The notes below the pieces were generated by a model. That model ran no database searches, was not told the DNA's origin, and saw nothing but the letters and a program-made list of their open reading frames with translations. Of a stretch of 64,000 nucleotides of DNA, positions 1 to 64,000 are shown one piece after another. The first letter of the stretch is position 1; every line of letters starts with the position of its first letter. The stretch comes from Aquabacterium sp. (GTDB lineage: Bacteria; Pseudomonadota; Gammaproteobacteria; Burkholderiales; Burkholderiaceae_C), in assembly GCA_030654395.1 (NCBI GenBank), contig JAURXM010000095.1:1-64000 (forward strand), in the 5' to 3' direction. The position numbers and the translations under genes were made by a program.

Positions 1-687
1 CGCATCTTCACCCTTGGCCACGCCGATGAAGTTGGGGCTGTCTTTCAGCAGCAGCTTGTATTCGGCGCCCAGTTGCGGGTTGCGCGCCATCATGTTGCCG
101 GCCACCGAAGCGCCGGTGGCGATCAGTTGGGTCTGGCCCGATACGAAGGCCGAGACGGTGGCGTTGTTGTCTTCGAAACGCTTCACATCGGCGGTGGCGG
201 GTGCGAGCTTGGTGAGTTCCTGGTCTTCGATGGCGCCGCGGGTCACGCCGATGGTTTTGCCGGCGAGGTCGGCAAAGCTGGCGACTGTGAGCGACTTGGG
301 CGCGAACACGGCCTGGAAGAAGGGCGAGTAGGCGGCGGTGAAGTCGATCACCGCCAGACGCTCGGCGTTCTTGCCCAGGGTCGAAATGACGAGATCGGCC
401 TTCCGGGTCTGCAGGTAGGGGATGCGGTTGGCGCTGGTCACCGGCACCAGTTCGACCTTCACGCCGAGCTTGCTGGCGATCAGTTTGGCGGTGTCGACAT
501 CCAGGCCCTGGGGCTGCAGGTCGGTGCCGACGAAGCCGTAGGGCGGGAAGTCGGTCGGGATCGCGATCTTGATGGTCTTGGCCTTCATCACGTCGTCGAG
601 CGCGGTCTGGGCCTGCGCGGTGCCCAGGCTGGCGAATGCGCCGAACGCAACGGCGGTGGCGAGAAACAGGCGTTTGGTGGTCTTCAT
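1..687 (-). CDS. Amino-acid ABC transporter substrate-binding protein (partial)
   Basis: Periplasmic solute-binding protein of the SBP_bac_3 family, which captures an amino acid or similar polar solute for an ABC importer. The gene starts at ATG 687 and runs off the left edge, so only 229 residues are visible. They begin with a signal peptide (MKTTKRLFLATAV..., probable cleavage after AQA near residue 26), then the lobe-1 pattern IAIPTDFPPYGFVG and LDVDTAKLIASKLG, and later ADLVISTLGKNAER. Its ATG overlaps the stop of the upstream GntR gene (ATGA), so the two are probably translationally coupled and the regulator likely controls this uptake system. The ligand cannot be told. The rest of the gene and the permease/ATPase genes should lie to the left. 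Confidence 0.9.
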   Translation of the reverse strand, partial: MKTTKRLFLATAVAFGAFASLGTAQAQTALDDVMKAKTIKIAIPTDFPPYGFVGTDLQPQGLDVDTAKLIASKLGVKVELVPVTSANRIPYLQTRKADLVISTLGKNAERLAVIDFTAAYSPFFQAVFAPKSLTVASFADLAGKTIGVTRGAIEDQELTKLAPATADVKRFEDNNATVSAFVSGQTQLIATGASVAGNMMARNPQLGAEYKLLLKDSPNFIGVAKGEDA

Positions 688-1436
688 AACAAGCTTCCTA
701 GGTAGGTTTCGGGGGCGGGGTGGGAGGGGTCTTTGGCGGCCGCGCGGCCTTTGGGGGCGCGCGGTGCCGGGGAGAGCGGGGCCAGCGCTTCGCGCAGGTT
801 GGCCAGCGGGTCGTTGGCCGGTGCCAGGCGCAAGGCGGCCTGCACCTGGCCGATGTGTTCTTCCATCAGGCGCTCGGCCTCGGCGGTGTCGCCGCGCGCC
901 AGCGCTTCGACGATGGCCACGTGGTCCTGGCAGGACTGCACCGCGTCGTGCGTGCTCTGGTAAAGCATGGCGATCAGCGTGGTGCGGGCGGTGTAGTCGC
1001 GCAGCGTGTCGGCCAGCAGCTGGTTGCCCAGGCATTCGGCCAGACAGACATGGAAGTCGCCCAGCAGGTAGCTGCGCTGGCCCACGTCGTCGCCCTTGAG
1101 CGCGTCCTGCTCGCGCTTGAGGTGTTGCTTCAGGCGTTTGACCGCGGCCTTGTCCACCGGGCCGGTGCGGCGGATCAGACCGGTCTCGATGACGCGCCGC
1201 GCCTCGAAAGCCTCACGCGCTTCGTCGTGCGAAGGCTGCACCACGTACCAGCCGCGGCGCGAGCTGACGGTGACGATGCCGCGCGTGGCCAGCCGCACCA
1301 GCGCCTCGCGCACCAGGGTGCGGCTGCAGTCGAACAGCATCGAGAGGCTCTGCTCGCCCAGGCGGGTGCCGGGGGCCAGGCGCTGCGCCAGGATGGCTTC
1401 GATGATGCGTTGGGCGATGTCGGTGGAGCTGACCAT
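684..1436 (-). CDS. GntR family transcriptional regulator, FCD subfamily
   Basis: DNA-binding repressor of 250 residues. Residues about 5–70 form the GntR winged helix (IAQRIIEAILAQRLAPG, then SRTLVREALVRLATRGIV). Residues about 80–210 form the all-helical FCD ligand domain, with the metal/ligand histidines suggested by DFHVCLAE and DHVAIVEAL. FadR-type GntR proteins usually sense an organic acid or amino acid. The stop codon overlaps the start of the downstream binding-protein gene by four bases, so regulator and transporter probably share one transcript. The C-terminal 35 residues are Pro/Ala-rich and probably disordered. Confidence 0.9.
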   Translation of the reverse strand: MVSSTDIAQRIIEAILAQRLAPGTRLGEQSLSMLFDCSRTLVREALVRLATRGIVTVSSRRGWYVVQPSHDEAREAFEARRVIETGLIRRTGPVDKAAVKRLKQHLKREQDALKGDDVGQRSYLLGDFHVCLAECLGNQLLADTLRDYTARTTLIAMLYQSTHDAVQSCQDHVAIVEALARGDTAEAERLMEEHIGQVQAALRLAPANDPLANLREALAPLSPAPRAPKGRAAAKDPSHPAPETYLGSLL

Positions 1437-1616
1437 GGAAAAAACCTTTGTGGGTTGCTTCCATGCGAATTCCGTGCCATGGCCATACCAGTCTTGTATG
1501 CAAGTTTGGTGCGCCAGACTTGTGCGCTGGACAGCCAGAAACCGGCCGGTCGCACCACAAGTGCTCAGCAGGTGGCGCCGCGGTTCCTGTTCTGGTGCCT
1601 GGCCGGCCGGCGGGCC

Positions 1617-2468
1617 TCAGAGCGCTCCAGCCAGTGCGCGCAGGTCGTCCTGGTAGGTCTGCAGCGTCTGCACCGCGTGGGCGCGCTGCGCGGGCGTGGT
1701 GCTGTTGTGCAGGTTGGCGAACTGGGCGCAGCCGCTTTGCACCAGTTGCTGGTTGTAGGTGTTGTAGCCCGGCGTGGGCGAGGTGGTGATGCGGATCATG
1801 AGGTCGCGCACCGCCTGGGCCGCGGCCGATGGGTTGGCCTGGGCCCGGCGCACGGTCTGCAGCTGGTCGGCCTGCCGGCGCTCGCGCTCGGCCTGGGTGC
1901 GCTGAGGGTCCCAGGGGGAGCGTTGCAGCTGCTCGCGCACCAGCGATTGCTGGGCGGGGGTCAAGGGACCATACAGCCGTTCGCTGCGTTCGATGGCCCG
2001 TTCCAGGCGGCGGTCCAGCCGCTGCTCGAGGCTGCCCTGCAGAAAGTCTTTCTCGAAGGTCTGGTTGCTCTTGCGGTGGTGGCGCTCCAGATGGTCGAGT
2101 TGGGCGGGGCTGAGCTGCAGCGCCAGCCGGGCCAGGGGCTCGACGCTGCGCTCCAGCACGGTGTTGAAGCGCGCGCGCACGGTGTCGAACTCGCCACAGG
2201 CCTGGCTCGCCGTGAGGTCCTGCGGGGCCATGCGTTGCCAGCGGCGCAGCAGATCGGCATAGGCGGGCAGCTCGCTGCTGCGGTGCCAGGCGAACAGCCC
2301 GTCGATGTCTTCGCGCACGCGGGCCGACTGGCCGTTGTCGAAATCCACGTGGCTGTCGAGCCACCAGTAGGTGAGGTTGGGGCCCTGGCTGTAACCCAGT
2401 CGCAGCGTGCTGCAGGCCGCCAGAGCCAGGCCAAGGGTCAGCACCATGGCCAGCCGCCCGACCCGCAC
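1617..2468 (-). CDS. DUF6279 family lipoprotein
   Basis: Secreted lipoprotein of unknown function. From GTG 2468 the protein starts MRVGRLAMVLTLGLALAACS, a compact signal peptide ending in a clear lipobox (LAAC). ATG 2447 or ATG 2537 are alternatives, the last one overlapping the glmU start. The mature part has YWWLDSHVDF near its start and long charged helices with repeated LERHH, LEQRLDRRLERA and ERRQADQLQ, as in DUF6279 proteins. It is divergent from glmU, and the two starts lie within 70 bp of each other. A role is not known; the family assignment comes from the N-terminal W/D/H pattern and overall size. Confidence 0.75.
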   Translation of the reverse strand: MRVGRLAMVLTLGLALAACSTLRLGYSQGPNLTYWWLDSHVDFDNGQSARVREDIDGLFAWHRSSELPAYADLLRRWQRMAPQDLTASQACGEFDTVRARFNTVLERSVEPLARLALQLSPAQLDHLERHHRKSNQTFEKDFLQGSLEQRLDRRLERAIERSERLYGPLTPAQQSLVREQLQRSPWDPQRTQAERERRQADQLQTVRRAQANPSAAAQAVRDLMIRITTSPTPGYNTYNQQLVQSGCAQFANLHNSTTPAQRAHAVQTLQTYQDDLRALAGAL

Positions 2469-2535
2469 GGCGATAATGCCCGGCTGACAAGCGCCCGCCA
2501 GCTGGCTGCGCCAACTTTCCCCAACAGAGGTGTTC

Positions 2536-3933
2536 ATGTCGTTCCCAGTGGATGTGGTGGTGATGGCGGCCGGCAAGGGCACGCGCATGAAGAGCCAGTT
2601 GCCCAAAGTGTTGCACCGATTGGGTGGGCGCGCTCTGGCCCAGCATGTGATCGACACGGCGGCGCGGCTATCGGCGCGCTCGGTGGTTGTGATCACCGGC
2701 CACGGCGCCGAGCGGGTCGAAGCCGGTCTGCATGCGCCAGCGGGTGGCATGCAGCTGAAATACGTGCGCCAGGCGCCGCAGCTGGGCACCGGCCACGCGG
2801 TGCAGCAGGCCGCCCCGGTGCTGCCGGACGACGGCGTGACCCTGGTGTTGTCGGGCGACGTGCCGCTGACCCGGCCCGAGACGCTGCAGGCGTTGCTCGA
2901 CCTGTGCGCGGGCGAGCGGATGGCCTTGCTCACGCTGGACATGCCCGACCCCACCGGCTATGGCCGCATCGTGCGATCGGCCGACGGCTCGGTGCAAGCC
3001 ATCGTGGAGCACAAGGACGCCAGCGAAGCCCAGCGCGCCATCACCGAGATCTATAGCGGCATCATGGCCGTGCCAACGCGGCTGCTCAAAGGCTGGCTGG
3101 CGCGGCTGGACAACCAGAACGCCCAGGGCGAGTACTACCTCACCGACGTGGTGAAGTTCGCCGTGGGCGATGGCCTGAGCGTGCAGGCGCACCGCATCGC
3201 CGACGCGGTGCAGGTGGCGGGCGTGAACAGCCCGCTGCAGCTGGCCGAGCTGGAGCGCGCCCACCAGCTGCGGGTGGCCGAGGTGCTGATGGAGCAGGGC
3301 GTGCGCCTGGCCGACCCGGCGCGGCTGGACGTGCGGGGCGCGCTGGTGTGCGGGCAGGACGTGGAGATCGACGTCAACTGCGTGTTCGATGGCCAGGTGT
3401 CGCTGGCCGACGGCGTGCACATCGGGGCGAACTGCGTGATCGCCAACGCGGTGATCGAAGCGGGCGCGGTGATCCACCCTTTCACCCACATCGATGGCGA
3501 GAAGCTCGGGGTGAGCGTGGGGCCGGGTTCGCTGATCGGGCCGTTTGCGCGCCTGCGCCCGGGTGCGCGGCTGGGCGCCGAGGTGCACATCGGCAACTTC
3601 GTCGAGGTGAAGAACAGCACCCTGGCCGCGGGTGCCAAGGCCAACCACCTGGCCTATCTGGGCGACGCCACGGTGGGCGAGCGGGTGAACTACGGTGCGG
3701 GCAGCATCACCGCCAACTACGACGGCGCCAACAAGCACCGCACCGTGATCGAAGCCGACGTGCACGTGGGCAGCAACTGCGTGCTGGTGGCGCCGGTCAC
3801 CCTCGGCGCTGGCGGCACGGTGGGCGGGGGGTCGACCATCACCAAGGACACACCGCCCGGCAGCCTGGCCATCGCCCGCGGCAAACAGGTGACGCTGCCC
3901 AACTGGCAGCGCCCGGCGAAGAAAAAGCCCTGA
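2536..3933 (+). CDS. glmU: Bifunctional UDP-N-acetylglucosamine pyrophosphorylase / glucosamine-1-phosphate acetyltransferase
   Basis: Cytoplasmic enzyme that acetylates glucosamine-1-phosphate and then uridylates it to UDP-GlcNAc, the precursor of peptidoglycan and LPS. The 465 residues show the nucleotidyltransferase motif AAGKGTRMKS at residues 11–20, LSGDVPL about residue 110, and a C-terminal left-handed beta-helix made of hexapeptide repeats (VHIGANCVIANAVIEAG onward) containing the acetyltransferase residues. I start at ATG 2536, which has AGAGG five bases upstream; GTG 2530 is in frame two codons earlier. glmS, the preceding step of the same pathway, lies 1.4 kb downstream. Confidence 0.97.
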   Translation: MSFPVDVVVMAAGKGTRMKSQLPKVLHRLGGRALAQHVIDTAARLSARSVVVITGHGAERVEAGLHAPAGGMQLKYVRQAPQLGTGHAVQQAAPVLPDDGVTLVLSGDVPLTRPETLQALLDLCAGERMALLTLDMPDPTGYGRIVRSADGSVQAIVEHKDASEAQRAITEIYSGIMAVPTRLLKGWLARLDNQNAQGEYYLTDVVKFAVGDGLSVQAHRIADAVQVAGVNSPLQLAELERAHQLRVAEVLMEQGVRLADPARLDVRGALVCGQDVEIDVNCVFDGQVSLADGVHIGANCVIANAVIEAGAVIHPFTHIDGEKLGVSVGPGSLIGPFARLRPGARLGAEVHIGNFVEVKNSTLAAGAKANHLAYLGDATVGERVNYGAGSITANYDGANKHRTVIEADVHVGSNCVLVAPVTLGAGGTVGGGSTITKDTPPGSLAIARGKQVTLPNWQRPAKKKP

Positions 3934-3959
3934 GACTGAGAGGCGGGGCTGTCTACCGA

Positions 3960-4652
3960 TCAGGCCCGATGGCGTACGGCAGAGCGCTGCCGGGCTTGCC
4001 GGTCGCTGTCTTCGTTGCCCAGGTCCATCAGGCCGCTCATGCCCATGACCTCCGAATCGCGAAAGCCGGTCGCAGGGAAGATCTGGTCGAACTCCGAAAA
4101 CTTCGACTCCAGCTGCTGGCGCACGCTCTCGGGCTCGCTCGCTTCCTTCGGGATGGGCTGGGGCAGGGCGGCCAGGTCCAGCTGCTTGCGGAACTCGCTG
4201 GGCGAGGGCATGCGGTGGATGCCGTTTTTGAGAAAAAGGAAACGCACACCCGCGGTCTTGAGGATGCGGTTCTTCATCTTCACCTGGTGGGTCTTGGCCT
4301 TGGCGTTGCTCAGGTGGTACTGCTCGATGTCGAACGCAAACATGGGCCGGCCGTCCTGGCCGCAGACCACGAAGTCCACCTGCTGCCTGGCCAGGCGCTC
4401 CTCAGCGCGCCGGCGATCGGTGGCGCGCCGGATGGAGAGCATGTCCTTGAGCTTCACCTGGGGCAACACGACCTGCCCGGGAAAGGTGTCGTGCAGGTAG
4501 TCCAGCATGGCGACCTGCTCGGGCGTGAGGATGCGTTCCGGCGTGTAGCGATCCTCCCGACCCGAGGGCTGAGGCGCATACCGCCTATAAGCCCAGACAC
4601 CCAGGCCCACCAGGGCCAGGGCGATCATGAATGCGATCCAGAGTGGGAACAT
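3960..4652 (-). CDS. DUF2726 domain-containing membrane-anchored protein
   Basis: A 230-residue protein with one N-terminal transmembrane helix (residues about 3–22) and a cytoplasmic DUF2726 domain (about 45–170), a relative of restriction-endonuclease-like folds. Visible signature elements are VVLPQVKLKDML, VDFVVCGQDGRPMFAFDIE and KNRILKTAGVRFLFL. The D...E/Q-x-K-like spacing (DFVV...AFDIE) fits a nuclease-like core, but activity is not established for the family. The C-terminal 60 residues are polar and low-complexity. The start at ATG 4652 is supported by TTTGGAGG seven bases upstream. Confidence 0.8.
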   Translation of the reverse strand: MFPLWIAFMIALALVGLGVWAYRRYAPQPSGREDRYTPERILTPEQVAMLDYLHDTFPGQVVLPQVKLKDMLSIRRATDRRRAEERLARQQVDFVVCGQDGRPMFAFDIEQYHLSNAKAKTHQVKMKNRILKTAGVRFLFLKNGIHRMPSPSEFRKQLDLAALPQPIPKEASEPESVRQQLESKFSEFDQIFPATGFRDSEVMGMSGLMDLGNEDSDRQARQRSAVRHRA

Positions 4653-4666
4653 GCAACCTCCAAATG

Positions 4667-4726
4667 TGACAGCCGATTATTTTTTGAGCTGTCATTTTAG
4701 GATTCTGTAGTCACAAATTGCTACAG
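4667..4726. promoter_or_regulatory. Two inverted repeats between the DUF2726 and Lrp genes
   Basis: TGACAGC (4667–4673) pairs with GCTGTCA (4688–4694) across a 14-base AT-rich spacer. CTGTAG (4705–4710) pairs with CTACAG (4721–4726). Both lie just downstream of the Lrp-type gene and upstream of the DUF2726 gene on the minus strand. They could be terminators for the former or an operator for the latter; neither has a strong U-run on the minus strand. Confidence 0.45.
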
Positions 4727-4737
4727 TGAACGCTTTG

Positions 4738-5247
4738 TTACCTATTGTCTGCGGGTTGGGCCCGCAAGGGAAGGGGCAGGCGGGGGTCGAACTTGGCGCG
4801 CTTGATGCTGAAGAAGGCCTTCACGTTGCGCACGTTGGCATCGCTGGTGAACAGGCGCTGGGCGAGCGCGAGATAGCCGGGCATGTCGGGCGTGTGCACG
4901 ACCAGCATGAAGTCGGGCCCCGGGCTCACGCGGTAACACTGCTGCACGGCGGCCTCGGCCACCGCGCGGGTCTCGAACGCATCCAGGTGTTCGGCGCCCT
5001 GGCGTTCCAGGGTGATCTCCAGCAGGGCCGTGAGGCCGTGGCCCGTCGAAGCGGCCAGTCGGTCAGGGCTGAGCAGCGCCACCTGCTTCTCGATCAGGCC
5101 GAGCTGTTTCAAGCGCTTGATGCGACGCAGGCTGGTCGGGGGCGAGACGTGGGCCAGCCCGGCCAGGGTCTGGTTGCTCATCGAAGCGTCGGTCTGCAAC
5201 AGGTCCAGCAGGCGCCAGTCGGCTTCGTAAATGAAATCAGATTCCAT
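4738..5247 (-). CDS. Lrp/AsnC family transcriptional regulator
   Basis: DNA-binding regulator of 169 residues, near the family's usual 150–165. The N-terminal helix-turn-helix (residues about 8–60) has the family pattern LLDLLQTDASMSNQTLAGLAHVS, then RRIKRLKQLGLI. Residues about 70–145 are the RAM/AsnC effector domain, with CYRVSPGPDFMLVVHTPDM. It is divergent from glmS across a 136-bp AT-rich intergenic stretch that contains palindromic material (TCAATTAATTGGTCA near 5312), a plausible autoregulatory site. Family members sense amino acids; the target here is unknown. Confidence 0.9.
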   Translation of the reverse strand: MESDFIYEADWRLLDLLQTDASMSNQTLAGLAHVSPPTSLRRIKRLKQLGLIEKQVALLSPDRLAASTGHGLTALLEITLERQGAEHLDAFETRAVAEAAVQQCYRVSPGPDFMLVVHTPDMPGYLALAQRLFTSDANVRNVKAFFSIKRAKFDPRLPLPLRAQPADNR

Positions 5248-5383
5248 AATTTGTTTCTTTATGATCGAAATGACTATTAATGTCAGTTTGTGAAATTTTA
5301 GGTTGTTTTAGTCAATTAATTGGTCATTAATTTCCTGCGCGACTCGGTAGCATCGCACCTTTCTGATGTGTCTGGAGACCGAT

Positions 5384-7246
5384 ATGTGTGGCATCGTGGC
5401 AGGGGTTTCGGGGCGTGATGTCGTCCCCGTGCTGGTTCAGGGTTTGCAGCGGCTGGAATACCGCGGTTACGACTCCTGCGGTGTGGCGGTGCACAGCGGT
5501 GGTCTGCGGCGCGCGCGCAGCACGGCCCGCGTGGCCGAACTGATCGAGCAGGTGAAGCTGGAGTCCATCGCCAGCGGCACCGGCATCGCCCACACGCGCT
5601 GGGCCACCCACGGCGCGCCCGCCGTGCACAACGCCCACCCGCACTTCAGCCACGGCCCCGGGCACAGTTCCACCGATGGCACGGCCGGCCGCGTCGCGTT
5701 GGTGCACAACGGCATCATCGAGAACCACGACGAACTTCGCGTCGCCCTGCAGGCCAAGGGCTATGTGTTCGAGAGCCAGACCGACACCGAAGTCATCGCG
5801 CACCTGATCGACTCGCTCTACGAAGGCGACGTGTTCGCGGCCTTGCAGGCGGCGGTGGCGCAGTTGCACGGTGCCTATGCGCTGGCGGTGTTCCACAAGG
5901 ACGAGCCGCACCGCGTGGTCGGCGCACGCGCCGGTTCGCCACTGATCCTGGGTGTGGGCGAGGGCGGGCAGGAGCACTTCCTGGCCAGCGACGCCATGGC
6001 CCTGGCCGGCGTGACCGACCAGATCGTCTACCTGGAAGAGGGCGATCTGGTGGACCTGCAGCTCGGCCGCTACTGGGTGACCGACGGGCAAGGCCGCAGT
6101 TTTGACACCACCCAGCGCCCAGTGAAAACCGTGCACGCGCACAGCGGCGCGGCCGAGCTAGGTCCCTACCGCCACTACATGCAGAAGGAAATCTTCGAGC
6201 AGCCACGCGCCATCGGCGACACGCTCGAAGGCGTGGGTGGCATCACGCCCGAGCTGTTCGGCGACGGTGCCTGGCGCATCTTCAAGGACATCGACAACGT
6301 GCTCATCCTCGCCTGCGGCACCAGCTACTACAGCGGCTGCACGGCGAAATACTGGCTGGAAGACATCGCCAAGATGCCGACGCAGGTCGAGGTGGCGAGC
6401 GAATACCGCTACCGCACCAGCGTGCCCAACCCGCGCACCCTGGTCGTCACCATCACGCAAAGCGGCGAGACCGCCGACACCCTGGCCGCGCTGCGTCACG
6501 CGCAGGGTCTGGGCATGAAGCACACGCTGACGATCTGCAACGTGGCAACCAGCGCCATGGTGCGCGAATGCGAACTGGCCTACATCACCCGCGCGGGGGT
6601 GGAGATCGGCGTGGCCTCCACCAAGGCCTTCACGACGCAGCTCGCCGGTCTGTTCCTGCTCACGCTGGCGCTGGCCCAGGTGCGCGGCCACCTGAGCGAC
6701 GAACAGGAGGCGCAGCACCTGAAAGCCATGCGACACCTGCCCGTGGCGCTGCAGGCCGTGCTGGCGCTGGAGCCCCAGGTGATCAGCTGGGCCGAAGACT
6801 TCGCGCGCATGGACAACGCGCTGTTCCTCGGTCGCGGCCTGCACTACCCGATCGCACTCGAAGGTGCCTTGAAGCTCAAGGAGATCAGCTACATCCACGC
6901 GGAGGCTTACCCGGCTGGTGAGTTGAAGCACGGCCCACTGGCCTTGGTGACCGCTGAGATGCCTGTGGTGGTGGTGGCGCCGCACGACGCCTTGCTTGAA
7001 AAACTCAAGAGCAATATGCAAGAGGTGAAGGCACGCGGCGGTGAGCTGTATGTGTGCGCCGACAGCGATACCCACATCCAGGCCGAACCCGGCATCCACG
7101 TGATCCGCTTGCCTGAACACTATGGCGCACTGTCAGCGATCTTGCACGTGGTGCCGCTGCAGTTGCTGGCGTATCACACCGCTTGTGCGAAGGGCACAGA
7201 TGTGGACAAGCCGCGTAACTTGGCCAAGAGTGTGACGGTGGAGTGA
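5384..7246 (+). CDS. glmS: Glutamine–fructose-6-phosphate aminotransferase (isomerizing)
   Basis: Makes glucosamine-6-phosphate from fructose-6-phosphate and glutamine, the first committed step to UDP-GlcNAc. The 620-residue product starts MCGIVAGV, placing the catalytic cysteine at residue 2 as required. An in-frame ATG 18 bases upstream is therefore excluded, and GGAGA precedes ATG 5384. Residues about 2–230 are the class-II glutaminase domain. Two SIS domains follow (ACGTSYYSG..., [14 protein letters not shown]), and the C-terminus is [12 protein letters not shown]. That end encodes the DNA site that Tn7-type TnsD proteins recognise, and Tn7-like repeats begin right after the stop. The last roughly 370 bases use TTG and A/T-ending codons far more than the rest of the gene. 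Confidence 0.97.
7205..7246 (+). other. glmS-embedded attTn7-type recognition segment
   Basis: The bases that encode [13 protein letters not shown] and the glmS stop codon correspond to the conserved 3' segment of glmS bound by TnsD in Tn7 transposition (established for Tn7). Presence of the conserved residues is seen directly; use as an attachment site here is inferred from the transposon-end-like repeats that abut it. Confidence 0.55.
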
Positions 7247-7310
7247 GGGCAGGAATAGTGTCTGAGACACCGCAACATGGTCTGAGACGAGGCAATAGAG
7301 TCTGAAACTG
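7244..7310 (-). mobile_element. Tn7-like transposon end (three TnsB-type 20-bp repeats), probably a relic
   Basis: Three 20-base units sit head to tail: AGGAATAGTGTCTGAGACAC (7251–7270), CGCAACATGGTCTGAGACGA (7271–7290) and GGCAATAGAGTCTGAAACTG (7291–7310). From memory, the TnsB repeat of Tn7 is GACAATAAAGTCTTAAACTG; the third unit matches it at 17 of 20 positions. The tip TGAGGGCAGGAATA (from 7244) also resembles the Tn7 tip TGTGGGCGGACAATA. It lies directly behind glmS, the Tn7 target. No tnsABCD genes and no second end were found, so this is either a decayed right end or the boundary of an element whose machinery has been lost. Confidence 0.6.
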
Positions 7311-7408
7311 TTGACGCCTTGGAGGCCGCCGAGCAGATCGACTCGTTACTGCCATGCGGACGCCGGGTTTGGCTTCGGCTAAGCTGTCCCTCGACCGCAA
7401 GAGTACGA

Positions 7409-9274
7409 TCAATCTTGTGAACGAGTAGACCCATGGGTTTCATCGGTCTTGTTCCAACTGATCGATGGAGTCGGTGGTCCGATCCTTCGATCCTCCCAGT
7501 CCACCCAAGACACTGAATGCGATTCGAGATAAGAGCTCACCGCCTCGCCGATGGTGGCAAAGAAGCGTTGCTCGCCCAGCATGGAGAAGAGTCCAAAGCG
7601 CTTGAGCTTGTCTTTCACCGGCCCCTTCATTTCGGCAAAGCACATTTCGATGCCCGCCTCATGCAGCGTCTTGTCGAGCTCATCCAGCACATCGGCGGAA
7701 GTGACGTCCACGCTGGTGATCGGCTCGGCACCAACGACCATCCAGCGAACGGGGGTTGGTGAGCCGGCCACGGCGTCCAGCACTCGGCTTCGGAACAATT
7801 CGGCGTTGGCAAAGAACAAGGGCGCGTCCCAACGGAATAGCACCAAACCCGGCACCACGCGCGCCTCGGGGTGGCGAGTGATGTCGTGATAGCCCTTAAC
7901 GCCGTCGACACGGCCTAGCACCGCCGAATGCGGCCGCCAGCCGTCCCACAGGAACTCGATGACGGCCACCACGATCGCCAAGCCAATACCGGGTATCGCT
8001 CCCAGCAGCGCCACACCCAGCAGACAGCCGATCGACAGCCAGAACTCCCAGCGCTGTATGCGCCAGATGCGGCGCAGGTCGGTGACTTCGATCAGTCCGA
8101 TGGCCGACGCGATCACCACCGCGGCCAGCGCAGAGACCGGGAGGTTGCGCAGCAGGCCGGGTGCCATCAACAGCATGGCGCTGACGGAAAACGCCCCCAC
8201 CATGCCGGTGAGCTGTGTCCTCGCCCCGGCGGCCTCCGCCACAGGTGTGCGTGAGGCGCTGGCGCTGATCGGAAAGCCCTGAAACAGCCCGGCGGCGAGG
8301 TTGGCTGCGCCCAGTCCGACCATCTCTTGGTTCGGGTCGACGAAGCATGCTGTTCGGCCAGCGTAGGTCCGAGACAGAACGCTGGTGTCGGCAAAAGAGA
8401 TCAGTGCCACCGCCAGCCCACCGAGCAGCACCGGTGCGATGTCGTTGGCCCCTATCGAAGGCAGCGAGAAGCCGGGAAGGCCCTGAGGCAACGCGCCGAG
8501 GACGGGCACACCGACGTGAGCGCCTGTGGTCGAGGTCAGGTCCAGGAGGGTGACGATCAGGGTCGCGCCCACCACGGCGAACAAAACGCCTGGCAGCCGC
8601 GGATGCCGCCTGAGCAGAAGGATCGTCAGCAACGTTCCGGCGCCGATGGCCAGCGCCAAAGGATTCGTGCTGCCGGCGCGCAAGGCCAGCCCGAATTGCC
8701 AGGACTCGTCCAGCAGTCCATGGGCATCGACGCGGAAACCGAAGAGCGCCGGCAACTGGCTGGCGATCACCGTCAGTGCAATGCCGTTCATGTAGCCGTA
8801 GCGGATCGGCTTGGACAGCAACTCGGTGACGAAGCCCAGTCGCGCGACTCCGGCTCCGACGCACAGCACACCCGAAACCAAGGCCATCATGCCGGCCAGC
8901 GCGACAGCGCGTTGGGGGTCGCCCGCCGACAGCGGCAGCACGACGGCCAAGATGAGTGCGGCCAGCGAGGAGTCCGGCCCCAATACCAAGATGCGGCTCG
9001 GGCCGAACAGGGCGTACGCCAGCAACCCGGCCACGGTGGCGTACAGGCCGCAGATGCCGGGCAGGCCGGAAGCAACTGCGTAGGCAATGCCGACCGGGAT
9101 CAGTACCGCGGTCAACACCAGGCCAGCTACGAGGTCATGCCGCAACCAACCGATCTCGTAGTGCCGAACAATCTGGATGCCGGGAACCCAGCGTACCCAA
9201 CTGGCAACAGCCTGCGCGGGCCTCGGCCGAACAACACGCCCCGTTGTCGAGGTCTCGGCCTGTGGCGATTTCAT
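7409..9274 (-). CDS. SulP family inorganic anion transporter with STAS domain
   Basis: Inner-membrane transporter or exchanger of sulfate, bicarbonate or a similar anion, 621 residues. The N-terminal two-thirds has 10–14 hydrophobic segments with the SulP signature region LVAGLVLTAVLIPVGIAYAVASGLPG and later FPISASASRTPVAEAAGARTQL. Residues about 460–575 form the cytoplasmic STAS domain (VPGLVLFRWDAPLFFANAE, then ITSVDVTSADVLDEL). It is the last gene of a minus-strand run (BON lipoprotein, small ORF, SulP) with gaps of about 10 bases. Substrate cannot be fixed from sequence alone. The gene ends about 100 bases from the Tn7-like repeats. Confidence 0.93.
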   Translation of the reverse strand: MKSPQAETSTTGRVVRPRPAQAVASWVRWVPGIQIVRHYEIGWLRHDLVAGLVLTAVLIPVGIAYAVASGLPGICGLYATVAGLLAYALFGPSRILVLGPDSSLAALILAVVLPLSAGDPQRAVALAGMMALVSGVLCVGAGVARLGFVTELLSKPIRYGYMNGIALTVIASQLPALFGFRVDAHGLLDESWQFGLALRAGSTNPLALAIGAGTLLTILLLRRHPRLPGVLFAVVGATLIVTLLDLTSTTGAHVGVPVLGALPQGLPGFSLPSIGANDIAPVLLGGLAVALISFADTSVLSRTYAGRTACFVDPNQEMVGLGAANLAAGLFQGFPISASASRTPVAEAAGARTQLTGMVGAFSVSAMLLMAPGLLRNLPVSALAAVVIASAIGLIEVTDLRRIWRIQRWEFWLSIGCLLGVALLGAIPGIGLAIVVAVIEFLWDGWRPHSAVLGRVDGVKGYHDITRHPEARVVPGLVLFRWDAPLFFANAELFRSRVLDAVAGSPTPVRWMVVGAEPITSVDVTSADVLDELDKTLHEAGIEMCFAEMKGPVKDKLKRFGLFSMLGEQRFFATIGEAVSSYLESHSVSWVDWEDRRIGPPTPSISWNKTDETHGSTRSQD

Positions 9275-9285
9275 GCCTATGGCCT

Positions 9286-9591
9286 CTATGGGTGTCGAAG
9301 AAGAGTGGGGCGGGGCAGCGTGGAGACGGATTCATTGCCCCCCAGGCTGGACGACGAAACTGGGTCTGCTGTCTGCTCGAAGTGATAGATGGATTCGTTC
9401 AGGTAGCGAGACACGTCCAATATGTCACTGTCACTGTCACCCCACGCCAGCGAAGCCGCATCCTGCCAACGTCGAACCTGAACCTTCAGCGCTGGGCAGT
9501 TGTTGGTCGAACGCTTGTCGCGCCAATGCATCTCTGTCGCGTGGCGCTCGCCGCAAGCGCCACTGCCACCCGATCGCTCAGACTTGAGCAT
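9286..9591 (-). CDS. Small hypothetical protein between BON lipoprotein and SulP
   Basis: A 101-residue frame that almost exactly fills the gap: it starts 9 bases after the BON gene stops and ends 11 bases before the SulP start. AGGAAG lies five bases before its ATG. The sequence is polar, without a signal peptide or membrane helix, and contains a short stretch WGDSDSDILDVSRYLNESIYHFEQ that looks protein-like. I recognise no family. Positional fit and the ribosome site support it; the Ser/Arg-rich N-terminus is a warning that it may be a chance frame. Confidence 0.4.
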   Translation of the reverse strand: MLKSERSGGSGACGERHATEMHWRDKRSTNNCPALKVQVRRWQDAASLAWGDSDSDILDVSRYLNESIYHFEQTADPVSSSSLGGNESVSTLPRPTLLRHP

Positions 9592-9600
9592 GATTACTTC

Positions 9601-9939
9601 CTACTTTTTGATTGTGAGTTCGTCGTGTATCGTGTGGACACCATCCGAGGCGCGCGCAACCTTGATCGCCGCATCGATCTGCGCCTGATTATCGACTATT
9701 CCGATCAAACGTACATCGCCCTTGAGCGTCACGACATTGATGTCGAAGCCCTTGAGCAAGTCGTTCTGACGCAGGGCCGTTGTCACGTGCTCGGTCACGT
9801 CGATGTCCGAGACGTTGCCCACAGCTGCAGAGGCCGCCTGCGACTGGGCAGTAGCCTCAGGCGCCTTGCTGCAGCCAGCTACCAGCAGCGTTGCAGTCAT
9901 CACTGCGGCAAGGGTAAGAGCTTGAGTGCGCTTGTTCAT
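9601..9939 (-). CDS. BON domain lipoprotein
   Basis: Envelope lipoprotein of 112 residues. The signal peptide ends in a lipobox (LLVAGCS, Cys about residue 23), followed by a short Ala/Ser linker and one BON domain (about 45–112). The domain shows DIDVTEHVTTALRQNDLLKGFDINV, LKGDVRLIG, and IKVARASDGVHTIHDELTIKK. BON domains bind membranes or phospholipid and occur in OsmY-type osmotic-stress proteins. GGAGG precedes the start. It heads a probable operon with the small ORF and SulP gene, downstream of the AI-2E family permease gene. Confidence 0.88.
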   Translation of the reverse strand: MNKRTQALTLAAVMTATLLVAGCSKAPEATAQSQAASAAVGNVSDIDVTEHVTTALRQNDLLKGFDINVVTLKGDVRLIGIVDNQAQIDAAIKVARASDGVHTIHDELTIKK

Positions 9940-10034
9940 ATGAGGGAACCTCCAGTTGATCGGTCATCGAATGACTCAACGAGCACTGTCGCTTTTTTCT
10001 GCATATCAGTCTGTGTGATAGCGAACACGGGCTC

Positions 10035-11063
10035 CTAGAAAGTTCGCGTTCGTTCGGCGATCCAGAGGTGCCAGACGGCGATGAACATCGCAGCGATCGT
10101 AGGGCCGATGATGAAACCATTGATGCCGAACACCGCCAAGCCGCCCAGTGTGGTGATCATCACCACGAAGTCCGGCATTCCGGCATCCTTGCCGACGAGC
10201 ATTGGACGCAGCAGGTTGTCGGCCAGACCGATCACGAAGATGCCGTAGGCGACCAGCGCCAAGGCTTGCCACACGCCGCCGGTGATGAAGAAATAGGCCG
10301 CCACCGGCAACCACACCAGTCCGGCGCCGATCATCGGTAGCATTGACAGGCAGGCCATCACGACCGCCCAGAGCAGCGCCCCCTTGATGCCCAGAAGCCA
10401 GAAGGCGAGGCCCCCCAACACGCCTTGGATGCATGCGATGAGCAGGCTGCCCTTCACCGTGGCACGCACGACCGCCATGAACTTGGCGACCAACTCCGGC
10501 TTGAACTGCTGCGGAAGCGGCAACGCCAATTCGGCGATGCGGGCCAGTTCGTCCCCGTCCCGTATGAGGAAGAAGGCCAGGTACAAGGTGACACCCAAGC
10601 TGGCAACAAAGCCGAACGTATTGATCCCGATGCCAAACGCCTGGGTGGCGATGAATTGGCTGCCCTGCGCTAGTGCATTTGTCAGCAGGCGTTGCAGGTG
10701 CTCGAAATCTGCGATGCCCGCGTGTTCTAGCAGCGCAGCAAGCCAAGCAGGTAGCGCGTCGAACAGGCCACGCAAGTAGAGCGCGGGATTCCACTCGCCC
10801 GACTCGATGAGTTGGTAGACGACCGAGGCTTCACGTGCTAGTGACGCGGTCACGAGTGCGAATGGCAGCACGCCGACGACCAGAACCAGCAACATCACCA
10901 GCCCAGCCGCGATATTGCGGTGCTGCCTCAGCCTTGACAGCAGGATCCGGTAGATGGGCACAAACAAGACCGCGATGATGATCGCCCATAGAATCGCGCC
11001 GTAGAACGGCAGCAGGATCCAGCCCAAGGCCAGCGCGCTGAGGGCTAAAAGCAGGGGCGGCAT
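10035..11063 (-). CDS. AI-2E family (PerM/TqsA-type) membrane permease
   Basis: Integral membrane protein of 342 residues with about eight hydrophobic segments: a pair at the N-terminus (LLLALSALALGWILLPFYG, AIIIAVLFVPIY), a large soluble loop, then the conserved C-terminal half (VKGSLLIACIQGVLGGLAFWLLGI, MLPMIGAGLVWLPVAAYFFITG, LVGKDAGMPDFVVMITTLGGLAVFGINGFIIGPTIA). Members have been linked to AI-2 export, Na+/H+ antiport or general efflux, so no substrate is claimed. ATG 11063 overlaps the stop of a 50-codon ORF (TGATG), which suggests translational coupling; the frame also has a TTG one codon earlier. Confidence 0.9.
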   Translation of the reverse strand: MPPLLLALSALALGWILLPFYGAILWAIIIAVLFVPIYRILLSRLRQHRNIAAGLVMLLVLVVGVLPFALVTASLAREASVVYQLIESGEWNPALYLRGLFDALPAWLAALLEHAGIADFEHLQRLLTNALAQGSQFIATQAFGIGINTFGFVASLGVTLYLAFFLIRDGDELARIAELALPLPQQFKPELVAKFMAVVRATVKGSLLIACIQGVLGGLAFWLLGIKGALLWAVVMACLSMLPMIGAGLVWLPVAAYFFITGGVWQALALVAYGIFVIGLADNLLRPMLVGKDAGMPDFVVMITTLGGLAVFGINGFIIGPTIAAMFIAVWHLWIAERTRTF

Positions 11064-11215
11064 CAAGCTGCACGGACCGGTTCACCATGGTCTGCAACGG
11101 CATGCACTGCTTGCAGGGCTTGGTACACCAGCTCGTTCTTCATCGCGCGCTGACTATCAATACCGCTCAGGACGCCGAAGCCTTCGTCGGTGAGTGTCGT
11201 TGTGAATCCGTACAT
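11063..11215 (-). CDS. Short coupled ORF, possible shrunken DUF302-like protein
   Basis: A 50-residue frame whose stop overlaps the permease start in a TGATG. It begins MYGFTTTLTDEGFGVLSGID and continues with QRAMKNEL. DUF302 proteins typically begin with a YGF-type strand and later read EGFGVLxEIDVxxxMKxKL, so this looks like a DUF302 protein with internal deletions. The family link is my inference from remembered patterns and is weak. It may survive only as a leader that couples translation of the permease. Confidence 0.4.
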   Translation of the reverse strand: MYGFTTTLTDEGFGVLSGIDSQRAMKNELVYQALQAVHAVADHGEPVRAA

Positions 11216-11411
11216 GACGCTGCCTTTCCTGTCGACGAATTCGTCGGCAACTTGACGCTACGTCTTTCCATGTCGTTGAACACACCCGTTGCATGACTGC
11301 GTACTGAGATATCAAATGATTGGCAATCGCTCCGTGCGAAATTGTGGCCACCCTTCATAAGCAATCGAACTTGTAAGGGGCAGCCAAGGATCTAACCCGG
11401 GTCCTTAGTCT

Positions 11412-11963
11412 TCAGTTCTTACCGAATTTCACCTTCGCTGACTTGATGCATGCTGTTTTTGCGTCACCTGCCAAGGCGTCACATTTTTCGATCGCTACCG
11501 TGTAGTCGGCATCTCGTTTGTGATCCGTAGCGTCCTTCCTGGCCTCGCCGATCTCCTTGCCAAGCTTGGCATCCGCCAGTGCCTTGACCTCTACGGCCTT
11601 GGCTTCCTTGACGCAAACGTCCTTGTCGTTGCCGGTTTTGTCGTCGCATTTTTCCTTGGCGATGGCATAGGTTGATTCGGCCTTTGCGATCAGTACCTTG
11701 TTGCGATCTTTCGCCTTGCCAGTGAAGCTGTATTCAAGCTCAGCGAGTGCCACCTCCTCCTTAGCCTTGGCTTCTTCGACGCAGATGTCTTTGGCATTAC
11801 CGACAACAGTCGCGCATGCAGCCTTATCGACTTTGTAGTCGGCGCCAATTCGAGTCTTGCTGGCCTGATAGTCGGCCTTGGTGATTGTCGCTGCCTGAGC
11901 TGACGAAAGCAGCAGCACAATGGCTGCGATAGCTGCGGGTTTGAGGACGGAAAGCATGTTCAT
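11412..11963 (-). CDS. Secreted protein with three Cx10C repeats
   Basis: Exported protein of 183 residues from ATG 11963, which has AAGGA upstream. The signal peptide is MNMLSVLKPAAIAAIVLLLSS with cleavage probably after AQA. The mature chain is Lys/Ala/Glu/Asp-rich and carries three copies of one unit with two cysteines ten residues apart: CATVVGNAKDIC, CDDKTGNDKDVC and CDALAGDAKTAC, the first two followed by V-[EK]-EAKA. The spacing suggests three disulfide-closed helical hairpins in the periplasm. I recognise no named family, though similar proteins near CsbD are common in this group. Its neighbours suggest a stress role. Confidence 0.75.
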   Translation of the reverse strand: MNMLSVLKPAAIAAIVLLLSSAQAATITKADYQASKTRIGADYKVDKAACATVVGNAKDICVEEAKAKEEVALAELEYSFTGKAKDRNKVLIAKAESTYAIAKEKCDDKTGNDKDVCVKEAKAVEVKALADAKLGKEIGEARKDATDHKRDADYTVAIEKCDALAGDAKTACIKSAKVKFGKN

Positions 11964-12019
11964 TGAAATCCTTGTTAACTTAGAAAAATCTGAATCGGCG
12001 GCCAGGGCATGACCATCCC

Positions 12020-12238
12020 TTATTTCGTGAACCACGCGTCGGTTGCCTTTCGTTGCCATTCGGCTACCTGGTTCTCCGCTTCGTCTTTTGCCACGCCATA
12101 GCGTTCCTGGATCTTGCCGGCTAGCTGATCTCGGCGACCTGCGACAACATCAAAGTCGTCATCGGTCAACTTGCCCCAATGCTCCTTGGCCTTGCCAGTC
12201 ACTTGTTTCCAATTCCCCTGAATACGGTCCCAGTTCAT
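12020..12238 (-). CDS. CsbD family stress protein
   Basis: Small cytoplasmic protein of 72 residues. It opens MNWDRIQGNWKQVTGKAKEHW and continues GKLTDDDFDVVAGRRDQLAGKIQERYG, the canonical CsbD pattern. CsbD proteins are induced by general stress (sigma-B in Bacillus, osmotic or envelope stress in Proteobacteria); molecular function is unclear. The start at ATG 12238 is fixed by AAAGGAGA upstream. The gene is 56 bases upstream of the Cx10C protein gene, so the two may be co-transcribed. Confidence 0.93.
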   Translation of the reverse strand: MNWDRIQGNWKQVTGKAKEHWGKLTDDDFDVVAGRRDQLAGKIQERYGVAKDEAENQVAEWQRKATDAWFTK

Positions 12239-12557
12239 ACAAATCTCCTTTGGTGGTAGGTCCATGACGCGGTCTGTGGGCGGTCGACAGATGTGCCCCT
12301 TGATCACACGTGCGTCCGAGCAACGCGCTGCGAAATTTAGCGCTTGTGCCTCTTGCCATCTGTACGTGAACGAACATAGGGACAGCTCTTCATGCAACTT
12401 GAGAAAATGGCGTTGCATCAAGGGCGGGTGTTCATCTCCGTAGTTCTACTGTTGCTCCGCAAATGCACATGCACCGTTTGATGTGCGTCAACTCCAGCAG
12501 ATGACAAGGTGCGTAGATTGGGGCTCGCTGGAGGTGCCAGCGCTTCCTAGATTAATC
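12239..12557. promoter_or_regulatory. Divergent intergenic region with two inverted repeats
   Basis: This 319-base stretch separates the minus-strand CsbD gene from a plus-strand lipoprotein gene and holds no convincing gene. ATGCAAC (12392–12398) pairs with GTTGCAT (12412–12418) over 13 bases, an operator-like arrangement. CGCTGG (12526–12531) pairs with CCAGCG (12537–12542) over five bases, a hairpin just ahead of the lipoprotein start. Confidence 0.4.
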
Positions 12558-13145
12558 ATGACGACACTTCGAGTGCGATGCCTATGGCTTGCTGCCGCGA
12601 TAGCGTGTGTGGCACTCACAGGCTGTACATCGCTTCTGCCGAGCTCGAAGAAGGAGATTACGTCGGAGTGGCGCAGCTACGACGACGCGGTGAAGTCCTT
12701 GTCGGGCATGGAGCCATACAAGACGACGCGTCAGGATGTCCACCGTGAAGGGCTCGATCCGCACCTCAACGCTTCGATCATCGTGCTGCACTTTGGTGAT
12801 GTGCTGCAGCGGTTCTCCGCGGCAGCAGCGCTTATCAAGCCTGAAGGTGTTGACCACGGGATACGAGATTGTCTTCACGCAGGCAAGCAATGCAACGGCT
12901 ATGCAATTTCCGTGAAGAAGCTCGACAGTGATCGCGTTGGTAACTTCTGGCTTGACTCCCTCAACTTCAAACGGGAGACCCTCACCACGGGCTGGGGCGT
13001 CGATGCTCTTTTGGTTTTCGTCGATGACCAGTTGGTTTATCAGTTGATCGGCGGCCAGCCGAGGATCAACGAGTATGAGGTTATTCGCAATCCTCTAGGC
13101 CCGTTGCAGGGCTGGAGCGCCATGGTGACCCCGTCTATTCGATAA
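12558..13145 (+). CDS. Hypothetical lipoprotein
   Basis: A 195-residue exported protein. The signal peptide (MTTLRVRCLWLAAAIACVAL) ends in the lipobox LTGC. The mature domain contains SYDDAVKSLSGMEPYKTTRQDV, then HFGDVLQRF, a pair of cysteines (CLHAGKQC) and GWGVDALLVFVDDQLVYQLIGGQPRI. I recognise the general type (small DUF lipoproteins of Burkholderiales) but no named family. The last segment looks like a beta-sheet that ends NPLGPLQGW. It stands alone on the plus strand. Confidence 0.7.
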   Translation: MTTLRVRCLWLAAAIACVALTGCTSLLPSSKKEITSEWRSYDDAVKSLSGMEPYKTTRQDVHREGLDPHLNASIIVLHFGDVLQRFSAAAALIKPEGVDHGIRDCLHAGKQCNGYAISVKKLDSDRVGNFWLDSLNFKRETLTTGWGVDALLVFVDDQLVYQLIGGQPRINEYEVIRNPLGPLQGWSAMVTPSIR

Positions 13146-13321
13146 ACCCCTAGCGGCAATCAATTGCTTGCGCTGCTTGTGGCCACGTTTTCCGATCTGC
13201 CGCAAGCATCTTGAATGTGCATGCCATACCAACGGGGGCGTTCGTTAGCGCACAGACTTGTGGTTCGCCGCTACATACGCTCGTGGACATGTGATTTGCT
13301 CCAAGAACGTGCGAGGCTGGT

Positions 13322-13783
13322 ATGAATCTATTTCCACTGACAGAGGTGTACGTAAAGTGCACACCGAAAAACACCACTCGACATGCGGTGTACACACTCA
13401 TTGTGCTTTTTGGCATGGGGGCTCAGATCGCTGGTGCTGCCTCGCTGAGCAAGACGCATCAGCACGATGTGCCACCAGTTGCTTCTACGCGTGGCGACCA
13501 AAAGATTGTGCCCTCCGTGCTGACCGTCAATGCAGCGGCTCCGACCTACTACACATTTGAGACACATGCAGCTGGCACTTACTTCTTGCCAGAGCAAGGC
13601 CAAGACATGTTTGACAAGAATGTCACTTACCAGCCCCGCTCAGACAGGACCTTCAGAAATGACATCACAGCGTTTGCTGTAACCGTGGCGTCACCAGCCC
13701 CCGATGTAGCCCCTCTCGCCATGACCGCGTTCGGATTGATCGGAGTCATGTGGCGGGCCCGACTCAAGCCAGTTGGAGCATAG
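13322..13783 (+). CDS. Secreted protein with a degenerate PEP-CTERM-like tail
   Basis: A 153-residue protein. An N-terminal signal region (RHAVYTLIVLFGMGAQIAGA) is followed by a polar domain. The C-terminus runs APDVAPLAMTAFGLIGVMWRARLKPVGA. That is the layout of a PEP-CTERM sorting signal (motif, hydrophobic helix, Arg cluster), but PEP has become PDV. It lies next to a clear PEP-CTERM gene on the opposite strand. Whether the altered motif still works with an exosortase is open. I recognise no domain in the middle (HTFETHAAGTYFLPEQGQDMF region). Confidence 0.55.
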   Translation: MNLFPLTEVYVKCTPKNTTRHAVYTLIVLFGMGAQIAGAASLSKTHQHDVPPVASTRGDQKIVPSVLTVNAAAPTYYTFETHAAGTYFLPEQGQDMFDKNVTYQPRSDRTFRNDITAFAVTVASPAPDVAPLAMTAFGLIGVMWRARLKPVGA

Positions 13784-13826
13784 GTCGATGGGCCAACGCA
13801 CTACCAACCATGGCCCTGACATTGAG

Positions 13827-14600
13827 CTACTCTGAATTGCTACCTGTCTTTGGCCAATCGTGCTCATGACATCGATGCTTTCGGCGATAGCTCACGAGCC
13901 CCATCAACAACAGACCAGTCAATGCATATGCGTAGCTGGCTGGTTCAGGGATGGTGGCCACTGAATACCGCCAAAAGCCTGTGGTGTAGTCGCAGCCGGT
14001 CTGCTTGCAATTCTTGTCATCAGAAAACAGGTCTAGCTCCAGCCCCAGTGTTCTGTACTGCATGCCGGTGTCGCTTGAGTACTGGTACTTCATGACCGGA
14101 AGCGAGTACTTCAACCAATACGCGCCCCCTAGACTCAGGTCGAGATTCAAGGCTGAATCAACTTGAAAGGTGGGCTCCAGATCGCTCGATGTCAGCGTGA
14201 TCGACGCACTGTTGGTCGATGTGAACGCGAGGGACGTGTATTCAGGGCTGGGCGGATAGCTGGCGTCGGCATTGAGTCCGACGGTCAAGCTGACAGGCAC
14301 GAAGGCCGAGGTGACATTGCCGGTGATGAGTGGGTAGATGTGTACACCGGTGCCAACCGTTGCCGCTGCATAGATGTTGCTGGTGTATTCACCATCATGG
14401 GCATAGACAGGTACATAAGCACCCACCTCAAAGCCCACAACCAAATCACGCAAGGGGTTGTCGGGTGTGGTTCTGAAGGTCAACCCACCTCCGATGCCAA
14501 CCGAGTCAGAGTCTGGCGGTGGGTAGGTGGCGTGCGCCGCACTGACTAAGCACAGAGACAGGATGGTGCTGATGGTGGTTTGATGGAGGGACAGTGGCAT
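13827..14600 (-). CDS. PEP-CTERM sorting domain-containing protein
   Basis: Exported protein of 257 residues with an N-terminal signal peptide (LSLCLVSAAHA). The middle is beta-rich (LTFRTTPDNPLRDLVVGFEVGAYVPVY...) and resembles a small outer-surface or beta-barrel-like domain. The C-terminal sorting signal is IPEPASYAYALTGLLLMGLVSYRRKHR, which exosortase-type enzymes cleave in exopolysaccharide-producing bacteria. An extra 14-residue tail follows the Arg cluster, which is unusual. GGAGAAACC precedes the start. Two cysteines (CKQTGC) may form a disulfide. Confidence 0.8.
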   Translation of the reverse strand: MPLSLHQTTISTILSLCLVSAAHATYPPPDSDSVGIGGGLTFRTTPDNPLRDLVVGFEVGAYVPVYAHDGEYTSNIYAAATVGTGVHIYPLITGNVTSAFVPVSLTVGLNADASYPPSPEYTSLAFTSTNSASITLTSSDLEPTFQVDSALNLDLSLGGAYWLKYSLPVMKYQYSSDTGMQYRTLGLELDLFSDDKNCKQTGCDYTTGFWRYSVATIPEPASYAYALTGLLLMGLVSYRRKHRCHEHDWPKTGSNSE

Positions 14601-14941
14601 GGTTTCTCCTTGAGGGTGTTATTGTGGATTGCAGAAAATCCGACACACTGTGATAGCTGTCTGCTCATCAAGGGTTGATTTCCATCAACTGATAGGCTCA
14701 CTGTCTGATCTGATCAGTGGTGAGGCCTCGCGCGTTTGGGTTGTGGCCGAGGTGCCATCTGCTTTGGTGTCCGCACCATGGCCTGCCTACCAGCACTTGG
14801 TAGAAAGCGTTTTGGGCAAACTCAGGCCGACCATGAAGAAAGGCAGACGCCCTGCGAGCCATTTCAATGAGCTGAGCGTTTCACGCAGCGTCAACCGCGT
14901 TGCCTCTAGCGCATTAACCTATGTTATGGGCTGGCCATCAA
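14601..14941. other. Gene-poor stretch of 341 bases
   Basis: No convincing gene. A plus-strand frame of 115 codons from 14629 has no ribosome site and no recognisable family, and it runs into the 3' end of the serine hydrolase gene on the other strand. The left part should carry the promoter of the minus-strand PEP-CTERM gene. Confidence 0.5.
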
Positions 14942-16363
14942 TCAGAATTGATCCAGCATGTCTGCTGTGGCGCTGAGCACATTGGTCAGCGTCTTGGGCA
15001 TGTCAAAGCTCACGCCCATGCGCAAGACCACCAGTTTGTGGCTGGGCACGATGACCATGATCTGCCCCATCACGCCACGGAAGGTGAGCAGGTCCGCAGG
15101 CAGGCGCTGGCGCAAGGCATCAGGGATGTTGGTGCGGGTTGTGTCGTTGACCCGCCAGACGTAGCCGCCATAGCCTAGGTTGGCGTTGGATGGCGCCAGC
15201 AAGCGATCAAAGATAGCTTGGTCAATCACAGGCTTGTTTTGCCATTGCCCATTTTGTGCCACCAGCTGACCCAGTCGCAACCAGTCGACGGGGCGCAATA
15301 CGCCACGTGCGCCACCTGCAGGGGTGCCTGACGCATCGGATTCGATCACACCTTGGCGGATACCCAGTGGTGCAAACAGGCGCTGTTGGTAGTAGTCATA
15401 AAGGGCTTGATGGTTGTTGCCTAGCAACTGCTTCATGCGCAGCATCGCGATGGTCGGAAAGCCTGTGGAGTAATTGAAGACAGTGCCTGGCGCCGCGGTC
15501 AGCGGTTTGTTGGCGGCCCAGCCACCTTGGTCGCCTTGCGAGAACAACATCTCGGTTGTGTCGCTGGCGCCTGTGTACTCCTCGGTCCATGCCAAGCCGG
15601 GAGCCATGTCCAGCAATTGCTTCCATGTGATGGCGGCTTTGGGGCTGTTGGCCCACAGCGGCAAACCAACGGGCGCATCCAAGCTGATCCGGCCATCTGT
15701 GGCCATGATGCCTGCTATCAGCGCTGTGACTGATTTTGTCATCGACCAACCCAGCTGTGCTTGACTGCGTTTGTAGCCGGGGGCGTATTGTTCGTAAACC
15801 AAATGCCCGTCATGTGCGACCAAAAGCGCGAACGTATTTTGTTTCTCTTCAGGTTTGCTGGATGTTTCTTTGAAGAGTTCGGCCGATTGGCTGGACAGCA
15901 AGCTCGCTTGATCAGCACTCAATTGGCTGCTCTCAACGGCACCTTCACCCTCTGGCCAAGCTTGCTGGCTAGGCAAAGGGACAGCGGTGGGTTTGAATGA
16001 CTGCGCACGAACCGCAGCCTCCGAGGTGCCGGGCGGCACCATGGTGCAACCCAAGTTGCGGCGGTAAATTGCGGTGCGTTTGTTGCTCAGAAAAGGCACA
16101 ACTGTTTGGACCGACACCTGTTTACCAACTTGATTGTTGATCCACCAAACCAAGGGTAGCGGCGTCACCTTGGGCATGACATACGCCTTTTTGACACGCT
16201 CAAAATCATCCAAGCTTTGCATGGTGCGTGTGCACAAATCTTGTGCAGCGTAACCTGTGCCCGCTGGGATGTCTGCCAAGGTGATCGCCTGTGCAGAGGG
16301 CGCACCTACCAAGGCCATCACGAGGGCCAATGGGGCATATTTTGCTGTGTATGGTGTGTTCAT
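14942..16363 (-). CDS. Secreted serine hydrolase, beta-lactamase class C family
   Basis: Exported hydrolase of 473 residues from ATG 16363, with a signal peptide ending PSAQA. The class-C serine/lysine motif is at GWSMTKSV (SxxK), and the second motif is the tyrosine in FNYSTGF (YxT/N-like). Glycine-rich GGYVWRVND and FRGVMGQIMVIVPSHKLVVLRMG complete the fold. Homologues include penicillin-binding-protein-like esterases and 6-aminohexanoate-dimer hydrolase, so the substrate is unclear. Two cysteines in the pre-domain (DLCTRTM and RNLGCTM) may bridge. It stands alone between PEP-CTERM genes. Confidence 0.85.
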   Translation of the reverse strand: MNTPYTAKYAPLALVMALVGAPSAQAITLADIPAGTGYAAQDLCTRTMQSLDDFERVKKAYVMPKVTPLPLVWWINNQVGKQVSVQTVVPFLSNKRTAIYRRNLGCTMVPPGTSEAAVRAQSFKPTAVPLPSQQAWPEGEGAVESSQLSADQASLLSSQSAELFKETSSKPEEKQNTFALLVAHDGHLVYEQYAPGYKRSQAQLGWSMTKSVTALIAGIMATDGRISLDAPVGLPLWANSPKAAITWKQLLDMAPGLAWTEEYTGASDTTEMLFSQGDQGGWAANKPLTAAPGTVFNYSTGFPTIAMLRMKQLLGNNHQALYDYYQQRLFAPLGIRQGVIESDASGTPAGGARGVLRPVDWLRLGQLVAQNGQWQNKPVIDQAIFDRLLAPSNANLGYGGYVWRVNDTTRTNIPDALRQRLPADLLTFRGVMGQIMVIVPSHKLVVLRMGVSFDMPKTLTNVLSATADMLDQF

Positions 16364-16449
16364 GTGCTTATTTGTACCGATATGACCCCGAATGGGAATC
16401 GGGACAAGCCCGTGCGTGGTGTCGCCCATGGTAGTAGAGTGCGCCTACG

Positions 16450-16620
16450 TTGGACATCTCCTACCAGCGTCTCTCAGCCCTGGTGCGCTGGTTTTGGTGC
16501 AATCACGCGGTGCACCACTCACATAACGACCTCAATCTGTCGGCTGCTTATCGGATTGGCTTGTTTGGGAAGTTCACCGGCACCTTCGCCTTTTTCGTGG
16601 CAGCCTGCTCAGCGCTTTGA
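16450..16620 (+). pseudogene. Relic of a sterol desaturase / fatty acid hydroxylase family gene
   Basis: Reading plus-strand from 16450 gives VRWFWCNHAVHHSHNDLNLS, then AAYRIGLFGKFTGTFAFF and a stop at 16618–16620. The HAVHHS-x-N-x-LN-LSAAYR pattern is characteristic of the second and third histidine clusters of the fatty acid hydroxylase superfamily. Only about 55 residues remain, with no start, no upstream first histidine box and no downstream third of the protein. It overlaps the 3' end of the HAF-repeat gene on the other strand. Confidence 0.65.
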
Positions 16621-17610
16621 TCGGTCGTTCGCACGCACGCCCCAGCCCAATGCACACAGCCCTGACAGCAGCATGAGCGCTGTTGCGGGTTCTGGCACAG
16701 CAGGCGCGAGCACATAAGCATGAAGCTCTAATGTGTTGGTGTTGTAGGCCGTGCCGACAATCCAGCCCTTGTCATTGATGCCGCGTGCAGCCCCAAGGAT
16801 CCAGCCTGCTGCAACAGCATCGGCATCCATGAGTGTATTGAGGTCCACGCCTGTACCAGCAGACCAGATGGCGCCATGGTAGGCACCATCGTTGGCTCGG
16901 TACTCACCAACCACGGTGCCTGTGTTGTTGATGCCGTACGCTGCGCTGTATGCGTTGTTGGCCAAGCCGAGGTCAACCGCTGTCGTGCCTTGCCACAGCG
17001 TCGCATGAAATGAGCCGTCGGCGGTGGATGAGCCGCCCACCACTTGGCCTGCATCATTGATGGCTGATGCAACGCCGTCGGTCCCGCCCAAGGTGCTCAA
17101 TTCAGTCACCTGGTTGCCTTGCCACAGGGTCGCATGGTCAGCACCGCCTACGCTGATATTGCCGACAATGGCGCCCGATGCATTGATGGCTCGGCCTGTG
17201 CTGCTGGCTGCTGCGCCAAGCACAACGGTTGTTTGGCCTGCGTCATTGATGCCAAGTGCAAACCCATCGGCTGACTCTAATGCGCTTGCGGTGCCGCCTT
17301 GCCATAAGGTGGCACCCAGTGTTGACCTGCCCACTACTTGGCCAACGTTATTGATGCCATAAGCTGCGCTGAGCTTGTTTTGGGTATCCAAGACCGAGAC
17401 GGTTGTGCCGTTCCATACGGCTGCGTGATACAGCTCGCTGTTGTTCTCGCCAAACGTGCCGACGACTTGGCCCGCGTTGTTGATGCCGTAGGCGTGAGAC
17501 GTTGAGCCCAGCGTGCCCAAATCGGTGAAGGTGTATGTCTCGGCTTGTGCCGCACCAGCCAGCATGAGCGCAGCTGCAAACGCGGTTATAGAAGTGAAAT
17601 GAATGCGCAT
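16609..17610 (-). CDS. HAF-repeat protein with PEP-CTERM signal
   Basis: Secreted, exosortase-sorted protein of 333 residues. After a signal peptide ending GAAQA come about six to seven repeats built on AxGINNAGQVVGxx (for example YGINNAGQVVGTF, YGINNVGQVVGRS, SAINDAGQVVGGS, YGINNTGTVVGEY, GINDKGWIVGTA), the HAF extracellular repeat, a beta-propeller-like unit. The C-terminus VPEPATALMLLSGLCALGW ending RANDRSKR is a classic PEP-CTERM signal. Start at ATG 17610 with GGGA upstream. A role in the extracellular matrix or on the surface is inferred. Confidence 0.9.
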   Translation of the reverse strand: MRIHFTSITAFAAALMLAGAAQAETYTFTDLGTLGSTSHAYGINNAGQVVGTFGENNSELYHAAVWNGTTVSVLDTQNKLSAAYGINNVGQVVGRSTLGATLWQGGTASALESADGFALGINDAGQTTVVLGAAASSTGRAINASGAIVGNISVGGADHATLWQGNQVTELSTLGGTDGVASAINDAGQVVGGSSTADGSFHATLWQGTTAVDLGLANNAYSAAYGINNTGTVVGEYRANDGAYHGAIWSAGTGVDLNTLMDADAVAAGWILGAARGINDKGWIVGTAYNTNTLELHAYVLAPAVPEPATALMLLSGLCALGWGVRANDRSKR

Positions 17611-17928
17611 GTTGAATCCCTGAGTTATTTCAAGAATTACAACATGCGTCATGCGAGTCGCCTTCAGAATATGAAGCCATACCCCCTTGAACGCGGTCTA
17701 CCTGCTACGGTTAGTAAGGGCAGTTTCCTTTGTAGTCGCTGACCACCGGGGTCATCAAATCATGCCGGGAGCGAGGCCTTCATGATCCTGTCTCCATCGT
17801 GAACGGGTTGGCGTGCTGTGCAACGAGAAACCCTGGTTTGACGGCTCGCATTCAATGGGTATGACGCGGTAGTGCGCTCGTGGGCCATACTGTTGCTTTG
17901 AATATGCACGTTTACTTTGGAGTTACCC
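17611..17928. promoter_or_regulatory. Divergent intergenic region of 318 bases
   Basis: Lies between the minus-strand HAF/PEP-CTERM gene and the plus-strand MAPEG gene. No protein-like frame was recognised on either strand. It should hold both promoters; no clear operator was seen. Confidence 0.4.
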
Positions 17929-18312
17929 ATGCTTTGGATTGATCTGGTTACTGTGTTGGCGCTTGTCCAGTACCTCGTATTTGGGGCCATGGTGGGTCAG
18001 GCGCGTGGTCGGTATGGCGTGAAGGCGCCTGCTACCAGTGGCCACGAGATGTTTGATCGGGTGTACCGCGTACAGATGAACACACTGGAGCTGTTGGTGA
18101 TTTTCTTGCCAGCGCTGTGGTTGGCAGCCAAGTATTGGGCGCCGCAGTGGGTAGCCGGTTTGGGTGCGGTCTACTTGCTGGGTCGTGTGATTTACCTGAA
18201 GGCCTATATGCGTGACCCTGCCAGCAGAACTTTGGGTTTTGCTTTGAGCTTTGGCCCAACCGTGCTGCTGTTGTTGGCTGCTTTGGTTGGTGTGATCATG
18301 GCGGCGCGATAA
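17929..18312 (+). CDS. MAPEG family membrane protein
   Basis: A four-helix integral membrane protein of 127 residues related to microsomal glutathione S-transferase and leukotriene synthases. Visible are the first helix LVTVLALVQYLVFGAMVGQARG, the conserved loop FDRVYRVQMNTLELLVIFLPALWLAA (the family's E/N/R glutathione-site region) and the third segment VYLLGRVIYLKAYMRDPASRTLGF. Length matches prokaryotic MAPEG proteins. ATG 17929 with TTTGGAG upstream is the start; a TTG four codons earlier is less likely. Confidence 0.92.
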   Translation: MLWIDLVTVLALVQYLVFGAMVGQARGRYGVKAPATSGHEMFDRVYRVQMNTLELLVIFLPALWLAAKYWAPQWVAGLGAVYLLGRVIYLKAYMRDPASRTLGFALSFGPTVLLLLAALVGVIMAAR

Positions 18313-18443
18313 AGCGTGATGTATTCACGTATTTCGGCCATGAAGGTGGCTAGCCCCTTAGTTGTGGGGTGGGCCATGAGGGTTCTGGCAGCTTAGGATC
18401 CGCACATCGGACTTCTTGTTCGCATTTGGATTCGAGATCAGCT

Positions 18444-19097
18444 ATGAATGCCCTTCGCCACGTTGCCATTGCCGCCCTGTTTGCTGTAAGTGCTGCCCAT
18501 GGCGCACAAACTTTGGTGGTCAACGGTTCTTTGACAGACAGCATTGAAAACAATGGTGTGCCCTCTGGTTGGATCAACCTTGAAGGCACACCCGATGTGC
18601 TGGACGCACTCAATAACGTCGGTTTGGCGAACGAGCAGCACTTTGGCGCAGCCCCTAGCGCATCGCCTGACGGTGGTACGTGGGTTGGCTTGGGCAGCGA
18701 TGCGGGGTACACCGAGCGTTTTGGGCAAGTTCTGAGTGGCCTGACTGTCGGTCAGCAGTACACAGTGTCGTGGTCTGCTGGCAATTTTGGCTACAACTTT
18801 GGCACCAATAACTATCTGGGTCAAAACGCCATCGACGTGATGATCGATGGTCAATCGATTGGCAAGGGTGCGACTTTGGCATTGGGGTCTAACTGGTTCA
18901 ACCAGTCTTTGACCTTTGCTGCCACATCCGCCAGTCAGCAGATATCCTTCAAGCTGGCCACGTCCACGAAAGCCTACTTGTCGATCGACGGCATTGCTGT
19001 CAACGCCACCGCACCAGTACCTGAGCCTGGCACGTGGGCGTTGATGGGCTTGGGCTTGTGCGCAGTCGGCTTCATGCGCAAACGCAGGCAAGCTTGA
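18444..19097 (+). CDS. PEP-CTERM sorting domain-containing protein
   Basis: Secreted protein of 217 residues. The signal peptide ends SAAHGA. The mature part (LVVNGSLTDSIENNGVPSGWINLEG..., then GLTVGQQYTVSWSAGNFGYNFG and FAATSASQQISFKLA) looks like a carbohydrate-binding-type jelly-roll, the DUF642/choice-of-anchor style. The C-terminus VPEPGTWALMGLGLCAVGF followed by MRKRRQA is a textbook PEP-CTERM signal. The matching exosortase (EpsH/XrtA type) is not in the window. Confidence 0.9.
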   Translation: MNALRHVAIAALFAVSAAHGAQTLVVNGSLTDSIENNGVPSGWINLEGTPDVLDALNNVGLANEQHFGAAPSASPDGGTWVGLGSDAGYTERFGQVLSGLTVGQQYTVSWSAGNFGYNFGTNNYLGQNAIDVMIDGQSIGKGATLALGSNWFNQSLTFAATSASQQISFKLATSTKAYLSIDGIAVNATAPVPEPGTWALMGLGLCAVGFMRKRRQA

Positions 19098-19109
19098 GCG
19101 TCGGGCTCG

Positions 19110-19946
19110 TTATTTGAGCTTGAAGCCCAAGGCCTGCAGCGCCTGAATCAGGCGATCGCGTCCGGTCAGGGCGAGCGCATCCTTGATGCGCTTGGCTGAG
19201 TGCACCGCCCAAGTGCCACGGACAGCCATGTTTTGCGTGGCATAGAAATGGGCCATGGCTTGGTTGTAAGCCTGCACGCCCGCCATCTGTTGATCGACGC
19301 AGGTGTAGCGCTCATGGTGCAGCACCACGTTTTGCGGCAGGCGCGGTTTGATGGCGGCCGGTGTGTTGCCCTGCGTATCTTCTGTGCCAAGGGTCATGCC
19401 AAACACAGCAAAAACCTGTGGCGGTAAGCCCAATAAGGCGGACACCTGTTCCGGTTGGTTGCGCAGCGCACCGATGTAGCAAGCTGCCAAGCCCAAGGAT
19501 TGGGCAGCCAGCACGGCATTTTGAGCAGCCAGTGCGGCATCGACGGCGCCCACCAAGAACATCTCCATGTAGTCCAGCGCATCGTGCGGCATGTCGGCCT
19601 CTTGCGCGATGTGCGCCAGACGGGCCAGATCAACCAGCCACACCAGTTGCAGAGGGGCTTCGCGCACATGGGCTTGCCCGCCAGTGCACTCTGACAGTGC
19701 CGCGCGCACCGACGCGTCGCGCACGGCCACCGCACTCCAAGTTTGCAAATTGGATGAGGTGGAGGCCGACTGCGCTGCCGCCATGATCGCGCTGAGTTGT
19801 TCGTCGCTCACGGGATCAGGCAGGTAGTGGCGAACAGACCGATGTGCCAGTAATTGGTCAATCAAGGGCGACCACGCCGCGGGTGTTTTTGGTGCTGCGT
19901 TGCCGTAGCGGGCAGCCAGCAGTGCGTCAGCGTCAGGGGGCAGCAT
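19110..19946 (-). CDS. Nitroreductase family NADPH-dependent oxidoreductase
   Basis: FMN-dependent reductase of 278 residues, NfsA/FRP-like. Signature segments are LLAHRSVRHYLPDPVSDEQLSAIMAAAQSASTSSNLQTWS near the N-terminus (FMN phosphate contacts), DAALAAQNAVLAAQSLGLAACYIG in the middle, and the long C-terminal excursion. Such enzymes reduce nitro groups, quinones or flavins. Its start overlaps the end of the RIO kinase gene whether ATG 19946 (chosen) or ATG 19994 is used, implying one transcript. No strong ribosome site decides the start. Confidence 0.88.
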   Translation of the reverse strand: MLPPDADALLAARYGNAAPKTPAAWSPLIDQLLAHRSVRHYLPDPVSDEQLSAIMAAAQSASTSSNLQTWSAVAVRDASVRAALSECTGGQAHVREAPLQLVWLVDLARLAHIAQEADMPHDALDYMEMFLVGAVDAALAAQNAVLAAQSLGLAACYIGALRNQPEQVSALLGLPPQVFAVFGMTLGTEDTQGNTPAAIKPRLPQNVVLHHERYTCVDQQMAGVQAYNQAMAHFYATQNMAVRGTWAVHSAKRIKDALALTGRDRLIQALQALGFKLK

Positions 19947-20784
19947 GTTGTTGGCGCAAACGGCGGGCTGATTCCTCATCCTTGGCGTCATCAATTTCTC
20001 GGATCACGCTGCTGACGTCCACGGGGCCTGATTTGCTGGCAAAACGCCCTGTGAGGGGTGTATCGGGCTGAAGCGCGCCACGTTGGTACAGATCCCAAAT
20101 CTCGGGGCCATATTGTGTTTTGAGCAGGTCGGGCGCTGACTGACCAAAGAAGTCACGCAGGTTGCCAACGTCACGCAAGAGCATGCGCTGGGCGTGGTTG
20201 TTGCCTGCAGCATCAACGGCTTGGGGCAAATCGATGATCACAGGGCCTGACTCGGACAGCAGGATATTGAACTCTGACAGGTCACCGTGTACGACGCCTG
20301 CAGCCAGCATGCGTACTACTTCAACCAACAAGGTGGCGTGGTGCGCGCGCGCCTCTTCAGGGGTAAAGACCACGTCGTTGAGGCGGGGTGCGGCATCGCC
20401 ATTCTCGTCAGCCACCAACTCCATCAGCAAGACGCCATCGCAGAAGTTGTAGGGTTTGGGTACGCGTACGCCAGCCGCAGCGAGACGGTACAAGGCATCG
20501 ACTTCGGCGCTTTGCCAAGCTTCTTCTTGGGCTTGGCGACCAAAACGGGTGCCCTTGGCCATGGCGCGTGCTTGGCGGGTGTTTTTGACCTTGCGGTTCT
20601 CGGTGTAATCGACGGCTTGACGGAAACTGCGATGGGTGGCCTCTTTGTAGACCTTGGCGCAACGTGTCTCGTCGCCGCAGCGCACAACAAAGACCATGGC
20701 TTCTTTGCCGCTCATTAACTGGCGCACCACCGTGTCGATCAGGCCTTCTTCGATCAGCGATTGCAGTCTTTTTGGTGGTTTCAT
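19933..20784 (-). CDS. RIO1-type serine protein kinase
   Basis: Atypical protein kinase of 283 residues, of the bacterial RIO group. The nucleotide loop is SGKEAMVFVVR (25–35), the catalytic lysine is in AKVYK (Lys44), the catalytic loop is HGDLSEFNILL (166–176, Asp168 and Asn173), and the metal-binding Asp is in VIIDLPQAV (Asp185). All catalytic residues are present, so activity is expected. Eukaryotic and archaeal RIO kinases act in ribosome maturation; the bacterial role is unsettled. Start at ATG 20784; an upstream extension of the frame has no family resemblance. Confidence 0.92.
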   Translation of the reverse strand: MKPPKRLQSLIEEGLIDTVVRQLMSGKEAMVFVVRCGDETRCAKVYKEATHRSFRQAVDYTENRKVKNTRQARAMAKGTRFGRQAQEEAWQSAEVDALYRLAAAGVRVPKPYNFCDGVLLMELVADENGDAAPRLNDVVFTPEEARAHHATLLVEVVRMLAAGVVHGDLSEFNILLSESGPVIIDLPQAVDAAGNNHAQRMLLRDVGNLRDFFGQSAPDLLKTQYGPEIWDLYQRGALQPDTPLTGRFASKSGPVDVSSVIREIDDAKDEESARRLRQQHAAP

Positions 20785-20831
20785 GCGGGTATTGTGCACC
20801 CCCACTGAGTCACTGAGCCGCTGTGTCCACG

Positions 20832-22235
20832 CTAGAGCTGAAATCCAATGACACGAACCAGCCCTTCCAGCAGGTCTCGGGCCGATGAGGGGGCTTTCGC
20901 TGTTGCCAACTGACCATGGGTGATCAAGGTGCGCGCCCACTGAGACAAAGCGTCAATTTCATCCTGTCCGTAGAACGCGGTGCTTAACTCGTAGTTGAGG
21001 AAGAGGCTGCGGCTGTCCAAGTTAACCGACCCACACAGGGCCAAGCTATCGTCAATGATCACCGCTTTGGCATGCAACATATTGGGGTACAAAAGCACAT
21101 GTCCGCCAGCTTGGATCAGGGCCCGCAATGAGCGCGCTCTGGCTAGATCGGCCATGCGGTGATTGGACTTTGCAGGCACCACCAAAGTGACGCTGACACC
21201 ACGGCGGCATGCCATGCACCAAGCGTTCAGCAAGGCGTCATCAGGGACAAAATAGGGAGAGACGAGGACGATGCGGTTTTCTGCTCGGTAAGCGGCCGCC
21301 ATCAGCAAGGCGTAGGCCGTGTCCTCGGCGTGATCGGGGCCGCTGGGGATCCATTGCGCCGCTATCCCTTTGTCGGGGCTGGGTACGTCGGGCATGTGGT
21401 TGGCGGCGTAGCGTCGCTCGCCACTGGCGGCACGCCAGTCTTGCTCGAACAGGTGGCGTGCTTGCATGGCTAAGGGGCCTTGCACGATAAAGCTGATGTC
21501 CGTCCACGCTTCGTGTTTGTCGGCCCGGACAAAGTACTCACCCGCCAAATTGCGCCCACCACTCCAGACACGCTCGCCGTCGATGATCAGCAGCTTGCGG
21601 TGGTTGCGCAGGTTGACGTGGCCACGGCGCAGATTGGGCCAGATGGGGACAAAGGTTCGGACTGCGATGCCTTCTTTGCGCAAGCCTTTCAGTACCTTGG
21701 CTGGGAGCTTCCAGCTGCCCACGGCATCAAGCAGGACGTGCACCCGCACACCTCGGTGGGCGGCTTGGATCAAAGCTTGGACAATGGCTTGACCTACCGC
21801 ATCGTTCCCGAGCACAAAGGTGCACAGCTCCACACGCGACTGCGCGCTGCCGATGAGGCCCAATACAGTGTCCAGCGCCAGACGGCCATCTGAATGGAAC
21901 ACCGCACTGTTGTTGTGGGTTACCTCAGGCATACCCAGTGCGTCCAAGAGGTTACGCGCCCATGGGGCTGGATCGTCGTCGATATTCGCTGGCAGATGAT
22001 GACCAGGTGCGCTCATCGCCCGAGGCACTTTGCGGACACCAAACAGCAGGAACAGCGGGATGCCCACATAGGGCAGCAGTGCGATGGACATCACCCATGC
22101 GATGGCCGCAGACGGGTGCCTGTGCGGTTTGCTTATTCTGGTCGACGTGACGTAGGTCAGTAAGCCGAAAAAGACGAAGGCACCGTGCTCAAGGGCTGAC
22201 AGTGGCCAGTGCACAGAGTGGGGGAGTGCCAACAT
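20832..22235 (-). CDS. cls: Cardiolipin synthase (phospholipase D superfamily)
   Basis: Inner-membrane enzyme that joins two phosphatidylglycerols into cardiolipin. 467 residues with two N-terminal membrane helices (AFVFFGLLTYVTS, AWVMSIALLPYVGIPLFLLFG). Two HKD motifs are complete: His212, Lys214, Asp219 (HRKLLIIDG) and His388, Lys390, Asp395 (HAKAVIIDD). WSGGRNLAGEYF and CGSVNLDSRSL follow each motif as usual. The paralogue (ClsA, ClsB or ClsC type) cannot be fixed; the two-helix N-terminus favours ClsA type. Confidence 0.92.
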   Translation of the reverse strand: MLALPHSVHWPLSALEHGAFVFFGLLTYVTSTRISKPHRHPSAAIAWVMSIALLPYVGIPLFLLFGVRKVPRAMSAPGHHLPANIDDDPAPWARNLLDALGMPEVTHNNSAVFHSDGRLALDTVLGLIGSAQSRVELCTFVLGNDAVGQAIVQALIQAAHRGVRVHVLLDAVGSWKLPAKVLKGLRKEGIAVRTFVPIWPNLRRGHVNLRNHRKLLIIDGERVWSGGRNLAGEYFVRADKHEAWTDISFIVQGPLAMQARHLFEQDWRAASGERRYAANHMPDVPSPDKGIAAQWIPSGPDHAEDTAYALLMAAAYRAENRIVLVSPYFVPDDALLNAWCMACRRGVSVTLVVPAKSNHRMADLARARSLRALIQAGGHVLLYPNMLHAKAVIIDDSLALCGSVNLDSRSLFLNYELSTAFYGQDEIDALSQWARTLITHGQLATAKAPSSARDLLEGLVRVIGFQL

Positions 22236-22259
22236 GCTGTGGTGCGTTGACGCTGTGGC

Positions 22260-22541
22260 TTAGTCGACGATGTCGACGCCGGATTGGAACGCCACGCGGT
22301 CTTTGATCTCTGCTGCTGAGTCGCTGGGTTCGGGGTAAAACCAGATGGCATCAGGCTTCATTTCTCCGTTGACAAACAAGCTTAAAAAATGCGTTTGCCC
22401 CTTCCAGATGCAGCTGCTGCGGTGGTTGCTGAAAGTGGTGTATTCACGTTTCAACGACGACGCAGGGAAGTAGTGGTTGCCTTCTACGGTGACGATGTCG
22501 TCACTTTCTGCCACAACGACACCGTTCCAAATTGCTTTCAT
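22260..22541 (-). CDS. DUF427 domain-containing protein
   Basis: Small cytoplasmic protein of 93 residues that fills the whole DUF427 domain. It starts MKAIWNGVVVAESDDIVTVEGNHYFP, then SCIWKGQTHFLSLFVNG and DAIWFYPEPSDSAAEIKDRVAF, all typical. The fold is a small beta-barrel; function is unknown in general. Start at ATG 22541. It is divergent from the lysine-rich protein gene across an AT-rich repeat. Confidence 0.92.
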   Translation of the reverse strand: MKAIWNGVVVAESDDIVTVEGNHYFPASSLKREYTTFSNHRSSCIWKGQTHFLSLFVNGEMKPDAIWFYPEPSDSAAEIKDRVAFQSGVDIVD

Positions 22542-22560
22542 GTATGTTCCTGTTTTGCTG

Positions 22561-22608
22561 TATTTACATGGCGGCATTAATGGTATAAATTATTTACATC
22601 ATTAATGG
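22561..22608. promoter_or_regulatory. Repeated AT-rich operator/promoter candidate
   Basis: TATTTACAT occurs at 22561–22569 and again at 22591–22599, exactly 30 bases apart. Each copy is followed by ATTAATGG (22576–22583 and 22601–22608). The array sits between divergent genes, with GGAGAG and the start of the lysine-rich protein gene right after it. The phased repeat suggests a dimeric regulator's operator or two overlapping promoters. Confidence 0.45.
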
Positions 22609-22617
22609 AGAGCCAAT

Positions 22618-23007
22618 ATGACAGAAGTGAAAAAACCAACCGTGATTGCCAGTGCACCTGTTGCCAAAAAAGTAGCAGCCAAAAAAGTGGCAGCCAAAAA
22701 AGCCCCGGCCAAACAGATCGTTACTCAAAAAGTGGCTGCTAAAAAAGCAGTCGCCAAGCCGGTGGTGGCTGTCAAGCAAGCCAAGGTCAAGCTGGTTCGA
22801 GACAGCTTCACGATGCCCGCACGCGATTTTGCCTTGATTGCGCAACTCAAGGAAAGAGCACTGGGCTTCAAGCGGCCAACGAAAAAGAGTGAGCTACTCA
22901 GGGCCGGGCTTCAAATTCTCAGCAGCCTGAGCGAAGTCCAACTCAGTGCGGCCTTGAGTGCGCTTGAGCCTATCCCTGCTGGGCGGCCCAAAAAGACCGC
23001 GGCCTAA
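22618..23007 (+). CDS. Histone H1-like lysine/alanine-rich protein
   Basis: A 129-residue basic protein. Residues about 1–60 are low-complexity, with repeated AKKVAAKK / AKKAPAK / AKKAVAK units like the C-terminal tails of bacterial AlgP/H1 proteins. Residues about 60–129 form a compact domain (KLVRDSFTMPARDFALIAQLKERALGFKRPTKKSELLRAGLQIL) that resembles a ribbon-helix-helix-like segment common in Burkholderiales. DNA binding is inferred from charge and layout. GGAGAG precedes the ATG. The neighbouring minus-strand gene also encodes a very basic C-terminus. Confidence 0.8.
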   Translation: MTEVKKPTVIASAPVAKKVAAKKVAAKKAPAKQIVTQKVAAKKAVAKPVVAVKQAKVKLVRDSFTMPARDFALIAQLKERALGFKRPTKKSELLRAGLQILSSLSEVQLSAALSALEPIPAGRPKKTAA

Positions 23008-23027
23008 GCGCCGCAGCCCAGCGTCAT

Positions 23028-23459
23028 TTACTTTTTCTTGCTGCGGTCAGCCACGAGGGTCACCTTCGTGGGCATGACTGCTGCAACCGAGATGGGTTTA
23101 GCGGCCCCTTGGTCTTTTTTGGGTTTTTTGACTTCTTTGGTTGCGCGTTGGCCTTTGGACATGCTGATCTCCTGTAGTGGAAGGGGTGATGTTAACGGTG
23201 TGGTCTGGCGTTGTGAAGCTTTGACGATATTCATCGCTCGACCGACATCTCGCTCGAAAGCGGCCAGTGTGTGTTCTGAAATCTCGGCTTGCAGCAGCAT
23301 CGTATGCGCCACCTCGGCATGCGTTTCGAACCTGCGAAGCACCTCGGCCCTGACTTCTGGAGGCAGAGCATATGCAAACGCGGTCACCAGCGTGTCGAGA
23401 GCCAGAATGCTACCCTTGAGATCGCATATTTTTTCCGTGGCGTCTTGCAAGTTTTTCAT
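23028..23459 (-). CDS. Hypothetical protein with a nested MSKGQR-type small ORF
   Basis: A 143-codon frame. Residues 1–85 form a helical domain (MKNLQDATEKICDLKGSILALDTLV, FAYALPPEVRAEVLRRFETHAEV) of no family I know. The last 44 residues, from an internal ATG at 23162, read MSKGQRATKEVKKPKKDQG and match a widespread stand-alone basic mini-protein in Proteobacteria. CAGGAGATC lies just before that internal ATG, so the short form is probably translated on its own. Either two genes have fused in frame or both products are made. Confidence 0.65.
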   Translation of the reverse strand: MKNLQDATEKICDLKGSILALDTLVTAFAYALPPEVRAEVLRRFETHAEVAHTMLLQAEISEHTLAAFERDVGRAMNIVKASQRQTTPLTSPLPLQEISMSKGQRATKEVKKPKKDQGAAKPISVAAVMPTKVTLVADRSKKK

Positions 23460-23511
23460 GTCAGCCCCGGTTGCCGTTGTGATTGATGTTACGCCTGTTG
23501 TTGCCGCGTCA

Positions 23512-24264
23512 TCAAGGATCAGGCCTTGTGTTTGCCCGCTTATCTGACGATGTCAGTGTCAGCAGAATGTCGGCGTACCAAGCGCAGTTCAGCCCCAGTG
23601 ATTCGTCAACCTTCAGATCACGGTGCCCCATGTCCATGCTCGAAGAGTGCACGCCAAGCAGCTTCCAAGGCAGCGCGGTGGCGTCACCGGGGCTGCGCAT
23701 GACAACGGGTGCCCCGCTCGTGCCTCGGTGCGTACGGGCATCGGTCAGAAAATAGCCATGTCCTTGAAACCGCAAGCCAAAGGATGATGCGATAACCGCC
23801 TGCCTCACCACGGGCAGATGGTGCAAGGTGTCATGAAACCCGAGGGGGAAGCCCACCACCAAGGCCGAGCTGCCGATCTCAATGTCTTGCAAGGTGCGCT
23901 GCAGGTGATCCGGCGTAAAGCAGCAAATCACAGCAGACTCGGGCATGGTTTTGCGGTCGATCTCAATGACAGCGACGTCAATTTCTCCAGCCGCATCCTT
24001 GCCTTGAAACCAGACACTCTGACCATCGCGGTAGAGGGGGACGGACACAGACACCGAGCGTGTCAGGTTGGCCTCATCGGTGTGGATCTCCAGCGCGATG
24101 CGATCGGGAAAATGATCCGTGGGCTTGTCATACACGACATGCCGGCTGGTGACCAAATAAAGCCGGGTGTCGCGCTCGAAGAAGAAGCCACTCGCGGACG
24201 TGAGTCCACGCTTGTCCAAAAAAGTCGAGACACGGGTGGTGGTCAGCAGTAAGGATTCAATCAT
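23512..24264 (-). CDS. Trypsin-like serine peptidase
   Basis: A 250-residue protein with an S1-type fold and no signal peptide. The catalytic serine is in RTHRGTSGAPVV, the expected GxSGxP motif; the histidine is in YLVTSRHVVYD and the aspartate is probably in GEIDVAVIEID. Such stand-alone cytoplasmic proteases occur in effector or quality-control settings. Start at ATG 24264. It is divergent from the first diguanylate cyclase gene. No partner domain is visible. Confidence 0.83.
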   Translation of the reverse strand: MIESLLLTTTRVSTFLDKRGLTSASGFFFERDTRLYLVTSRHVVYDKPTDHFPDRIALEIHTDEANLTRSVSVSVPLYRDGQSVWFQGKDAAGEIDVAVIEIDRKTMPESAVICCFTPDHLQRTLQDIEIGSSALVVGFPLGFHDTLHHLPVVRQAVIASSFGLRFQGHGYFLTDARTHRGTSGAPVVMRSPGDATALPWKLLGVHSSSMDMGHRDLKVDESLGLNCAWYADILLTLTSSDKRANTRPDP

Positions 24265-24412
24265 GTGGGGCAAGCCGTGCGTATGTCACCATTGTGGGTC
24301 ACGAATAGCCGTGTGGCGTTTGACTGGTGATCTAGGCGCGTCAAGTTCTGATGTTTGCGGTCGAAATACAGGCTTGCTTTGCAAATCACCTTGGGTGCGC
24401 GCGTTCGTTGTC

Positions 24413-25651
24413 ATGGCACAAACCGAATTTCCGCCCATCTCCGGGCATCTGGTTGATCCTTCCCTGAAGGGCGATGAGTTTGTTTTGCGCAAATCGCGGG
24501 TGTTGCGGCGCTTGCGTTTTTTTGGCGCCCTTGAGCAACGCTACCTGGATGACCGTGCACCCGATCGCTTGCGCTTGCTGCAAATGGGCGCGGCATTGTC
24601 CGCCCTGTTGTCCATCTTCTTCTTGGGTACAGATTGGCTGATGGTCCGTGATCAATTTGATACCGCACTGAAGTTGAGGCTGCTGCTTCAAGTGCCGCTT
24701 ATTTTGGCTTGGTTGCTGTGCTTCAAACATCTAGGCAGGGCAACGCGTGAGCTATTTGGCTTGTCCTCAAGTGTTGTGGCGGGGGGCATCAGCATCTATC
24801 TGTGCTTGGGTAGCTCGGATGAATTTGGCATGCTCTACCTCGCCTCGATGGTGATGATTTTGCTGTTCAATGGCGGCGTCGTTCGCATGTATTTCCGGAT
24901 GGCCTTGGCGGTGAACATGTTGACGCTGGTGATGTTTGTGGCGACGCTGTTGATGTTGCCCCATCCGCCCGAGGCCATCATGCTGTCGATGTGTCTGGTG
25001 ATGGGTTCGACCGCGCTGTTCTCTTTGTTTGGCAGCTATTGGCTTGAGCATGAAGACAGAACAAATTGGTTCTTGTCTAGGCAAGAGCAAGCGTTGCTGG
25101 ACGAGTTAGAGCGGGGCAATCAGCGGCTTGATGAGGTGTCGCGCCACGACCCATTGACCGATTTGGCCAACCGCCGTTACTTCGATGAGTTTTTGCGGCA
25201 AGTGTGGGAGCGTGCTCAGCAAAGCGGTGAAGAAGTCGCGGTCCTGATGATGGACATTGACCATTTCAAGCACTACAACGACCACTATGGTCATCCTGCA
25301 GGCGATGCTTGCCTCAAAAACGTGGCGGCTGCGTTGCTGTCGTCTTTGCGTAAGCCGGGGGATTTGGTGGGCCGATTCGGTGGTGAGGAGTTCATTGCCG
25401 TGCTGACCAAGACCAGCCTGCCTTTGGCTGTGGCGGCAGCCGAACGGGTGAGAGCTGCCGTCGCTGACGCAGCTTGGCCTCATGAGGCCTCGCCCGGTTT
25501 GAGACAAATCACCTTGAGCGTTGGCGTATCCACAATGCTACCGGAGCCAGGTGCTGAGGGCCCTGCCGGCTTGGTTGCCGATGCGGACGCGGCGCTTTAC
25601 AGGGCCAAGGCCATGGGTCGCAATGCTGTTTACGCCTTCAAGGTAGATTGA
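24413..25651 (+). CDS. Diguanylate cyclase with membrane sensor domain (first of a tandem pair)
   Basis: Makes cyclic di-GMP at the inner membrane. 412 residues: a cytosolic lead (1–55) ending in LEQRYLDDRAPDRLRL, six hydrophobic segments (about 58–210), a short coiled linker, and a GGDEF domain (about 245–410). The active site is GGEEF at 323–327, and DIDHFKHYNDHYGH is intact. The product-inhibition I-site, four residues ending five before GGEEF, is KPGD (314–317) rather than RxxD, so feedback inhibition is probably weakened. Its stop codon overlaps the next start (TGATG). Confidence 0.92.
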   Translation: MAQTEFPPISGHLVDPSLKGDEFVLRKSRVLRRLRFFGALEQRYLDDRAPDRLRLLQMGAALSALLSIFFLGTDWLMVRDQFDTALKLRLLLQVPLILAWLLCFKHLGRATRELFGLSSSVVAGGISIYLCLGSSDEFGMLYLASMVMILLFNGGVVRMYFRMALAVNMLTLVMFVATLLMLPHPPEAIMLSMCLVMGSTALFSLFGSYWLEHEDRTNWFLSRQEQALLDELERGNQRLDEVSRHDPLTDLANRRYFDEFLRQVWERAQQSGEEVAVLMMDIDHFKHYNDHYGHPAGDACLKNVAAALLSSLRKPGDLVGRFGGEEFIAVLTKTSLPLAVAAAERVRAAVADAAWPHEASPGLRQITLSVGVSTMLPEPGAEGPAGLVADADAALYRAKAMGRNAVYAFKVD

Positions 25652-26874
25652 TGATGCCGGATCAGGACATCGAGCGCGCGGAGGTGGCAGTGGCGAGCGA
25701 TTCGCTCGACAAGCCACTGTCTTGGTTGCGCTTTCCTGCCCGGCTAGAGCAACAATACCTGAGGGATGGGGCGGCTGGTCGGGTGCGCTACGTGGCACTC
25801 AGTGGGGCCTTATCTTTGTTGATTTTCAATGGCTTTTTGGTCGCTGATTATTTGATGGCGCATGACGTTTTGGCCTTGGCTATCCAAGTCAGGCTAGGCG
25901 TTTTTACGCCCATCGCACTGCTTTTGCTCAGTGCCGTTTGGTTCGCCCCGAAGTGGGTGATCAAAAACATACCCCCGCTTATTTTTGAAGCTTTGTTGGC
26001 TTTGTCGGGTGTTTTTGCATCGGCTTGTTTGGCCTATATTTTGGCTTCAAGTCACAGCCCCACCAGCCAGTACTATCACATTGGGCAAATGGTGGTGGTG
26101 ATGTATGGCAACGTGGTCCAGCGCCTGCGGTTCGGGTATGCCGTTGCGACCTCTGCGGTGGTCTACACGATGCACATTGGCGGTGTGCTGATGCTCGATG
26201 CGTCCAATCCACGTTTGGTCCTGCCGATGGTGGCGATGGTCGGGGCGACGGTTGTTTTCACTCTGATGGCTAATTTTGCGTGGGAGCGCGACCACAGGCG
26301 CAACTACTTGTTGTCTTTGCGACGCCAGCATCTGACGCATGATTTGAATGAAGTGCGGGCACGTTTGCAGCAACTCTCACGTATCGATCCCTTGACGGGC
26401 TTGTACAACCGGCGTCACTTAGAGTGGTACTTGCAGCAGGTCTGGCGACGTGCGCTGCATGGCGGTGAGGTGGTCTCCATCATCATGATCGATATCGACC
26501 ACTTCAAAAAATACAATGACCTGTACGGTCACACGCTGGGCGACCAGTGTTTGGCGCGTGTGGCGAAGGCGCTAGCCGATGGTCTGCGCCGTGCCGGTGA
26601 CTTGGTGGCTCGCGTTGGGGGGGAAGAGTTCATTGTGGTGTTGCCGCAGACCGATCCTGCTGAGGCCTACCAGGCAGCTGAGCGTGTGCGGCAGGCGGTT
26701 CAGGCGCTGCAAATTGAACATGCAGACTCTGTGACGGCTGCGGTGGTGACTTGCAGCTTAGGTGTGGCCAGCTGCAGGGTGCAGCCTGAGCAGACGGATA
26801 CGCAGCTCATTGCACAGGCTGATGCCGCGCTATACCGTGCCAAGCAGGCCGGGCGCAATCAGGTCGCCAGCTAA
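25651..26874 (+). CDS. Diguanylate cyclase with membrane sensor domain (second of a tandem pair)
   Basis: A 407-residue paralogue of the preceding gene with the same layout: LEQQYLRDGAAGRVRY, six membrane segments, linker, GGDEF domain. GGEEF is at 323–327, the same coordinates as in the first copy. Here the I-site is intact, RAGD (314–317). The pair therefore probably arose by tandem duplication and then diverged in feedback control. ATG 25651 overlaps the upstream stop, so the two should be made together. Confidence 0.92.
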   Translation: MMPDQDIERAEVAVASDSLDKPLSWLRFPARLEQQYLRDGAAGRVRYVALSGALSLLIFNGFLVADYLMAHDVLALAIQVRLGVFTPIALLLLSAVWFAPKWVIKNIPPLIFEALLALSGVFASACLAYILASSHSPTSQYYHIGQMVVVMYGNVVQRLRFGYAVATSAVVYTMHIGGVLMLDASNPRLVLPMVAMVGATVVFTLMANFAWERDHRRNYLLSLRRQHLTHDLNEVRARLQQLSRIDPLTGLYNRRHLEWYLQQVWRRALHGGEVVSIIMIDIDHFKKYNDLYGHTLGDQCLARVAKALADGLRRAGDLVARVGGEEFIVVLPQTDPAEAYQAAERVRQAVQALQIEHADSVTAAVVTCSLGVASCRVQPEQTDTQLIAQADAALYRAKQAGRNQVAS

Positions 26875-26904
26875 GTTGCGGCACATCGGGTATGGTTGCG
26901 TGCT

Positions 26905-27831
26905 ATGCAGCCCATCATCGCCATCTCGAACCTGTCTAAAACCTACGAATCGGGTTTCAGTGCGCTCAAACAAGTTAACTTGGACATCCACCCCGGAGAG
27001 ATCTTGGCTTTGTTGGGCCCCAATGGCGCAGGCAAAACCACGCTGATCAGCATCATTTGCGGCATCGTCAATGCCAGCGCTGGCCAAGTGACGGTCGGGG
27101 GTTTTGACATTGGCAAGGACTACCGCGCCACCCGCTCACTGATTGGCTTGGTGCCGCAAGAGCTCACCACCGATGCGTTCGAGACGGTGTGGAACACGGT
27201 CACGTTCAGCCGTGGCTTGTTTGGCAAGCCCGCGAACCCCGCCCTGATCGAGCAGGTGCTCAAAGACCTGTCCTTGTGGGACAAGAAGGACAACAAGATC
27301 ATCACCTTGTCCGGTGGCATGAAGCGCCGTTTGATGATCGCCAAGGCCTTGTCACACGAGCCTCGCATTTTGTTTCTGGATGAGCCTACAGCCGGTGTTG
27401 ACGTCAACTTGCGGCGCGACATGTGGGCCATGGTGCGCAAGCTGCAGCAGTCGGGGGTGACCATCATCCTGACCACGCACTACATCGAAGAGGCGCAAGA
27501 GATGGCCGATCGCATCGGCATCATCAACAAGGGTGAAATTTTGTTGGTCGAGGGCAAGGACGCGTTGATGCGCAAGTTGGGTAAGAAGCAGCTGACCTTG
27601 CAACTGGTTCAAGCGCTGACGCAGATCCCATCGGGCCTGGATGCCTATGCCTTGAGCTTGGGGCAAAACGGCCATGAGTTGACGTATACCTATGACTCGC
27701 TTGATGAGCGCGTCGATGTGGCTGGTTTGCTTGGCGCCTTGCATGACGCAGGCATCCGTTTTAATGACATCCAAACGACACAGAGTTCGTTGGAAGACAT
27801 CTTCGTCAATCTGCTCAAGGACGGTTCATGA
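26905..27831 (+). CDS. ABC-2 type transporter ATP-binding protein
   Basis: Cytoplasmic ATPase of 308 residues. Walker A is GPNGAGKTT (about 40–48), the signature is LSGGMKRRL, Walker B is [12 protein letters not shown], and the switch histidine is in TTHYIEEA. The C-terminal 80 residues resemble the YadG/CcmA-type extension, ending [11 protein letters not shown]. It overlaps the permease gene by four bases (ATGA). It probably exports a lipid, drug or polysaccharide component. ATG 26905 is preferred over a GTG/ATG cluster slightly upstream. Confidence 0.95.
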
Positions 27832-28589
27832 ACATCCATGCCATTCGCGCGATTTACCGCTTTGAGATGGCGCGTACCCGTCGCACGTTGATGCAAAGCA
27901 TCGTCTCGCCGGTGATCTCAACTTCACTGTATTTTGTGGTTTTTGGCTCGGCGATCGGCTCGCGCATCCAGCAAGTTGATGGCATCGCCTATGGCGCTTT
28001 CATCGTGCCAGGTTTGATCATGCTGTCGCTGCTGACGCAAAGTATCTCTAACGCCTCGTTCGGTATTTACTTCCCGAAGTTCTCTGGGACGATTTACGAG
28101 TTGCTCTCGGCCCCCGTGTCGTCGTTTGAGATCGTGCTGGCCTACGTGGGGGCGGCTGCCAGCAAGTCCATTTTGCTGGGTTTGATCATCTTGGCCACTG
28201 CGGGTTTGTTTGTGCCGCTTCACATTGAGCACCCTGTGTGGATGATGTTGTTTTTGGTGCTGACCTCAGTCACCTTCAGCTTGGTGGGTTTCATCATTGG
28301 CCTGTGGGCCGATAGTTTTGAAAAGCTCCAAGTCGTGCCCTTGTTGATCATCACACCGTTGACGTTTTTGGGGGGCAGCTTTTACTCCATCAAGATGCTG
28401 CCGCCGGTCTGGCAAACGGTCTCTTTGTTCAACCCTGTGGTTTATCTGGTCAGCGGATTCAGGTGGTGCTTCTTAGGGCAGGCTGATGTCAGTGTCGGCT
28501 TCAGCTTGGGGATGACACTGACCTTCATGCTGGCCGCTATGGGGGTGGTCGCCTGGATATTCAAAACAGGCTACAAGCTCAAGCGTTGA
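27828..28589 (+). CDS. ABC-2 type transporter permease
   Basis: Inner-membrane permease of 253 residues with six hydrophobic segments, including the conserved region [34 protein letters not shown] near the end, typical of the YadH group. With the overlapping ATPase gene it forms a complete exporter as a dimer. The substrate is not known. Confidence 0.93.
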
Positions 28590-28609
28590 TACTCTTGATG
28601 CCCATGATA

Positions 28610-29788
28610 TCAAGCAGCACTCAGATCATGATCTGTTTTCGTTTTTCTATTGCTGCTTATGGCGCCTTGTCGGGGCATGGATGTATTGCCCACCATGATG
28701 TCAACGGTCTTCTTAAGGCGTTTCCAAACTGATTCTTGAACATAAGGGACGCCATACTTCTCACACAGCGCCTTGACTTGTGGTTGCAGTTGCTGATATT
28801 GTTTCATTGGCAGGTCTGGCCACAAATGATGTTCGATTTGGTAGTTTAACCAGCCATGCATGAAGTCATTGAAATCACCGCCTGTTTTAAAATTGGTCGA
28901 TCCCGTTATCTGTCGCAAAAAGAATTCGCTTTTGGTATTGACTGTATCCTCGAACAGGAATAAATCATCGCCAGTGTGATTGGGCACAATCACCAAAAAG
29001 GTGTGCAAATTGGTGATGATCTCTGCCAGTAAGGAGTTAACCAATACGCAGAGCACCGCCGTTGAACCCAGTGGCGTAAATAAAGCGGGGATCAGTACAA
29101 AGCGCAGGCCAATGTAAGGCAGCATGCTTTTCAGCCAAACCTCACGTGCCGCGGGGTTGAACGGGTTCCACAGCTCAGGTTGTGTCATGGCACCCGTCTG
29201 GCGCTCTTCACCTAAGACGTTTTTCTTGTTGCTGCGCAGGTGTTTAAGTGTGTTCGGTGCGTAATACAGCGGCTTCCAAAAAGCGGCGAACAAGGCCACA
29301 GTGATATAGCGCAGCGGCATGGGGATTTTGGATTCTCGTAGCCACGCCAGATTCAACTCAGCTTGATCAGGATCAGCGGCTTCACCTAAATTGTAATGAT
29401 GCAGGCGGTTGTGTTCATTATCCCAAGCGGCTGGGTAAATCCAATCGCCCCAATCTAATAAACGGCGCCAACCTTTTGCAAAACCTTTGCTTGTGTAGCG
29501 ATCTGGGATGCCATCAATTTTGTCGTAACCCTTGTGCATGATAGGGTGGGCAATATTTGTCCAGCGATTCACATTGCCTAGGCTGATTAAAAATGCCGAG
29601 ACAGGGTTGGGTATCAACCATGCCGTGGCGTAGCCTATGACTGTGCAGAATCTACCCCAGCGTTCTATTTTCTTCAAGTGCTTGAAATCAGCCTCGCCCA
29701 TGCGTTCGTTGGCGGAGCGGCGTAATGCCATTATTTCTTGCGTGAAATTCTCGACATCTTTATCAGACATCTGAAATGTTGTGGACAT
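28610..29788 (-). CDS. Fatty acid desaturase
   Basis: Membrane di-iron desaturase of 392 residues. Three histidine boxes are visible: HPIMH (about 82–86), HNRLHH (about 126–131) and QIEHH (about 318–322). The Gln in the last box is the form seen in front-end and related acyl-lipid desaturases. Hydrophobic stretches between the boxes fit four membrane helices. The gene and its flanks are noticeably AT-richer and use different codons than neighbouring genes, and a transposase relic lies just upstream, so horizontal acquisition is likely. Regiospecificity cannot be told. Confidence 0.9.
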   Translation of the reverse strand: MSTTFQMSDKDVENFTQEIMALRRSANERMGEADFKHLKKIERWGRFCTVIGYATAWLIPNPVSAFLISLGNVNRWTNIAHPIMHKGYDKIDGIPDRYTSKGFAKGWRRLLDWGDWIYPAAWDNEHNRLHHYNLGEAADPDQAELNLAWLRESKIPMPLRYITVALFAAFWKPLYYAPNTLKHLRSNKKNVLGEERQTGAMTQPELWNPFNPAAREVWLKSMLPYIGLRFVLIPALFTPLGSTAVLCVLVNSLLAEIITNLHTFLVIVPNHTGDDLFLFEDTVNTKSEFFLRQITGSTNFKTGGDFNDFMHGWLNYQIEHHLWPDLPMKQYQQLQPQVKALCEKYGVPYVQESVWKRLKKTVDIMVGNTSMPRQGAISSNRKTKTDHDLSAA

Positions 29789-29902
29789 AAAGCCGATCTA
29801 AATATAATTTGCAAATGTGATTGCCGCCGTAATTTTACATGTTTTTGGATGCCGGGCGTTTGACGCCTTCCTAGCAGTGCTCTGATCGCTTCGCGCTCAG
29901 TG

Positions 29903-30066
29903 TGGCCGTCAACGCTGAAGTGCTCCTTGGATAGCCACTTCTTCTTTCTTGTCAGCCTGCTTGAGCATCTCGTTGACGACGGCTTCTTGGTGAACAACGT
30001 GGGCACCCAAACCGAGTCGTTCATCGACAGGCCAATGAACCAGTGAAACAGCAGGTTGTATTGCGT
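29903..30066 (-). pseudogene. Transposase fragment (IS5/IS1182-like), frameshifted
   Basis: Minus-strand reading gives QYNLLFHWFIGLSMNDSVWV and then PTLFTK, followed after a reading-frame change by AVVNEMLKQADKKEE, and then in the first frame LSKEHFSVDG. Those are consecutive pieces of the N-terminal part of IS5/IS1182-type transposases (WFVGLSMxDxVWVPTxFxKNRxRL ... LLSxEHFSVDGTL). No start, catalytic half or inverted repeats remain. It marks an old insertion between the desaturase and the prepilin. Confidence 0.7.
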
Positions 30067-30508
30067 TTGTGTCGCTTCCGGTCGTGGGGGTGCTACGCTG
30101 GTAACGCGTCACGCCCCTAGAGGGTGGACTTGGCGGCTGGGTACTGACGCCTGCTGGCACTCGCCGCCAGATATTCACGCAGATTCAAGCCTGAACAAGA
30201 AGCGGCGAGCACAGACGCTAATTGGTTAGTAATATCTGGTTATGCTCTGTAAAATCCAAGCTGGTGTGGCTATGGCGTGTACGCATCGTTGGCCGGCAGT
30301 GTGGTGTTGATCAATGGTCGCGCAGTCACGGCTCAGTTCATCGGATACAGTTGGCCTAGGGCATGTGGGCTTTGGTAACCAAGGGCTTGGGGCGGACAGC
30401 CCGTGCATCCTGGCTGGATTTCTCATGTATTTAAAATGGGGGGTGAATGCGTTTTCCGGGTTTTCCTCTCCGCCTGACGTGGATGTGCTCAACGCGCTCG
30501 TTCATGTC
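30067..30508. other. Intergenic stretch with an interlocked inverted-repeat pair
   Basis: No convincing gene in 442 bases, although the prepilin frame extends upstream without a stop to about 30314. CTCGCCG (30160–30166) pairs with CGGCGAG (30203–30209), and CCAGATATT (30167–30175) pairs with AATATCTGG (30231–30239). The order A-B-A'-B' would give an H-type pseudoknot in RNA from either strand. It may be a structured RNA or part of a decayed mobile element. Confidence 0.4.
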
Positions 30509-30985
30509 ATGAGCCGCAGCACTGTTAAAAGCCAAAAAGGCTTCACGATAATCGAACTCATCGTTGTCATTGTGATATTGGGTGTGTTGGCAGCCACTGC
30601 GTTGCCGAAGTTCATTTCGCTCTCTGGCACAGCATCCATCGCGGTGATTGATGGCCTGAGGGGCAACGTCGCTTCGGCAATGAACATGGCCTACGTCAAA
30701 TGTTTGACTTTTACCAGCTGCGGTATTGGTCAGCCGGTAAGCATCACGGTCGATGGCAAAGCCCACGCCTTTTACAACGGCTACCCCAACGCAGGGGAAA
30801 CCGTGAGCACTGGCATCGATGCGTGGGTCAACATCCAGGGGGTTACCGCGGTTGGCGTGAGCATGTACAACACCCGATTTCAGGTTGACAGGGCCAAAAA
30901 CCCCAGTGCTTGCTACGTTGATTACAGGGAGGCGGTTAGCTTTGGAACCACCCCCATCATCACCACCAACACCACCGGCTGTTGA
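30509..30985 (+). CDS. Type IV prepilin-like / type II pseudopilin protein
   Basis: Exported pilin-like protein of 158 residues. The type III signal sequence MSRSTVKSQKG is cleaved before FTIIELIVVIVILGVLAATALPKF, with Glu at mature position 5 as required for assembly. The soluble domain has three cysteines besides a C-terminal one (KCLTFTSCG, ACYVDYRE, and final TTGC). There is no assembly machinery nearby. It resembles the other orphan pilin at 61844–62386, which also ends in GC and has the same ALPKF boundary. Confidence 0.88.
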   Translation: MSRSTVKSQKGFTIIELIVVIVILGVLAATALPKFISLSGTASIAVIDGLRGNVASAMNMAYVKCLTFTSCGIGQPVSITVDGKAHAFYNGYPNAGETVSTGIDAWVNIQGVTAVGVSMYNTRFQVDRAKNPSACYVDYREAVSFGTTPIITTNTTGC

Positions 30986-31007
30986 TGCTTCACTACTGGT
31001 GACCTAG

Positions 31008-31372
31008 ATGATGGTTCAAGGCGACTATGACGTGGGTGGCATCTTGCCGATCGGGCCTGCCTACCTTTTTGTCAATGTCCGCCACATCAACTCGGTTGAT
31101 GCCATGGCGGGCAAACGCATCGTTGCTTTTGACTACGACAAGGCGTAGGGCGTGATGATCCAGCGTATTGGTGCACAGCACGTGTCGTCTGACGTCACCA
31201 ACTTGCACAAGACGCCTACAAATACACCTTGATTTTGCGTGACGCCCCCATCGCGCTGGTTGAGCAAGACCTGTATGACAAGCGCGGCCTCAAGGTGATC
31301 AAGCGGATGCGCTGTCACGTGAGCCCGGCTCAGGCCTTGTGTTTGACCCGCACGGTGCGCTGTGCCTTGTAG
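31008..31372 (+). pseudogene. Broken putative solute-binding protein gene (DUF6091-like)
   Basis: First part, from about 31008: MMVQGDYDVGGILPIGPAYL, then FVNVRHIN, AGKRIVAFDYDKA and a TAG at 31146–31148 where relatives have glutamine (DYDKAQAVMIQRIGAQ). Reading through the stop gives GVMIQRIGAQHVSSDVTN. A deletion then removes roughly 70–100 codons, and the C-terminal part follows in another frame: YKYTLILRDAPIALVEQ, DLYDKRGLKVIKRMRC. The family name is from memory of the AGKRI-DYDKAQ-IMVQR-IGAQPV pattern. The gene is dead by at least a nonsense codon and a deletion, and its end overlaps the CLC gene. Confidence 0.65.
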
Positions 31373-32550
31373 ATGCCTGTATGTCCCGAGCACAGGTAGC
31401 TCACCATGCAGGCCAGTGCCGCATAGACCCCAATGGGCGCCCCAAACAGTTCCATGGCCATGATGGTGCAGGCTAATGGTGTATTGGCAGCACCAGCGAA
31501 CACGGCGACAAAACCCACGGCGGCCAGCAGCCCCAAGGGCATCTGCAGCAGCGGTGCCAGTGCGTTGCCTAAGGTTGACCCAATGAAAAACAGCGGTGTC
31601 ACTTCCCCGCCTTTGAACCCGCTGCCCAGAGAGGCCACAGTGAGGGCCAGTTTGGCCGCGAAATCCCATATGGGTACGGGCTGCGACAGCGATTCAAGCA
31701 CAGCAGGTAGGCCCAATCCAGCATAGCGCCAGGCGCCCGTGAACCAGATCACCACAGCCAGCACAGTCCCGCCGATGAGCGGCCGATAGGGTGCGTAGGG
31801 GATGTGCTGCTTCATGATATCCGCGAGGGCATGGTTGCTTTTTGAAAAAACCATACCGACCAAACCGAATGCGATGCCAGCCATTGCCATCGCACAAAGG
31901 TTCCAAAGCGATATGCTTGGGATGGCGCCTGCTGTGTAGTGCGTGTGCTGTATGCCCCACAGCATGGTGACATGATCAGCCACCATCGCAGCGACAAAGC
32001 AGGGCCACAGGGCTGCGTTTGGCATGCGTTTGAGTATCAGTACTTCGATGCCGAAGACGGCGCCAGCCAAAGGTGTCCCAAAGACCGAGGCGAACCCCGC
32101 ACTGATGCCCGCCATCAACAAAATACGCCGATCTGCTTGATCAAGACGACACCAGCGTGTCACCTGATCAGCGAGGGCTCCTCCCATCTGCACAGCGGTC
32201 CCTTCGCGGCCAACTGAAGCGCCAAACAAATGTGAGATGACGGTGCTGAGCAGGATCAGGGGGGCCATGCGCAAGGGCACGGTCTGCTTGGGGTCATGGA
32301 TCTCGTCTATCAGCAGGTTGTTGCCGCCTTCGACGCCTTGCCCCACCTGCAAGTAAACCCAGCCGACAACAAACCCGGCAACAGGCAGCAGCCACAGCAG
32401 CCAGCGATGTGATTCGCGCGTGACTGTGGCCCAGTCCAGCATGAGCAGGAACAGGGCCGAGGCTGAGCCAGCCAACACGGCCACCAAGGTGGCCAGTGCC
32501 AGCCATTTCACGGCGTAGGCCAGCAGTTTGCGTTGTTCGATTAGATTCAT
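31330..32550 (-). CDS. CLC-type anion channel/antiporter, probable fluoride-type (CLC-F) clade
   Basis: Membrane protein of 406 residues with the CLC fold. The gating-glutamate motif is GREGTAVQMGGALA, and the later motif is GSGFKGGEVTPLFFIGSTLGN. In ordinary chloride CLCs these read GREGPxVQ and GxPGGxFxPxLxxG. The GREGT and KGGEVTPLF forms are, as I recall, those of the fluoride/H+ antiporter clade. The likely role is fluoride export from the cytoplasm. No fluoride riboswitch fits its leader. The C-terminus (HTGIYKAQRTVRVKHKA) lacks CBS domains. Confidence 0.82.
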   Translation of the reverse strand: MNLIEQRKLLAYAVKWLALATLVAVLAGSASALFLLMLDWATVTRESHRWLLWLLPVAGFVVGWVYLQVGQGVEGGNNLLIDEIHDPKQTVPLRMAPLILLSTVISHLFGASVGREGTAVQMGGALADQVTRWCRLDQADRRILLMAGISAGFASVFGTPLAGAVFGIEVLILKRMPNAALWPCFVAAMVADHVTMLWGIQHTHYTAGAIPSISLWNLCAMAMAGIAFGLVGMVFSKSNHALADIMKQHIPYAPYRPLIGGTVLAVVIWFTGAWRYAGLGLPAVLESLSQPVPIWDFAAKLALTVASLGSGFKGGEVTPLFFIGSTLGNALAPLLQMPLGLLAAVGFVAVFAGAANTPLACTIMAMELFGAPIGVYAALACMVSYLCSGHTGIYKAQRTVRVKHKA

Positions 32551-32599
32551 GTGTTGGGGTGGCCCCGATCCCGTCGCCTGATTCTAATGTTCCCGGTAT

Positions 32600-32633
32600 G
32601 GATAATGCGTCATACGCCTTCAGGCGTGTATCC
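32600..32633. promoter_or_regulatory. Nested inverted repeat between CLC and thiolase genes
   Basis: ACGCC (32614–32618) pairs with GGCGT (32623–32627) around TTCA, and an outer GGATA (32600–32604) pairs with TATCC (32629–32633). It sits in the 133-base divergent gap and could be an operator or a leader hairpin for the CLC gene. Confidence 0.35.
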
Positions 32634-32683
32634 CCTTTGAATACCACGTGCCTGTCCATTCAATAACCAAGTGAGATGCCGCT

Positions 32684-33883
32684 GTGAGTGATACCAAACC
32701 CCAAGATACCATCGTTGTGGTGGGCGCCAAGCGCACGCCTATCGGCTCCTTTCAAGGTCAGTTTCAAGCCTTGAGCGCACCCGCTTTGGGTGGCGTGGCG
32801 ATTGCAGGCGCGCTGTCTCAGGCGGGCGTGCCTTTCACTGATGAGGTGGCCGAGGTGCTCATGGGCTGCTGCCTGATGGCCGGCGTGGGCCAAGCGCCCG
32901 CACGCCAAGCCTTGGTTGCCGCCGGTTTGCCGCATGCTGTGGGCGCAACCACCTTGAGCAAGATGTGCGGATCGGGCATGAAAACCGTGATGCTGGCCCA
33001 TGACCAATTGCGCGCTGGTGTGGCCGATGTGTTCGTCGCAGGCGGCATGGAGTCCATGACCAACGCGCCTTATTTACTGCCAGCCGAGCGTGCAGGCCAG
33101 CGCTTGGGGCATGGGCGCACACTGGATCACATGTTCATTGATGGTTTGCAAGATGCCTATGGTGGCGAGCTGATGGGTCATTACGCTGACTTGGTGGCTG
33201 AGCAACAAGGCTTCACGCGAGCCCAGCAAGACGCTTATGCAACGGAGTCCGTTTTGCGCGCGCGTGCCGCTGTGGAGTCGGGCGCTTTCTCTGGTGAAGT
33301 GGTGCCCGTGCCCCTGATCATCAAAGGCGAGCGCACATTGATCACGCAAGATGAAACGCCGGGCAAATGCCAGCCCGACAAAATCACCCGACTTAAACCT
33401 GCGTTCAGGCCAGATGGCACGGTGACGCCCGCCAGTTCAGCCTCGATATCGGACGGTGCCGCCGCCTTGGTGTTGACACGGGCCAGCGTGGCCGAGCAGC
33501 GTGGCTGGCCTGTGCTGGCGCGTATCGTGGCACACAGCACCTACGCAGCCGATCCGACGCAGTTCGCCACGGCGCCCGTGCCTGCTATTCGCCGCGTCTT
33601 GGACAAGGCTGGTTGGTCGGTGGCTGATGTGGACTTGTTTGAGGTGAACGAAGCCTTTGCTGTGGTCACTTTGTACGCCATGCGTGAGTTGGGTGTGTCG
33701 CATGACAAGCTCAACGTGCATGGTGGCGCTTGTGGCTTGGGACACCCCATTGGCGCATCGGGTGCCCGCATTTTGGTGACCTTGATCCACGCATTGAAAC
33801 AACGTGGCCTGCGCCGAGGCGTGGCCGCGTTGTGCATTGGTGGGGGCGAGGCCACCGCCATGGCTGTTGAACTGCCCGCCTAA
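32684..33883 (+). CDS. Acetyl-CoA C-acetyltransferase (thiolase)
   Basis: Condenses two acetyl-CoA or cleaves acetoacetyl-/3-ketoacyl-CoA. 399 residues, the normal thiolase length. The nucleophilic cysteine is in TLSKMCGSGMKTV (about residue 90), followed by GGMESMTNAPYLL, NEAFAVV and the C-terminal GGACGLGHPIGASGAR. The start is GTG 32684 (GTGAGTGAT); an ATG eight bases earlier is out of frame and hits a stop. An enoyl-CoA hydratase follows 24 bases downstream, so fatty acid or PHB-related acyl-CoA metabolism is likely. Confidence 0.94.
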   Translation: MSDTKPQDTIVVVGAKRTPIGSFQGQFQALSAPALGGVAIAGALSQAGVPFTDEVAEVLMGCCLMAGVGQAPARQALVAAGLPHAVGATTLSKMCGSGMKTVMLAHDQLRAGVADVFVAGGMESMTNAPYLLPAERAGQRLGHGRTLDHMFIDGLQDAYGGELMGHYADLVAEQQGFTRAQQDAYATESVLRARAAVESGAFSGEVVPVPLIIKGERTLITQDETPGKCQPDKITRLKPAFRPDGTVTPASSASISDGAAALVLTRASVAEQRGWPVLARIVAHSTYAADPTQFATAPVPAIRRVLDKAGWSVADVDLFEVNEAFAVVTLYAMRELGVSHDKLNVHGGACGLGHPIGASGARILVTLIHALKQRGLRRGVAALCIGGGEATAMAVELPA

Positions 33884-33907
33884 CCCATTGAGAGACCTCA
33901 GCACACC

Positions 33908-34687
33908 ATGATTGAACTTGACATCGACACGACAGGCGCCATCGCGACGCTGACGCTCAACCGCCCACCCGCCAATGCATGGAGTTTGGATGGACTGCGC
34001 CAATTGCAGTCAACGGTGTTGTCACTCAACGCTGATCTGCGTGTGCGCGCGATCATCATCACAGGGCAGGGCCCTAAGTTTTTCAGTGCAGGTGCCGACC
34101 TGAACGCCATGGCTGATGGCGACAAGGCTGTTGCGCGGGATGTGGCCAAGTGTTTTGGTGAGGCTTTCGCTACCTTGCAAGAGGCCCGTGCGGTGGTGAT
34201 TGCCGCCATCAACGGTTTTGCGATGGGTGGTGGCCTAGAGTGCGCCTTGTCTTGTGATATCCGCATCGCCGAGCGCCATGCACAAATGGCCTTGCCTGAG
34301 CCCTCGGTGGGCTTGTTGCCAACTGGGTGTGGCACACAGACCTTGCCTTGGTTGGTCGGAGAAGGCTGGGCCAAGCGCATGATTTTGACCAACGAACGCG
34401 TGGACGCTGAAATCGCTTTGCGCATCGGCTTGGTCGAAGAAGTCGTGGACACGGGCGCCGCCTTGGCCAAAGCACGTGAGATGGCCGCACGCGTGGCCAC
34501 CTTGAGCCCAGAAGGCGTGGCTTACAGCAAACAGCTCATTCATGCCGCGCGCCAAGGTGTGCCGCGTCATGCGGCCTTGGCATTGGAGCGTGAGAAGTTC
34601 GTGGACCTGTTTGACGGCCCCAATCAACGGGAGGGCGTGCGTGCCTTCCTTGAAAAGCGCAAACCAAATTGGGCGGACAATGGGTAA
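33908..34687 (+). CDS. Enoyl-CoA hydratase/isomerase family protein
   Basis: Crotonase-fold enzyme of 259 residues. The CoA-binding/oxyanion segments are FSAGADLNAM (about 61–70) and GFAMGGGLECALSCDIRIAE (about 103–122). The acidic residues expected for hydratase chemistry are present in GLECAL and LPEPSVGLLPTGCGTQTLPWLVG. It probably works with the thiolase immediately upstream in beta-oxidation or a specific acid degradation. The exact substrate is not determined. Confidence 0.92.
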   Translation: MIELDIDTTGAIATLTLNRPPANAWSLDGLRQLQSTVLSLNADLRVRAIIITGQGPKFFSAGADLNAMADGDKAVARDVAKCFGEAFATLQEARAVVIAAINGFAMGGGLECALSCDIRIAERHAQMALPEPSVGLLPTGCGTQTLPWLVGEGWAKRMILTNERVDAEIALRIGLVEEVVDTGAALAKAREMAARVATLSPEGVAYSKQLIHAARQGVPRHAALALEREKFVDLFDGPNQREGVRAFLEKRKPNWADNG

Positions 34688-34727
34688 CTTGATCGCCCTT
34701 AACCCTTTTTAACTGGAGTCAATCATC

Positions 34728-35129
34728 ATGCGTTATACCAAGAAAATCGTCGCCTGGAGTGTGGCCATTGCTTTGAGCCACTCAGCTGGTTTGCAAGCGG
34801 CCCAAGCGGCACTCATCACCACGGAGTCTGTGGCCACACAAGCTGCTGATGCCGAAGTGTCTGCTCGCCGTGTGCATGTGCTGGGCATGCTCAACCGTGC
34901 TGATGTCGCGCAAGCATTGATGGACAAAGGCGTGGACATGGATGCGGCGCGCGCACGTGTGGGCTCGCTGTCTGATGCCGAACTGGTGTCGCTGGCTGAT
35001 CAACTTGACACCGCACCTGCGGGCGCATCGGACATCCTTGGTGTGATCGTGCTGATCTTCTTTGTGCTCTTGGTCACGGACATTCTGGGCTTCACCAAGG
35101 TGTTCCCTTTCACGCGCTCTATTCGCTGA
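34728..35129 (+). CDS. PA2779 family protein
   Basis: Small membrane-associated exported protein of 133 residues: a signal-like N-terminus (IVAWSVAIALSHSAGLQAAQA), a helical middle (RRVHVLGMLNRADVAQALMDKGVDMDAARARVGSLSDAEL) and a C-terminal membrane helix (DILGVIVLIFFVLLVTDILG). This pattern is that of the PA2779 family, which is nearly always followed by a PA2778-type cysteine peptidase, as here seven bases downstream. Function is unknown. Confidence 0.88.
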   Translation: MRYTKKIVAWSVAIALSHSAGLQAAQAALITTESVATQAADAEVSARRVHVLGMLNRADVAQALMDKGVDMDAARARVGSLSDAELVSLADQLDTAPAGASDILGVIVLIFFVLLVTDILGFTKVFPFTRSIR

Positions 35130-35135
35130 TCGGCT

Positions 35136-36137
35136 ATGTGGATGGCAAGGTTGCTGCGCCATGTCGGCTGGTTCGTGCTGTGCATGTGCTTAGGCGCCTT
35201 GTCTGGTTGCGCGTCACTGCGTGCGGTGCAAACGGCCACCTTGTTGGAGGCACGCCCCGCCGATTTACCCACGCGCGCCAACCTCACAGCCACGCCTTTT
35301 TTTGCGCAAACGGCCCTGCAGTGTGGGCCAGCAGCCTTGGCGACGGTGCTGGGCGCAGCTGGAGTCGCAGGCCTTGATGTGACACCTGATGCGCTCAGCA
35401 GCGAGGTGTTTGTGCCCGGTCGGGGTGGCAGCCTGCAAATAGAGATGCTGGCTGCGGCACGCCGACATGGCCTTGTCAGCACCCGAATCAAGCCCGAGTT
35501 GACGCCGCTGTTGCGCGAGGTGGCTGCGGGCCACCCCGTGCTGGTGTTGCTGAACTTGGGTTTGAGTCTCTACCCAATGTGGCATTACGCCGTGGTCATC
35601 GGCTATGACTTGGATGCGGGCGAGGTGTTGTTGAGATCTGGCGCCACGCGTGAACTGGCTTTGCCCTTGGCCACATTCGAGCACACTTGGGCCCGATCAC
35701 AGTATTGGGCCTTCGTGGCCTTGCCCCCTGATGTGTTGCCCTTGACCGCGGTCGAGTCCGCCGTGGTGGAGGGGCGTGTGGGATTTGAACGGGTGAATTC
35801 GCCCAAAGTGGCGCGTATAGCTTATCAATCGGCGTTGCAACGCTGGCCAGACAACCCTGTGTTGGGCTTGGGTCTGGGCAATACCCTGTTTGCTTCGGGG
35901 GATGTCCGTGCTGCGGCAGACATCTTCCAGCGCATGGCCGATCAGCACGACAGCGCTGTCGCATGGAATAACCTAGCAACAGCACGACTCAAACTGGGTG
36001 ACATCACTGCAGCAAGGCGCGCGGCTGTGCAAGCTGTGCGTCGTGCGCAGGCCAGTGAGCCATCATGGTTGCTTGCAACCCAAGCCACACTGGTCGAAGT
36101 GGAACAAGCTGTGACCAGTGCAGACACAGGACATTGA
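35136..36137 (+). CDS. PA2778 family C39-like cysteine peptidase lipoprotein with TPR
   Basis: A 333-residue lipoprotein (lipobox LSGCAS, Cys about residue 28). The papain-like C39 domain follows: catalytic Cys in FFAQTALQCGPAALATVLG, His in YPMWHYAVVIGYD, and probably Asp in DLDAGEVLL. The C-terminal 120 residues contain tetratricopeptide-like repeats (ALQRWPDNPVLGLGLGNTLFASGDVRAAADIFQRM). It forms a conserved pair with the preceding PA2779 protein. The substrate is unknown; periplasmic processing of the neighbour or of a peptide is a guess. Confidence 0.87.
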   Translation: MWMARLLRHVGWFVLCMCLGALSGCASLRAVQTATLLEARPADLPTRANLTATPFFAQTALQCGPAALATVLGAAGVAGLDVTPDALSSEVFVPGRGGSLQIEMLAAARRHGLVSTRIKPELTPLLREVAAGHPVLVLLNLGLSLYPMWHYAVVIGYDLDAGEVLLRSGATRELALPLATFEHTWARSQYWAFVALPPDVLPLTAVESAVVEGRVGFERVNSPKVARIAYQSALQRWPDNPVLGLGLGNTLFASGDVRAAADIFQRMADQHDSAVAWNNLATARLKLGDITAARRAAVQAVRRAQASEPSWLLATQATLVEVEQAVTSADTGH

Positions 36138-36142
36138 CACAC

Positions 36143-36925
36143 ATGCTGCTTCATTCACCGCAGGCTTTGGCTGCCGCGCAGATTTTGGCCGACAGGCGTT
36201 TGACCGGTACCGTGGGGCCGCGCTTACCTGAGCCGTTGCGCCCACAGTCCTTGGCTGAGGCGCTGGCGATTCAATCAGCCGTCAGCACCTTGATGGGTGA
36301 CACCATTGGCGGCTGGAAGTGCGGCAGCCCAGGGCCGGGTAAGGTGGTGGTGGCCCCGATTTATGCCAGCAGCATTTGCCGCAGCAGTCCTTGTTCAGCA
36401 TGGGCGCATGAAGGGCGGGTTCGGGTTGAGCCTGAACTGGCCTTTGTGATGGGCTGCGATCTGCCTGTTCGTGATCAGCCTTATGAACCCGCCGATGTGG
36501 ATGCCGCCATCGCCCATACGCACCTTGCGCTGGAGTTGATCGACAGCCGATACGCCGATGATGCTGAGTTGAGCTTTGCAGACAAACTCGCCGACGGGCT
36601 CGTCAACCAAGGGCTGTTCCTGGGGCCTGAGGTTGATGGCGACGTGGCGCGCCACACATCACACATGCCCATCGGCATCCGATTGGAGGGTTGCGAGGGC
36701 ACCGGGGACGCCACGCTGGCCGGTCAGCACCCCGATGCCATGCCGCGTGCACCGTTGTATTGGTTGGCGGAGTACCTGCGGCAAAGCGGGCAGGGCCTGC
36801 AAGCTGGGCAAGTTGTGATCACAGGATCGTACGCGGGTACCTTTGGCTTGCCTGTTGACAAGCTGGTGTCCATGGTGTTTGGTGACTTAGGTAGTCTGAC
36901 TGTGGTGCTGACGGCGCATGTCTAA
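36143..36925 (+). CDS. 2-keto-4-pentenoate hydratase family protein
   Basis: Enzyme of the FAH superfamily, MhpD-like, 260 residues. It contains the conserved GGWKCGSPGPGK, VEPELAFVMGCDLP (metal-binding glutamates), ALELIDSRY and GQVVITGSYAGTFGLP segments. Such enzymes hydrate 2-oxopent-4-enoates in aromatic meta-cleavage or decarboxylate oxo-acids. No other meta-cleavage genes are nearby, so the pathway is open. The start is ATG 36143; the frame extends further upstream inside the previous gene. Its stop overlaps the putA stop by three bases (convergent). Confidence 0.85.
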   Translation: MLLHSPQALAAAQILADRRLTGTVGPRLPEPLRPQSLAEALAIQSAVSTLMGDTIGGWKCGSPGPGKVVVAPIYASSICRSSPCSAWAHEGRVRVEPELAFVMGCDLPVRDQPYEPADVDAAIAHTHLALELIDSRYADDAELSFADKLADGLVNQGLFLGPEVDGDVARHTSHMPIGIRLEGCEGTGDATLAGQHPDAMPRAPLYWLAEYLRQSGQGLQAGQVVITGSYAGTFGLPVDKLVSMVFGDLGSLTVVLTAHV

Positions 36926-39900
36926 CTGTCCAGCGTCAGCAAACTGGCATTGCCCCCAGCGGCTGCGGTGTTGACAGAGACGGATCGCTCTGTCATCAGT
37001 GCGACCACGCTGAATGTGCCTGCCCGGTGGCAGCCTGTTGGCGCGGCTTGCAAGCACACGATGGCACCGGGGCGCAAGGACAGGCGGGTGTTCATGCTGA
37101 TGATGGCCTGCCGCGTGTCATGCATGAGTACGGCATCCCATGGCGTCGCGTCGATATCGTCAACCCGTTCAATGTGATGTTGAACCGTGATCGGCAGCTG
37201 CTGATGGAGCGCTTGCGTGCATGGGCTGTTGGGCCAGATGGCGCGCGAACCGGCCGCCAGCACCGTGGCCAGTTGGCAGACCAAGTCGGCGGGGTGCGCT
37301 GCCAAGCAGAGCACGGCAGGGCGTGCTTGCAGTCGGTAGGTGTTTCGCTCACCCGTTGGGCCGCGCAGCGTGACGGGTTCTTGACTGGGGCAATTTTGGG
37401 CAAGCCAAGCTGTATAGGCGGATAAGGAGGGGGCCTCCGGTAGCGGCTTGCTTGCCAACCAAGCCATCAAGCTCTGCAGCGCTTCGGGTGTGCGCACAGG
37501 CATGTAGCCTGCGTTGTGTGGTGTGCTGAAGGATGGCGCCAGCAACCGGTTCAGGTACAAAGGCCCACCTGCTTTAGGGCCGGTTCCAGACAAGCCTTCG
37601 CCTCCAAATGGCTGCACACCCACGACGGCGCCGACCATGTTGCGGTTCACATAGAGGTTGCCTATGTTGGCGTGACTTGTCACCAGGTCGATGGTCTCGT
37701 CGATGCGGCTGTGCACGCCCATGGTCAAGCCATAGCCGGTAGCGTGGATCTCGTCGATCAGCTGGGGCAGCTCGCCTCGCTTGAATCGCCGCACGTGTAA
37801 GACAGGGCCAAAGACCTCGTGCGTCAACGCGGATATGGTGTCGATCTCAATCAGGGTGGGGGCCAAAAAATTGCCTGGCGCGTGGGTCCTGACTGCGTTC
37901 AGTGCAGAGGGTGCTTGGTAGACGCTGTACCCTTGTGCCCGCATGCTGTCGATGTGTTGCTGGACGGCATGTCGTGCGGCATGGTCTATCAGGGGCCCGA
38001 TGTCGGTGCTCAGCTTACTGGGGTCGCCCAGTTGCAGCTCGTTCATGGCGCCTTTCAGCATGGTGAGCACGCGCTCGGCGATGTCCTCTTGCAGATACAG
38101 CACGCGCAGGGCTGAGCAACGCTGGCCTGCGCTGTCAAAGGCCGAGGTCATGACATCGTGGACGACCTGTTCAGGCAGGGCTGATGAGTCGACGATCATG
38201 GTGTTTTGACCACCTGTCTCGGCGATCAAAATGAGTGGGCGATCCTCATCATCCAGCCGACCAGCCAGTTGCTGTTGCAGCAGCCGGGCGACGGCCGTTG
38301 AGCCTGTGAACATGACGCCCCTGATTGGGGTCTGTGCCACCAGCGTCGCGCCGACCTGCGCCCCACTGCCTTGTAGCAGTTGAAGCGCTTCAAGCGGCAC
38401 GCCCGCCTCATGCAACAGGGCCACAGCCAAGGCTGCAATCAGGGGCGTTTGTTCTGCCGGTTTGGCCAGCACGGTGTTGCCTGCGACCAGTGCGGCGGCT
38501 ACTTGCCCGGTGAAAATGGCCAACGGGAAGTTCCATGGGCTGATGCAGGCGATGGGCCCTCTTGGCTGATGCTGGCCATCAACCCATTGCGATCGAGCTT
38601 GCGCAGCGTAGTAGCGCAAGAAATCGATGGCCTCGCGTATCTCGCCGATGGCATTGCCCAGCGTTTTGCCCGCCTCTTGCACCAGCAGGTGAATCAGCGC
38701 AGGGGTGCGCGTTTGCATCAGGTTGGCAGCACGCTCTAACGCGTCAGCACGTTGCGCCACTGGGGTGCATCGCCATGCAGGTGCATACAGTGCACTGGAG
38801 TGTGCCGCGCGTTCGATGTCCGTCAATGTGGCGTGTTGAACAGGGGGCAGCGGGTCTTGCTCAAGCGTGGCCAGTTGCTCATACAGCTGGTTCAAGGTGT
38901 GCGCATCATGGAGATCAAGCCCTGCCGAATTCAAACGATCGGGCTGAAACAGCGCATCAGGTTTGACGATGGCGGGGTGGGGCGCGCCTATGCAGCCTTC
39001 ATGCTGGGCTGCGGACATGATGCAATCGACAGGGTCAGCGATCAATTCATCCACGGGCACGGCATCGTCAGCAATGCGGTTCACGAATGAGGTGTTGGCG
39101 CCGTTTTCAAGCAAGCGCCTGACGAGGTAGGCCAACAGCGTTTGGTGCGTGCCAACTGGTGCGTAGATGCGGCAAGGCCTGTCTGCCAGCAACTCGTACA
39201 GGGGCTCACCCATGCCATGCAGGCACTGGAACTCATACTGGCCGAGGTGGTAGTCGGGGCCGGCCATTTGGTAGATCGCGGCCAGCGTGTGGGCGTTGTG
39301 CGTGGCGAACTGTGGGTAGACCTCGGCAGGGGCAGCCAGCAGTTTGCGCGCGCAGGCTAGGTATGCTGCATCGGTGTGTACCTTGCGGGTGTAGACAGGG
39401 TAGTCGCTGAGGCCCTCGATCTGTGCACGCTTGATCTCGCTGTCCCAGTAAGCCCCTTTGACCAGCCTGATCATCAGACGGTGTTTGGTGGCGCGTGCCA
39501 AGTCGATCAAATAGTCCAGCACACAGGGGCAACGCTTTTGGTAAGCCTGCACCACAAAGCCGATGCCATCCCATCCGTGCAGATCGGGCTCCTTGCACAG
39601 GCGCGTCAGCAAGTCCAGTGACAGGTCTAGGCGGTCTGACTCTTCCGCATCGATGTTCAGGCCGATATGGTGTCGGCGGGCCAAACGGGCGAGCGACAGC
39701 AGGCGAGGGTAGAGCTCGTCCATCACCCGTGCATATTGGGCGCGGCAGTAGCGCGGGTGCAGTGCAGACAGTTTGATCGAGATGCCCGGGCCTTCGTACA
39801 AGCCCTGACCTGGGGCTGATTGGGCAATGGCCAAGATGGCGTGCTCGTATGCCTGCAGGTAGCTGTGTGCATCGGCGGCGGTCAGGGCCGCTTCACCCAG

Positions 39901-40524
39901 CATGTCGTAGGAGTGCCTGAAGCCTTGCGCTTCACGCGGGCCAGCGTGACTGAGCGCTTGTTCAATGGTTTGGCCCATCACAAACTGCTCGCCCAGCAAA
40001 CGCATGGCCACATCCACTGCTTTGCGGATCAGGGGCTCACCACCTTTGACCGCCGCGCGCTTGATGGCGGCGCCTAGTCCGGTTTCACTGTGGCTTTGAA
40101 CCAGTTTGCCCGTCAGCACCAGCCCCCAAGTGGCGGCGTTGACGAACAGCGAGGGGCTGTGGCCCAAGTGGTCGGCCCACTTGGCGTGGGCGATTTTGTC
40201 GCGGATCAAGGCGTCACGGGTGGCTTCATCGGGGATGCGCAGCAAGGCCTCGGCGAGGCACATCAAGGCCACGCCTTCTTGTGATGACAGCGTGAACTCT
40301 TGCATCAAGGCCTGCACGCGCCCTGATCGCCCCGTGTCCACCTCTCGGTCACGCAACGCGGTGACCAAGTGCGTGGCCAAGGCCTGTGTCGATGCGGCGG
40401 TGTCAGGTGTCAGTGTTGCATCACGCAACCACGTTTGCACGCAAGTGGACTCATCAGAGCGTGTGTGCAGCGCGATGGCTTCGCGCAGTGGCCCTGTGGT
40501 GTGGTGGCGTGGTGGCATAGGCAA
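36922..40524 (-). CDS. putA: Bifunctional proline dehydrogenase / L-glutamate gamma-semialdehyde dehydrogenase
   Basis: Oxidises proline to glutamate in two steps with substrate channelling. 1200 residues. The FAD-dependent PRODH barrel includes RLVKGAYWDSEIKRAQ and YEFQCLHGMGEPLYE. The NAD-dependent ALDH domain shows ISPWNFPLAIFTGQ, AETGGQNTMIVDSSAL and the cysteine in SAGQRCSALR. A C-terminal ALDH-superfamily-like extension ends in SVNTAAAGGNASLL. The E. coli N-terminal ribbon-helix-helix repressor domain (about 50 residues) is absent, so this form does not regulate itself that way. A TetR gene abuts the start and may do so. Confidence 0.95.
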   Translation of the reverse strand: MPMPPRHHTTGPLREAIALHTRSDESTCVQTWLRDATLTPDTAASTQALATHLVTALRDREVDTGRSGRVQALMQEFTLSSQEGVALMCLAEALLRIPDEATRDALIRDKIAHAKWADHLGHSPSLFVNAATWGLVLTGKLVQSHSETGLGAAIKRAAVKGGEPLIRKAVDVAMRLLGEQFVMGQTIEQALSHAGPREAQGFRHSYDMLGEAALTAADAHSYLQAYEHAILAIAQSAPGQGLYEGPGISIKLSALHPRYCRAQYARVMDELYPRLLSLARLARRHHIGLNIDAEESDRLDLSLDLLTRLCKEPDLHGWDGIGFVVQAYQKRCPCVLDYLIDLARATKHRLMIRLVKGAYWDSEIKRAQIEGLSDYPVYTRKVHTDAAYLACARKLLAAPAEVYPQFATHNAHTLAAIYQMAGPDYHLGQYEFQCLHGMGEPLYELLADRPCRIYAPVGTHQTLLAYLVRRLLENGANTSFVNRIADDAVPVDELIADPVDCIMSAAQHEGCIGAPHPAIVKPDALFQPDRLNSAGLDLHDAHTLNQLYEQLATLEQDPLPPVQHATLTDIERAAHSSALYAPAWRCTPVAQRADALERAANLMQTRTPALIHLLVQEAGKTLGNAIGEIREAIDFLRYYAAQARSQWVDGQHQPRGPIACISPWNFPLAIFTGQVAAALVAGNTVLAKPAEQTPLIAALAVALLHEAGVPLEALQLLQGSGAQVGATLVAQTPIRGVMFTGSTAVARLLQQQLAGRLDDEDRPLILIAETGGQNTMIVDSSALPEQVVHDVMTSAFDSAGQRCSALRVLYLQEDIAERVLTMLKGAMNELQLGDPSKLSTDIGPLIDHAARHAVQQHIDSMRAQGYSVYQAPSALNAVRTHAPGNFLAPTLIEIDTISALTHEVFGPVLHVRRFKRGELPQLIDEIHATGYGLTMGVHSRIDETIDLVTSHANIGNLYVNRNMVGAVVGVQPFGGEGLSGTGPKAGGPLYLNRLLAPSFSTPHNAGYMPVRTPEALQSLMAWLASKPLPEAPSLSAYTAWLAQNCPSQEPVTLRGPTGERNTYRLQARPAVLCLAAHPADLVCQLATVLAAGSRAIWPNSPCTQALHQQLPITVQHHIERVDDIDATPWDAVLMHDTRQAIISMNTRLSLRPGAIVCLQAAPTGCHRAGTFSVVALMTERSVSVNTAAAGGNASLLTLDS

Positions 40525-41082
40525 CTACTGTGGTGACGTTAAACCGGCTAACAACACTTCAAGTCCGACTGTCATGGCCGCTTCTGGCGGTCTGCCTTCG
40601 AGCAGATTCGCGTGGTTCAGTTCAACCAAACCATGCAAGAACGCCCACAATGACATGGCTAGGTTTTTGGTGTCCCACCGGGTCTGCAAGCGGGCCACCA
40701 CATCCATGACAAACGCCCAGACCGCATCGTGGCTGTTGGGCCTGCCGAGCGGGTCGGCGCCGTGGCGCATTTTCAGGGCGTACAAGGCGTGGTTGTCGCA
40801 GGCAAATTGCACATAGACCTTGGCGATAGCCACCATGGCTTGCGATGGGTTTTTGTTCGCAGCAGCTTGCTTCAGCACGGTCAGCATGGCCAGCCCAGCT
40901 TGATCGGCCATGGCGTATTCAAGTGCGGCCTTGCTGGGGAAGTAGCGGTACAGGGCGTTGGGTGTGACACCCAATGTGGTTGCCAGCGTACGCATGGTCA
41001 GCGTATCTAGGCCATGGGTGCCGATGTAGCTCATGGCGCTGACTAAGATGGTCTCTGTACTGAGTTTTTGGGGGTAAGACAT
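40525..41082 (-). CDS. TetR family transcriptional regulator
   Basis: DNA-binding repressor of 185 residues from ATG 41082; a GTG start at 41112 would add ten residues. The helix-turn-helix is ETILVSAMSYIGTHGLDTLTMRTLATTLGVTPNALYRYFPSKAALEYAM (about 10–55). The C-terminal TetR_C-type domain includes HGADPLGRPNSHDAVWAFVMDVVARLQ. Its stop codon is immediately followed by the putA start, so it is likely co-transcribed with putA, and it is divergent from the Mo-hydroxylase operon. It could control either or both. Confidence 0.9.
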   Translation of the reverse strand: MSYPQKLSTETILVSAMSYIGTHGLDTLTMRTLATTLGVTPNALYRYFPSKAALEYAMADQAGLAMLTVLKQAAANKNPSQAMVAIAKVYVQFACDNHALYALKMRHGADPLGRPNSHDAVWAFVMDVVARLQTRWDTKNLAMSLWAFLHGLVELNHANLLEGRPPEAAMTVGLEVLLAGLTSPQ

Positions 41083-41123
41083 GACCTTGACTGTACCCTT
41101 CTTGACAGTCACATGTGTGAAGG

Positions 41124-41136
41124 TGTACGCTGTACA
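41124..41136. promoter_or_regulatory. Perfect inverted repeat, candidate TetR operator
   Basis: TGTAC (41124–41128), spacer GCT, GTACA (41132–41136). It lies between the divergent TetR and iorA starts and ends two bases before the iorA ATG. Binding there would block iorA translation initiation or transcription and, at short distance, the TetR–putA promoter. The palindrome ACATGT lies at 41111–41116. Confidence 0.5.
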
Positions 41137-41138
41137 TC

Positions 41139-41615
41139 ATGCATACATTCAAGCTTAATGGGCAAGCCGTCTCGGTTGATGTCGAAGATGACATGCCTTT
41201 GTTGTGGGTGCTGCGTGACGAACTGGGCCACACAGGCACCAAGTTCGGCTGCGGCGTGGCGGCCTGCGGGGCCTGTACGGTTCACATGGACGGGGTCGCG
41301 GTGCGATCCTGCGTGATGCCAGTCGCGGCGGTCGCGGGTAAGTCGATCCAGACCATCGAATCCAAAGATGATGTGATCCTGACCCGGCTGCAAGCTGCAT
41401 GGGTGGCCCATCAGGTGCCGCAATGTGGTTACTGCCAGTCGGGCATGTTGATGGCGGCCACGGCTTTGTTGCGCGGTAACCCACATCCCACAGATGCTGA
41501 CATTGACGCGGCCATGACCAACATCTGCCGCTGCGGCACTTACCAGCGTGTGCGGGCGGCTATTCATTCAGCTGCCGAACAAGGTTTAACCCAGACTGCG
41601 CAGGTGCTGGCATGA
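41139..41615 (+). CDS. iorA: Molybdenum hydroxylase (2Fe-2S) small subunit
   Basis: Electron-transfer subunit of 158 residues of the xanthine oxidase family, closest in type to isoquinoline 1-oxidoreductase alpha (IorA). The plant-ferredoxin cluster motif is [17 protein letters not shown] with another Cys in VRSCVMPV. The second cluster motif is [17 protein letters not shown] ... [12 protein letters not shown]. All eight cysteines are present. It works with the large subunit that overlaps it by four bases. The true substrate may be an aldehyde or N-heterocycle, so the gene symbol is by family type. Confidence 0.9.
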
Positions 41616-43867
41616 CCGCGCTGGTATCAAGGCGCCAGTTCCTGATCACCGGGGCCGCGGTGTCGGGCGGTTTGCTGGTCGGTTGCGGCAAGCCCAGTGC
41701 GGTCGACAGATTGGGCCACAGTGAGTTCCCGGTTGATGCGGGGCAAGTGGCGCTCAATGGCTGGGTCAAAATTTCACCCGATGGTTTGGTGACGGTGGCG
41801 GTGCCCAGGTCTGAAATGGGGCAGGGCGTGATGACGGCCTTGCCCATGCTTTTGGTGGAAGAGTTGGATGCACGCTGGGAAGACGTGCGCGTCGAGCAAG
41901 CGCCTGTCGCGCGTATCTACGCCAACTCAACGTTGATGCTCAACATGGTGCCCTTCCATGCTGATGATGACAGCGTGTTGGCTCGCATGGTCAAAGGCAG
42001 TGTCCAGCGCTTGGGCTACATGTTGTCGCTGCAAGTGACGGGGGGCTCGACCAGCATCCGTGATGCGTGGGAGCCCTTGCGTTTGGCCGGTGCCACAGCA
42101 CGCGCCTTGTTGGTGCAAGCCGCAGCGCAGCGATGGGGTATTGCACCAGCTGATTGCCAAGTCGCGGATGGCCAAGTCATCCATGGCAAGACCGGTGCCA
42201 AGTTGGGCTTTGGTGAGTTGGCCCATGAGGCCGCAGCTTTGAGTCCACCGTCCGATGTGCCCTTCAAGGATCCTGCCAAATACAAGTTGATTGGCAAGCC
42301 CATACAACGCAATGACATCCCTGCCAAGGTGGATGGCTCTGCCGTGTTCGGTATTGATGTGCGCGTCGAAGACATGGTCTATGCAGCCTTGGCGCAGTCA
42401 CCCGTTTTTGGCGCCAAGGTGGCGTCGTTTGATGACACGGCCGTGCGCCAGCGCAGGGGTGTGATCAAGGTGTTGCAGATCCCGCAAGGTGTGGTGGTCG
42501 TGGCTGACAGCTGGTGGCGTGCCAAGCAGGCGCTGGCCGAGCTGAAAATCACCTATGCCCCATCGCCAAACGACCGTATCTCGTCGGCTGATATTGCTCA
42601 AAAATTCAAGTCAGAGTTGGCGACGCAAAAAGGGTTTTCGTACAGCACCAAGGGTGATGCGGCTGAGGCCATGAAGCAGTCTGCCAAGGTGATAGAGGCC
42701 ACCTATTGGGCGCCGTATCTGGCCCATGCCGCGATGGAGCCTGTCAACTGCGTGGCCCAAGTCAAGGATGGCCAGGTTGAAGTTTGGTGCTCGACCCAGT
42801 CACCCTCCTTGGCCAAGTGGAAGGCCAGTCAAGTGGCCGGTGTCGACAGCGACAAGGTGACCTTGCATGTACCCTATCTGGGTGGAGGCTTTGGCCGTCG
42901 GCTGGAGGTGGACATGGTCGAGCAAGCCGTGGCCATTGCCAAACAGCTTGATGGCCGCGCAGTCAAAATGCTGTGGACGCGTGAAGAGGACATGCAGCAC
43001 GACATGTATCGCCCTGCAGCACTGTCCGAGTTCAAGGCTGCCGTTGATGCACAAGGTCGCGTGACAGCTTGGTCCAACAAGGTGGTGGCCCAGTCCATGG
43101 GCTTTGATGCCATGAGGCGTTTGTTGCCATCGATGGCATCCAATACACCGGATAAAAATCAGATTGAAGGGGCGTTTGACATCCCTTATGCCTTTGACCA
43201 TATCGACGTCAAGCAGATACGCCCTGAGGTTCACGTGCCCGTGGGTGCATGGCGCAGTGTTGGTCACTCCTACAACGCTTTTTTTACCGAAAGTTTTGTG
43301 GACGAGTTGGCTTACGCCGTGGGCCAAGACCCCTGTGCCTATAGACGCAGTTTGTTGAATGCACACCCGCGTCACAAAGCGGTTCTCGACTTGGCTGCCA
43401 ACAAGGCCGCATGGGGGACGCCATTGCCAGCAGGGCATGCACGAGGCATCGCTTTGCACGAATCCTTCGGGTCGATTTGTGCGCAAGTCGCGGAGGTCTC
43501 CATCGTCTCAGGGCAGGTCAAAGTGCACCGTGTGGTCTGCGTCATTGACTGCGGTGTGGTGGTCAACCCAGACACGGTCGAGGCTCAGATGCAAAGCGCC
43601 ATCGTGTTTGGCTTGAGTGCCGCCTTGTTTGGTGAGATCACCGTGGCCAATGGCCGTATCGAGCAAAGCAGCTTTCCCAGTTACGACGTGCTGCACCTGG
43701 CACAGATGCCCGTGATCGAGACCCATATTGTGCCGAGCACAGCCTCTCCCGGTGGCGTTGGTGAGCCGGGCACGCCACCCATCGCGCCAGCTGTGACCAA
43801 TGCCTTGTACGCGCTGACCAAGCAACGCATCCGGTCTTTGCCTATCCGATTGGCCCATGCACAGTAA
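41612..43867 (+). CDS. iorB: Molybdopterin-dependent oxidoreductase large subunit, Tat-exported
   Basis: Catalytic subunit of 751 residues in the IorB/aldehyde dehydrogenase group that lacks the FAD subunit. The twin-arginine signal is [20 protein letters not shown] near residue 6. The Mo-pterin domains carry [38 protein letters not shown] and the catalytic-glutamate segment [20 protein letters not shown] at the end. The usual electron acceptor of this group is a cytochrome c. Export to the periplasm is inferred from the Tat motif. The small subunit lies in front; the maturation genes xdhC and mocA follow. Confidence 0.92.
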
Positions 43868-44870
43868 CGAGCACGAGGTGCTTGATCAAGCGCTGCGCTG
43901 GCATCAAGCCGGACAGCGCAGCGTCTTGGTGACCGTGTTGCGCACCTTTGGCGCCAGTCCGCGCCCGCCTGGCGCCATGGCCGTGATCAGTGAGAAAGGC
44001 CTGATCAAGGGCTCCGTATCCGGTGGTTGTGTGGAAGACGATCTGGTGCATGAGGTGATGAGCGGGCACTTCTGGGCTGCCCAAGCGCCTGATGCGCCCA
44101 AGGTAGCTGTGCGTGTTTATGGGCGCGATGCCGCCGAGCGTGAACGCTATCGCCTGCCTTGCGGCAACGCCTTGCGCTTGGCGATTGAGCCATTCTGGCA
44201 GCCTGATCTGATTGAGCAAGCATGGCGGGCCATTTGTGCACAACAAACCGTAGCCAGACGGGTCGATTACGCCTCCGGTCTGATGACCTTGCTGAGCGGA
44301 TCGGGGCAGCTTGACTTCACGGATGACGCACACAGCCTGACCCATGTGTTGGGGCCACGCAGGCGTTTGTTGATCATTGGCGCAACCGAGCTCAGTCTCT
44401 ATTTGTTGCCCATTGCGCAGTCCTTGGGATACGCGGTGACGGTGTGCGATCCACGCACCGAGTACACGGGGGGCTGGCACGCCCCGGATGCGACGCTTTG
44501 GCACACCATGCCGGATGACGCTGTGGTGGCCTTTGCCTGTGATGAGCGCACCGCAGTCGTCACCGTGACCCATGATCCTAAATTGGATGACCTCGCCTTG
44601 ATGGAGGCGCTGAAGTCGCGGGCTTTTTATGTGGGCGCACTGGGCTCGACCATCACCAACACGCGGCGCAAGGCCCGCCTGCGTGAGTTCGATCTGAGCG
44701 CCGATCAGGTGGCCGCCTTGCGAGGCCCTGTGGGCTTGCACATTGGCTCACGCTCGCCCGCCGAAATCGCCGTGTCGATCGCGGCCGAGTTGATCCAAGT
44801 CTCGCGCATGATCGAAAACGGCTGCTGTGTCGGCACCAGCACCAGCACACCATGCGCATCGCCGGGTTGA
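43857..44870 (+). CDS. XdhC/CoxI family molybdenum cofactor maturation protein
   Basis: Cytoplasmic chaperone of 337 residues that sulfurates Mo-cofactor and inserts it into xanthine-oxidase-type enzymes. The N-terminal XdhC domain reads [22 protein letters not shown] and [15 protein letters not shown]. The C-terminal Rossmann domain reads [32 protein letters not shown] and [18 protein letters not shown], then [20 protein letters not shown]. It overlaps the large subunit gene by 11 bases and the mocA-like gene by 19. Confidence 0.93.
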
Positions 44871-45430
44871 TCTTGGCTGCAGGCCAGTCCTCCCGATTTG
44901 GCAGCGACAAACGGCAAGCTGTGCTGCCTGATGGCCGCAGCATGCTCGACGCCGTCGTGGCGCAGTACACCGAGGTGTTTGATGTTGTGTGGTTGGTCGT
45001 CGGCCCGCTTGATGCTTTTGCTCCCGACGTCGCCAAGCGGCATGGCGCACAGTGCCTTGTCAACGAGCAGGCTGGTCTGGGCATGGGCCACTCGCTGGCT
45101 TGTGGCGCCAAGACCTTGCTGACGCACATGGATGTGACGGGGGTTGTTGTGGGCTTGGCGGACATGCCTGCTATCGCCAGCGAGACTTTGTTGGCATTGC
45201 GGCAAGCACTCAGCATGCGCTCGCAAGCTGTGGTGCCCGTCTATCGTGGCCAACTTGGCCAGCCACGTGGCTTGCCTCGCAGTTGTTTTGCTGCCTTGTG
45301 TCAACTGACGGGGGATCAGGGTGCACGCCAGTTGCTGGACTGGCACCAAGTCGAGGCGATCCATGTCGATGACCCAGGCGTGCTGCTGGATGTCGATCGG
45401 CCTCAAGATCTCGCCAAGCTGCGCAGCTAG
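44852..45430 (+). CDS. mocA: Molybdenum cofactor cytidylyltransferase-like nucleotidyltransferase
   Basis: Transfers CMP to molybdopterin, making the MCD form that xanthine-oxidase-type enzymes use. 192 residues with the N-terminal motif [15 protein letters not shown] (the LAAGxSxRxG signature) and the acceptor-side GLADMPAIASETL. The last part has VPVYRGQLGQPRGLPRSCF, as in MocA. Gene order IorA–IorB–XdhC–MocA makes a self-contained maturation set. Confidence 0.9.
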   Translation: MRIAGLILAAGQSSRFGSDKRQAVLPDGRSMLDAVVAQYTEVFDVVWLVVGPLDAFAPDVAKRHGAQCLVNEQAGLGMGHSLACGAKTLLTHMDVTGVVVGLADMPAIASETLLALRQALSMRSQAVVPVYRGQLGQPRGLPRSCFAALCQLTGDQGARQLLDWHQVEAIHVDDPGVLLDVDRPQDLAKLRS

Positions 45431-45466
45431 TAACATGGCAGGGCTGCACTGCTGAGACCTGCTTTC

Positions 45467-48400
45467 ATGACCACACTTGCCCCTGCCTCCACCAACCCAT
45501 CCCGCTGGGCACGCTGGGGACGCTTGCCTTTGGCCTTGCTCGCTGTGGTGGCATTATGGATCGGCGTCGTCGGTGCGTGGTTGCCCAGCTTCTTGCGCCC
45601 GCGCATCGAGGCTGCAGCCACGCAAGCGCTGGGCGAGCCCGTGGTCATCCATGACTTGCACATCCACCCCCTGAGCTGGGTCGTGGCGCTTGATGGCCTG
45701 CGTGTCGGGCCCGCTGCTTTGCCCATTCTGCAAGTGCAGAAACTGGAGGTACAGCTGTCGCTGGAGTCTCTCTGGAGACTGGCCCCCGTATTGCGACGCG
45801 TCAGTGTGGTCAAACCTGATCTCTGGATTGAGCGCCAGTCGGCCAATACATTCAACTTTTCGGCCTTGTTGGCTCGCCTGCAGGCTCAGCCTCAATCTGC
45901 CCCAGTAGACAGTGGGCCAGCGCGCTTCGCTGTGTTCAACATCGTTTTGCAAGACGGCGTGGTGCGTTACACAGACCGTGTTCTGGGGCAGTCGCACCGC
46001 ATTGACCAGTTGCACCTGGGCGTGCCCTTTGTGTCTAGCCTGCCCAGCCATATCCAGGTTGAGGTTCAGCCTTCATTGTCAGCGCACGTGGACGGCAGCC
46101 CCATCCAGATCAAAGGCTCAGCCTTGCCTTTTTATGGTGAAGGCTTTCATGCACAAGTCCAGCTGAATGCGGATGGCATGGATGTACCTCATTGGCTCAT
46201 GGCGGTGCAGCCCTTTTTACCTGCTGACTTGCAGATCAAGGCGCAAAGCGGTCGGCTTGATACGGCATTGACGGTGCAGTTTGATGCCCGTCAGCCACCT
46301 GCTGTGCCGCGTTTGGCGATACAAGGCGGCTTCAAGCTCAGTCAGCTGGATGTGGGTATGGTGTTGCCCGCTGCGGCGGGCGTGAGCCGTGCTGATACGG
46401 CATGGACTACTTTGGCTGTGGACGGGGTCGATGCGCTGCCTTTGGAGCGGCAGGTGCATGTAGGCTCTATCGCGCTAGACGGTGTGCGTCTTCAAGCTTT
46501 GCTCGCACCCGCACCCGCACAACGCCCATTGGGGCAGAAACAGCAGCCCGCCACATCTGGGGCGCCTTGGGCTTGGCGGGTGGGTAAACTGCGCATCAAC
46601 ACGGGTAGCCTGTCTTTGCAGCCTCAAAATGACATGGCCAAAGACAAAGCGTGGCCCACTGTGGCCGCGCTGCGTATCAGCGCAGAGGGCCTCAGTTCAG
46701 ATAAATCGGCCGTGCCCGCCAGTTGGCACCTTGAGGTTCGCGATGATTTGGACGCCAGCTTGCTCGCACAAGGGCATGTTCAGCTTGCCAAACAATTGGT
46801 GGATGGCCATATCAACCTAGACAAGCTGCCACTCCAAGGGTGGTTGCGCCCCTTGTCTCGCGTGGTCCCACTGCCGCTGCAGGTCAAGCAAGGGCAGTTG
46901 GCGGTTCAGGCGCAGTTCAGCGCCCGCTTGAAAACAGCATCGGCCTTGGAGCCTGCGCAAGCACGTTTGCTTTCAGGCCATGTGCGGTTGAGCCAGCTCA
47001 ATGCCGTCCCCTTGAATGCAAAGGGCGGCGACCACCTTCAGTTCGACAGCCTGAGCGTGGATGGCATACAAGCCCAGGTGGATATGAGCACGCGCACGAG
47101 CAAGCCCAATGATAAGGACTCGGCGAGCGCCCTGAACGGCATCACCATCGAACGCCTTGATATAGCCAAGTTGGATGCAGCAATCACCCGTGGGGTAAAG
47201 GGTGATTTTTTTGGCCTGCCCATCAACGCAGGCGCCAGCAAGCAGGCGCCTGCGGCATCACAGGCTCAAGCTCAGATGGCGCTCAAGGCCTTGACCTGCG
47301 CGGATTGCTTGATCCGCTTCACGGATCAAGCGGTCAGTCCATCGGCACAGTTCGAGCTCAAGCAAACCAGCCTGAATCTGGCGGACCTGTCCCATGACCT
47401 GAGTCGCCCGATCAAGCTCGATGTGAGCACCGTTGCACAAGGCCGGGGTCGGGTTCAGATCACGGGTGCCTTGACGCCGGAACCCTTGTCTTTGAATGCC
47501 CGAGTGCGTATCTCAGGGCTGGATCTGGCTGCCGTTCAACCCTATATTGACCCGATGGCCAACATTCGGCTGGTCGCAGCACGCGCGCAGGTCGACGGGC
47601 AGGTTGACCTGCAAGCAGAAGCTCAAGGTGGCCTGAAGGCGCGTTACAAAGGGCGTTTGGGCATAGGTGAGTTGCGTGTGCAAGATCGCGTCAACGACGC
47701 TGATTTTTTGAAGTGGCAGGCCTTGACGCTGGATGGGGTCGACATGGCCTGGGCCAACCAAACGTTGGACGCTGATCTGGGGCGCATCGCTTTACAGGAC
47801 TTTTACGGACGCGTCATCATCAACCCGGACGGTCATTTGAATCTGGCCGGGATCATGCGACACGAGGCAGGGGCTGAACCACGCTCTTTGACCACGCCCC
47901 AAGCCAAAGCGGCCAGCGCCCCCGATGCGCTGCCTGCACCGGCTAAAGTGGCACAAGCCACGTCCACCGCACCCAAACTGCGTTGGCAGCAGGTGCGGCT
48001 CAGCAAAGGGCGTATCGACTTCACTGACAACTTCATCAAACCCAATTACTCGGCGCATTTGACTCAGCTAGAAGGGGATGTGTCGGCTGTGGCATCGAGC
48101 CGACCAGACCCCGCCACGATCAATGTGTCCGCCGCTGTGGACGATGGGGCGCCCCTGTTGATCACAGGCCAAGTCAACCCGTTAGGACCCAAGCTTTATA
48201 CCGATATCCAAGGCTCTGCCAAAGGCATTGAGCTCACACGGTTGACACCTTACGCCGCACGCTACGCGGGCTACGGCATCGACAAAGGCACGCTGTCTGT
48301 CACGGTGCACTACAAGGTGGATGGTGGCAAGCTGGAGGCAAGTAATCAGATATTTTTGGATCAATTGACCTTTGGCGACAAGGTGGATAGCCCTGATGCG

Positions 48401-49138
48401 ACCGATTTACCTGTGCGTTTTGCGGTATCGCTGCTCCAAAACCGCAAAGGTGAGATCGATGTCAACTTGCCCATCTCTGGCTCCTTGGATGACCCTGAGT
48501 TTTCCGTGGGCGGCATCATTTGGCACGTTTTGGCCAATTTGATCACCAAAGCGGTGACAGCGCCTTTTGCTTTGCTGGGGGGTGGTGATGCGGGTGAGTT
48601 GGGCTATGTGCCCTTTGATCCGGGCTCAAGCAGTTTGACGGGTGCCGCCCAAAAAGTACTCGACACGCTGGCGAGCAAGCTCAATGACCGCCCCGGCCTG
48701 AAACTGGAGGCCACAGGCCGCGCTGACCCAGCCCAAGACGCACAAGGCTTGAGGCAGCGCTATCTGGACGCTTTGCTGAGGGCTGCTAAAGCGCGTTCAG
48801 CCAGCCAAGCGCCCGCCGATGTCCAGATCGAACCCGGTGAGCAGTCGATTTGGTTGGCTGCAGCCTACAAAGCAGCTGGCATACCCAAACCCACCAACCT
48901 GATTGGGCTTGCCAAGACATTGCCCGACAAGGACATGGCTGCATTGCTGATGGCCAGTGCACCAGTGGGGGCAGAGGCACTGCAGTCTTTGGCAAATCAG
49001 CGAGGCGATCAAGTCAAAGCCTATCTGGCCAACAAGATGCCACCAGAGCGTGTTTTGTTGACCGCATCCAAGGTGGGGGCTGTGGGCTTGTCGGATGACA
49101 AAGGCCCCCTCAGCCGCGTGCAGTTCGAGATCAAGTAA
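45467..49138 (+). CDS. Giant DUF748 / AsmA-like envelope protein
   Basis: A 1223-residue protein anchored by one N-terminal membrane helix (LPLALLAVVALWIGVVGAWLPSFL, about 19–42). The rest is predicted to be periplasmic and beta-rich: an AsmA-like repeat pattern of amphipathic strands with YTDRVLGQSHRIDQLHL, FTDQAVSPSAQFELKQTSLNL and FTDNFIKPNYSAHLTQLEGD, the typical DUF748 phrases. The C-terminus (after YVPFDPGSSSLTGAAQKVLDTLASKLNDRPGLKLEATGRADP) looks like a reduced OmpA-type segment. AsmA/DUF748 proteins are thought to form grooves that move lipid between membranes. Confidence 0.87.
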   Translation: MTTLAPASTNPSRWARWGRLPLALLAVVALWIGVVGAWLPSFLRPRIEAAATQALGEPVVIHDLHIHPLSWVVALDGLRVGPAALPILQVQKLEVQLSLESLWRLAPVLRRVSVVKPDLWIERQSANTFNFSALLARLQAQPQSAPVDSGPARFAVFNIVLQDGVVRYTDRVLGQSHRIDQLHLGVPFVSSLPSHIQVEVQPSLSAHVDGSPIQIKGSALPFYGEGFHAQVQLNADGMDVPHWLMAVQPFLPADLQIKAQSGRLDTALTVQFDARQPPAVPRLAIQGGFKLSQLDVGMVLPAAAGVSRADTAWTTLAVDGVDALPLERQVHVGSIALDGVRLQALLAPAPAQRPLGQKQQPATSGAPWAWRVGKLRINTGSLSLQPQNDMAKDKAWPTVAALRISAEGLSSDKSAVPASWHLEVRDDLDASLLAQGHVQLAKQLVDGHINLDKLPLQGWLRPLSRVVPLPLQVKQGQLAVQAQFSARLKTASALEPAQARLLSGHVRLSQLNAVPLNAKGGDHLQFDSLSVDGIQAQVDMSTRTSKPNDKDSASALNGITIERLDIAKLDAAITRGVKGDFFGLPINAGASKQAPAASQAQAQMALKALTCADCLIRFTDQAVSPSAQFELKQTSLNLADLSHDLSRPIKLDVSTVAQGRGRVQITGALTPEPLSLNARVRISGLDLAAVQPYIDPMANIRLVAARAQVDGQVDLQAEAQGGLKARYKGRLGIGELRVQDRVNDADFLKWQALTLDGVDMAWANQTLDADLGRIALQDFYGRVIINPDGHLNLAGIMRHEAGAEPRSLTTPQAKAASAPDALPAPAKVAQATSTAPKLRWQQVRLSKGRIDFTDNFIKPNYSAHLTQLEGDVSAVASSRPDPATINVSAAVDDGAPLLITGQVNPLGPKLYTDIQGSAKGIELTRLTPYAARYAGYGIDKGTLSVTVHYKVDGGKLEASNQIFLDQLTFGDKVDSPDATDLPVRFAVSLLQNRKGEIDVNLPISGSLDDPEFSVGGIIWHVLANLITKAVTAPFALLGGGDAGELGYVPFDPGSSSLTGAAQKVLDTLASKLNDRPGLKLEATGRADPAQDAQGLRQRYLDALLRAAKARSASQAPADVQIEPGEQSIWLAAAYKAAGIPKPTNLIGLAKTLPDKDMAALLMASAPVGAEALQSLANQRGDQVKAYLANKMPPERVLLTASKVGAVGLSDDKGPLSRVQFEIK

Positions 49139-49417
49139 AAAAACCAAAGGCCCTGACCATTTCTGATCGGGGCCTTCGGACCTGAGTTTAAGCAGGTATT
49201 GGATGACAGCGTTTGTGCTTGAAGCTTTTCACGGTGTCTGTGTATTGATCCGCCGGTGTTCACGAATGAACAAGTCGTGAGGAATACTGCAATCTGACTA
49301 CTCGTTACGGCTATATTTCTCTAGAATTGACACCATTGTCTCGGTGGTCACGGTTATTTTTCTGAACTGATTCTTAAAAATACCTGAATAGTGCTTTTGA
49401 ACGTGCTCAAGTGGCCG
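49139..49417. other. Intergenic region with hairpin and AT-rich promoter candidate
   Basis: AAAGGCCC (49146–49153) pairs with GGGGCCTT (49169–49176). The A-run lies on the 5' side, so the classical U-tract form is for transcripts of the minus strand; read on the plus strand it still is a stable hairpin 8 bases after the DUF748 stop. The part from 49270 to 49400 is AT-rich and probably carries the promoter of the giant signalling gene. Confidence 0.45.
49141..49177 (-). terminator. Rho-independent-type hairpin (U-tract on minus strand)
   Basis: The stem AAAGGCCC / GGGGCCTT with a 15-base loop is followed on the minus strand by GGTTTTTTTT. It would stop minus-strand transcripts entering the DUF748 gene and may act weakly in the plus direction. 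Confidence 0.5.
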
Positions 49418-52400
49418 ATGATTGGCCTTAACAACATCAGAACGGCTGGCGAACACGTGTTAAACGGTAGTTACCACTTTGATCGCTTTGAGCTGCGGCT
49501 GGCAGAGCGGTTGTTGTATTTGGATGGCGCGCCCACCAGCTTGGGTGCGCGCGCCGTTGATCTTTTGACAGTATTGGTGTCGGCGCAAGGGCGGTTGGTC
49601 AGCAAGCCGGAGTTAATGGACCGCGTATGGCCTAATTTGGTTGTAGAAGAAAACAACCTGCAGGTTCAGATATCAGCGCTGCGTAAATTGGTGGGCGCCA
49701 AAGCCATCGCCACCGTGCCTGGTCGCGGCTACCGGTTTTGCTTGCCAGTTCAGTCTGATTCGGACATCGCAGCGCAAGCTGATCAGCTCACAGAACTCGC
49801 ACCGTTTCAAACAGGTTTTTCTGATGCGCTGTCTGTGCTGCCTGCTCAGGCATCTCGCTTATGGGGGCGAGATGCCGATTTGGCTGATTTGGAATCACAA
49901 CTTCCGGCCTCATTGATCACGGTGGTTGGGCAGGCCGGTATCGGTAAAACCGCTTTTGCCTTGGCTGTTGCACATGCCTGGCGCCTGAAAAGCAAAGACG
50001 GCGCCGCGTGGGTCGAGCTGGCCGGCATTTCAGATGCGCAATTGGTGGTGTCACTTGTGGCACAGGGTTTGGGCTTGCCATCGGGTGGCCTAGACCCTTT
50101 GAATACACTGGTGCTGGCCCTCAAGCCATTGCAGGTTTTGCTTGTCATTGATAACGCCGAACACGTGCTGGATGCCGTGGCGCGCTTGGTTCAGGCTGTG
50201 GTGGTGGGGGCCCCTGACGTACAGATATTGGTAACCAGCCAATTGCCCCTGAAGGTGGCCGGTGAACGCGTATTCCGATTAGGGCCTTTGCATGTGCCAG
50301 AGGCTGACGTGTCACCTGATGAAGCCATGCGGTCTGGCTCAGTCGCCTTGTTTGTCGATCAAGTGCAGGCCAGCGACCACCATTTTGAGTTGACCCAAGC
50401 ACATGTGGGCCGTGTTGTTGGCTTGTGCCGCCGCCTTGACGGGGTGGCGCTGGCCATCAAACTCGCAGCAGCCCGCGTGCCCTTGCTCGGCTTGCAAGGT
50501 GTGGAAGCTCACTTGGCTGAACGCTTCAGGCTGCTGCAAGGCAACAGCACTGTCACACCCTCGCGTCAGCAAACCTTGTTGGCCGCGCTGGATTGGAGTC
50601 ACGACCTGTTGTCACAACCTGAGCGCACGGTTTTCCGGCGCTTGGCTGTGCTGGCTGGCGGCTTCACGCTGGACTTGGCCAAGGCGTTGGCACACGACCA
50701 CAACCTAGACGAGTGGGCTGTCATCGACGTGCTGGGCGCTTTGGTTGACCGCTCTTTGGTGATGGCCGATGCGGGTGACTCGCCACGCTACCGTTTGCTC
50801 GACAGCATGCGCGACTACGCCGGGCTGAAATTAGTCGAATCAGGTGAATTACCTGATATCCGCAAACGCCATGCCGTGGTTTTGAGCACCATCATGGAGT
50901 CGGCTTACGAAGCCTATTGGACTCAGTCTGATGCCCAGTGGCTTGGGCGTTTCGGGCCTGAGGTAGACAACGTTCGCATGGCCATGGATTGGGCTTCTCA
51001 GCATGACCCTGCGCTGGCCATTCGCTTGTTAGGTGCGTCTGGTCCGCTGTTTTTGCTGCTGGGCTTGGCACCAGAGTGCCGCCAGCGAGGCAACGCCTTA
51101 GAGCCCATGGCCACCAGCTTGCAAGCGGGCGCTGAAGTGGCCCGTTTTTGGCTGGAGCGCAGTCGCTTGTACTGGGGGGTTGGCAACTCCTTGATGCATG
51201 ATTTTGCCTTGCGCGCCGCAGCGTCATACCGTGCTGCCGCCGACAAACGTGGCCTGTACTTGGCTTTGCGCTGCTTGGCTGGCAGTGGCGTGCTACCAGC
51301 CACACAGGCCTTGGGCGTACTCAGTGAAATGGCCACCCTAGAGCAAACCCATTGGCCTGCCCGCCTGTGTGCCCAGCGCCTGTTGGCTGAAATAGGGGTG
51401 CTTCGCTCGATCGAGCACATGGCGCAAGCGCGCCGCGTATGTCAAACCTTGCTGGTCAAAGCGCAGTCTGCTGGGCTAGACGGCGTGGTGTCAGCCACCT
51501 TGAGCGACTTGGCCTCGGTCAGCTTTGCTTTAGGTGATACCGAAACCGCTTTGGAAACCTGTCAGCAGATATTGGCCAATAGCCGCCATCGGCGTGACAA
51601 CTTTGTCTTGCATGCGCTGGCGATGGTGGCGTGCCTTGATTTCGTCAAGAGCGATCTGCCTGCTGCACGCGCCTCACTGACCAGCTTCATTGAAGCTTCA
51701 CGAAGCCGTGACTGGGAGTGGCTTGGCCTCTACGCCGGTTTATTGGCCTTGCTTGCCGCATTGGAGGGGCGCTTTGAGGCGGCCGCCCGTTTGATGGGGT
51801 TCGCAGCCGCGCTTATGGGCAGGTGGGCTCGCGTGACGTGCTCACCGTCTACGCTTGGTCTCGCGCCAGCGGTTTGGTGCAAGATCAACTCGATCCGCTT
51901 GTGCTGCAACGACTCAAAGACATCGGAGCCGGCATGGATGCTGAATCGGTGTGTACATGGGCCCTGTCGCCTCCGCCCGGTTGATCTTGTGGTGACGCGT
52001 CCCTTATCAGACACGCCTCTGATCAACATGTCAGACTGGCTGGCAGCGGTGGGGCTGGCCAAACTTGAGCCACTGCTGCGTGAGAACGGCATCGCCGAAG
52101 ACGTACTCAGCAGTTTGACCGAGGTCGACCTTGAGAAGCTGGGCTTGACACTGGGTGACCGAAAACGCCTGATGCGGGCCATCGGCGATTTGGATCAGTT
52201 GCCCCACTGGCCCGTCCCATCAAGCCAGACAGTGGCTCCGGCTCATACCGAGTTGCGGCAACTCACCATCATGTTTTGCGACTTGGTGGACGCCACCGCC
52301 TTGTGCGCCAGATTGACACCTGAGCAATGGCGTGAGGTTTTACTGGCCTACCAGCAGGCAGCCGTGGCCGTGATCACCCGTTGTGGCGGCACCGTTGCGC

Positions 52401-55228
52401 AGTATTTGGGCGATGGCGTTTTGGTCTACTTTGGCTATCCCCTTGCGCTGGAGGATGCCGCCGCCCGCGCTGCCCATGCGGGTCTGGCGTTGATCAAAGC
52501 CATCGAGGCACTGGATATCCAAGTGGCCGGGCAGGGCGCCGTTCAACTTCAGTTGCGCATTGGCATTGACACAGGCAAGGTGGTCATTGGCGACATTGGC
52601 TCGGGCCCACGCCGAGAGCAGTTGGCCTTGGGTGACACCCCCAATATCGCAGCACGGCTACAAGGTTTGGCACGACCCAACACAGTCGTGATCAGCGACT
52701 TGACGCGCAAGCTCACAGCCGGCAGCTTCCTGTATGAAGATCAAGGCAGCCATGCACTGAAGGGTGTCAGTGGGCTTCGCCAAGTTTGGCGCGTCATGGG
52801 TGTCAGCGACTGCGCAACCCGCTTCGACGCCAGCAACGGCGATCAGCGCAGCCCCATGGTCGGGCGCGTGCATGAGTTGGGTTTGCTCACCGAGCGCTGG
52901 CAGGCCGCTTTGCAAGGTCAGGGGCAGGTTGTGCTGTTGTCTGGCGAGCCCGGTATTGGCAAGTCACGCATGCTCAAAGAGTTGCGTGATCGTCTGGGCA
53001 ATGCAGGCTTACAAGCCATGCAGTTTCAGTGTGTGGCGCACCGCATCCACAGCGCCTTTCATCCCTTCGTGGATACTTTTGAGCGTGTGCTGCGCTTGCG
53101 GGCCGATGCGTCTACATCGGTCAAGCTCGATCGCATTGACAGTTTGGTGCAAACCCAATACGGCTTGTCAGACAGGCACGCGGCCTTGTTGGCTGCGATG
53201 CTGTCGGTGCCCGCTGACGGACGGCACGCCCCGGTGATCAGCGCAGCCCACCAACGCGAGGGCGAGATCGCAGGTATCTTGGGTGACTTGTTGCGTGCGC
53301 AGGCTGAACAGTCGCCTTTGTTGATCCTGTTTGAGGATGCGCATTGGGCCGACCCGGCCTCCGTACTGGCGCTGGATCAAATCGTGGCGTGTACCAAGCA
53401 CCTGCCTATTTTGTTGGTGGTCACACACCGCCCCGAATTTGTGCCTGATTTTGATCGTGTGCCCAACGTCACGGCGATCAAGGTCCCTGGGCTCAGGCGG
53501 TCTGAGGTCGTGGCGCTGGTATCTCGTTTAATGGGTGATCATGCCTTGTCGCCTGTGTATGCGCAGCAAATAGAGGACCGAACCGATGGTGTGCCTTTGT
53601 TCGTTGAGGAACTCACCCGGTCCCTGATAGACCAGCAAGCACAGTCGAGTGCGGGGCACGATGAGGTGCTGGGCCTGCCCGCCACCTTGCAGGACTCACT
53701 GATGGCTCGCTTGGACCGCCATGCCGTCGCCAAGGAGGTGGCCCAAGTGGGCTCGGTCATCGGGCGCGAGTTCAGCCATGACTTGCTCGCGGCGGTTTCG
53801 CTGCAAAATGACCAGCAAATCCATGCAGGCGTTGATGCGCTGTTGGCTGGTGGCTTGGTCGTCGTCAAAGAGGGTACGCAAGGGCCAACGGTTTATGTGT
53901 TCAAGCACGCCTTGCTGCAGGATGCCGCATACGACTCTTTGCTCAAGGACCGCAAAGTGGCTTTGCATGCGGCCATCGTGCATCAGCTGCAAACAAATGA
54001 GCCACTCACTGTGCAGCAGCAACCGGCTGTGCTTGCACGCCATGCGATGGCCGCAGGGCAGGCCAGTGTGGCTATTGCCTATTGGCGGCGCGCCAGTGAT
54101 GTGGCGCTCCATCGTTTGACCTTGCATGAGGCGATCGCCCATTTGCAATCAGGTTTGCAAGCGTCTGCAGCCTTGTCTGCGTCGTTGGAGCGCGATCAAA
54201 TCGAGTTGCAGTTGAACGCCTCATTGGGCACGGTGCACATGGTGGGCAAAGGCTGGGCGGCGCCGGAGGTGGCTCAGGCCTACTCTCGTGCCAGCGAGTT
54301 AGCGGGCGCCGCTGACAAAGTCGATGAGGCCATCTGGCCCTTGTGGGGTGTGTGTGTCTATCACCAAGTACGCGGTGAGATCACGCAAGCACAGGCTATT
54401 GGCAGGCGCATGGCGACGCTGGCGAAGCAGGCCAATAGCCGCAACGCTTGGTTGGTGAGTAACATGATGCACACCCAGTTGAGCTTCTACAGCGGGCAGA
54501 TAGATGGCGTGCGGGCTTATGTCGAACAAGTCGAGCATGGCTACAGTGAACCACAAGACCGCCAGTTGATCGCCTTGTACTCGACCGACTTGAAGTTAGT
54601 GGCCATGGTGCACGGCCTGTTGGCGCAATGGATCATGGGTGAGGTTGATGATCTGGATCAGGCATATGACTTGATCTTGCAAAGAGCCCAATCACTGCAT
54701 CATCCTTACTCACTCGCTTGGTTTCAAACATGGGGTGCGATGGTGTACTTGCATGCAGGTGAGCCAGCTAAGCTGCGACCGCAATTGGAGCAGGGTTTGA
54801 ATTTGGCCCAAGCTCACGGCTTTGCATATGTCGCGGCGATGGCCCGTTTTGCACTCGGATGGTGTGACCATCAGCAGGGTCAGTTTGAAGAAGGTATCTC
54901 ACGGATGATGGAAGGCCTTGCGGCTTTTAAAGCCACAGGCGCAGGCATTGTGAGACCCTTCTTTTTGGCGCTATTGGCTGAGGCTCTGGGCCGCGCAGGC
55001 AAGCGCGACGAGGCGCTGGACTGCATTGCAAATGCTTGGGCCTTGACAGAACAAGGTGGCGAGCGTTGGCATGAAGCTGAGTTGCATCGTATACACGGCG
55101 CCCTGTTGGCCTCAGGCTCACACGCCGATCTAGGTCAAGCCCATGCTTGCTATCAGCAAGCCATCGTTGTGGCGCAAGCGCAGGGGGCGCACATCTGGCA
55201 TCAACGTGCCACCATGGCCATGGCATAG
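49418..55228 (+). CDS. Winged-helix/NB-ARC regulator fused in frame to a SAM–adenylate cyclase–AAA–TPR protein (probable frameshift fusion)
   Basis: One open frame of 1936 codons (start taken as ATG 49418; GTG 49391 also possible). Part 1: OmpR/CadC-type winged helix (about 20–105), NB-ARC-like ATPase with Walker A VVGQAGIGKTA (about 168) and VLLVIDNAEHV, then helical repeats. From about residue 797 to 860 the sequence is unlike protein. Part 2 begins MSDWLAAVGLAKLEPLL (52028): SAM-like domain (about 871–930), class III nucleotide cyclase (FCDLVDAT, YLGDGVLVYFGYP, GDTPNIAARLQ; metal, substrate and transition-state residues present), AAA ATPase (GEPGIGKSRML, ILFEDAHWAD), TPR tail. The two parts are each normal separate proteins; see the frameshift entry. 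Confidence 0.75.
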   Translation: MIGLNNIRTAGEHVLNGSYHFDRFELRLAERLLYLDGAPTSLGARAVDLLTVLVSAQGRLVSKPELMDRVWPNLVVEENNLQVQISALRKLVGAKAIATVPGRGYRFCLPVQSDSDIAAQADQLTELAPFQTGFSDALSVLPAQASRLWGRDADLADLESQLPASLITVVGQAGIGKTAFALAVAHAWRLKSKDGAAWVELAGISDAQLVVSLVAQGLGLPSGGLDPLNTLVLALKPLQVLLVIDNAEHVLDAVARLVQAVVVGAPDVQILVTSQLPLKVAGERVFRLGPLHVPEADVSPDEAMRSGSVALFVDQVQASDHHFELTQAHVGRVVGLCRRLDGVALAIKLAAARVPLLGLQGVEAHLAERFRLLQGNSTVTPSRQQTLLAALDWSHDLLSQPERTVFRRLAVLAGGFTLDLAKALAHDHNLDEWAVIDVLGALVDRSLVMADAGDSPRYRLLDSMRDYAGLKLVESGELPDIRKRHAVVLSTIMESAYEAYWTQSDAQWLGRFGPEVDNVRMAMDWASQHDPALAIRLLGASGPLFLLLGLAPECRQRGNALEPMATSLQAGAEVARFWLERSRLYWGVGNSLMHDFALRAAASYRAAADKRGLYLALRCLAGSGVLPATQALGVLSEMATLEQTHWPARLCAQRLLAEIGVLRSIEHMAQARRVCQTLLVKAQSAGLDGVVSATLSDLASVSFALGDTETALETCQQILANSRHRRDNFVLHALAMVACLDFVKSDLPAARASLTSFIEASRSRDWEWLGLYAGLLALLAALEGRFEAAARLMGFAAALMGRWARVTCSPSTLGLAPAVWCKINSIRLCCNDSKTSEPAWMLNRCVHGPCRLRPVDLVVTRPLSDTPLINMSDWLAAVGLAKLEPLLRENGIAEDVLSSLTEVDLEKLGLTLGDRKRLMRAIGDLDQLPHWPVPSSQTVAPAHTELRQLTIMFCDLVDATALCARLTPEQWREVLLAYQQAAVAVITRCGGTVAQYLGDGVLVYFGYPLALEDAAARAAHAGLALIKAIEALDIQVAGQGAVQLQLRIGIDTGKVVIGDIGSGPRREQLALGDTPNIAARLQGLARPNTVVISDLTRKLTAGSFLYEDQGSHALKGVSGLRQVWRVMGVSDCATRFDASNGDQRSPMVGRVHELGLLTERWQAALQGQGQVVLLSGEPGIGKSRMLKELRDRLGNAGLQAMQFQCVAHRIHSAFHPFVDTFERVLRLRADASTSVKLDRIDSLVQTQYGLSDRHAALLAAMLSVPADGRHAPVISAAHQREGEIAGILGDLLRAQAEQSPLLILFEDAHWADPASVLALDQIVACTKHLPILLVVTHRPEFVPDFDRVPNVTAIKVPGLRRSEVVALVSRLMGDHALSPVYAQQIEDRTDGVPLFVEELTRSLIDQQAQSSAGHDEVLGLPATLQDSLMARLDRHAVAKEVAQVGSVIGREFSHDLLAAVSLQNDQQIHAGVDALLAGGLVVVKEGTQGPTVYVFKHALLQDAAYDSLLKDRKVALHAAIVHQLQTNEPLTVQQQPAVLARHAMAAGQASVAIAYWRRASDVALHRLTLHEAIAHLQSGLQASAALSASLERDQIELQLNASLGTVHMVGKGWAAPEVAQAYSRASELAGAADKVDEAIWPLWGVCVYHQVRGEITQAQAIGRRMATLAKQANSRNAWLVSNMMHTQLSFYSGQIDGVRAYVEQVEHGYSEPQDRQLIALYSTDLKLVAMVHGLLAQWIMGEVDDLDQAYDLILQRAQSLHHPYSLAWFQTWGAMVYLHAGEPAKLRPQLEQGLNLAQAHGFAYVAAMARFALGWCDHQQGQFEEGISRMMEGLAAFKATGAGIVRPFFLALLAEALGRAGKRDEALDCIANAWALTEQGGERWHEAELHRIHGALLASGSHADLGQAHACYQQAIVVAQAQGAHIWHQRATMAMA
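51800..51984 (+). other. Frameshift scar inside the giant signalling ORF
   Basis: Around 51808 the reading frame leaves the protein-like sequence. In the −1 frame the text continues sensibly as AYGQVGSRDVLTVYAWSRAS, then GLVQDQLDPLVLQRLKDIGAGM, and stops at TGA 51982–51984, a plausible natural end for the first gene. The second gene's ATG is at 52028. The simplest history is loss of one base near 51808 in GCAGCCGCGCTTATGG, removing the stop between two adjacent genes. A sequencing error would look the same. Confidence 0.7.
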
Positions 55229-56796
55229 GCATTTTTGCCTGAGTGCTTGACCGCGTACATCGCTTGATCGGCTTCGGCCAATACCTGCTTGCGTGTGTTG
55301 CCATGGAGGGGGAAGCAAGCCATGCCCACGCTCGCCCCGACGCGTGCGATCTGACCATTGTCCAAGACAATAGGTTCGCACAGGCTTTGAACGATCTCTG
55401 AGGCAATTTTGTCCAGAATCGCGTCATTCGAACCGACTCCATACAGACCCACAACGAACTCGTCACCGCCGACGCGGCCGATGACATCGGATGATCGTCT
55501 CAAGCAAGCTTTCATCCGTTGAGCACACTGCATCAGCACTTGATCGCCTGCCTTGTGGCCCATCAGGTCGTTGACTCGCTTGAATCCATCCAGATCGATG
55601 TACAGCACGCTGACCGATTCGTGTGTGCGTGCAGCTTCTACGATGAAATGATCAAGGCCATCATCACAGGCGGCGCGGTTGCTCAATCCGGTCAGGCCAT
55701 CGTGCGCGGCTTGGTGCAAGGTTTTGGCTTCAATGTGTTTGCGTTCGGTGATGTCATACATCACGCCTTCAACGCATTGGGATGCGCCCTGTACTGATAT
55801 CAGGCAATGCACCCAACGCGGATCGCCTGTTGATCGACTCAGCTCCATGTCATCAGACAGCGTTTCTCCGCATCGCATGGCAGCATCAATGAGGTTCAGT
55901 GCCCGATCTGGTCTGCTAAAAACGCTGCTCACAAAGTCGTACCCTCGCAGTTGCTGCATGCTCTCTAGGGTCAAGCCAAGTATGCGCAGCACCGTCGGGT
56001 TGCAGTTGATCAGGCGTCCGTCAGGGCCCAAGACAAAGATGCCTGCGCTGCTGGAGTCAAATATCTGACGGTACTGTGCCTCCATCCGCTCTACTTCGGT
56101 TCTCAGATCACGCTCTTTGCTGAGTGCCTCTTGATTGGTTTTCAACAAGGCATTGGCGCCTCCGACCAGTGAGCCGATCTCATCCATTTCATGTCCCGTG
56201 GGGATGCGGAGTTGATCGCTGGAGCCAGCTTGCATGCGTCGCAAGGCCTTGGCCAACCTGACGATGGGTTGCGAGACCAGGCGGTCTCCCATGATGTAGA
56301 TCGCAATCGCGAGCAGGACACTTTGCAGGACAAACATCACCGACAGGGGTTGAGCCTCTTTGGCTGCCAGTTGCTGCATGTGCACAAGATCTTCTGTGAT
56401 CACGACCGCACCGAGGTGCTCGCCTTTGTCAAAAGGTGATATCAGGCGGCGGCTGACTGTGCTGGTTTTGGTCTCACCTTGGGTGCCGTGCTCGCTCTGG
56501 TTGATGTGGCTGACCAGCGTGTGCCCCTTGGCATCAATGACCTCCACCTTGGCTACCAAAGGGTTTTGCGCGAGACCATCAATCAACTCTTGTAGCAAGA
56601 CCTTGTCCTGTGCATAGACACCAATGGCAGCTGATTTTTCGATGGCGCTCATCAGACCATGGAGGGTGGTTTCACCGTTGCTGGTCGCTCGTTGATAGCT
56701 CAACAAATAGGCTGCCGTGCCTGCTGCAATCGACAGCAGGGCGGTGATCGCCACGACCATCGCCATGAACCTGAACTGAAGCCCACGGATGTTCAT
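55201..56796 (-). CDS. Diguanylate cyclase with periplasmic sensor, HAMP and PAS domains
   Basis: Membrane-bound c-di-GMP synthase of 531 residues. Helix 1 (about 11–33), periplasmic sensor (about 35–150), helix 2 (about 151–170), HAMP-like linker (about 171–225), PAS (about 240–352, AGIFVLGPDGRLINCNPTVLRILG) and GGDEF (about 365–525). The active site is GGDEF 443–447, and the feedback I-site RSSD (434–437) is intact. It is the third gene of an operon after a beta-barrel-like gene and a small periplasmic binding protein, which may feed its sensor domain. It overlaps the giant plus-strand gene by 28 bases. Confidence 0.92.
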   Translation of the reverse strand: MNIRGLQFRFMAMVVAITALLSIAAGTAAYLLSYQRATSNGETTLHGLMSAIEKSAAIGVYAQDKVLLQELIDGLAQNPLVAKVEVIDAKGHTLVSHINQSEHGTQGETKTSTVSRRLISPFDKGEHLGAVVITEDLVHMQQLAAKEAQPLSVMFVLQSVLLAIAIYIMGDRLVSQPIVRLAKALRRMQAGSSDQLRIPTGHEMDEIGSLVGGANALLKTNQEALSKERDLRTEVERMEAQYRQIFDSSSAGIFVLGPDGRLINCNPTVLRILGLTLESMQQLRGYDFVSSVFSRPDRALNLIDAAMRCGETLSDDMELSRSTGDPRWVHCLISVQGASQCVEGVMYDITERKHIEAKTLHQAAHDGLTGLSNRAACDDGLDHFIVEAARTHESVSVLYIDLDGFKRVNDLMGHKAGDQVLMQCAQRMKACLRRSSDVIGRVGGDEFVVGLYGVGSNDAILDKIASEIVQSLCEPIVLDNGQIARVGASVGMACFPLHGNTRKQVLAEADQAMYAVKHSGKNAYAMAMVAR

Positions 56797-56803
56797 GCTT
56801 GCT

Positions 56804-57253
56804 CTAGTGAGGGTCTCTGGCGATCAGCACAACGCGCAGATTTTTGTCTTGCGGATCGTAGCTGAGGTAGCCAATGGCCCCTGTGTTGTGTTTAACCACG
56901 TCGATGATGGCTTGCTCGGTGGCAAAAGATTGTGGCGGCATGACCTGGCCGGTGAACATCAGCCGGGCCCAGTAACTGTTGACCTGCGCCTGGCTCTGGC
57001 CTGTGAGAGCACGGTAAAAATGAGCCCTTGTCACATTGTCACGAGGCAGGTCGCAGGTGAAAACGTGGTCGCCACTCGCGTAGAAGCGGGTGCGGCCCAT
57101 GAACAGGTCGATCGCCTCTTTGGTGCTGAGGCTCTGGATCGGATTGGCTGCGTTGACGATGACATAGATGTCCGCCTTGGCCGCGAACGCCATCATCCCC
57201 AGCGCCATGATCAGGCTGGCGCGTCTGAGTGTGGACGTCAGGTGGCGGGCCAT
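56804..57253 (-). CDS. Small periplasmic substrate-binding-like protein (phosphate-binding type)
   Basis: Exported protein of 149 residues; the signal peptide ends AFAAKA. The mature part (DIYVIVNAANPIQSLSTKEAIDLFMGRTRFYASGD, CDLPRDNVTRAHFYRALTGQ, WARLMFTGQVMPPQSF, VKHNTGAIGYLSYDP) is a shortened PBP-like domain of the PstS type that commonly precedes diguanylate cyclase genes. It probably senses a ligand for the downstream DGC. ATG 57253 overlaps the upstream stop (TGATG). Confidence 0.87.
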   Translation of the reverse strand: MARHLTSTLRRASLIMALGMMAFAAKADIYVIVNAANPIQSLSTKEAIDLFMGRTRFYASGDHVFTCDLPRDNVTRAHFYRALTGQSQAQVNSYWARLMFTGQVMPPQSFATEQAIIDVVKHNTGAIGYLSYDPQDKNLRVVLIARDPH

Positions 57254-58542
57254 CAGAAGACGAAGTCCAGTGCGGTGGTGGCAACAAAGGGGTGGGCCTG
57301 TTGCTGCTCGGACCCTACCCATAACCCACTGCCAAATGACTCAACCCAAAAGCGATCCACTTGGACTTTGAGTGCAATTTGCGGGTGAAACTCCCAGCGC
57401 ATGCCCAACGACAGCGAGCGTTGTTTGACGCGCGATCCATTGATGCTGTTTGCGCTGGTCTGACCCAGCATTTGCACATCAGGCCCCAGCGCTTGCCAGT
57501 TGGGTGCTTGGATGATGCCCAGCTTGGATGCTTGCCAGCCGGTCATCGCAAACAAGGTGAAGTCACCCAGCCGCCGTCCGGCGGAGACATAGGCGGACCG
57601 ACTGGCGCGTGTGCCTGACTTGGCCTCTGCTACGGTGTACTCACCGCTTAATAGCCAGTCATCGCGGTCATAGCTGAAGCCGACCTCGCCGAAGGTTGCC
57701 ATATAGCTTTTGATGCCGAGCGCATTTTCTAGCTGACTGGCCTCTGCCACCACGTCAGGGTAAGGCAGGCTTTGCAAGCTGTGCAGAAACGACAGCGCAG
57801 CATTGGTGACGTCTGATGCGGTGGTGGTTGTTTTGGCACGGCCTAAGGTGGCACGTAAAAGCAAGCCATCTTGCTCTCTGCTGATCAGCGCACCCCATGC
57901 CTTGTCTAGCTTGAAGTTGAAGACGTCATCAGGCCCTCGGCCGATGGTGCCATAGGTTTGGGTTTGACCTACAAAGCCTTTGAGCTTCCAGCGTGCATCA
58001 CCTTGCTCCCAGGTCTTAGAGACGTCAATGCCATCGAGGCTGTAGAGCGGCAAGGCGCTATAGACCTCGACGTTGGGCCTGACCCATGGGTAGGCAAAAC
58101 CGACATCACGGTAGTCCGACAGCAAGAAAATATCGGTGTTGGTGCGCCCGACCCTGATGGTGATGTCGCTGCTTGGGCGGTAGGCTGCAAACAGCCAGGC
58201 GAGTGCATCGGCGGGCTTGTCGACGGCAGGCGTGCCGTGTTTGAACACCAACTGCGATACGAGCTCTAAATAGGGGTTGGCGTCGTAGTGCAGTTGCAAA
58301 CCCAGCCGCGAGTCATTTTTCAGCGTCGGGCTGCGCTCGTCCGGCAGGTTGGACATGTCACGGCGGAACTGCAAACTGCCCGGTGCGTCTGTGACGCTCA
58401 TGCCCACGGTGCCGAAGCCATTGAGCCTGAGTGAGTCCTTTTGGGTAGTTTGAGCGACGCTCTGGCTGGTGCCAATCAGCAGCGACAGCACCAAGCACGC
58501 CCCTGAGAGGGCGCGTGACACGAAGTGGTGCGGGGAATCCAT
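57253..58542 (-). CDS. Outer-membrane beta-barrel protein (porin-like)
   Basis: A 429-residue exported protein; the signal peptide ends SQSVAQ. The mature part begins with RLNGFGTVGMSVT and continues as amphipathic strands with turn residues, ending LKVQVDRFWVES...TTALDFVF, with the C-terminal aromatic expected of outer-membrane barrels. It is the first gene of the operon with the binding protein and diguanylate cyclase. ATG 58542 or ATG 58569 could be used. A pore or surface sensor role is inferred. Confidence 0.8.
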   Translation of the reverse strand: MDSPHHFVSRALSGACLVLSLLIGTSQSVAQTTQKDSLRLNGFGTVGMSVTDAPGSLQFRRDMSNLPDERSPTLKNDSRLGLQLHYDANPYLELVSQLVFKHGTPAVDKPADALAWLFAAYRPSSDITIRVGRTNTDIFLLSDYRDVGFAYPWVRPNVEVYSALPLYSLDGIDVSKTWEQGDARWKLKGFVGQTQTYGTIGRGPDDVFNFKLDKAWGALISREQDGLLLRATLGRAKTTTTASDVTNAALSFLHSLQSLPYPDVVAEASQLENALGIKSYMATFGEVGFSYDRDDWLLSGEYTVAEAKSGTRASRSAYVSAGRRLGDFTLFAMTGWQASKLGIIQAPNWQALGPDVQMLGQTSANSINGSRVKQRSLSLGMRWEFHPQIALKVQVDRFWVESFGSGLWVGSEQQQAHPFVATTALDFVF

Positions 58543-58621
58543 GTGCCTATGATCGGTTGATGACGGCATTCAGCATCAATTAATGAGCGCGTGAATTGGC
58601 GTTTAAATTCGGTGATGCCGA

Positions 58622-59827
58622 TCAGACAGCTTGCGTAAACAGCTGCGCCATGTTGTCCGGGCCAAAGAACTCACCAGGCGTGACGGTTTGACCGAACACA
58701 CCAAAGTAGCGGTCTGTTTGGACTTGGTTGCCCGCCAAGGCGACAAACAGCTTGATCACATCCTCTGTGGGTGGTGCCAGCTTGGCCATTTCTTGGGCGA
58801 ACTGAAGCAAAGGCACGGACACCGCATCACGCTTGGCTTGGTAGCCAGCCAACGCTTCATCAAGCGAGCTTTGGCCTGACAAACCTGCGTGTACCAAGTC
58901 ACTCAGGGTATCGGCGTCACGCAGGGCATTGGTGATGCCGGCCGCGCTGATCGGGTCCATCGTGAGGCCTGCGTCACCCACCAAAGCCCAGCCTGGGCCT
59001 GACGCTTGCCGGCAGAAGGTGCCGATGGCAGCGCCTAGCCAGGCTTCTTCACGTTGTCCGGCGCGCACACGGGCTGCCAAGCTCGGCACCCAAGTATCGA
59101 GCTCACTGTAGAACTGCGCCTCTACATCAGCGCGTTCGACACGTGGCGCGTGGCCAGGTTGGATGATGCCGACGATGACCTTGTCATCATGGGTTTGCCA
59201 TGCATAGAACATGCGCTCAGGGCGTGAGAAGAACTCGACGCCATCTAGCTTGACGCCACTGAAATAAGCGTACGTGTTGTAGGCGCCCGCTTCTTTTGGG
59301 CTGACGTTGTAGTCGTCCGAACTGACAGTGCGTGCCACACGTGAGTGGCTGCCGTCTGCACCGACAACCAGCTTGGCTTGCGCGGTGAAGGTGGTGCCGT
59401 CTTGTTGGCGCCCACGTATGCCGATCACACGGTCACCGTCCTTGATGACGTCCTCGAAGGTCACACCTTGGTGCAACTGCGCCCCTGCGGCCAAGGCAGC
59501 ATCCAACAACACCTGATCCATGACGATGCGGCGCGGGGCCAAGGCCTCACCCATCTGTGAGCCAGGTGGGCACCCACGTAAGATAAGCTCGCCCATGTCC
59601 AGAGAAAATGCCGTCAAAGGGGGGCACTTTGTGGCGTGCAGGGCATCGAGTACGCCCCATTTTTGCAGTAAGTCAACGCCCGCATGCCAAACAAGGTGGG
59701 TGGACAGCTTCACATCGCTGGGGAAACTGGCCTGGTCCACGATCAATACTTTGTGACCTTGGCGAGCCAGCAACAGCGCGGTAGCGGCCCCGGCACAACG
59801 GCCACCTACAACAATGACATCGTACAT
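58622..59827 (-). CDS. FAD-dependent monooxygenase / geranylgeranyl reductase-like oxidoreductase
   Basis: Flavoprotein of 401 residues. The Rossmann FAD site is YDVIVVGGRCAGAATALLLARQGHKVLIVD (about 2–31), the second FAD motif is LVVGADGSHSRVART, and the third is GWALVGDAGLTMDPISAAGITNALRDAD. This is the aromatic hydroxylase/geranylgeranyl-reductase superfamily. The substrate is unknown. The start could be ATG 59827 or 59836. It is a single gene, with an AT-rich gap to the flagellar-like gene. Confidence 0.87.
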   Translation of the reverse strand: MYDVIVVGGRCAGAATALLLARQGHKVLIVDQASFPSDVKLSTHLVWHAGVDLLQKWGVLDALHATKCPPLTAFSLDMGELILRGCPPGSQMGEALAPRRIVMDQVLLDAALAAGAQLHQGVTFEDVIKDGDRVIGIRGRQQDGTTFTAQAKLVVGADGSHSRVARTVSSDDYNVSPKEAGAYNTYAYFSGVKLDGVEFFSRPERMFYAWQTHDDKVIVGIIQPGHAPRVERADVEAQFYSELDTWVPSLAARVRAGQREEAWLGAAIGTFCRQASGPGWALVGDAGLTMDPISAAGITNALRDADTLSDLVHAGLSGQSSLDEALAGYQAKRDAVSVPLLQFAQEMAKLAPPTEDVIKLFVALAGNQVQTDRYFGVFGQTVTPGEFFGPDNMAQLFTQAV

Positions 59828-60051
59828 GGTGTGCATCCAATGACTTCTGAGTTGACAATAATGCCCTGTAGCTTGACATGCTAGCCCAGACAATGGTGAT
59901 TTGAGTAGAGGTAAAAGCGGTCAAAACAGTTGTTTGTTGATGGCGACCGTCAGCGCTGCAGAGCGCTATTTGCGGTAACTCTGCACAATCACAAGCGGCA
60001 TGAGGCTTAAGTTGTGCGTTTTGGTGTCGATGACGGAAGCATGGAGGGTTT

Positions 60052-60348
60052 ATGAACACCATTTCCTCAATAGCTGTATCGGGTGTCCATGCTGCGGCAA
60101 CGCGCTTGGATGTGTCGGCCCATAACTTGGCCAACGAACAAACGCCCGGCTTCAGGCGTCAAGTTGTCCACCAGAGCCAGGAGAAGGCTGGGGTGGTGGC
60201 CTCGGTTGGCAAGGCCGACGAGATTGGCTCAGATTTGGCCGCTGAGATGGTGGAGCAAGCTGCGGCCAGCTACACCTACAAAGCCAATCTCAAGACCATC
60301 CAGACTCAGGACCAAATGTTGGGTAGTTTGCTCGATCTCAAGGCGTGA
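60052..60348 (+). CDS. Minimal flagellar rod/hook-like protein
   Basis: A 98-residue protein made almost only of the two conserved ends of the flagellar rod/hook family: N-terminal SSIAVSGVHAAATRLDVSAHNLAN (then EQTPGFRRQ) and C-terminal EMVEQAAASYTYKANLKTIQTQDQMLGSLLDLKA. FlgB and FlgC are about 130–140 residues and have a middle part that is absent here. It stands apart from other flagellar genes and overlaps the dinB start. It may assemble into a rod or be a repurposed helical protein. Confidence 0.75.
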   Translation: MNTISSIAVSGVHAAATRLDVSAHNLANEQTPGFRRQVVHQSQEKAGVVASVGKADEIGSDLAAEMVEQAAASYTYKANLKTIQTQDQMLGSLLDLKA

Positions 60349-61541
60349 GCGTAGGCCGCCTGATCGCCCACTTAGACATGGATGCTTTTTACGCATCTGT
60401 CGAACTGCTTCGCTATCCTCAATTGGCTGGCCATGCCGTGGCCATTGGGGGCGGGCGGTTGCACCAGCCAAGCATCCAGCCAGACGGGCAGTGGCGTTTT
60501 GCCACACTGAGGGACTACGTGGGACGTGGCGTCATCACCACCTCCACCTATCCAGCGCGGGCATTGGGGGTGCACTCTGGCATGGGCCTCATGAAGGCTG
60601 CCGCCCTGGCTCCTGACGTCGTGCTGCTGCCTGTTGATTTTGATCAGTATCGCCAGTATTCACGGCAGTTCAAAACGGCGGTGGCCACACTGGCGCCTGT
60701 GATCGAGGACAGAGGCATCGACGAAATCTATTTGGATTTGACGGATGTGCCGGGCGCACAGGATGCGATCGGGGATGATCCCTTAGGCGGTGTGCGTGCG
60801 TTGGCCTTGGCTATCAAGCAGGCCGTGCGTACGGCCACGGGCTTGAGTTGCTCCATTGGGGTGACACCCAACAAGCTGTTGTCCAAGTTGTGCTCTGATC
60901 TGGAAAAACCAGATGGGTTGACGGTCCTGATGCACGACGAGATCGCCTCCCGCATCTGGCCCTTGCCAGCCAGTCGCATCAATGGCATTGGCCCTAAGGC
61001 CAGCGCCCGTTTGGCCACTCACGCCATCGACACCATTGGCCAATTGGCACATGCCGATCCAGCCTGGTTGATGGCCGAGTTCGGTAGTCACTATGGCGCG
61101 TGGTTGCATGCAGCAGCCCATGGCTTGGATGAGCGGCCCTTGGTGACATCGCGTGAAGCCAAGTCGCTCAGCCGTGAAACCACGTTTGAGCGTGACCTCC
61201 ACCCGCGCCATGACCGCACCACCTTGGGCCCGATCTTCACACGACTGTGTGAGCAGGTGGCCCATGATCTGGCACGCAAAGGCTACGTAGGGCGCACGGT
61301 GGGCGTCAAGCTGCGCTATGACGACTTTAAGATTGTGACACGCAGCCTGACCATGCCCACCGCGACGCGCGATGCGGCCACCATCCGCCAGTGGGCTGGG
61401 CGTTGCCTCAAAACGGCACCACTAGATCGTCGCCTGCGTCTGATCGGCGTCAAGATGGAGGCCTTGATCAAAGGCGACGGCCAGCCATTGGTGCAAGAAC
61501 CGGATGTGCCCTACACACTGCCACTGTTCGATAGGCCATGA
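60345..61541 (+). CDS. dinB: DNA polymerase IV (Y-family)
   Basis: Error-prone translesion polymerase of 398 residues. Catalytic motifs: IAHLDMDAFYASVE (first metal Asp, about 9–12), IEDRGIDEIYLDLTD (second acidic pair), GVTPNKLLSKLCSDLEKPDGLTV. The helix-hairpin-helix is INGIGPKASARLATHAI, and the little-finger domain follows. The C-terminus LPLFDRP resembles a sliding-clamp-binding peptide. The start is GTG 60345, overlapping the previous gene's stop (GTGA). No LexA-type box was seen upstream. Confidence 0.93.
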   Translation: MSVGRLIAHLDMDAFYASVELLRYPQLAGHAVAIGGGRLHQPSIQPDGQWRFATLRDYVGRGVITTSTYPARALGVHSGMGLMKAAALAPDVVLLPVDFDQYRQYSRQFKTAVATLAPVIEDRGIDEIYLDLTDVPGAQDAIGDDPLGGVRALALAIKQAVRTATGLSCSIGVTPNKLLSKLCSDLEKPDGLTVLMHDEIASRIWPLPASRINGIGPKASARLATHAIDTIGQLAHADPAWLMAEFGSHYGAWLHAAAHGLDERPLVTSREAKSLSRETTFERDLHPRHDRTTLGPIFTRLCEQVAHDLARKGYVGRTVGVKLRYDDFKIVTRSLTMPTATRDAATIRQWAGRCLKTAPLDRRLRLIGVKMEALIKGDGQPLVQEPDVPYTLPLFDRP

Positions 61542-61807
61542 CACTCAAGCACATCCGCATTGAACCCTCAGGACAGACCTTCACGGTGACCGCTGGGCAG
61601 TCTTTGCTGGAAGGTGCGCTGGCTGCGGGCATCGATTTGCCTCGTTCATGTCGCAATGGCACCTGCCGCGCCTGCTTGTGCCGATTGGCATCCGGGCAGA
61701 TCAGCTACCGCATCGAGTGGCCGGGCTTGAGTGCCGATGAAAAGGCTGAGGGTTATGTGCTGCCCTGCGTGGCGTTGCCGCAAAGCGACGTTGTGCTCAA
61801 AGCCTAG
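61538..61807 (+). CDS. Plant-type 2Fe-2S ferredoxin
   Basis: Small electron carrier of 89 residues. The cluster motif CRNGTCRACLCRLASG supplies the CxxxxCxxC cysteines, and the fourth is in VLPCVALPQ. Size and spacing match the [2Fe-2S] ferredoxin fold. Its ATG overlaps the dinB stop (ATGA), which makes a three-gene cassette (rod-like protein, dinB, ferredoxin). The partner reductase or oxygenase is not obvious. Confidence 0.93.
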   Translation: MTLKHIRIEPSGQTFTVTAGQSLLEGALAAGIDLPRSCRNGTCRACLCRLASGQISYRIEWPGLSADEKAEGYVLPCVALPQSDVVLKA

Positions 61808-61843
61808 TCTGGTTTATCACTTCGCTGGTGTGAAATGATTGAA

Positions 61844-62386
61844 TTAACAGCCAGACGTCGCAATGGTTAGCCTGGGTGCGCCACCGCCTGCTGTGGGCGG
61901 CTGGTACGTCACGCTGCAGTTCAGTGGGGTGGGTGCGCCGATTTTGCCCATCGGCGTCCCCGTTCCTGCGCCGCCGCTATACAAATCAGTAAATCCGGAT
62001 TGGGCCATCAGTGCTGGCAACCCGCCGCCCAGTCCGGTTCGGTCATACCAAGGGTAGCCAAACTCCAACTGATGCGTTACCCCATTGATCACCACCCTCG
62101 GCGAGTTACCACCGTGGTAGCCCCAGTTTTGATCGCATGTGTTGGTCGACACAAGGCACTTCTGGTAGACCAAGTTAAGGGTGCTGCTCATGGCGGCTTG
62201 CATGCCATACACCGCGGCAATATTGGCATCCGCGTGCAGTAAAACGAACTTGGGCAGAGCCGTCGCGGCCAATACTCCCAGAATCACGATGACACAGATC
62301 AACTCGATCATGGTAAAGCCGCACTCGTATCCGGCTAGAGCTTGGATATGGGGGCGACGCCGTAAGACAAAGACGCGAGGATTCAT
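61844..62386 (-). CDS. Type IV prepilin-like / type II pseudopilin protein
   Basis: Exported pilin-like protein of 180 residues. The 22-residue leader ends ECG before FTMIELICVIVILGVLAATALPKF, with Glu at mature position 5. The soluble part is Gly/Pro-rich with cysteines in KCLVSTNTCDQNWGYHGG, NCSVTYQPP and a terminal SGC. It lacks a local secretion or pilus operon. The overall plan (ALPKF boundary, C-terminal Gly-Cys) resembles the pilin at 30509–30985. It lies just beyond the CsgG-like cluster on the same strand. Confidence 0.88.
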   Translation of the reverse strand: MNPRVFVLRRRPHIQALAGYECGFTMIELICVIVILGVLAATALPKFVLLHADANIAAVYGMQAAMSSTLNLVYQKCLVSTNTCDQNWGYHGGNSPRVVINGVTHQLEFGYPWYDRTGLGGGLPALMAQSGFTDLYSGGAGTGTPMGKIGAPTPLNCSVTYQPPTAGGGAPRLTIATSGC

Positions 62387-62691
62387 AACTAAATTTTAGA
62401 CACGACCAAGCACGGTATAAATTGAAAAAGCACTCATCCCCAGCGCCAGTTTTTTATAGCATGAACTGAAGTAGATTTGCATCGTGGTTGCGTCAAGCGC
62501 AGGAGCGATGACCGTTTGATGATCTCGCACACGATGCATAGGTGCCGTATGTTTGCACCCACGCATTCCTTCGTGTGAGCAATGGCCTTGGGCATCACCG
62601 TGGTGTCCTACGGATCAATGGATGCTCTGGTCTCATTTCAGCCGAAATCGCGTTGCAAGCATGCAAAATAAAAGCATGGCCATGCCCCACT
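62387..62691. promoter_or_regulatory. Intergenic region with a hairpin terminator candidate
   Basis: No gene recognised in 305 bases. Near the right end GCATGGCCATGC (62673–62684) is followed on the minus strand by TTTTATTTT, a weak terminator for the secreted-protein gene that stops at 62692. The left part should carry the promoter of the minus-strand prepilin gene. Confidence 0.4.
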
Positions 62692-63129
62692 TTATTGCCC
62701 GCCGATGGAGATGCCGTTGACGTTGACCTGACCGCCAATGGACAGCAGCAGATCTGCGTCGTTGTTGAGTACGTTCAATTTGCCCACAGTCAGGCTGCCA
62801 CGCAACTTGACACTGTTGACGTTGAGCGTAGCGTCAGGCGTGGTCACATTGCGCAGGTCGATCAGGCTGTCTTTCGACAGGTCTTGCCCTTTTTTGATGG
62901 CATTGCAGACCTTGCCTTGACATGGCAATTTGTCCAACGGTAAGCCATCGACGCCAGCCGCACCCTGGCCCGTCGTTCCCTTGACGGCGACGACGGCCGC
63001 AACGGCTGAGTGGTTATCAGACACCGTGACTGGCCCATACACGGCTGGCGCAGCAAAGGCCCAAACTGGCAGCGCAAGCGCAAGCGCGACGCACCTGTTT
63101 TTCATCGACACACAAGCATGTTTTGCCAT
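62692..63129 (-). CDS. Small secreted protein with N-[IV]-N-[SG] motifs (candidate CsgG-type substrate)
   Basis: A 145-residue exported protein with a signal peptide ending AFAAP (start 63129 or ATG 63105). After a disulfide-like pair (LPCQGKVC) the chain ends in short beta-like segments: DATLNVNSVKLRGSLTVGKLNVL and GGQVNVNGISIGGQ. The motif N-[IV]-N-[SG]-[VI] recurs in the next protein. No known family. Position beside a CsgG-like gene suggests it is exported or polymerised on the surface. Confidence 0.65.
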   Translation of the reverse strand: MAKHACVSMKNRCVALALALPVWAFAAPAVYGPVTVSDNHSAVAAVVAVKGTTGQGAAGVDGLPLDKLPCQGKVCNAIKKGQDLSKDSLIDLRNVTTPDATLNVNSVKLRGSLTVGKLNVLNNDADLLLSIGGQVNVNGISIGGQ

Positions 63130-63134
63130 GGCTG

Positions 63135-63506
63135 CTACTTTGCCCAGACGGAGTTGATGTTACTGCCACTGCTGACCACAACCAGACTGGGCGTGCTGCC
63201 TGAGATCAGCACATTGCCCATGACACGCCCGTTCCCCGTGATCAGAACCGAATTGATGTTCACTGGCGGCAGAAGGTTCGGCACATCAATGCCTACACTG
63301 ACGGGAAGGCAAATGCCTAACAAGCATGGCTTGACTTTCACGCCGAGCTTGAACCCATCGGGCATCACCACCACCTGCCCAGCATGGCTGTTGGCAATGA
63401 TCACATCGCCATCGATCTGAGGTGCTGCCGTGGCTGCAGCAGGCACGATCAAGGTCAGCCAAGAAAGTGACACTGAGGCTGCAAGCGAAACGCGGTGAGA
63501 CAACAT
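63135..63506 (-). CDS. Small secreted protein, sister of the neighbouring gene
   Basis: A 123-residue exported protein (signal peptide ending AAATA). Later segments IDVPNLLPPVNINSVLITGNG, MGNVLISGSTPSLVVVSSG and terminal SNINSVWAK share the NINSV / NVNSV motif with the gene just downstream, and the pair lies six bases apart. A disulfide-like CLLGIC is present. No family recognised. It follows the CsgG-like gene by 15 bases on the same strand, so all three probably form one operon. Confidence 0.65.
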   Translation of the reverse strand: MLSHRVSLAASVSLSWLTLIVPAAATAAPQIDGDVIIANSHAGQVVVMPDGFKLGVKVKPCLLGICLPVSVGIDVPNLLPPVNINSVLITGNGRVMGNVLISGSTPSLVVVSSGSNINSVWAK

Positions 63507-63521
63507 ATGCGACCGCCCCGG

Positions 63522-64000
63522 TTAAGTTTTCTTGAAGACCGTCAACCTGGATGGCAACGGCACATTGATGAACAAAGACACGAACACATCGGCGCTCACA
63601 ATCTTCGTTGGTTCCGGCAAGTCCAGCCGACTGAACACATCCAGCACCGCGCGCGCCGTTGCTGTATCCATTTGACCGGATTCCTCGACGTGTTCGCCAA
63701 AGTCCTTCACGGTGTTCTGAATCCAGGCGACCTGATCGCGCGGTGTTTGCTCGGAAAACGCGCGGCGTAGTCGATCTAGCACCACCTCATCTACTTCGGT
63801 GTCAGGCAGGATGCGCCAGTAAGGCAGGGATGTGTAGCGACCAATGAGTTGGATCACGCTGATCTCGACCAAGGAGCGCACCGCTTGATGGCGTCCTTGC
63901 ATCTGCCTGGCGCTGGACGACATACCAATGCCGTTGCCGATGATGGAGAAGTCAATGGCACCCTCGGTGCTTTCGTTGATCACACTCATCAGGTTCACAG
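63522..64000 (-). CDS. CsgG/HfaB-like outer-membrane assembly protein (partial)
   Basis: Only the C-terminal 158-plus residues are visible; the frame is open to the right edge. AIDFSIIGNGIGMSSSARQM, then QGRHQAVRSLVEISVIQLIGRYTSLPYWRIL, resembles the C-terminal part of CsgG/HfaB proteins (xAVRxLVExxxIELxGRxxxxPYWRC), which form outer-membrane channels for curli or holdfast attachment proteins. The extra 90 residues after this (DTEVDEVVLDRLRRAF...) are less typical. The N-terminal lipobox and nonameric channel part lie beyond the window, so the call is tentative. Confidence 0.55.
   Translation of the reverse strand, partial: VNLMSVINESTEGAIDFSIIGNGIGMSSSARQMQGRHQAVRSLVEISVIQLIGRYTSLPYWRILPDTEVDEVVLDRLRRAFSEQTPRDQVAWIQNTVKDFGEHVEESGQMDTATARAVLDVFSRLDLPEPTKIVSADVFVSLFINVPLPSRLTVFKKT

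Follow-up and report, generated by a model that had tools for sequence, protein, structure and literature searches.

A probable relic of a Tn7-like transposon end behind glmS in Aquabacterium

Tn7-like islands at attTn7 have reportedly been described by Parks and Peters, in work that PMC3384475 cites. PMC2918618 places the recognition and binding site of TnsD in Tn7 at the 3' coding end of glmS, and PMC11406308 describes four partly overlapping 22-bp sites in the Tn7 "right" end; the geometry of the Tn7 ends used below is taken from these two papers. The survey presented in PMC8649781 searches around tnsB.

Here we describe an array of three units behind glmS in a stretch of 64,000 nucleotides from Aquabacterium sp. 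(positions 1 to 64,000 of contig JAURXM010000095.1, assembly GCA_030654395.1), referred to as the window. The feature is best explained as a glmS-proximal Tn7-like transposon end that has decayed and whose units are of the GTCTGAGAC subtype (probability about 0.92). The window end is a new relic, whereas the kind of element is already known and not a new system. In a limited set of open-access papers on Tn7-like elements at glmS/attTn7, we recognized no description of this relic.

The unit array and a complete element with the same end

The reading frame of glmS is intact in the window and ends with a TGA at 7244-7246. Three units with an exact 20-bp period stand behind the stop codon, as the earlier note on this DNA had described, with cores beginning at 7260, 7280, and 7300. 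The features are as follows.

5366..7246, plus strand: glmS, the attTn7 target gene, with SIS and GATase domains
7247..7259, plus strand: probable eroded junction, target spacer and terminal tip missing or rearranged, 13 nt from stop to first core
7254..7308, plus strand: probable relic of a glmS-proximal (dense-array, Tn7 "right-type") end, 55 bp, 93% identity to the ends of three congeners
7260..7279, plus strand: unit 1, predicted TnsB-binding type, core GTCTGAGAC at 7260-7268, matrix score 25.8
7280..7299, plus strand: unit 2, predicted TnsB-binding type, core GTCTGAGAC at 7280-7288, matrix score 29.7
7300..7308, plus strand: unit 3, core GTCTGAAAC, matrix score 16.5, homology to intact ends stopping directly after it

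The cores are intact in two of the three units. The repeat finder paired units 1 and 2 only (70% identity), and the third unit was added from reading the sequence. The weight matrix was derived from 18 units, taken from five relatives, with the window excluded. Its runner-up site on either strand of the 129,736-bp contig scored 12.5, against the three scores listed above, and its maximum in 20 mononucleotide shuffles (one strand) was 15.2. The pattern GTCTGAGACNNNGCAA, with 3 mismatches allowed, has 24 matches in the window against approximately 20 expected. When 4,322 slices of the contig served as controls, 5 passed the 20-bp period score, three of which are the array itself and two of which represent one other place; among these slices, two cores 20 apart occur in the array only. 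It is the array, rather than the bare unit pattern, that is the special feature.

The Tn7 end used for comparison was located in E. coli, where it stands 25 nt behind glmS and aligns with the array in the window. Unit 3 agrees with this end at 16 of 20 bases (0 to 1 of 5,000 shuffles do equally well), and not at the 17 given by the earlier note. The corresponding counts are 13 of 20 for unit 2 (equaled by 38 of 5,000 shuffles) and 11 of 20 for unit 1, the latter equaled by 1,469 of 5,000 shuffles and thus at chance level. Because of these unit-by-unit counts, our identification rests on the congeners and not on Tn7. The geometries also differ, the window having three units with a 20-bp period and Tn7 having four partly overlapping 22-bp sites. 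In the Tn7 "right" end, the TnsA gene begins 134 nt inward of the tip, whereas the window is without tns genes.

A DNA search with the 87-bp stretch against 100 genomes (that of the window and 99 relatives) gave matches in 87 at E<=10, nearly all of them weak. Apart from the window's own match, three congeners (G005, G010, and G031) were the only ones to stand out, at 93% identity across 55 bp and E values of 4.6e-17 to 5.9e-17 per genome. A pattern scan of genome contigs retrieved five records with the same end, those of an Aquabacterium MAG, Aquabacterium commune DSM 11901, a Burkholderiales MAG, Brachymonas chironomi, and a Hydrogenophaga MAG, the first three of which appear to be the three congeners G005, G010, and G031. 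All five ends share a 17-nt tip without a mismatch, three 20-bp units, and approximately 20 bp more, and are nearly identical.

The Aquabacterium MAG (G005, contig NZ_JACRAH010000036.1) harbors a complete Tn7-like element of 24,173 bp (G005:C20:228496-252668; L053-L054), whose end starts 23 nt behind the glmS stop. The two ends are inverted, with cores 18, 38, and 58 nt from the tip on the proximal side and 18, 78, and 131 nt on the distal side, and the element is flanked on both sides by a 5-bp target duplication, GCCAA. Domain matches identify TnsA (PF08722, 1.2e-11), TnsC (AAA_22, 2.1e-8), TniQ (1.6e-15), and TnsD (PF15978, 1.9e-44), and a 735-aa protein occupies the position of tnsB. In neither G005 nor G010 does the TnsB-like protein have a Pfam match. 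These proteins were named by gene position (between tnsA and tnsC in G005, before a TniB-type gene in G010), by alignment to the G005 protein, with which the counterparts from G031 and G010 display 48% and 23% identity, respectively, and by what we take to be the D, D, and E positions. Restriction-modification-like genes, named by eye from open frames, are also present in the G005 element.

This complete, duplication-flanked relative, in which the end seen in the window also lies behind glmS, bears out the proposal of the earlier note that a Tn7-like end follows this gene. The idea of an uncharacterized family with divergent repeats is not needed, as the congener has an otherwise ordinary TnsABC+TniQ+TnsD member. 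The window and G005 share the three units, their 20-bp spacing, the side of glmS on which they lie, and the 93% identity over 55 bp; the homology covers 7254-7308 of the window. The dense array facing glmS is common to G005 and the Tn7 "right" end. In contrast, the tip, the distal end, the GCCAA duplication, tnsABC, tniQ, and tnsD belong to G005, and none was found for the window. Brachymonas chironomi DSM 19884 (L031) has an end of the same subtype, 22 nt downstream of the glmS stop, and this end, unlike that of the window, has its tip. TnsA, TniQ, and TnsB were searched for in this assembly and none was found; the contig stops approximately 0.7 kb beyond the end. The Brachymonas end may also be without machinery.

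Tn7-type ends behind glmS across the genus

A glmS gene was found in 37 of the 42 genomes of the genus, the other five giving no glmS match. Tn7-type units stand behind glmS at 15 of the 37 loci read, and 22 show none. Paired units with a 20-bp period are present at 12 loci (G000, the genome of the window, and G005, G007, G010, G013, G017, G018, G028, G031, G033, G038, and G040), nine of which satisfy the strict requirement for a pair of regex cores spaced by 20, while G007, G010, and G040 failed this rule and were counted from the period score and from reading the sequence. Three further loci have a single near-stop unit (G015, G019, and G036) and are counted in the 15 only; in G036, a second unit lies approximately 100 nt further on, and the regex gave an additional core at 72. 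The 20-bp period score was passed by 13 of the 37 loci, 9 of which also have two cores 20 apart. G035 (period score of 12, no core) and G039 (score of 11) were not counted as ends, and a lone core at offset 72 in G041 was taken as chance. The unit subtypes include GTCTGAGAC, GTCGTAAAC, GTCTGTCGG, and GTTGTGAAC.

These results indicate repeated insertions at glmS by several Tn7-like subtypes in this genus. The earlier note had named, as a case against a transposon end, units conserved behind glmS in relatives without an insertion. Such conservation was not found, since 22 of the 37 loci are without units and the rest carry several subtypes, with the qualification that units without a visible element do occur.

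Matches to both the TnsB profile and TnsC were obtained in 6 of the 12 genomes with paired units (G005, G010, G017, G018, G031, and G033), and neither was found in the other six (G000, G007, G013, G028, G038, and G040), with queries that very divergent transposases could escape. TnsD was above the cutoff in 4 of the 12. The genomes with single units gave a weak TnsB match in G036 only (5e-8) and TnsC in none of the three. The TnsB gene lies behind glmS on the same contig only in G005 and G031, and on a different contig in the other matching genomes. Because half of the genomes with paired units display neither TnsB nor TnsC, the data indicate that ends can outlive their machinery. The proportion of loci that have units behind glmS but lack a detectable transposase is mildly surprising. 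Such stumps record past insertions, and surveys centered on tnsB would miss them.

Apart from the window, the paired units without detectable TnsB or TnsC are those of G038 (L069/L099), G007 (L082/L113), G013 (L080), G028 (L090), and G040 (L074), four of these five having a TGT or TGA tip 17 nt before the first core. A partner array was absent from the 20-kb stretches starting at glmS in G038, G007, and G015, in which elements of more than 20 kb, like that of G005, would not show; isolated matches with 3 mismatches occurred in G007 only.

Ends of different subtypes are also stacked. In G031, a second element, which has other units and a distal end of its own, precedes the window-subtype end, and approximately 15.5 kb separate this end from the first units (L055; G031:C3, 353-15867). 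On a G010 contig that gave no glmS match, the window-subtype end comes directly after three inverted units belonging to another subtype (L056; G010:C22, 11244-11394). In both stacks, the outer element has inverted units that end just short of the next tip. Multiple ends due to stacking are mentioned in PMC8649781.

One speculative thought, to which we give very little chance, is that solitary ends are kept because they would confer target immunity at attTn7 through the TnsB of an incoming element of the same subtype, as a kind of "vaccination scar." The presence of more than one kind of end in the genus, and the stacks in which unlike subtypes adjoin in G031 and G010, would be consistent with this. 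If it were true, only other subtypes could ignore the scar of worn-down elements.

State of the end in the window

The distance from the glmS stop to the first core is 13 nt in the window, against 31 to 42 nt in the 13 other measurable loci. Ten of these 13 have a TGT or TGA tip at a distance of 17 nt from the first core, on its outer side, and these tips lie 14 to 25 nt behind the stop. The window has neither a 5'-TGT tip or variant 17 nt before its first core nor a tip at the usual position approximately 20 to 25 nt behind glmS; a tip 17 nt ahead of the core would fall inside glmS, and the nearby TGA is the glmS stop itself, at 16 nt. The difference between 13 nt and 31 to 42 nt leads us to conclude that the spacer and the tip are gone or rearranged. 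The tip scan also marks a TGA 17 nt before cores 2 and 3, but these triplets are located inside the preceding units and were not taken as tips.

TnsA, TniQ, and TnsD were not found in the genome of the window, nor was TnsB (with the G005 protein and a three-member TnsB profile as queries) or TnsC (with the G005 protein as query). On both strands of the 129.7-kb contig, to which the matrix scan was confined, neither the matrix nor the unit patterns of six subtypes revealed a second end, and no other pair was found. The two inverted ends with unit arrays that would belong to a complete element were thus not found on the contig, nor were its tns genes in the genome; what is present is a spaced unit array homologous to that of a complete element, as expected of a relic end. 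The absence of tnsABCD and of a second end agrees with the earlier note, whose suggestion that a lost element left one end behind is supported. The assembly consists of 132 contigs (95.6% complete, 8.3% contaminated), and because it is fragmented, the missing genes or second end could be unassembled or lie on another contig.

A supposed transposase tail just inside the array was dropped, as neither the DNA at 7309-7365 nor its 21-aa reading has a meaningful match. The nearest plasmid DNA to 7244-7420 and to 7309-7365 likewise gave no meaningful match. The same assembly contains a second, partial glmS, 85% identical, at a contig end (G000:C47:43435-43755; L094), which is probably a contaminant and whose downstream region lies beyond the contig end and is unreadable. 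Near-duplicate chemoreceptor-like genes, named by eye, are present on contigs C101 and C52, and the assembly is probably a mixture of two related organisms.

Judging from the intact relatives, an ancestor would have held a TnsABC+TniQ+TnsD element approximately 23 nt behind glmS. Later deletions would have removed the outer side of its end, that is, the spacer and the tip, as well as everything inward of unit 3; the tns genes would have been lost in this way and, as far as is visible, so would the distal end. The loss itself is seen as absence, and we infer its order and agents. Three units, predicted to have once bound TnsB, would be what remains. As the relic is without a tip, a partner end, and a transposase, it should be immobile in this genome. 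Among the points that run against the decayed end, the distance from stop to core misfits a normal insertion and calls for a deletion, and unit 1 alone is no nearer to Tn7 than shuffled sequences are.

An element that lacks tns genes but can still be mobilized, with the array bordering a cargo island from 7.25 kb onward that TnsABCD could move in trans, seems very unlikely. Two of the three cores are intact, paired units without TnsB or TnsC occur in 6 of 12 genomes including this one, and the SulP permease gene (see below) looks foreign to the genus; however, the tip is absent or displaced, and neither a distal end on the contig nor a source of tns genes in the genome was found.

Tandem occupancy of attTn7, with an older element pushed outward by a later insertion or lying beside a second one now lost, would have precedents in the stacks of G031 and G010. 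In the window, however, there is nothing between glmS and the units, and paired units of the five other subtypes were not found on the contig with 3 mismatches allowed, making such an origin highly improbable.

The earlier note had also seen a tip resembling that of Tn7, and the TGA at 7244 might then be a true tip from an insertion exactly at the glmS stop codon. The first 20 nt do resemble the Tn7 tip, and TGA-type tips stand 17 nt from the first core in G013, G031, and G036. Nevertheless, the spacing here is 16 nt rather than 17, the 10 measurable tips stand 14 to 25 nt behind the stop, and GTGGAGTGA is the native glmS end in 27 of 37 loci, including that of the window. An insertion at the stop codon is scarcely tenable, and the window probably has no real tip.

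Direct repeats of an ordinary kind in the glmS 3' region, such as a terminator or regulatory repeats, that have nothing to do with transposition would suit the position directly after the stop codon, but can be dismissed almost entirely, given that the array matches the end of the complete, duplication-flanked element of G005, that 22 of 37 congeneric loci are without such units, and that the others differ by subtype.

Neighboring genes and the cargo question

The genes next to the array are as follows.

7409..9274, minus strand: SulP/STAS permease (PF00916, PF01740)
9601..11066, minus strand: BON-domain protein (9601-9939, PF04972) and AI-2E-type permease (10035-11066, PF01594)
11412..12421, minus strand: unnamed 215-aa protein (the 11.4-kb gene) and CsbD-like protein (PF05532)

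The earlier note had suggested that the genes at 7.4 to 12.2 kb would be former cargo, a possibility that the present data do not establish. The block at 7409-12421 as a whole has no match across 41 congeners, and the SulP gene has no DNA match among them (E<=1e-10, 7 candidates per genome scored in both cases). The best matches of SulP among 399 genomes of the order (E<=1e-60) are in genomes of other families, at 75%, 74%, and 71%. By these comparisons, SulP looks foreign to the genus, and it is the only fair candidate for possible former cargo. In contrast, the CsbD-like and 215-aa proteins each have DNA matches in 11 of the 41 congeners, for the most part away from the glmS contig. Because they are common in the genus and mostly located elsewhere, they are probably not Tn7 cargo. 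No distal end that would bound the block was found on the contig. The window thus warns that neighboring genes should not be called cargo without a second border.

In a genome of another family (L173), a partial match to the AI-2E-type permease adjoins a match to the BON-domain protein. A unit-like match between the two, with up to 3 mismatches in 15, was ascribed to chance.

At the protein level, 24 regions of up to 20 kb, 22 of which start at or near glmS, were compared with the window. Few have any of its genes behind glmS, and the ancestral order was not recovered. Two regions are clear cases. In G041, the RIO-type kinase found at 19.9 to 20.9 kb of the window lies directly behind glmS, in an orientation opposite to that in the window. 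In G008, the CsbD gene, the 11.4-kb gene, and the protease-like gene found at 23.5 kb of the window are present behind glmS, and the CsbD and 215-aa protein genes stand there without a Tn7-type end.

Base composition was considered as a cargo border and marks none. The G+C content falls from approximately 0.65 to 0.54 towards 12 kb and then stays at 0.52 to 0.62 up to 28 kb. The low-G+C stretch behind the relic includes PEP-CTERM-type proteins (13827-19097), that at 16609-17652 assigned by Pfam and those at 13827-14600 and 18369-19097 by eye.
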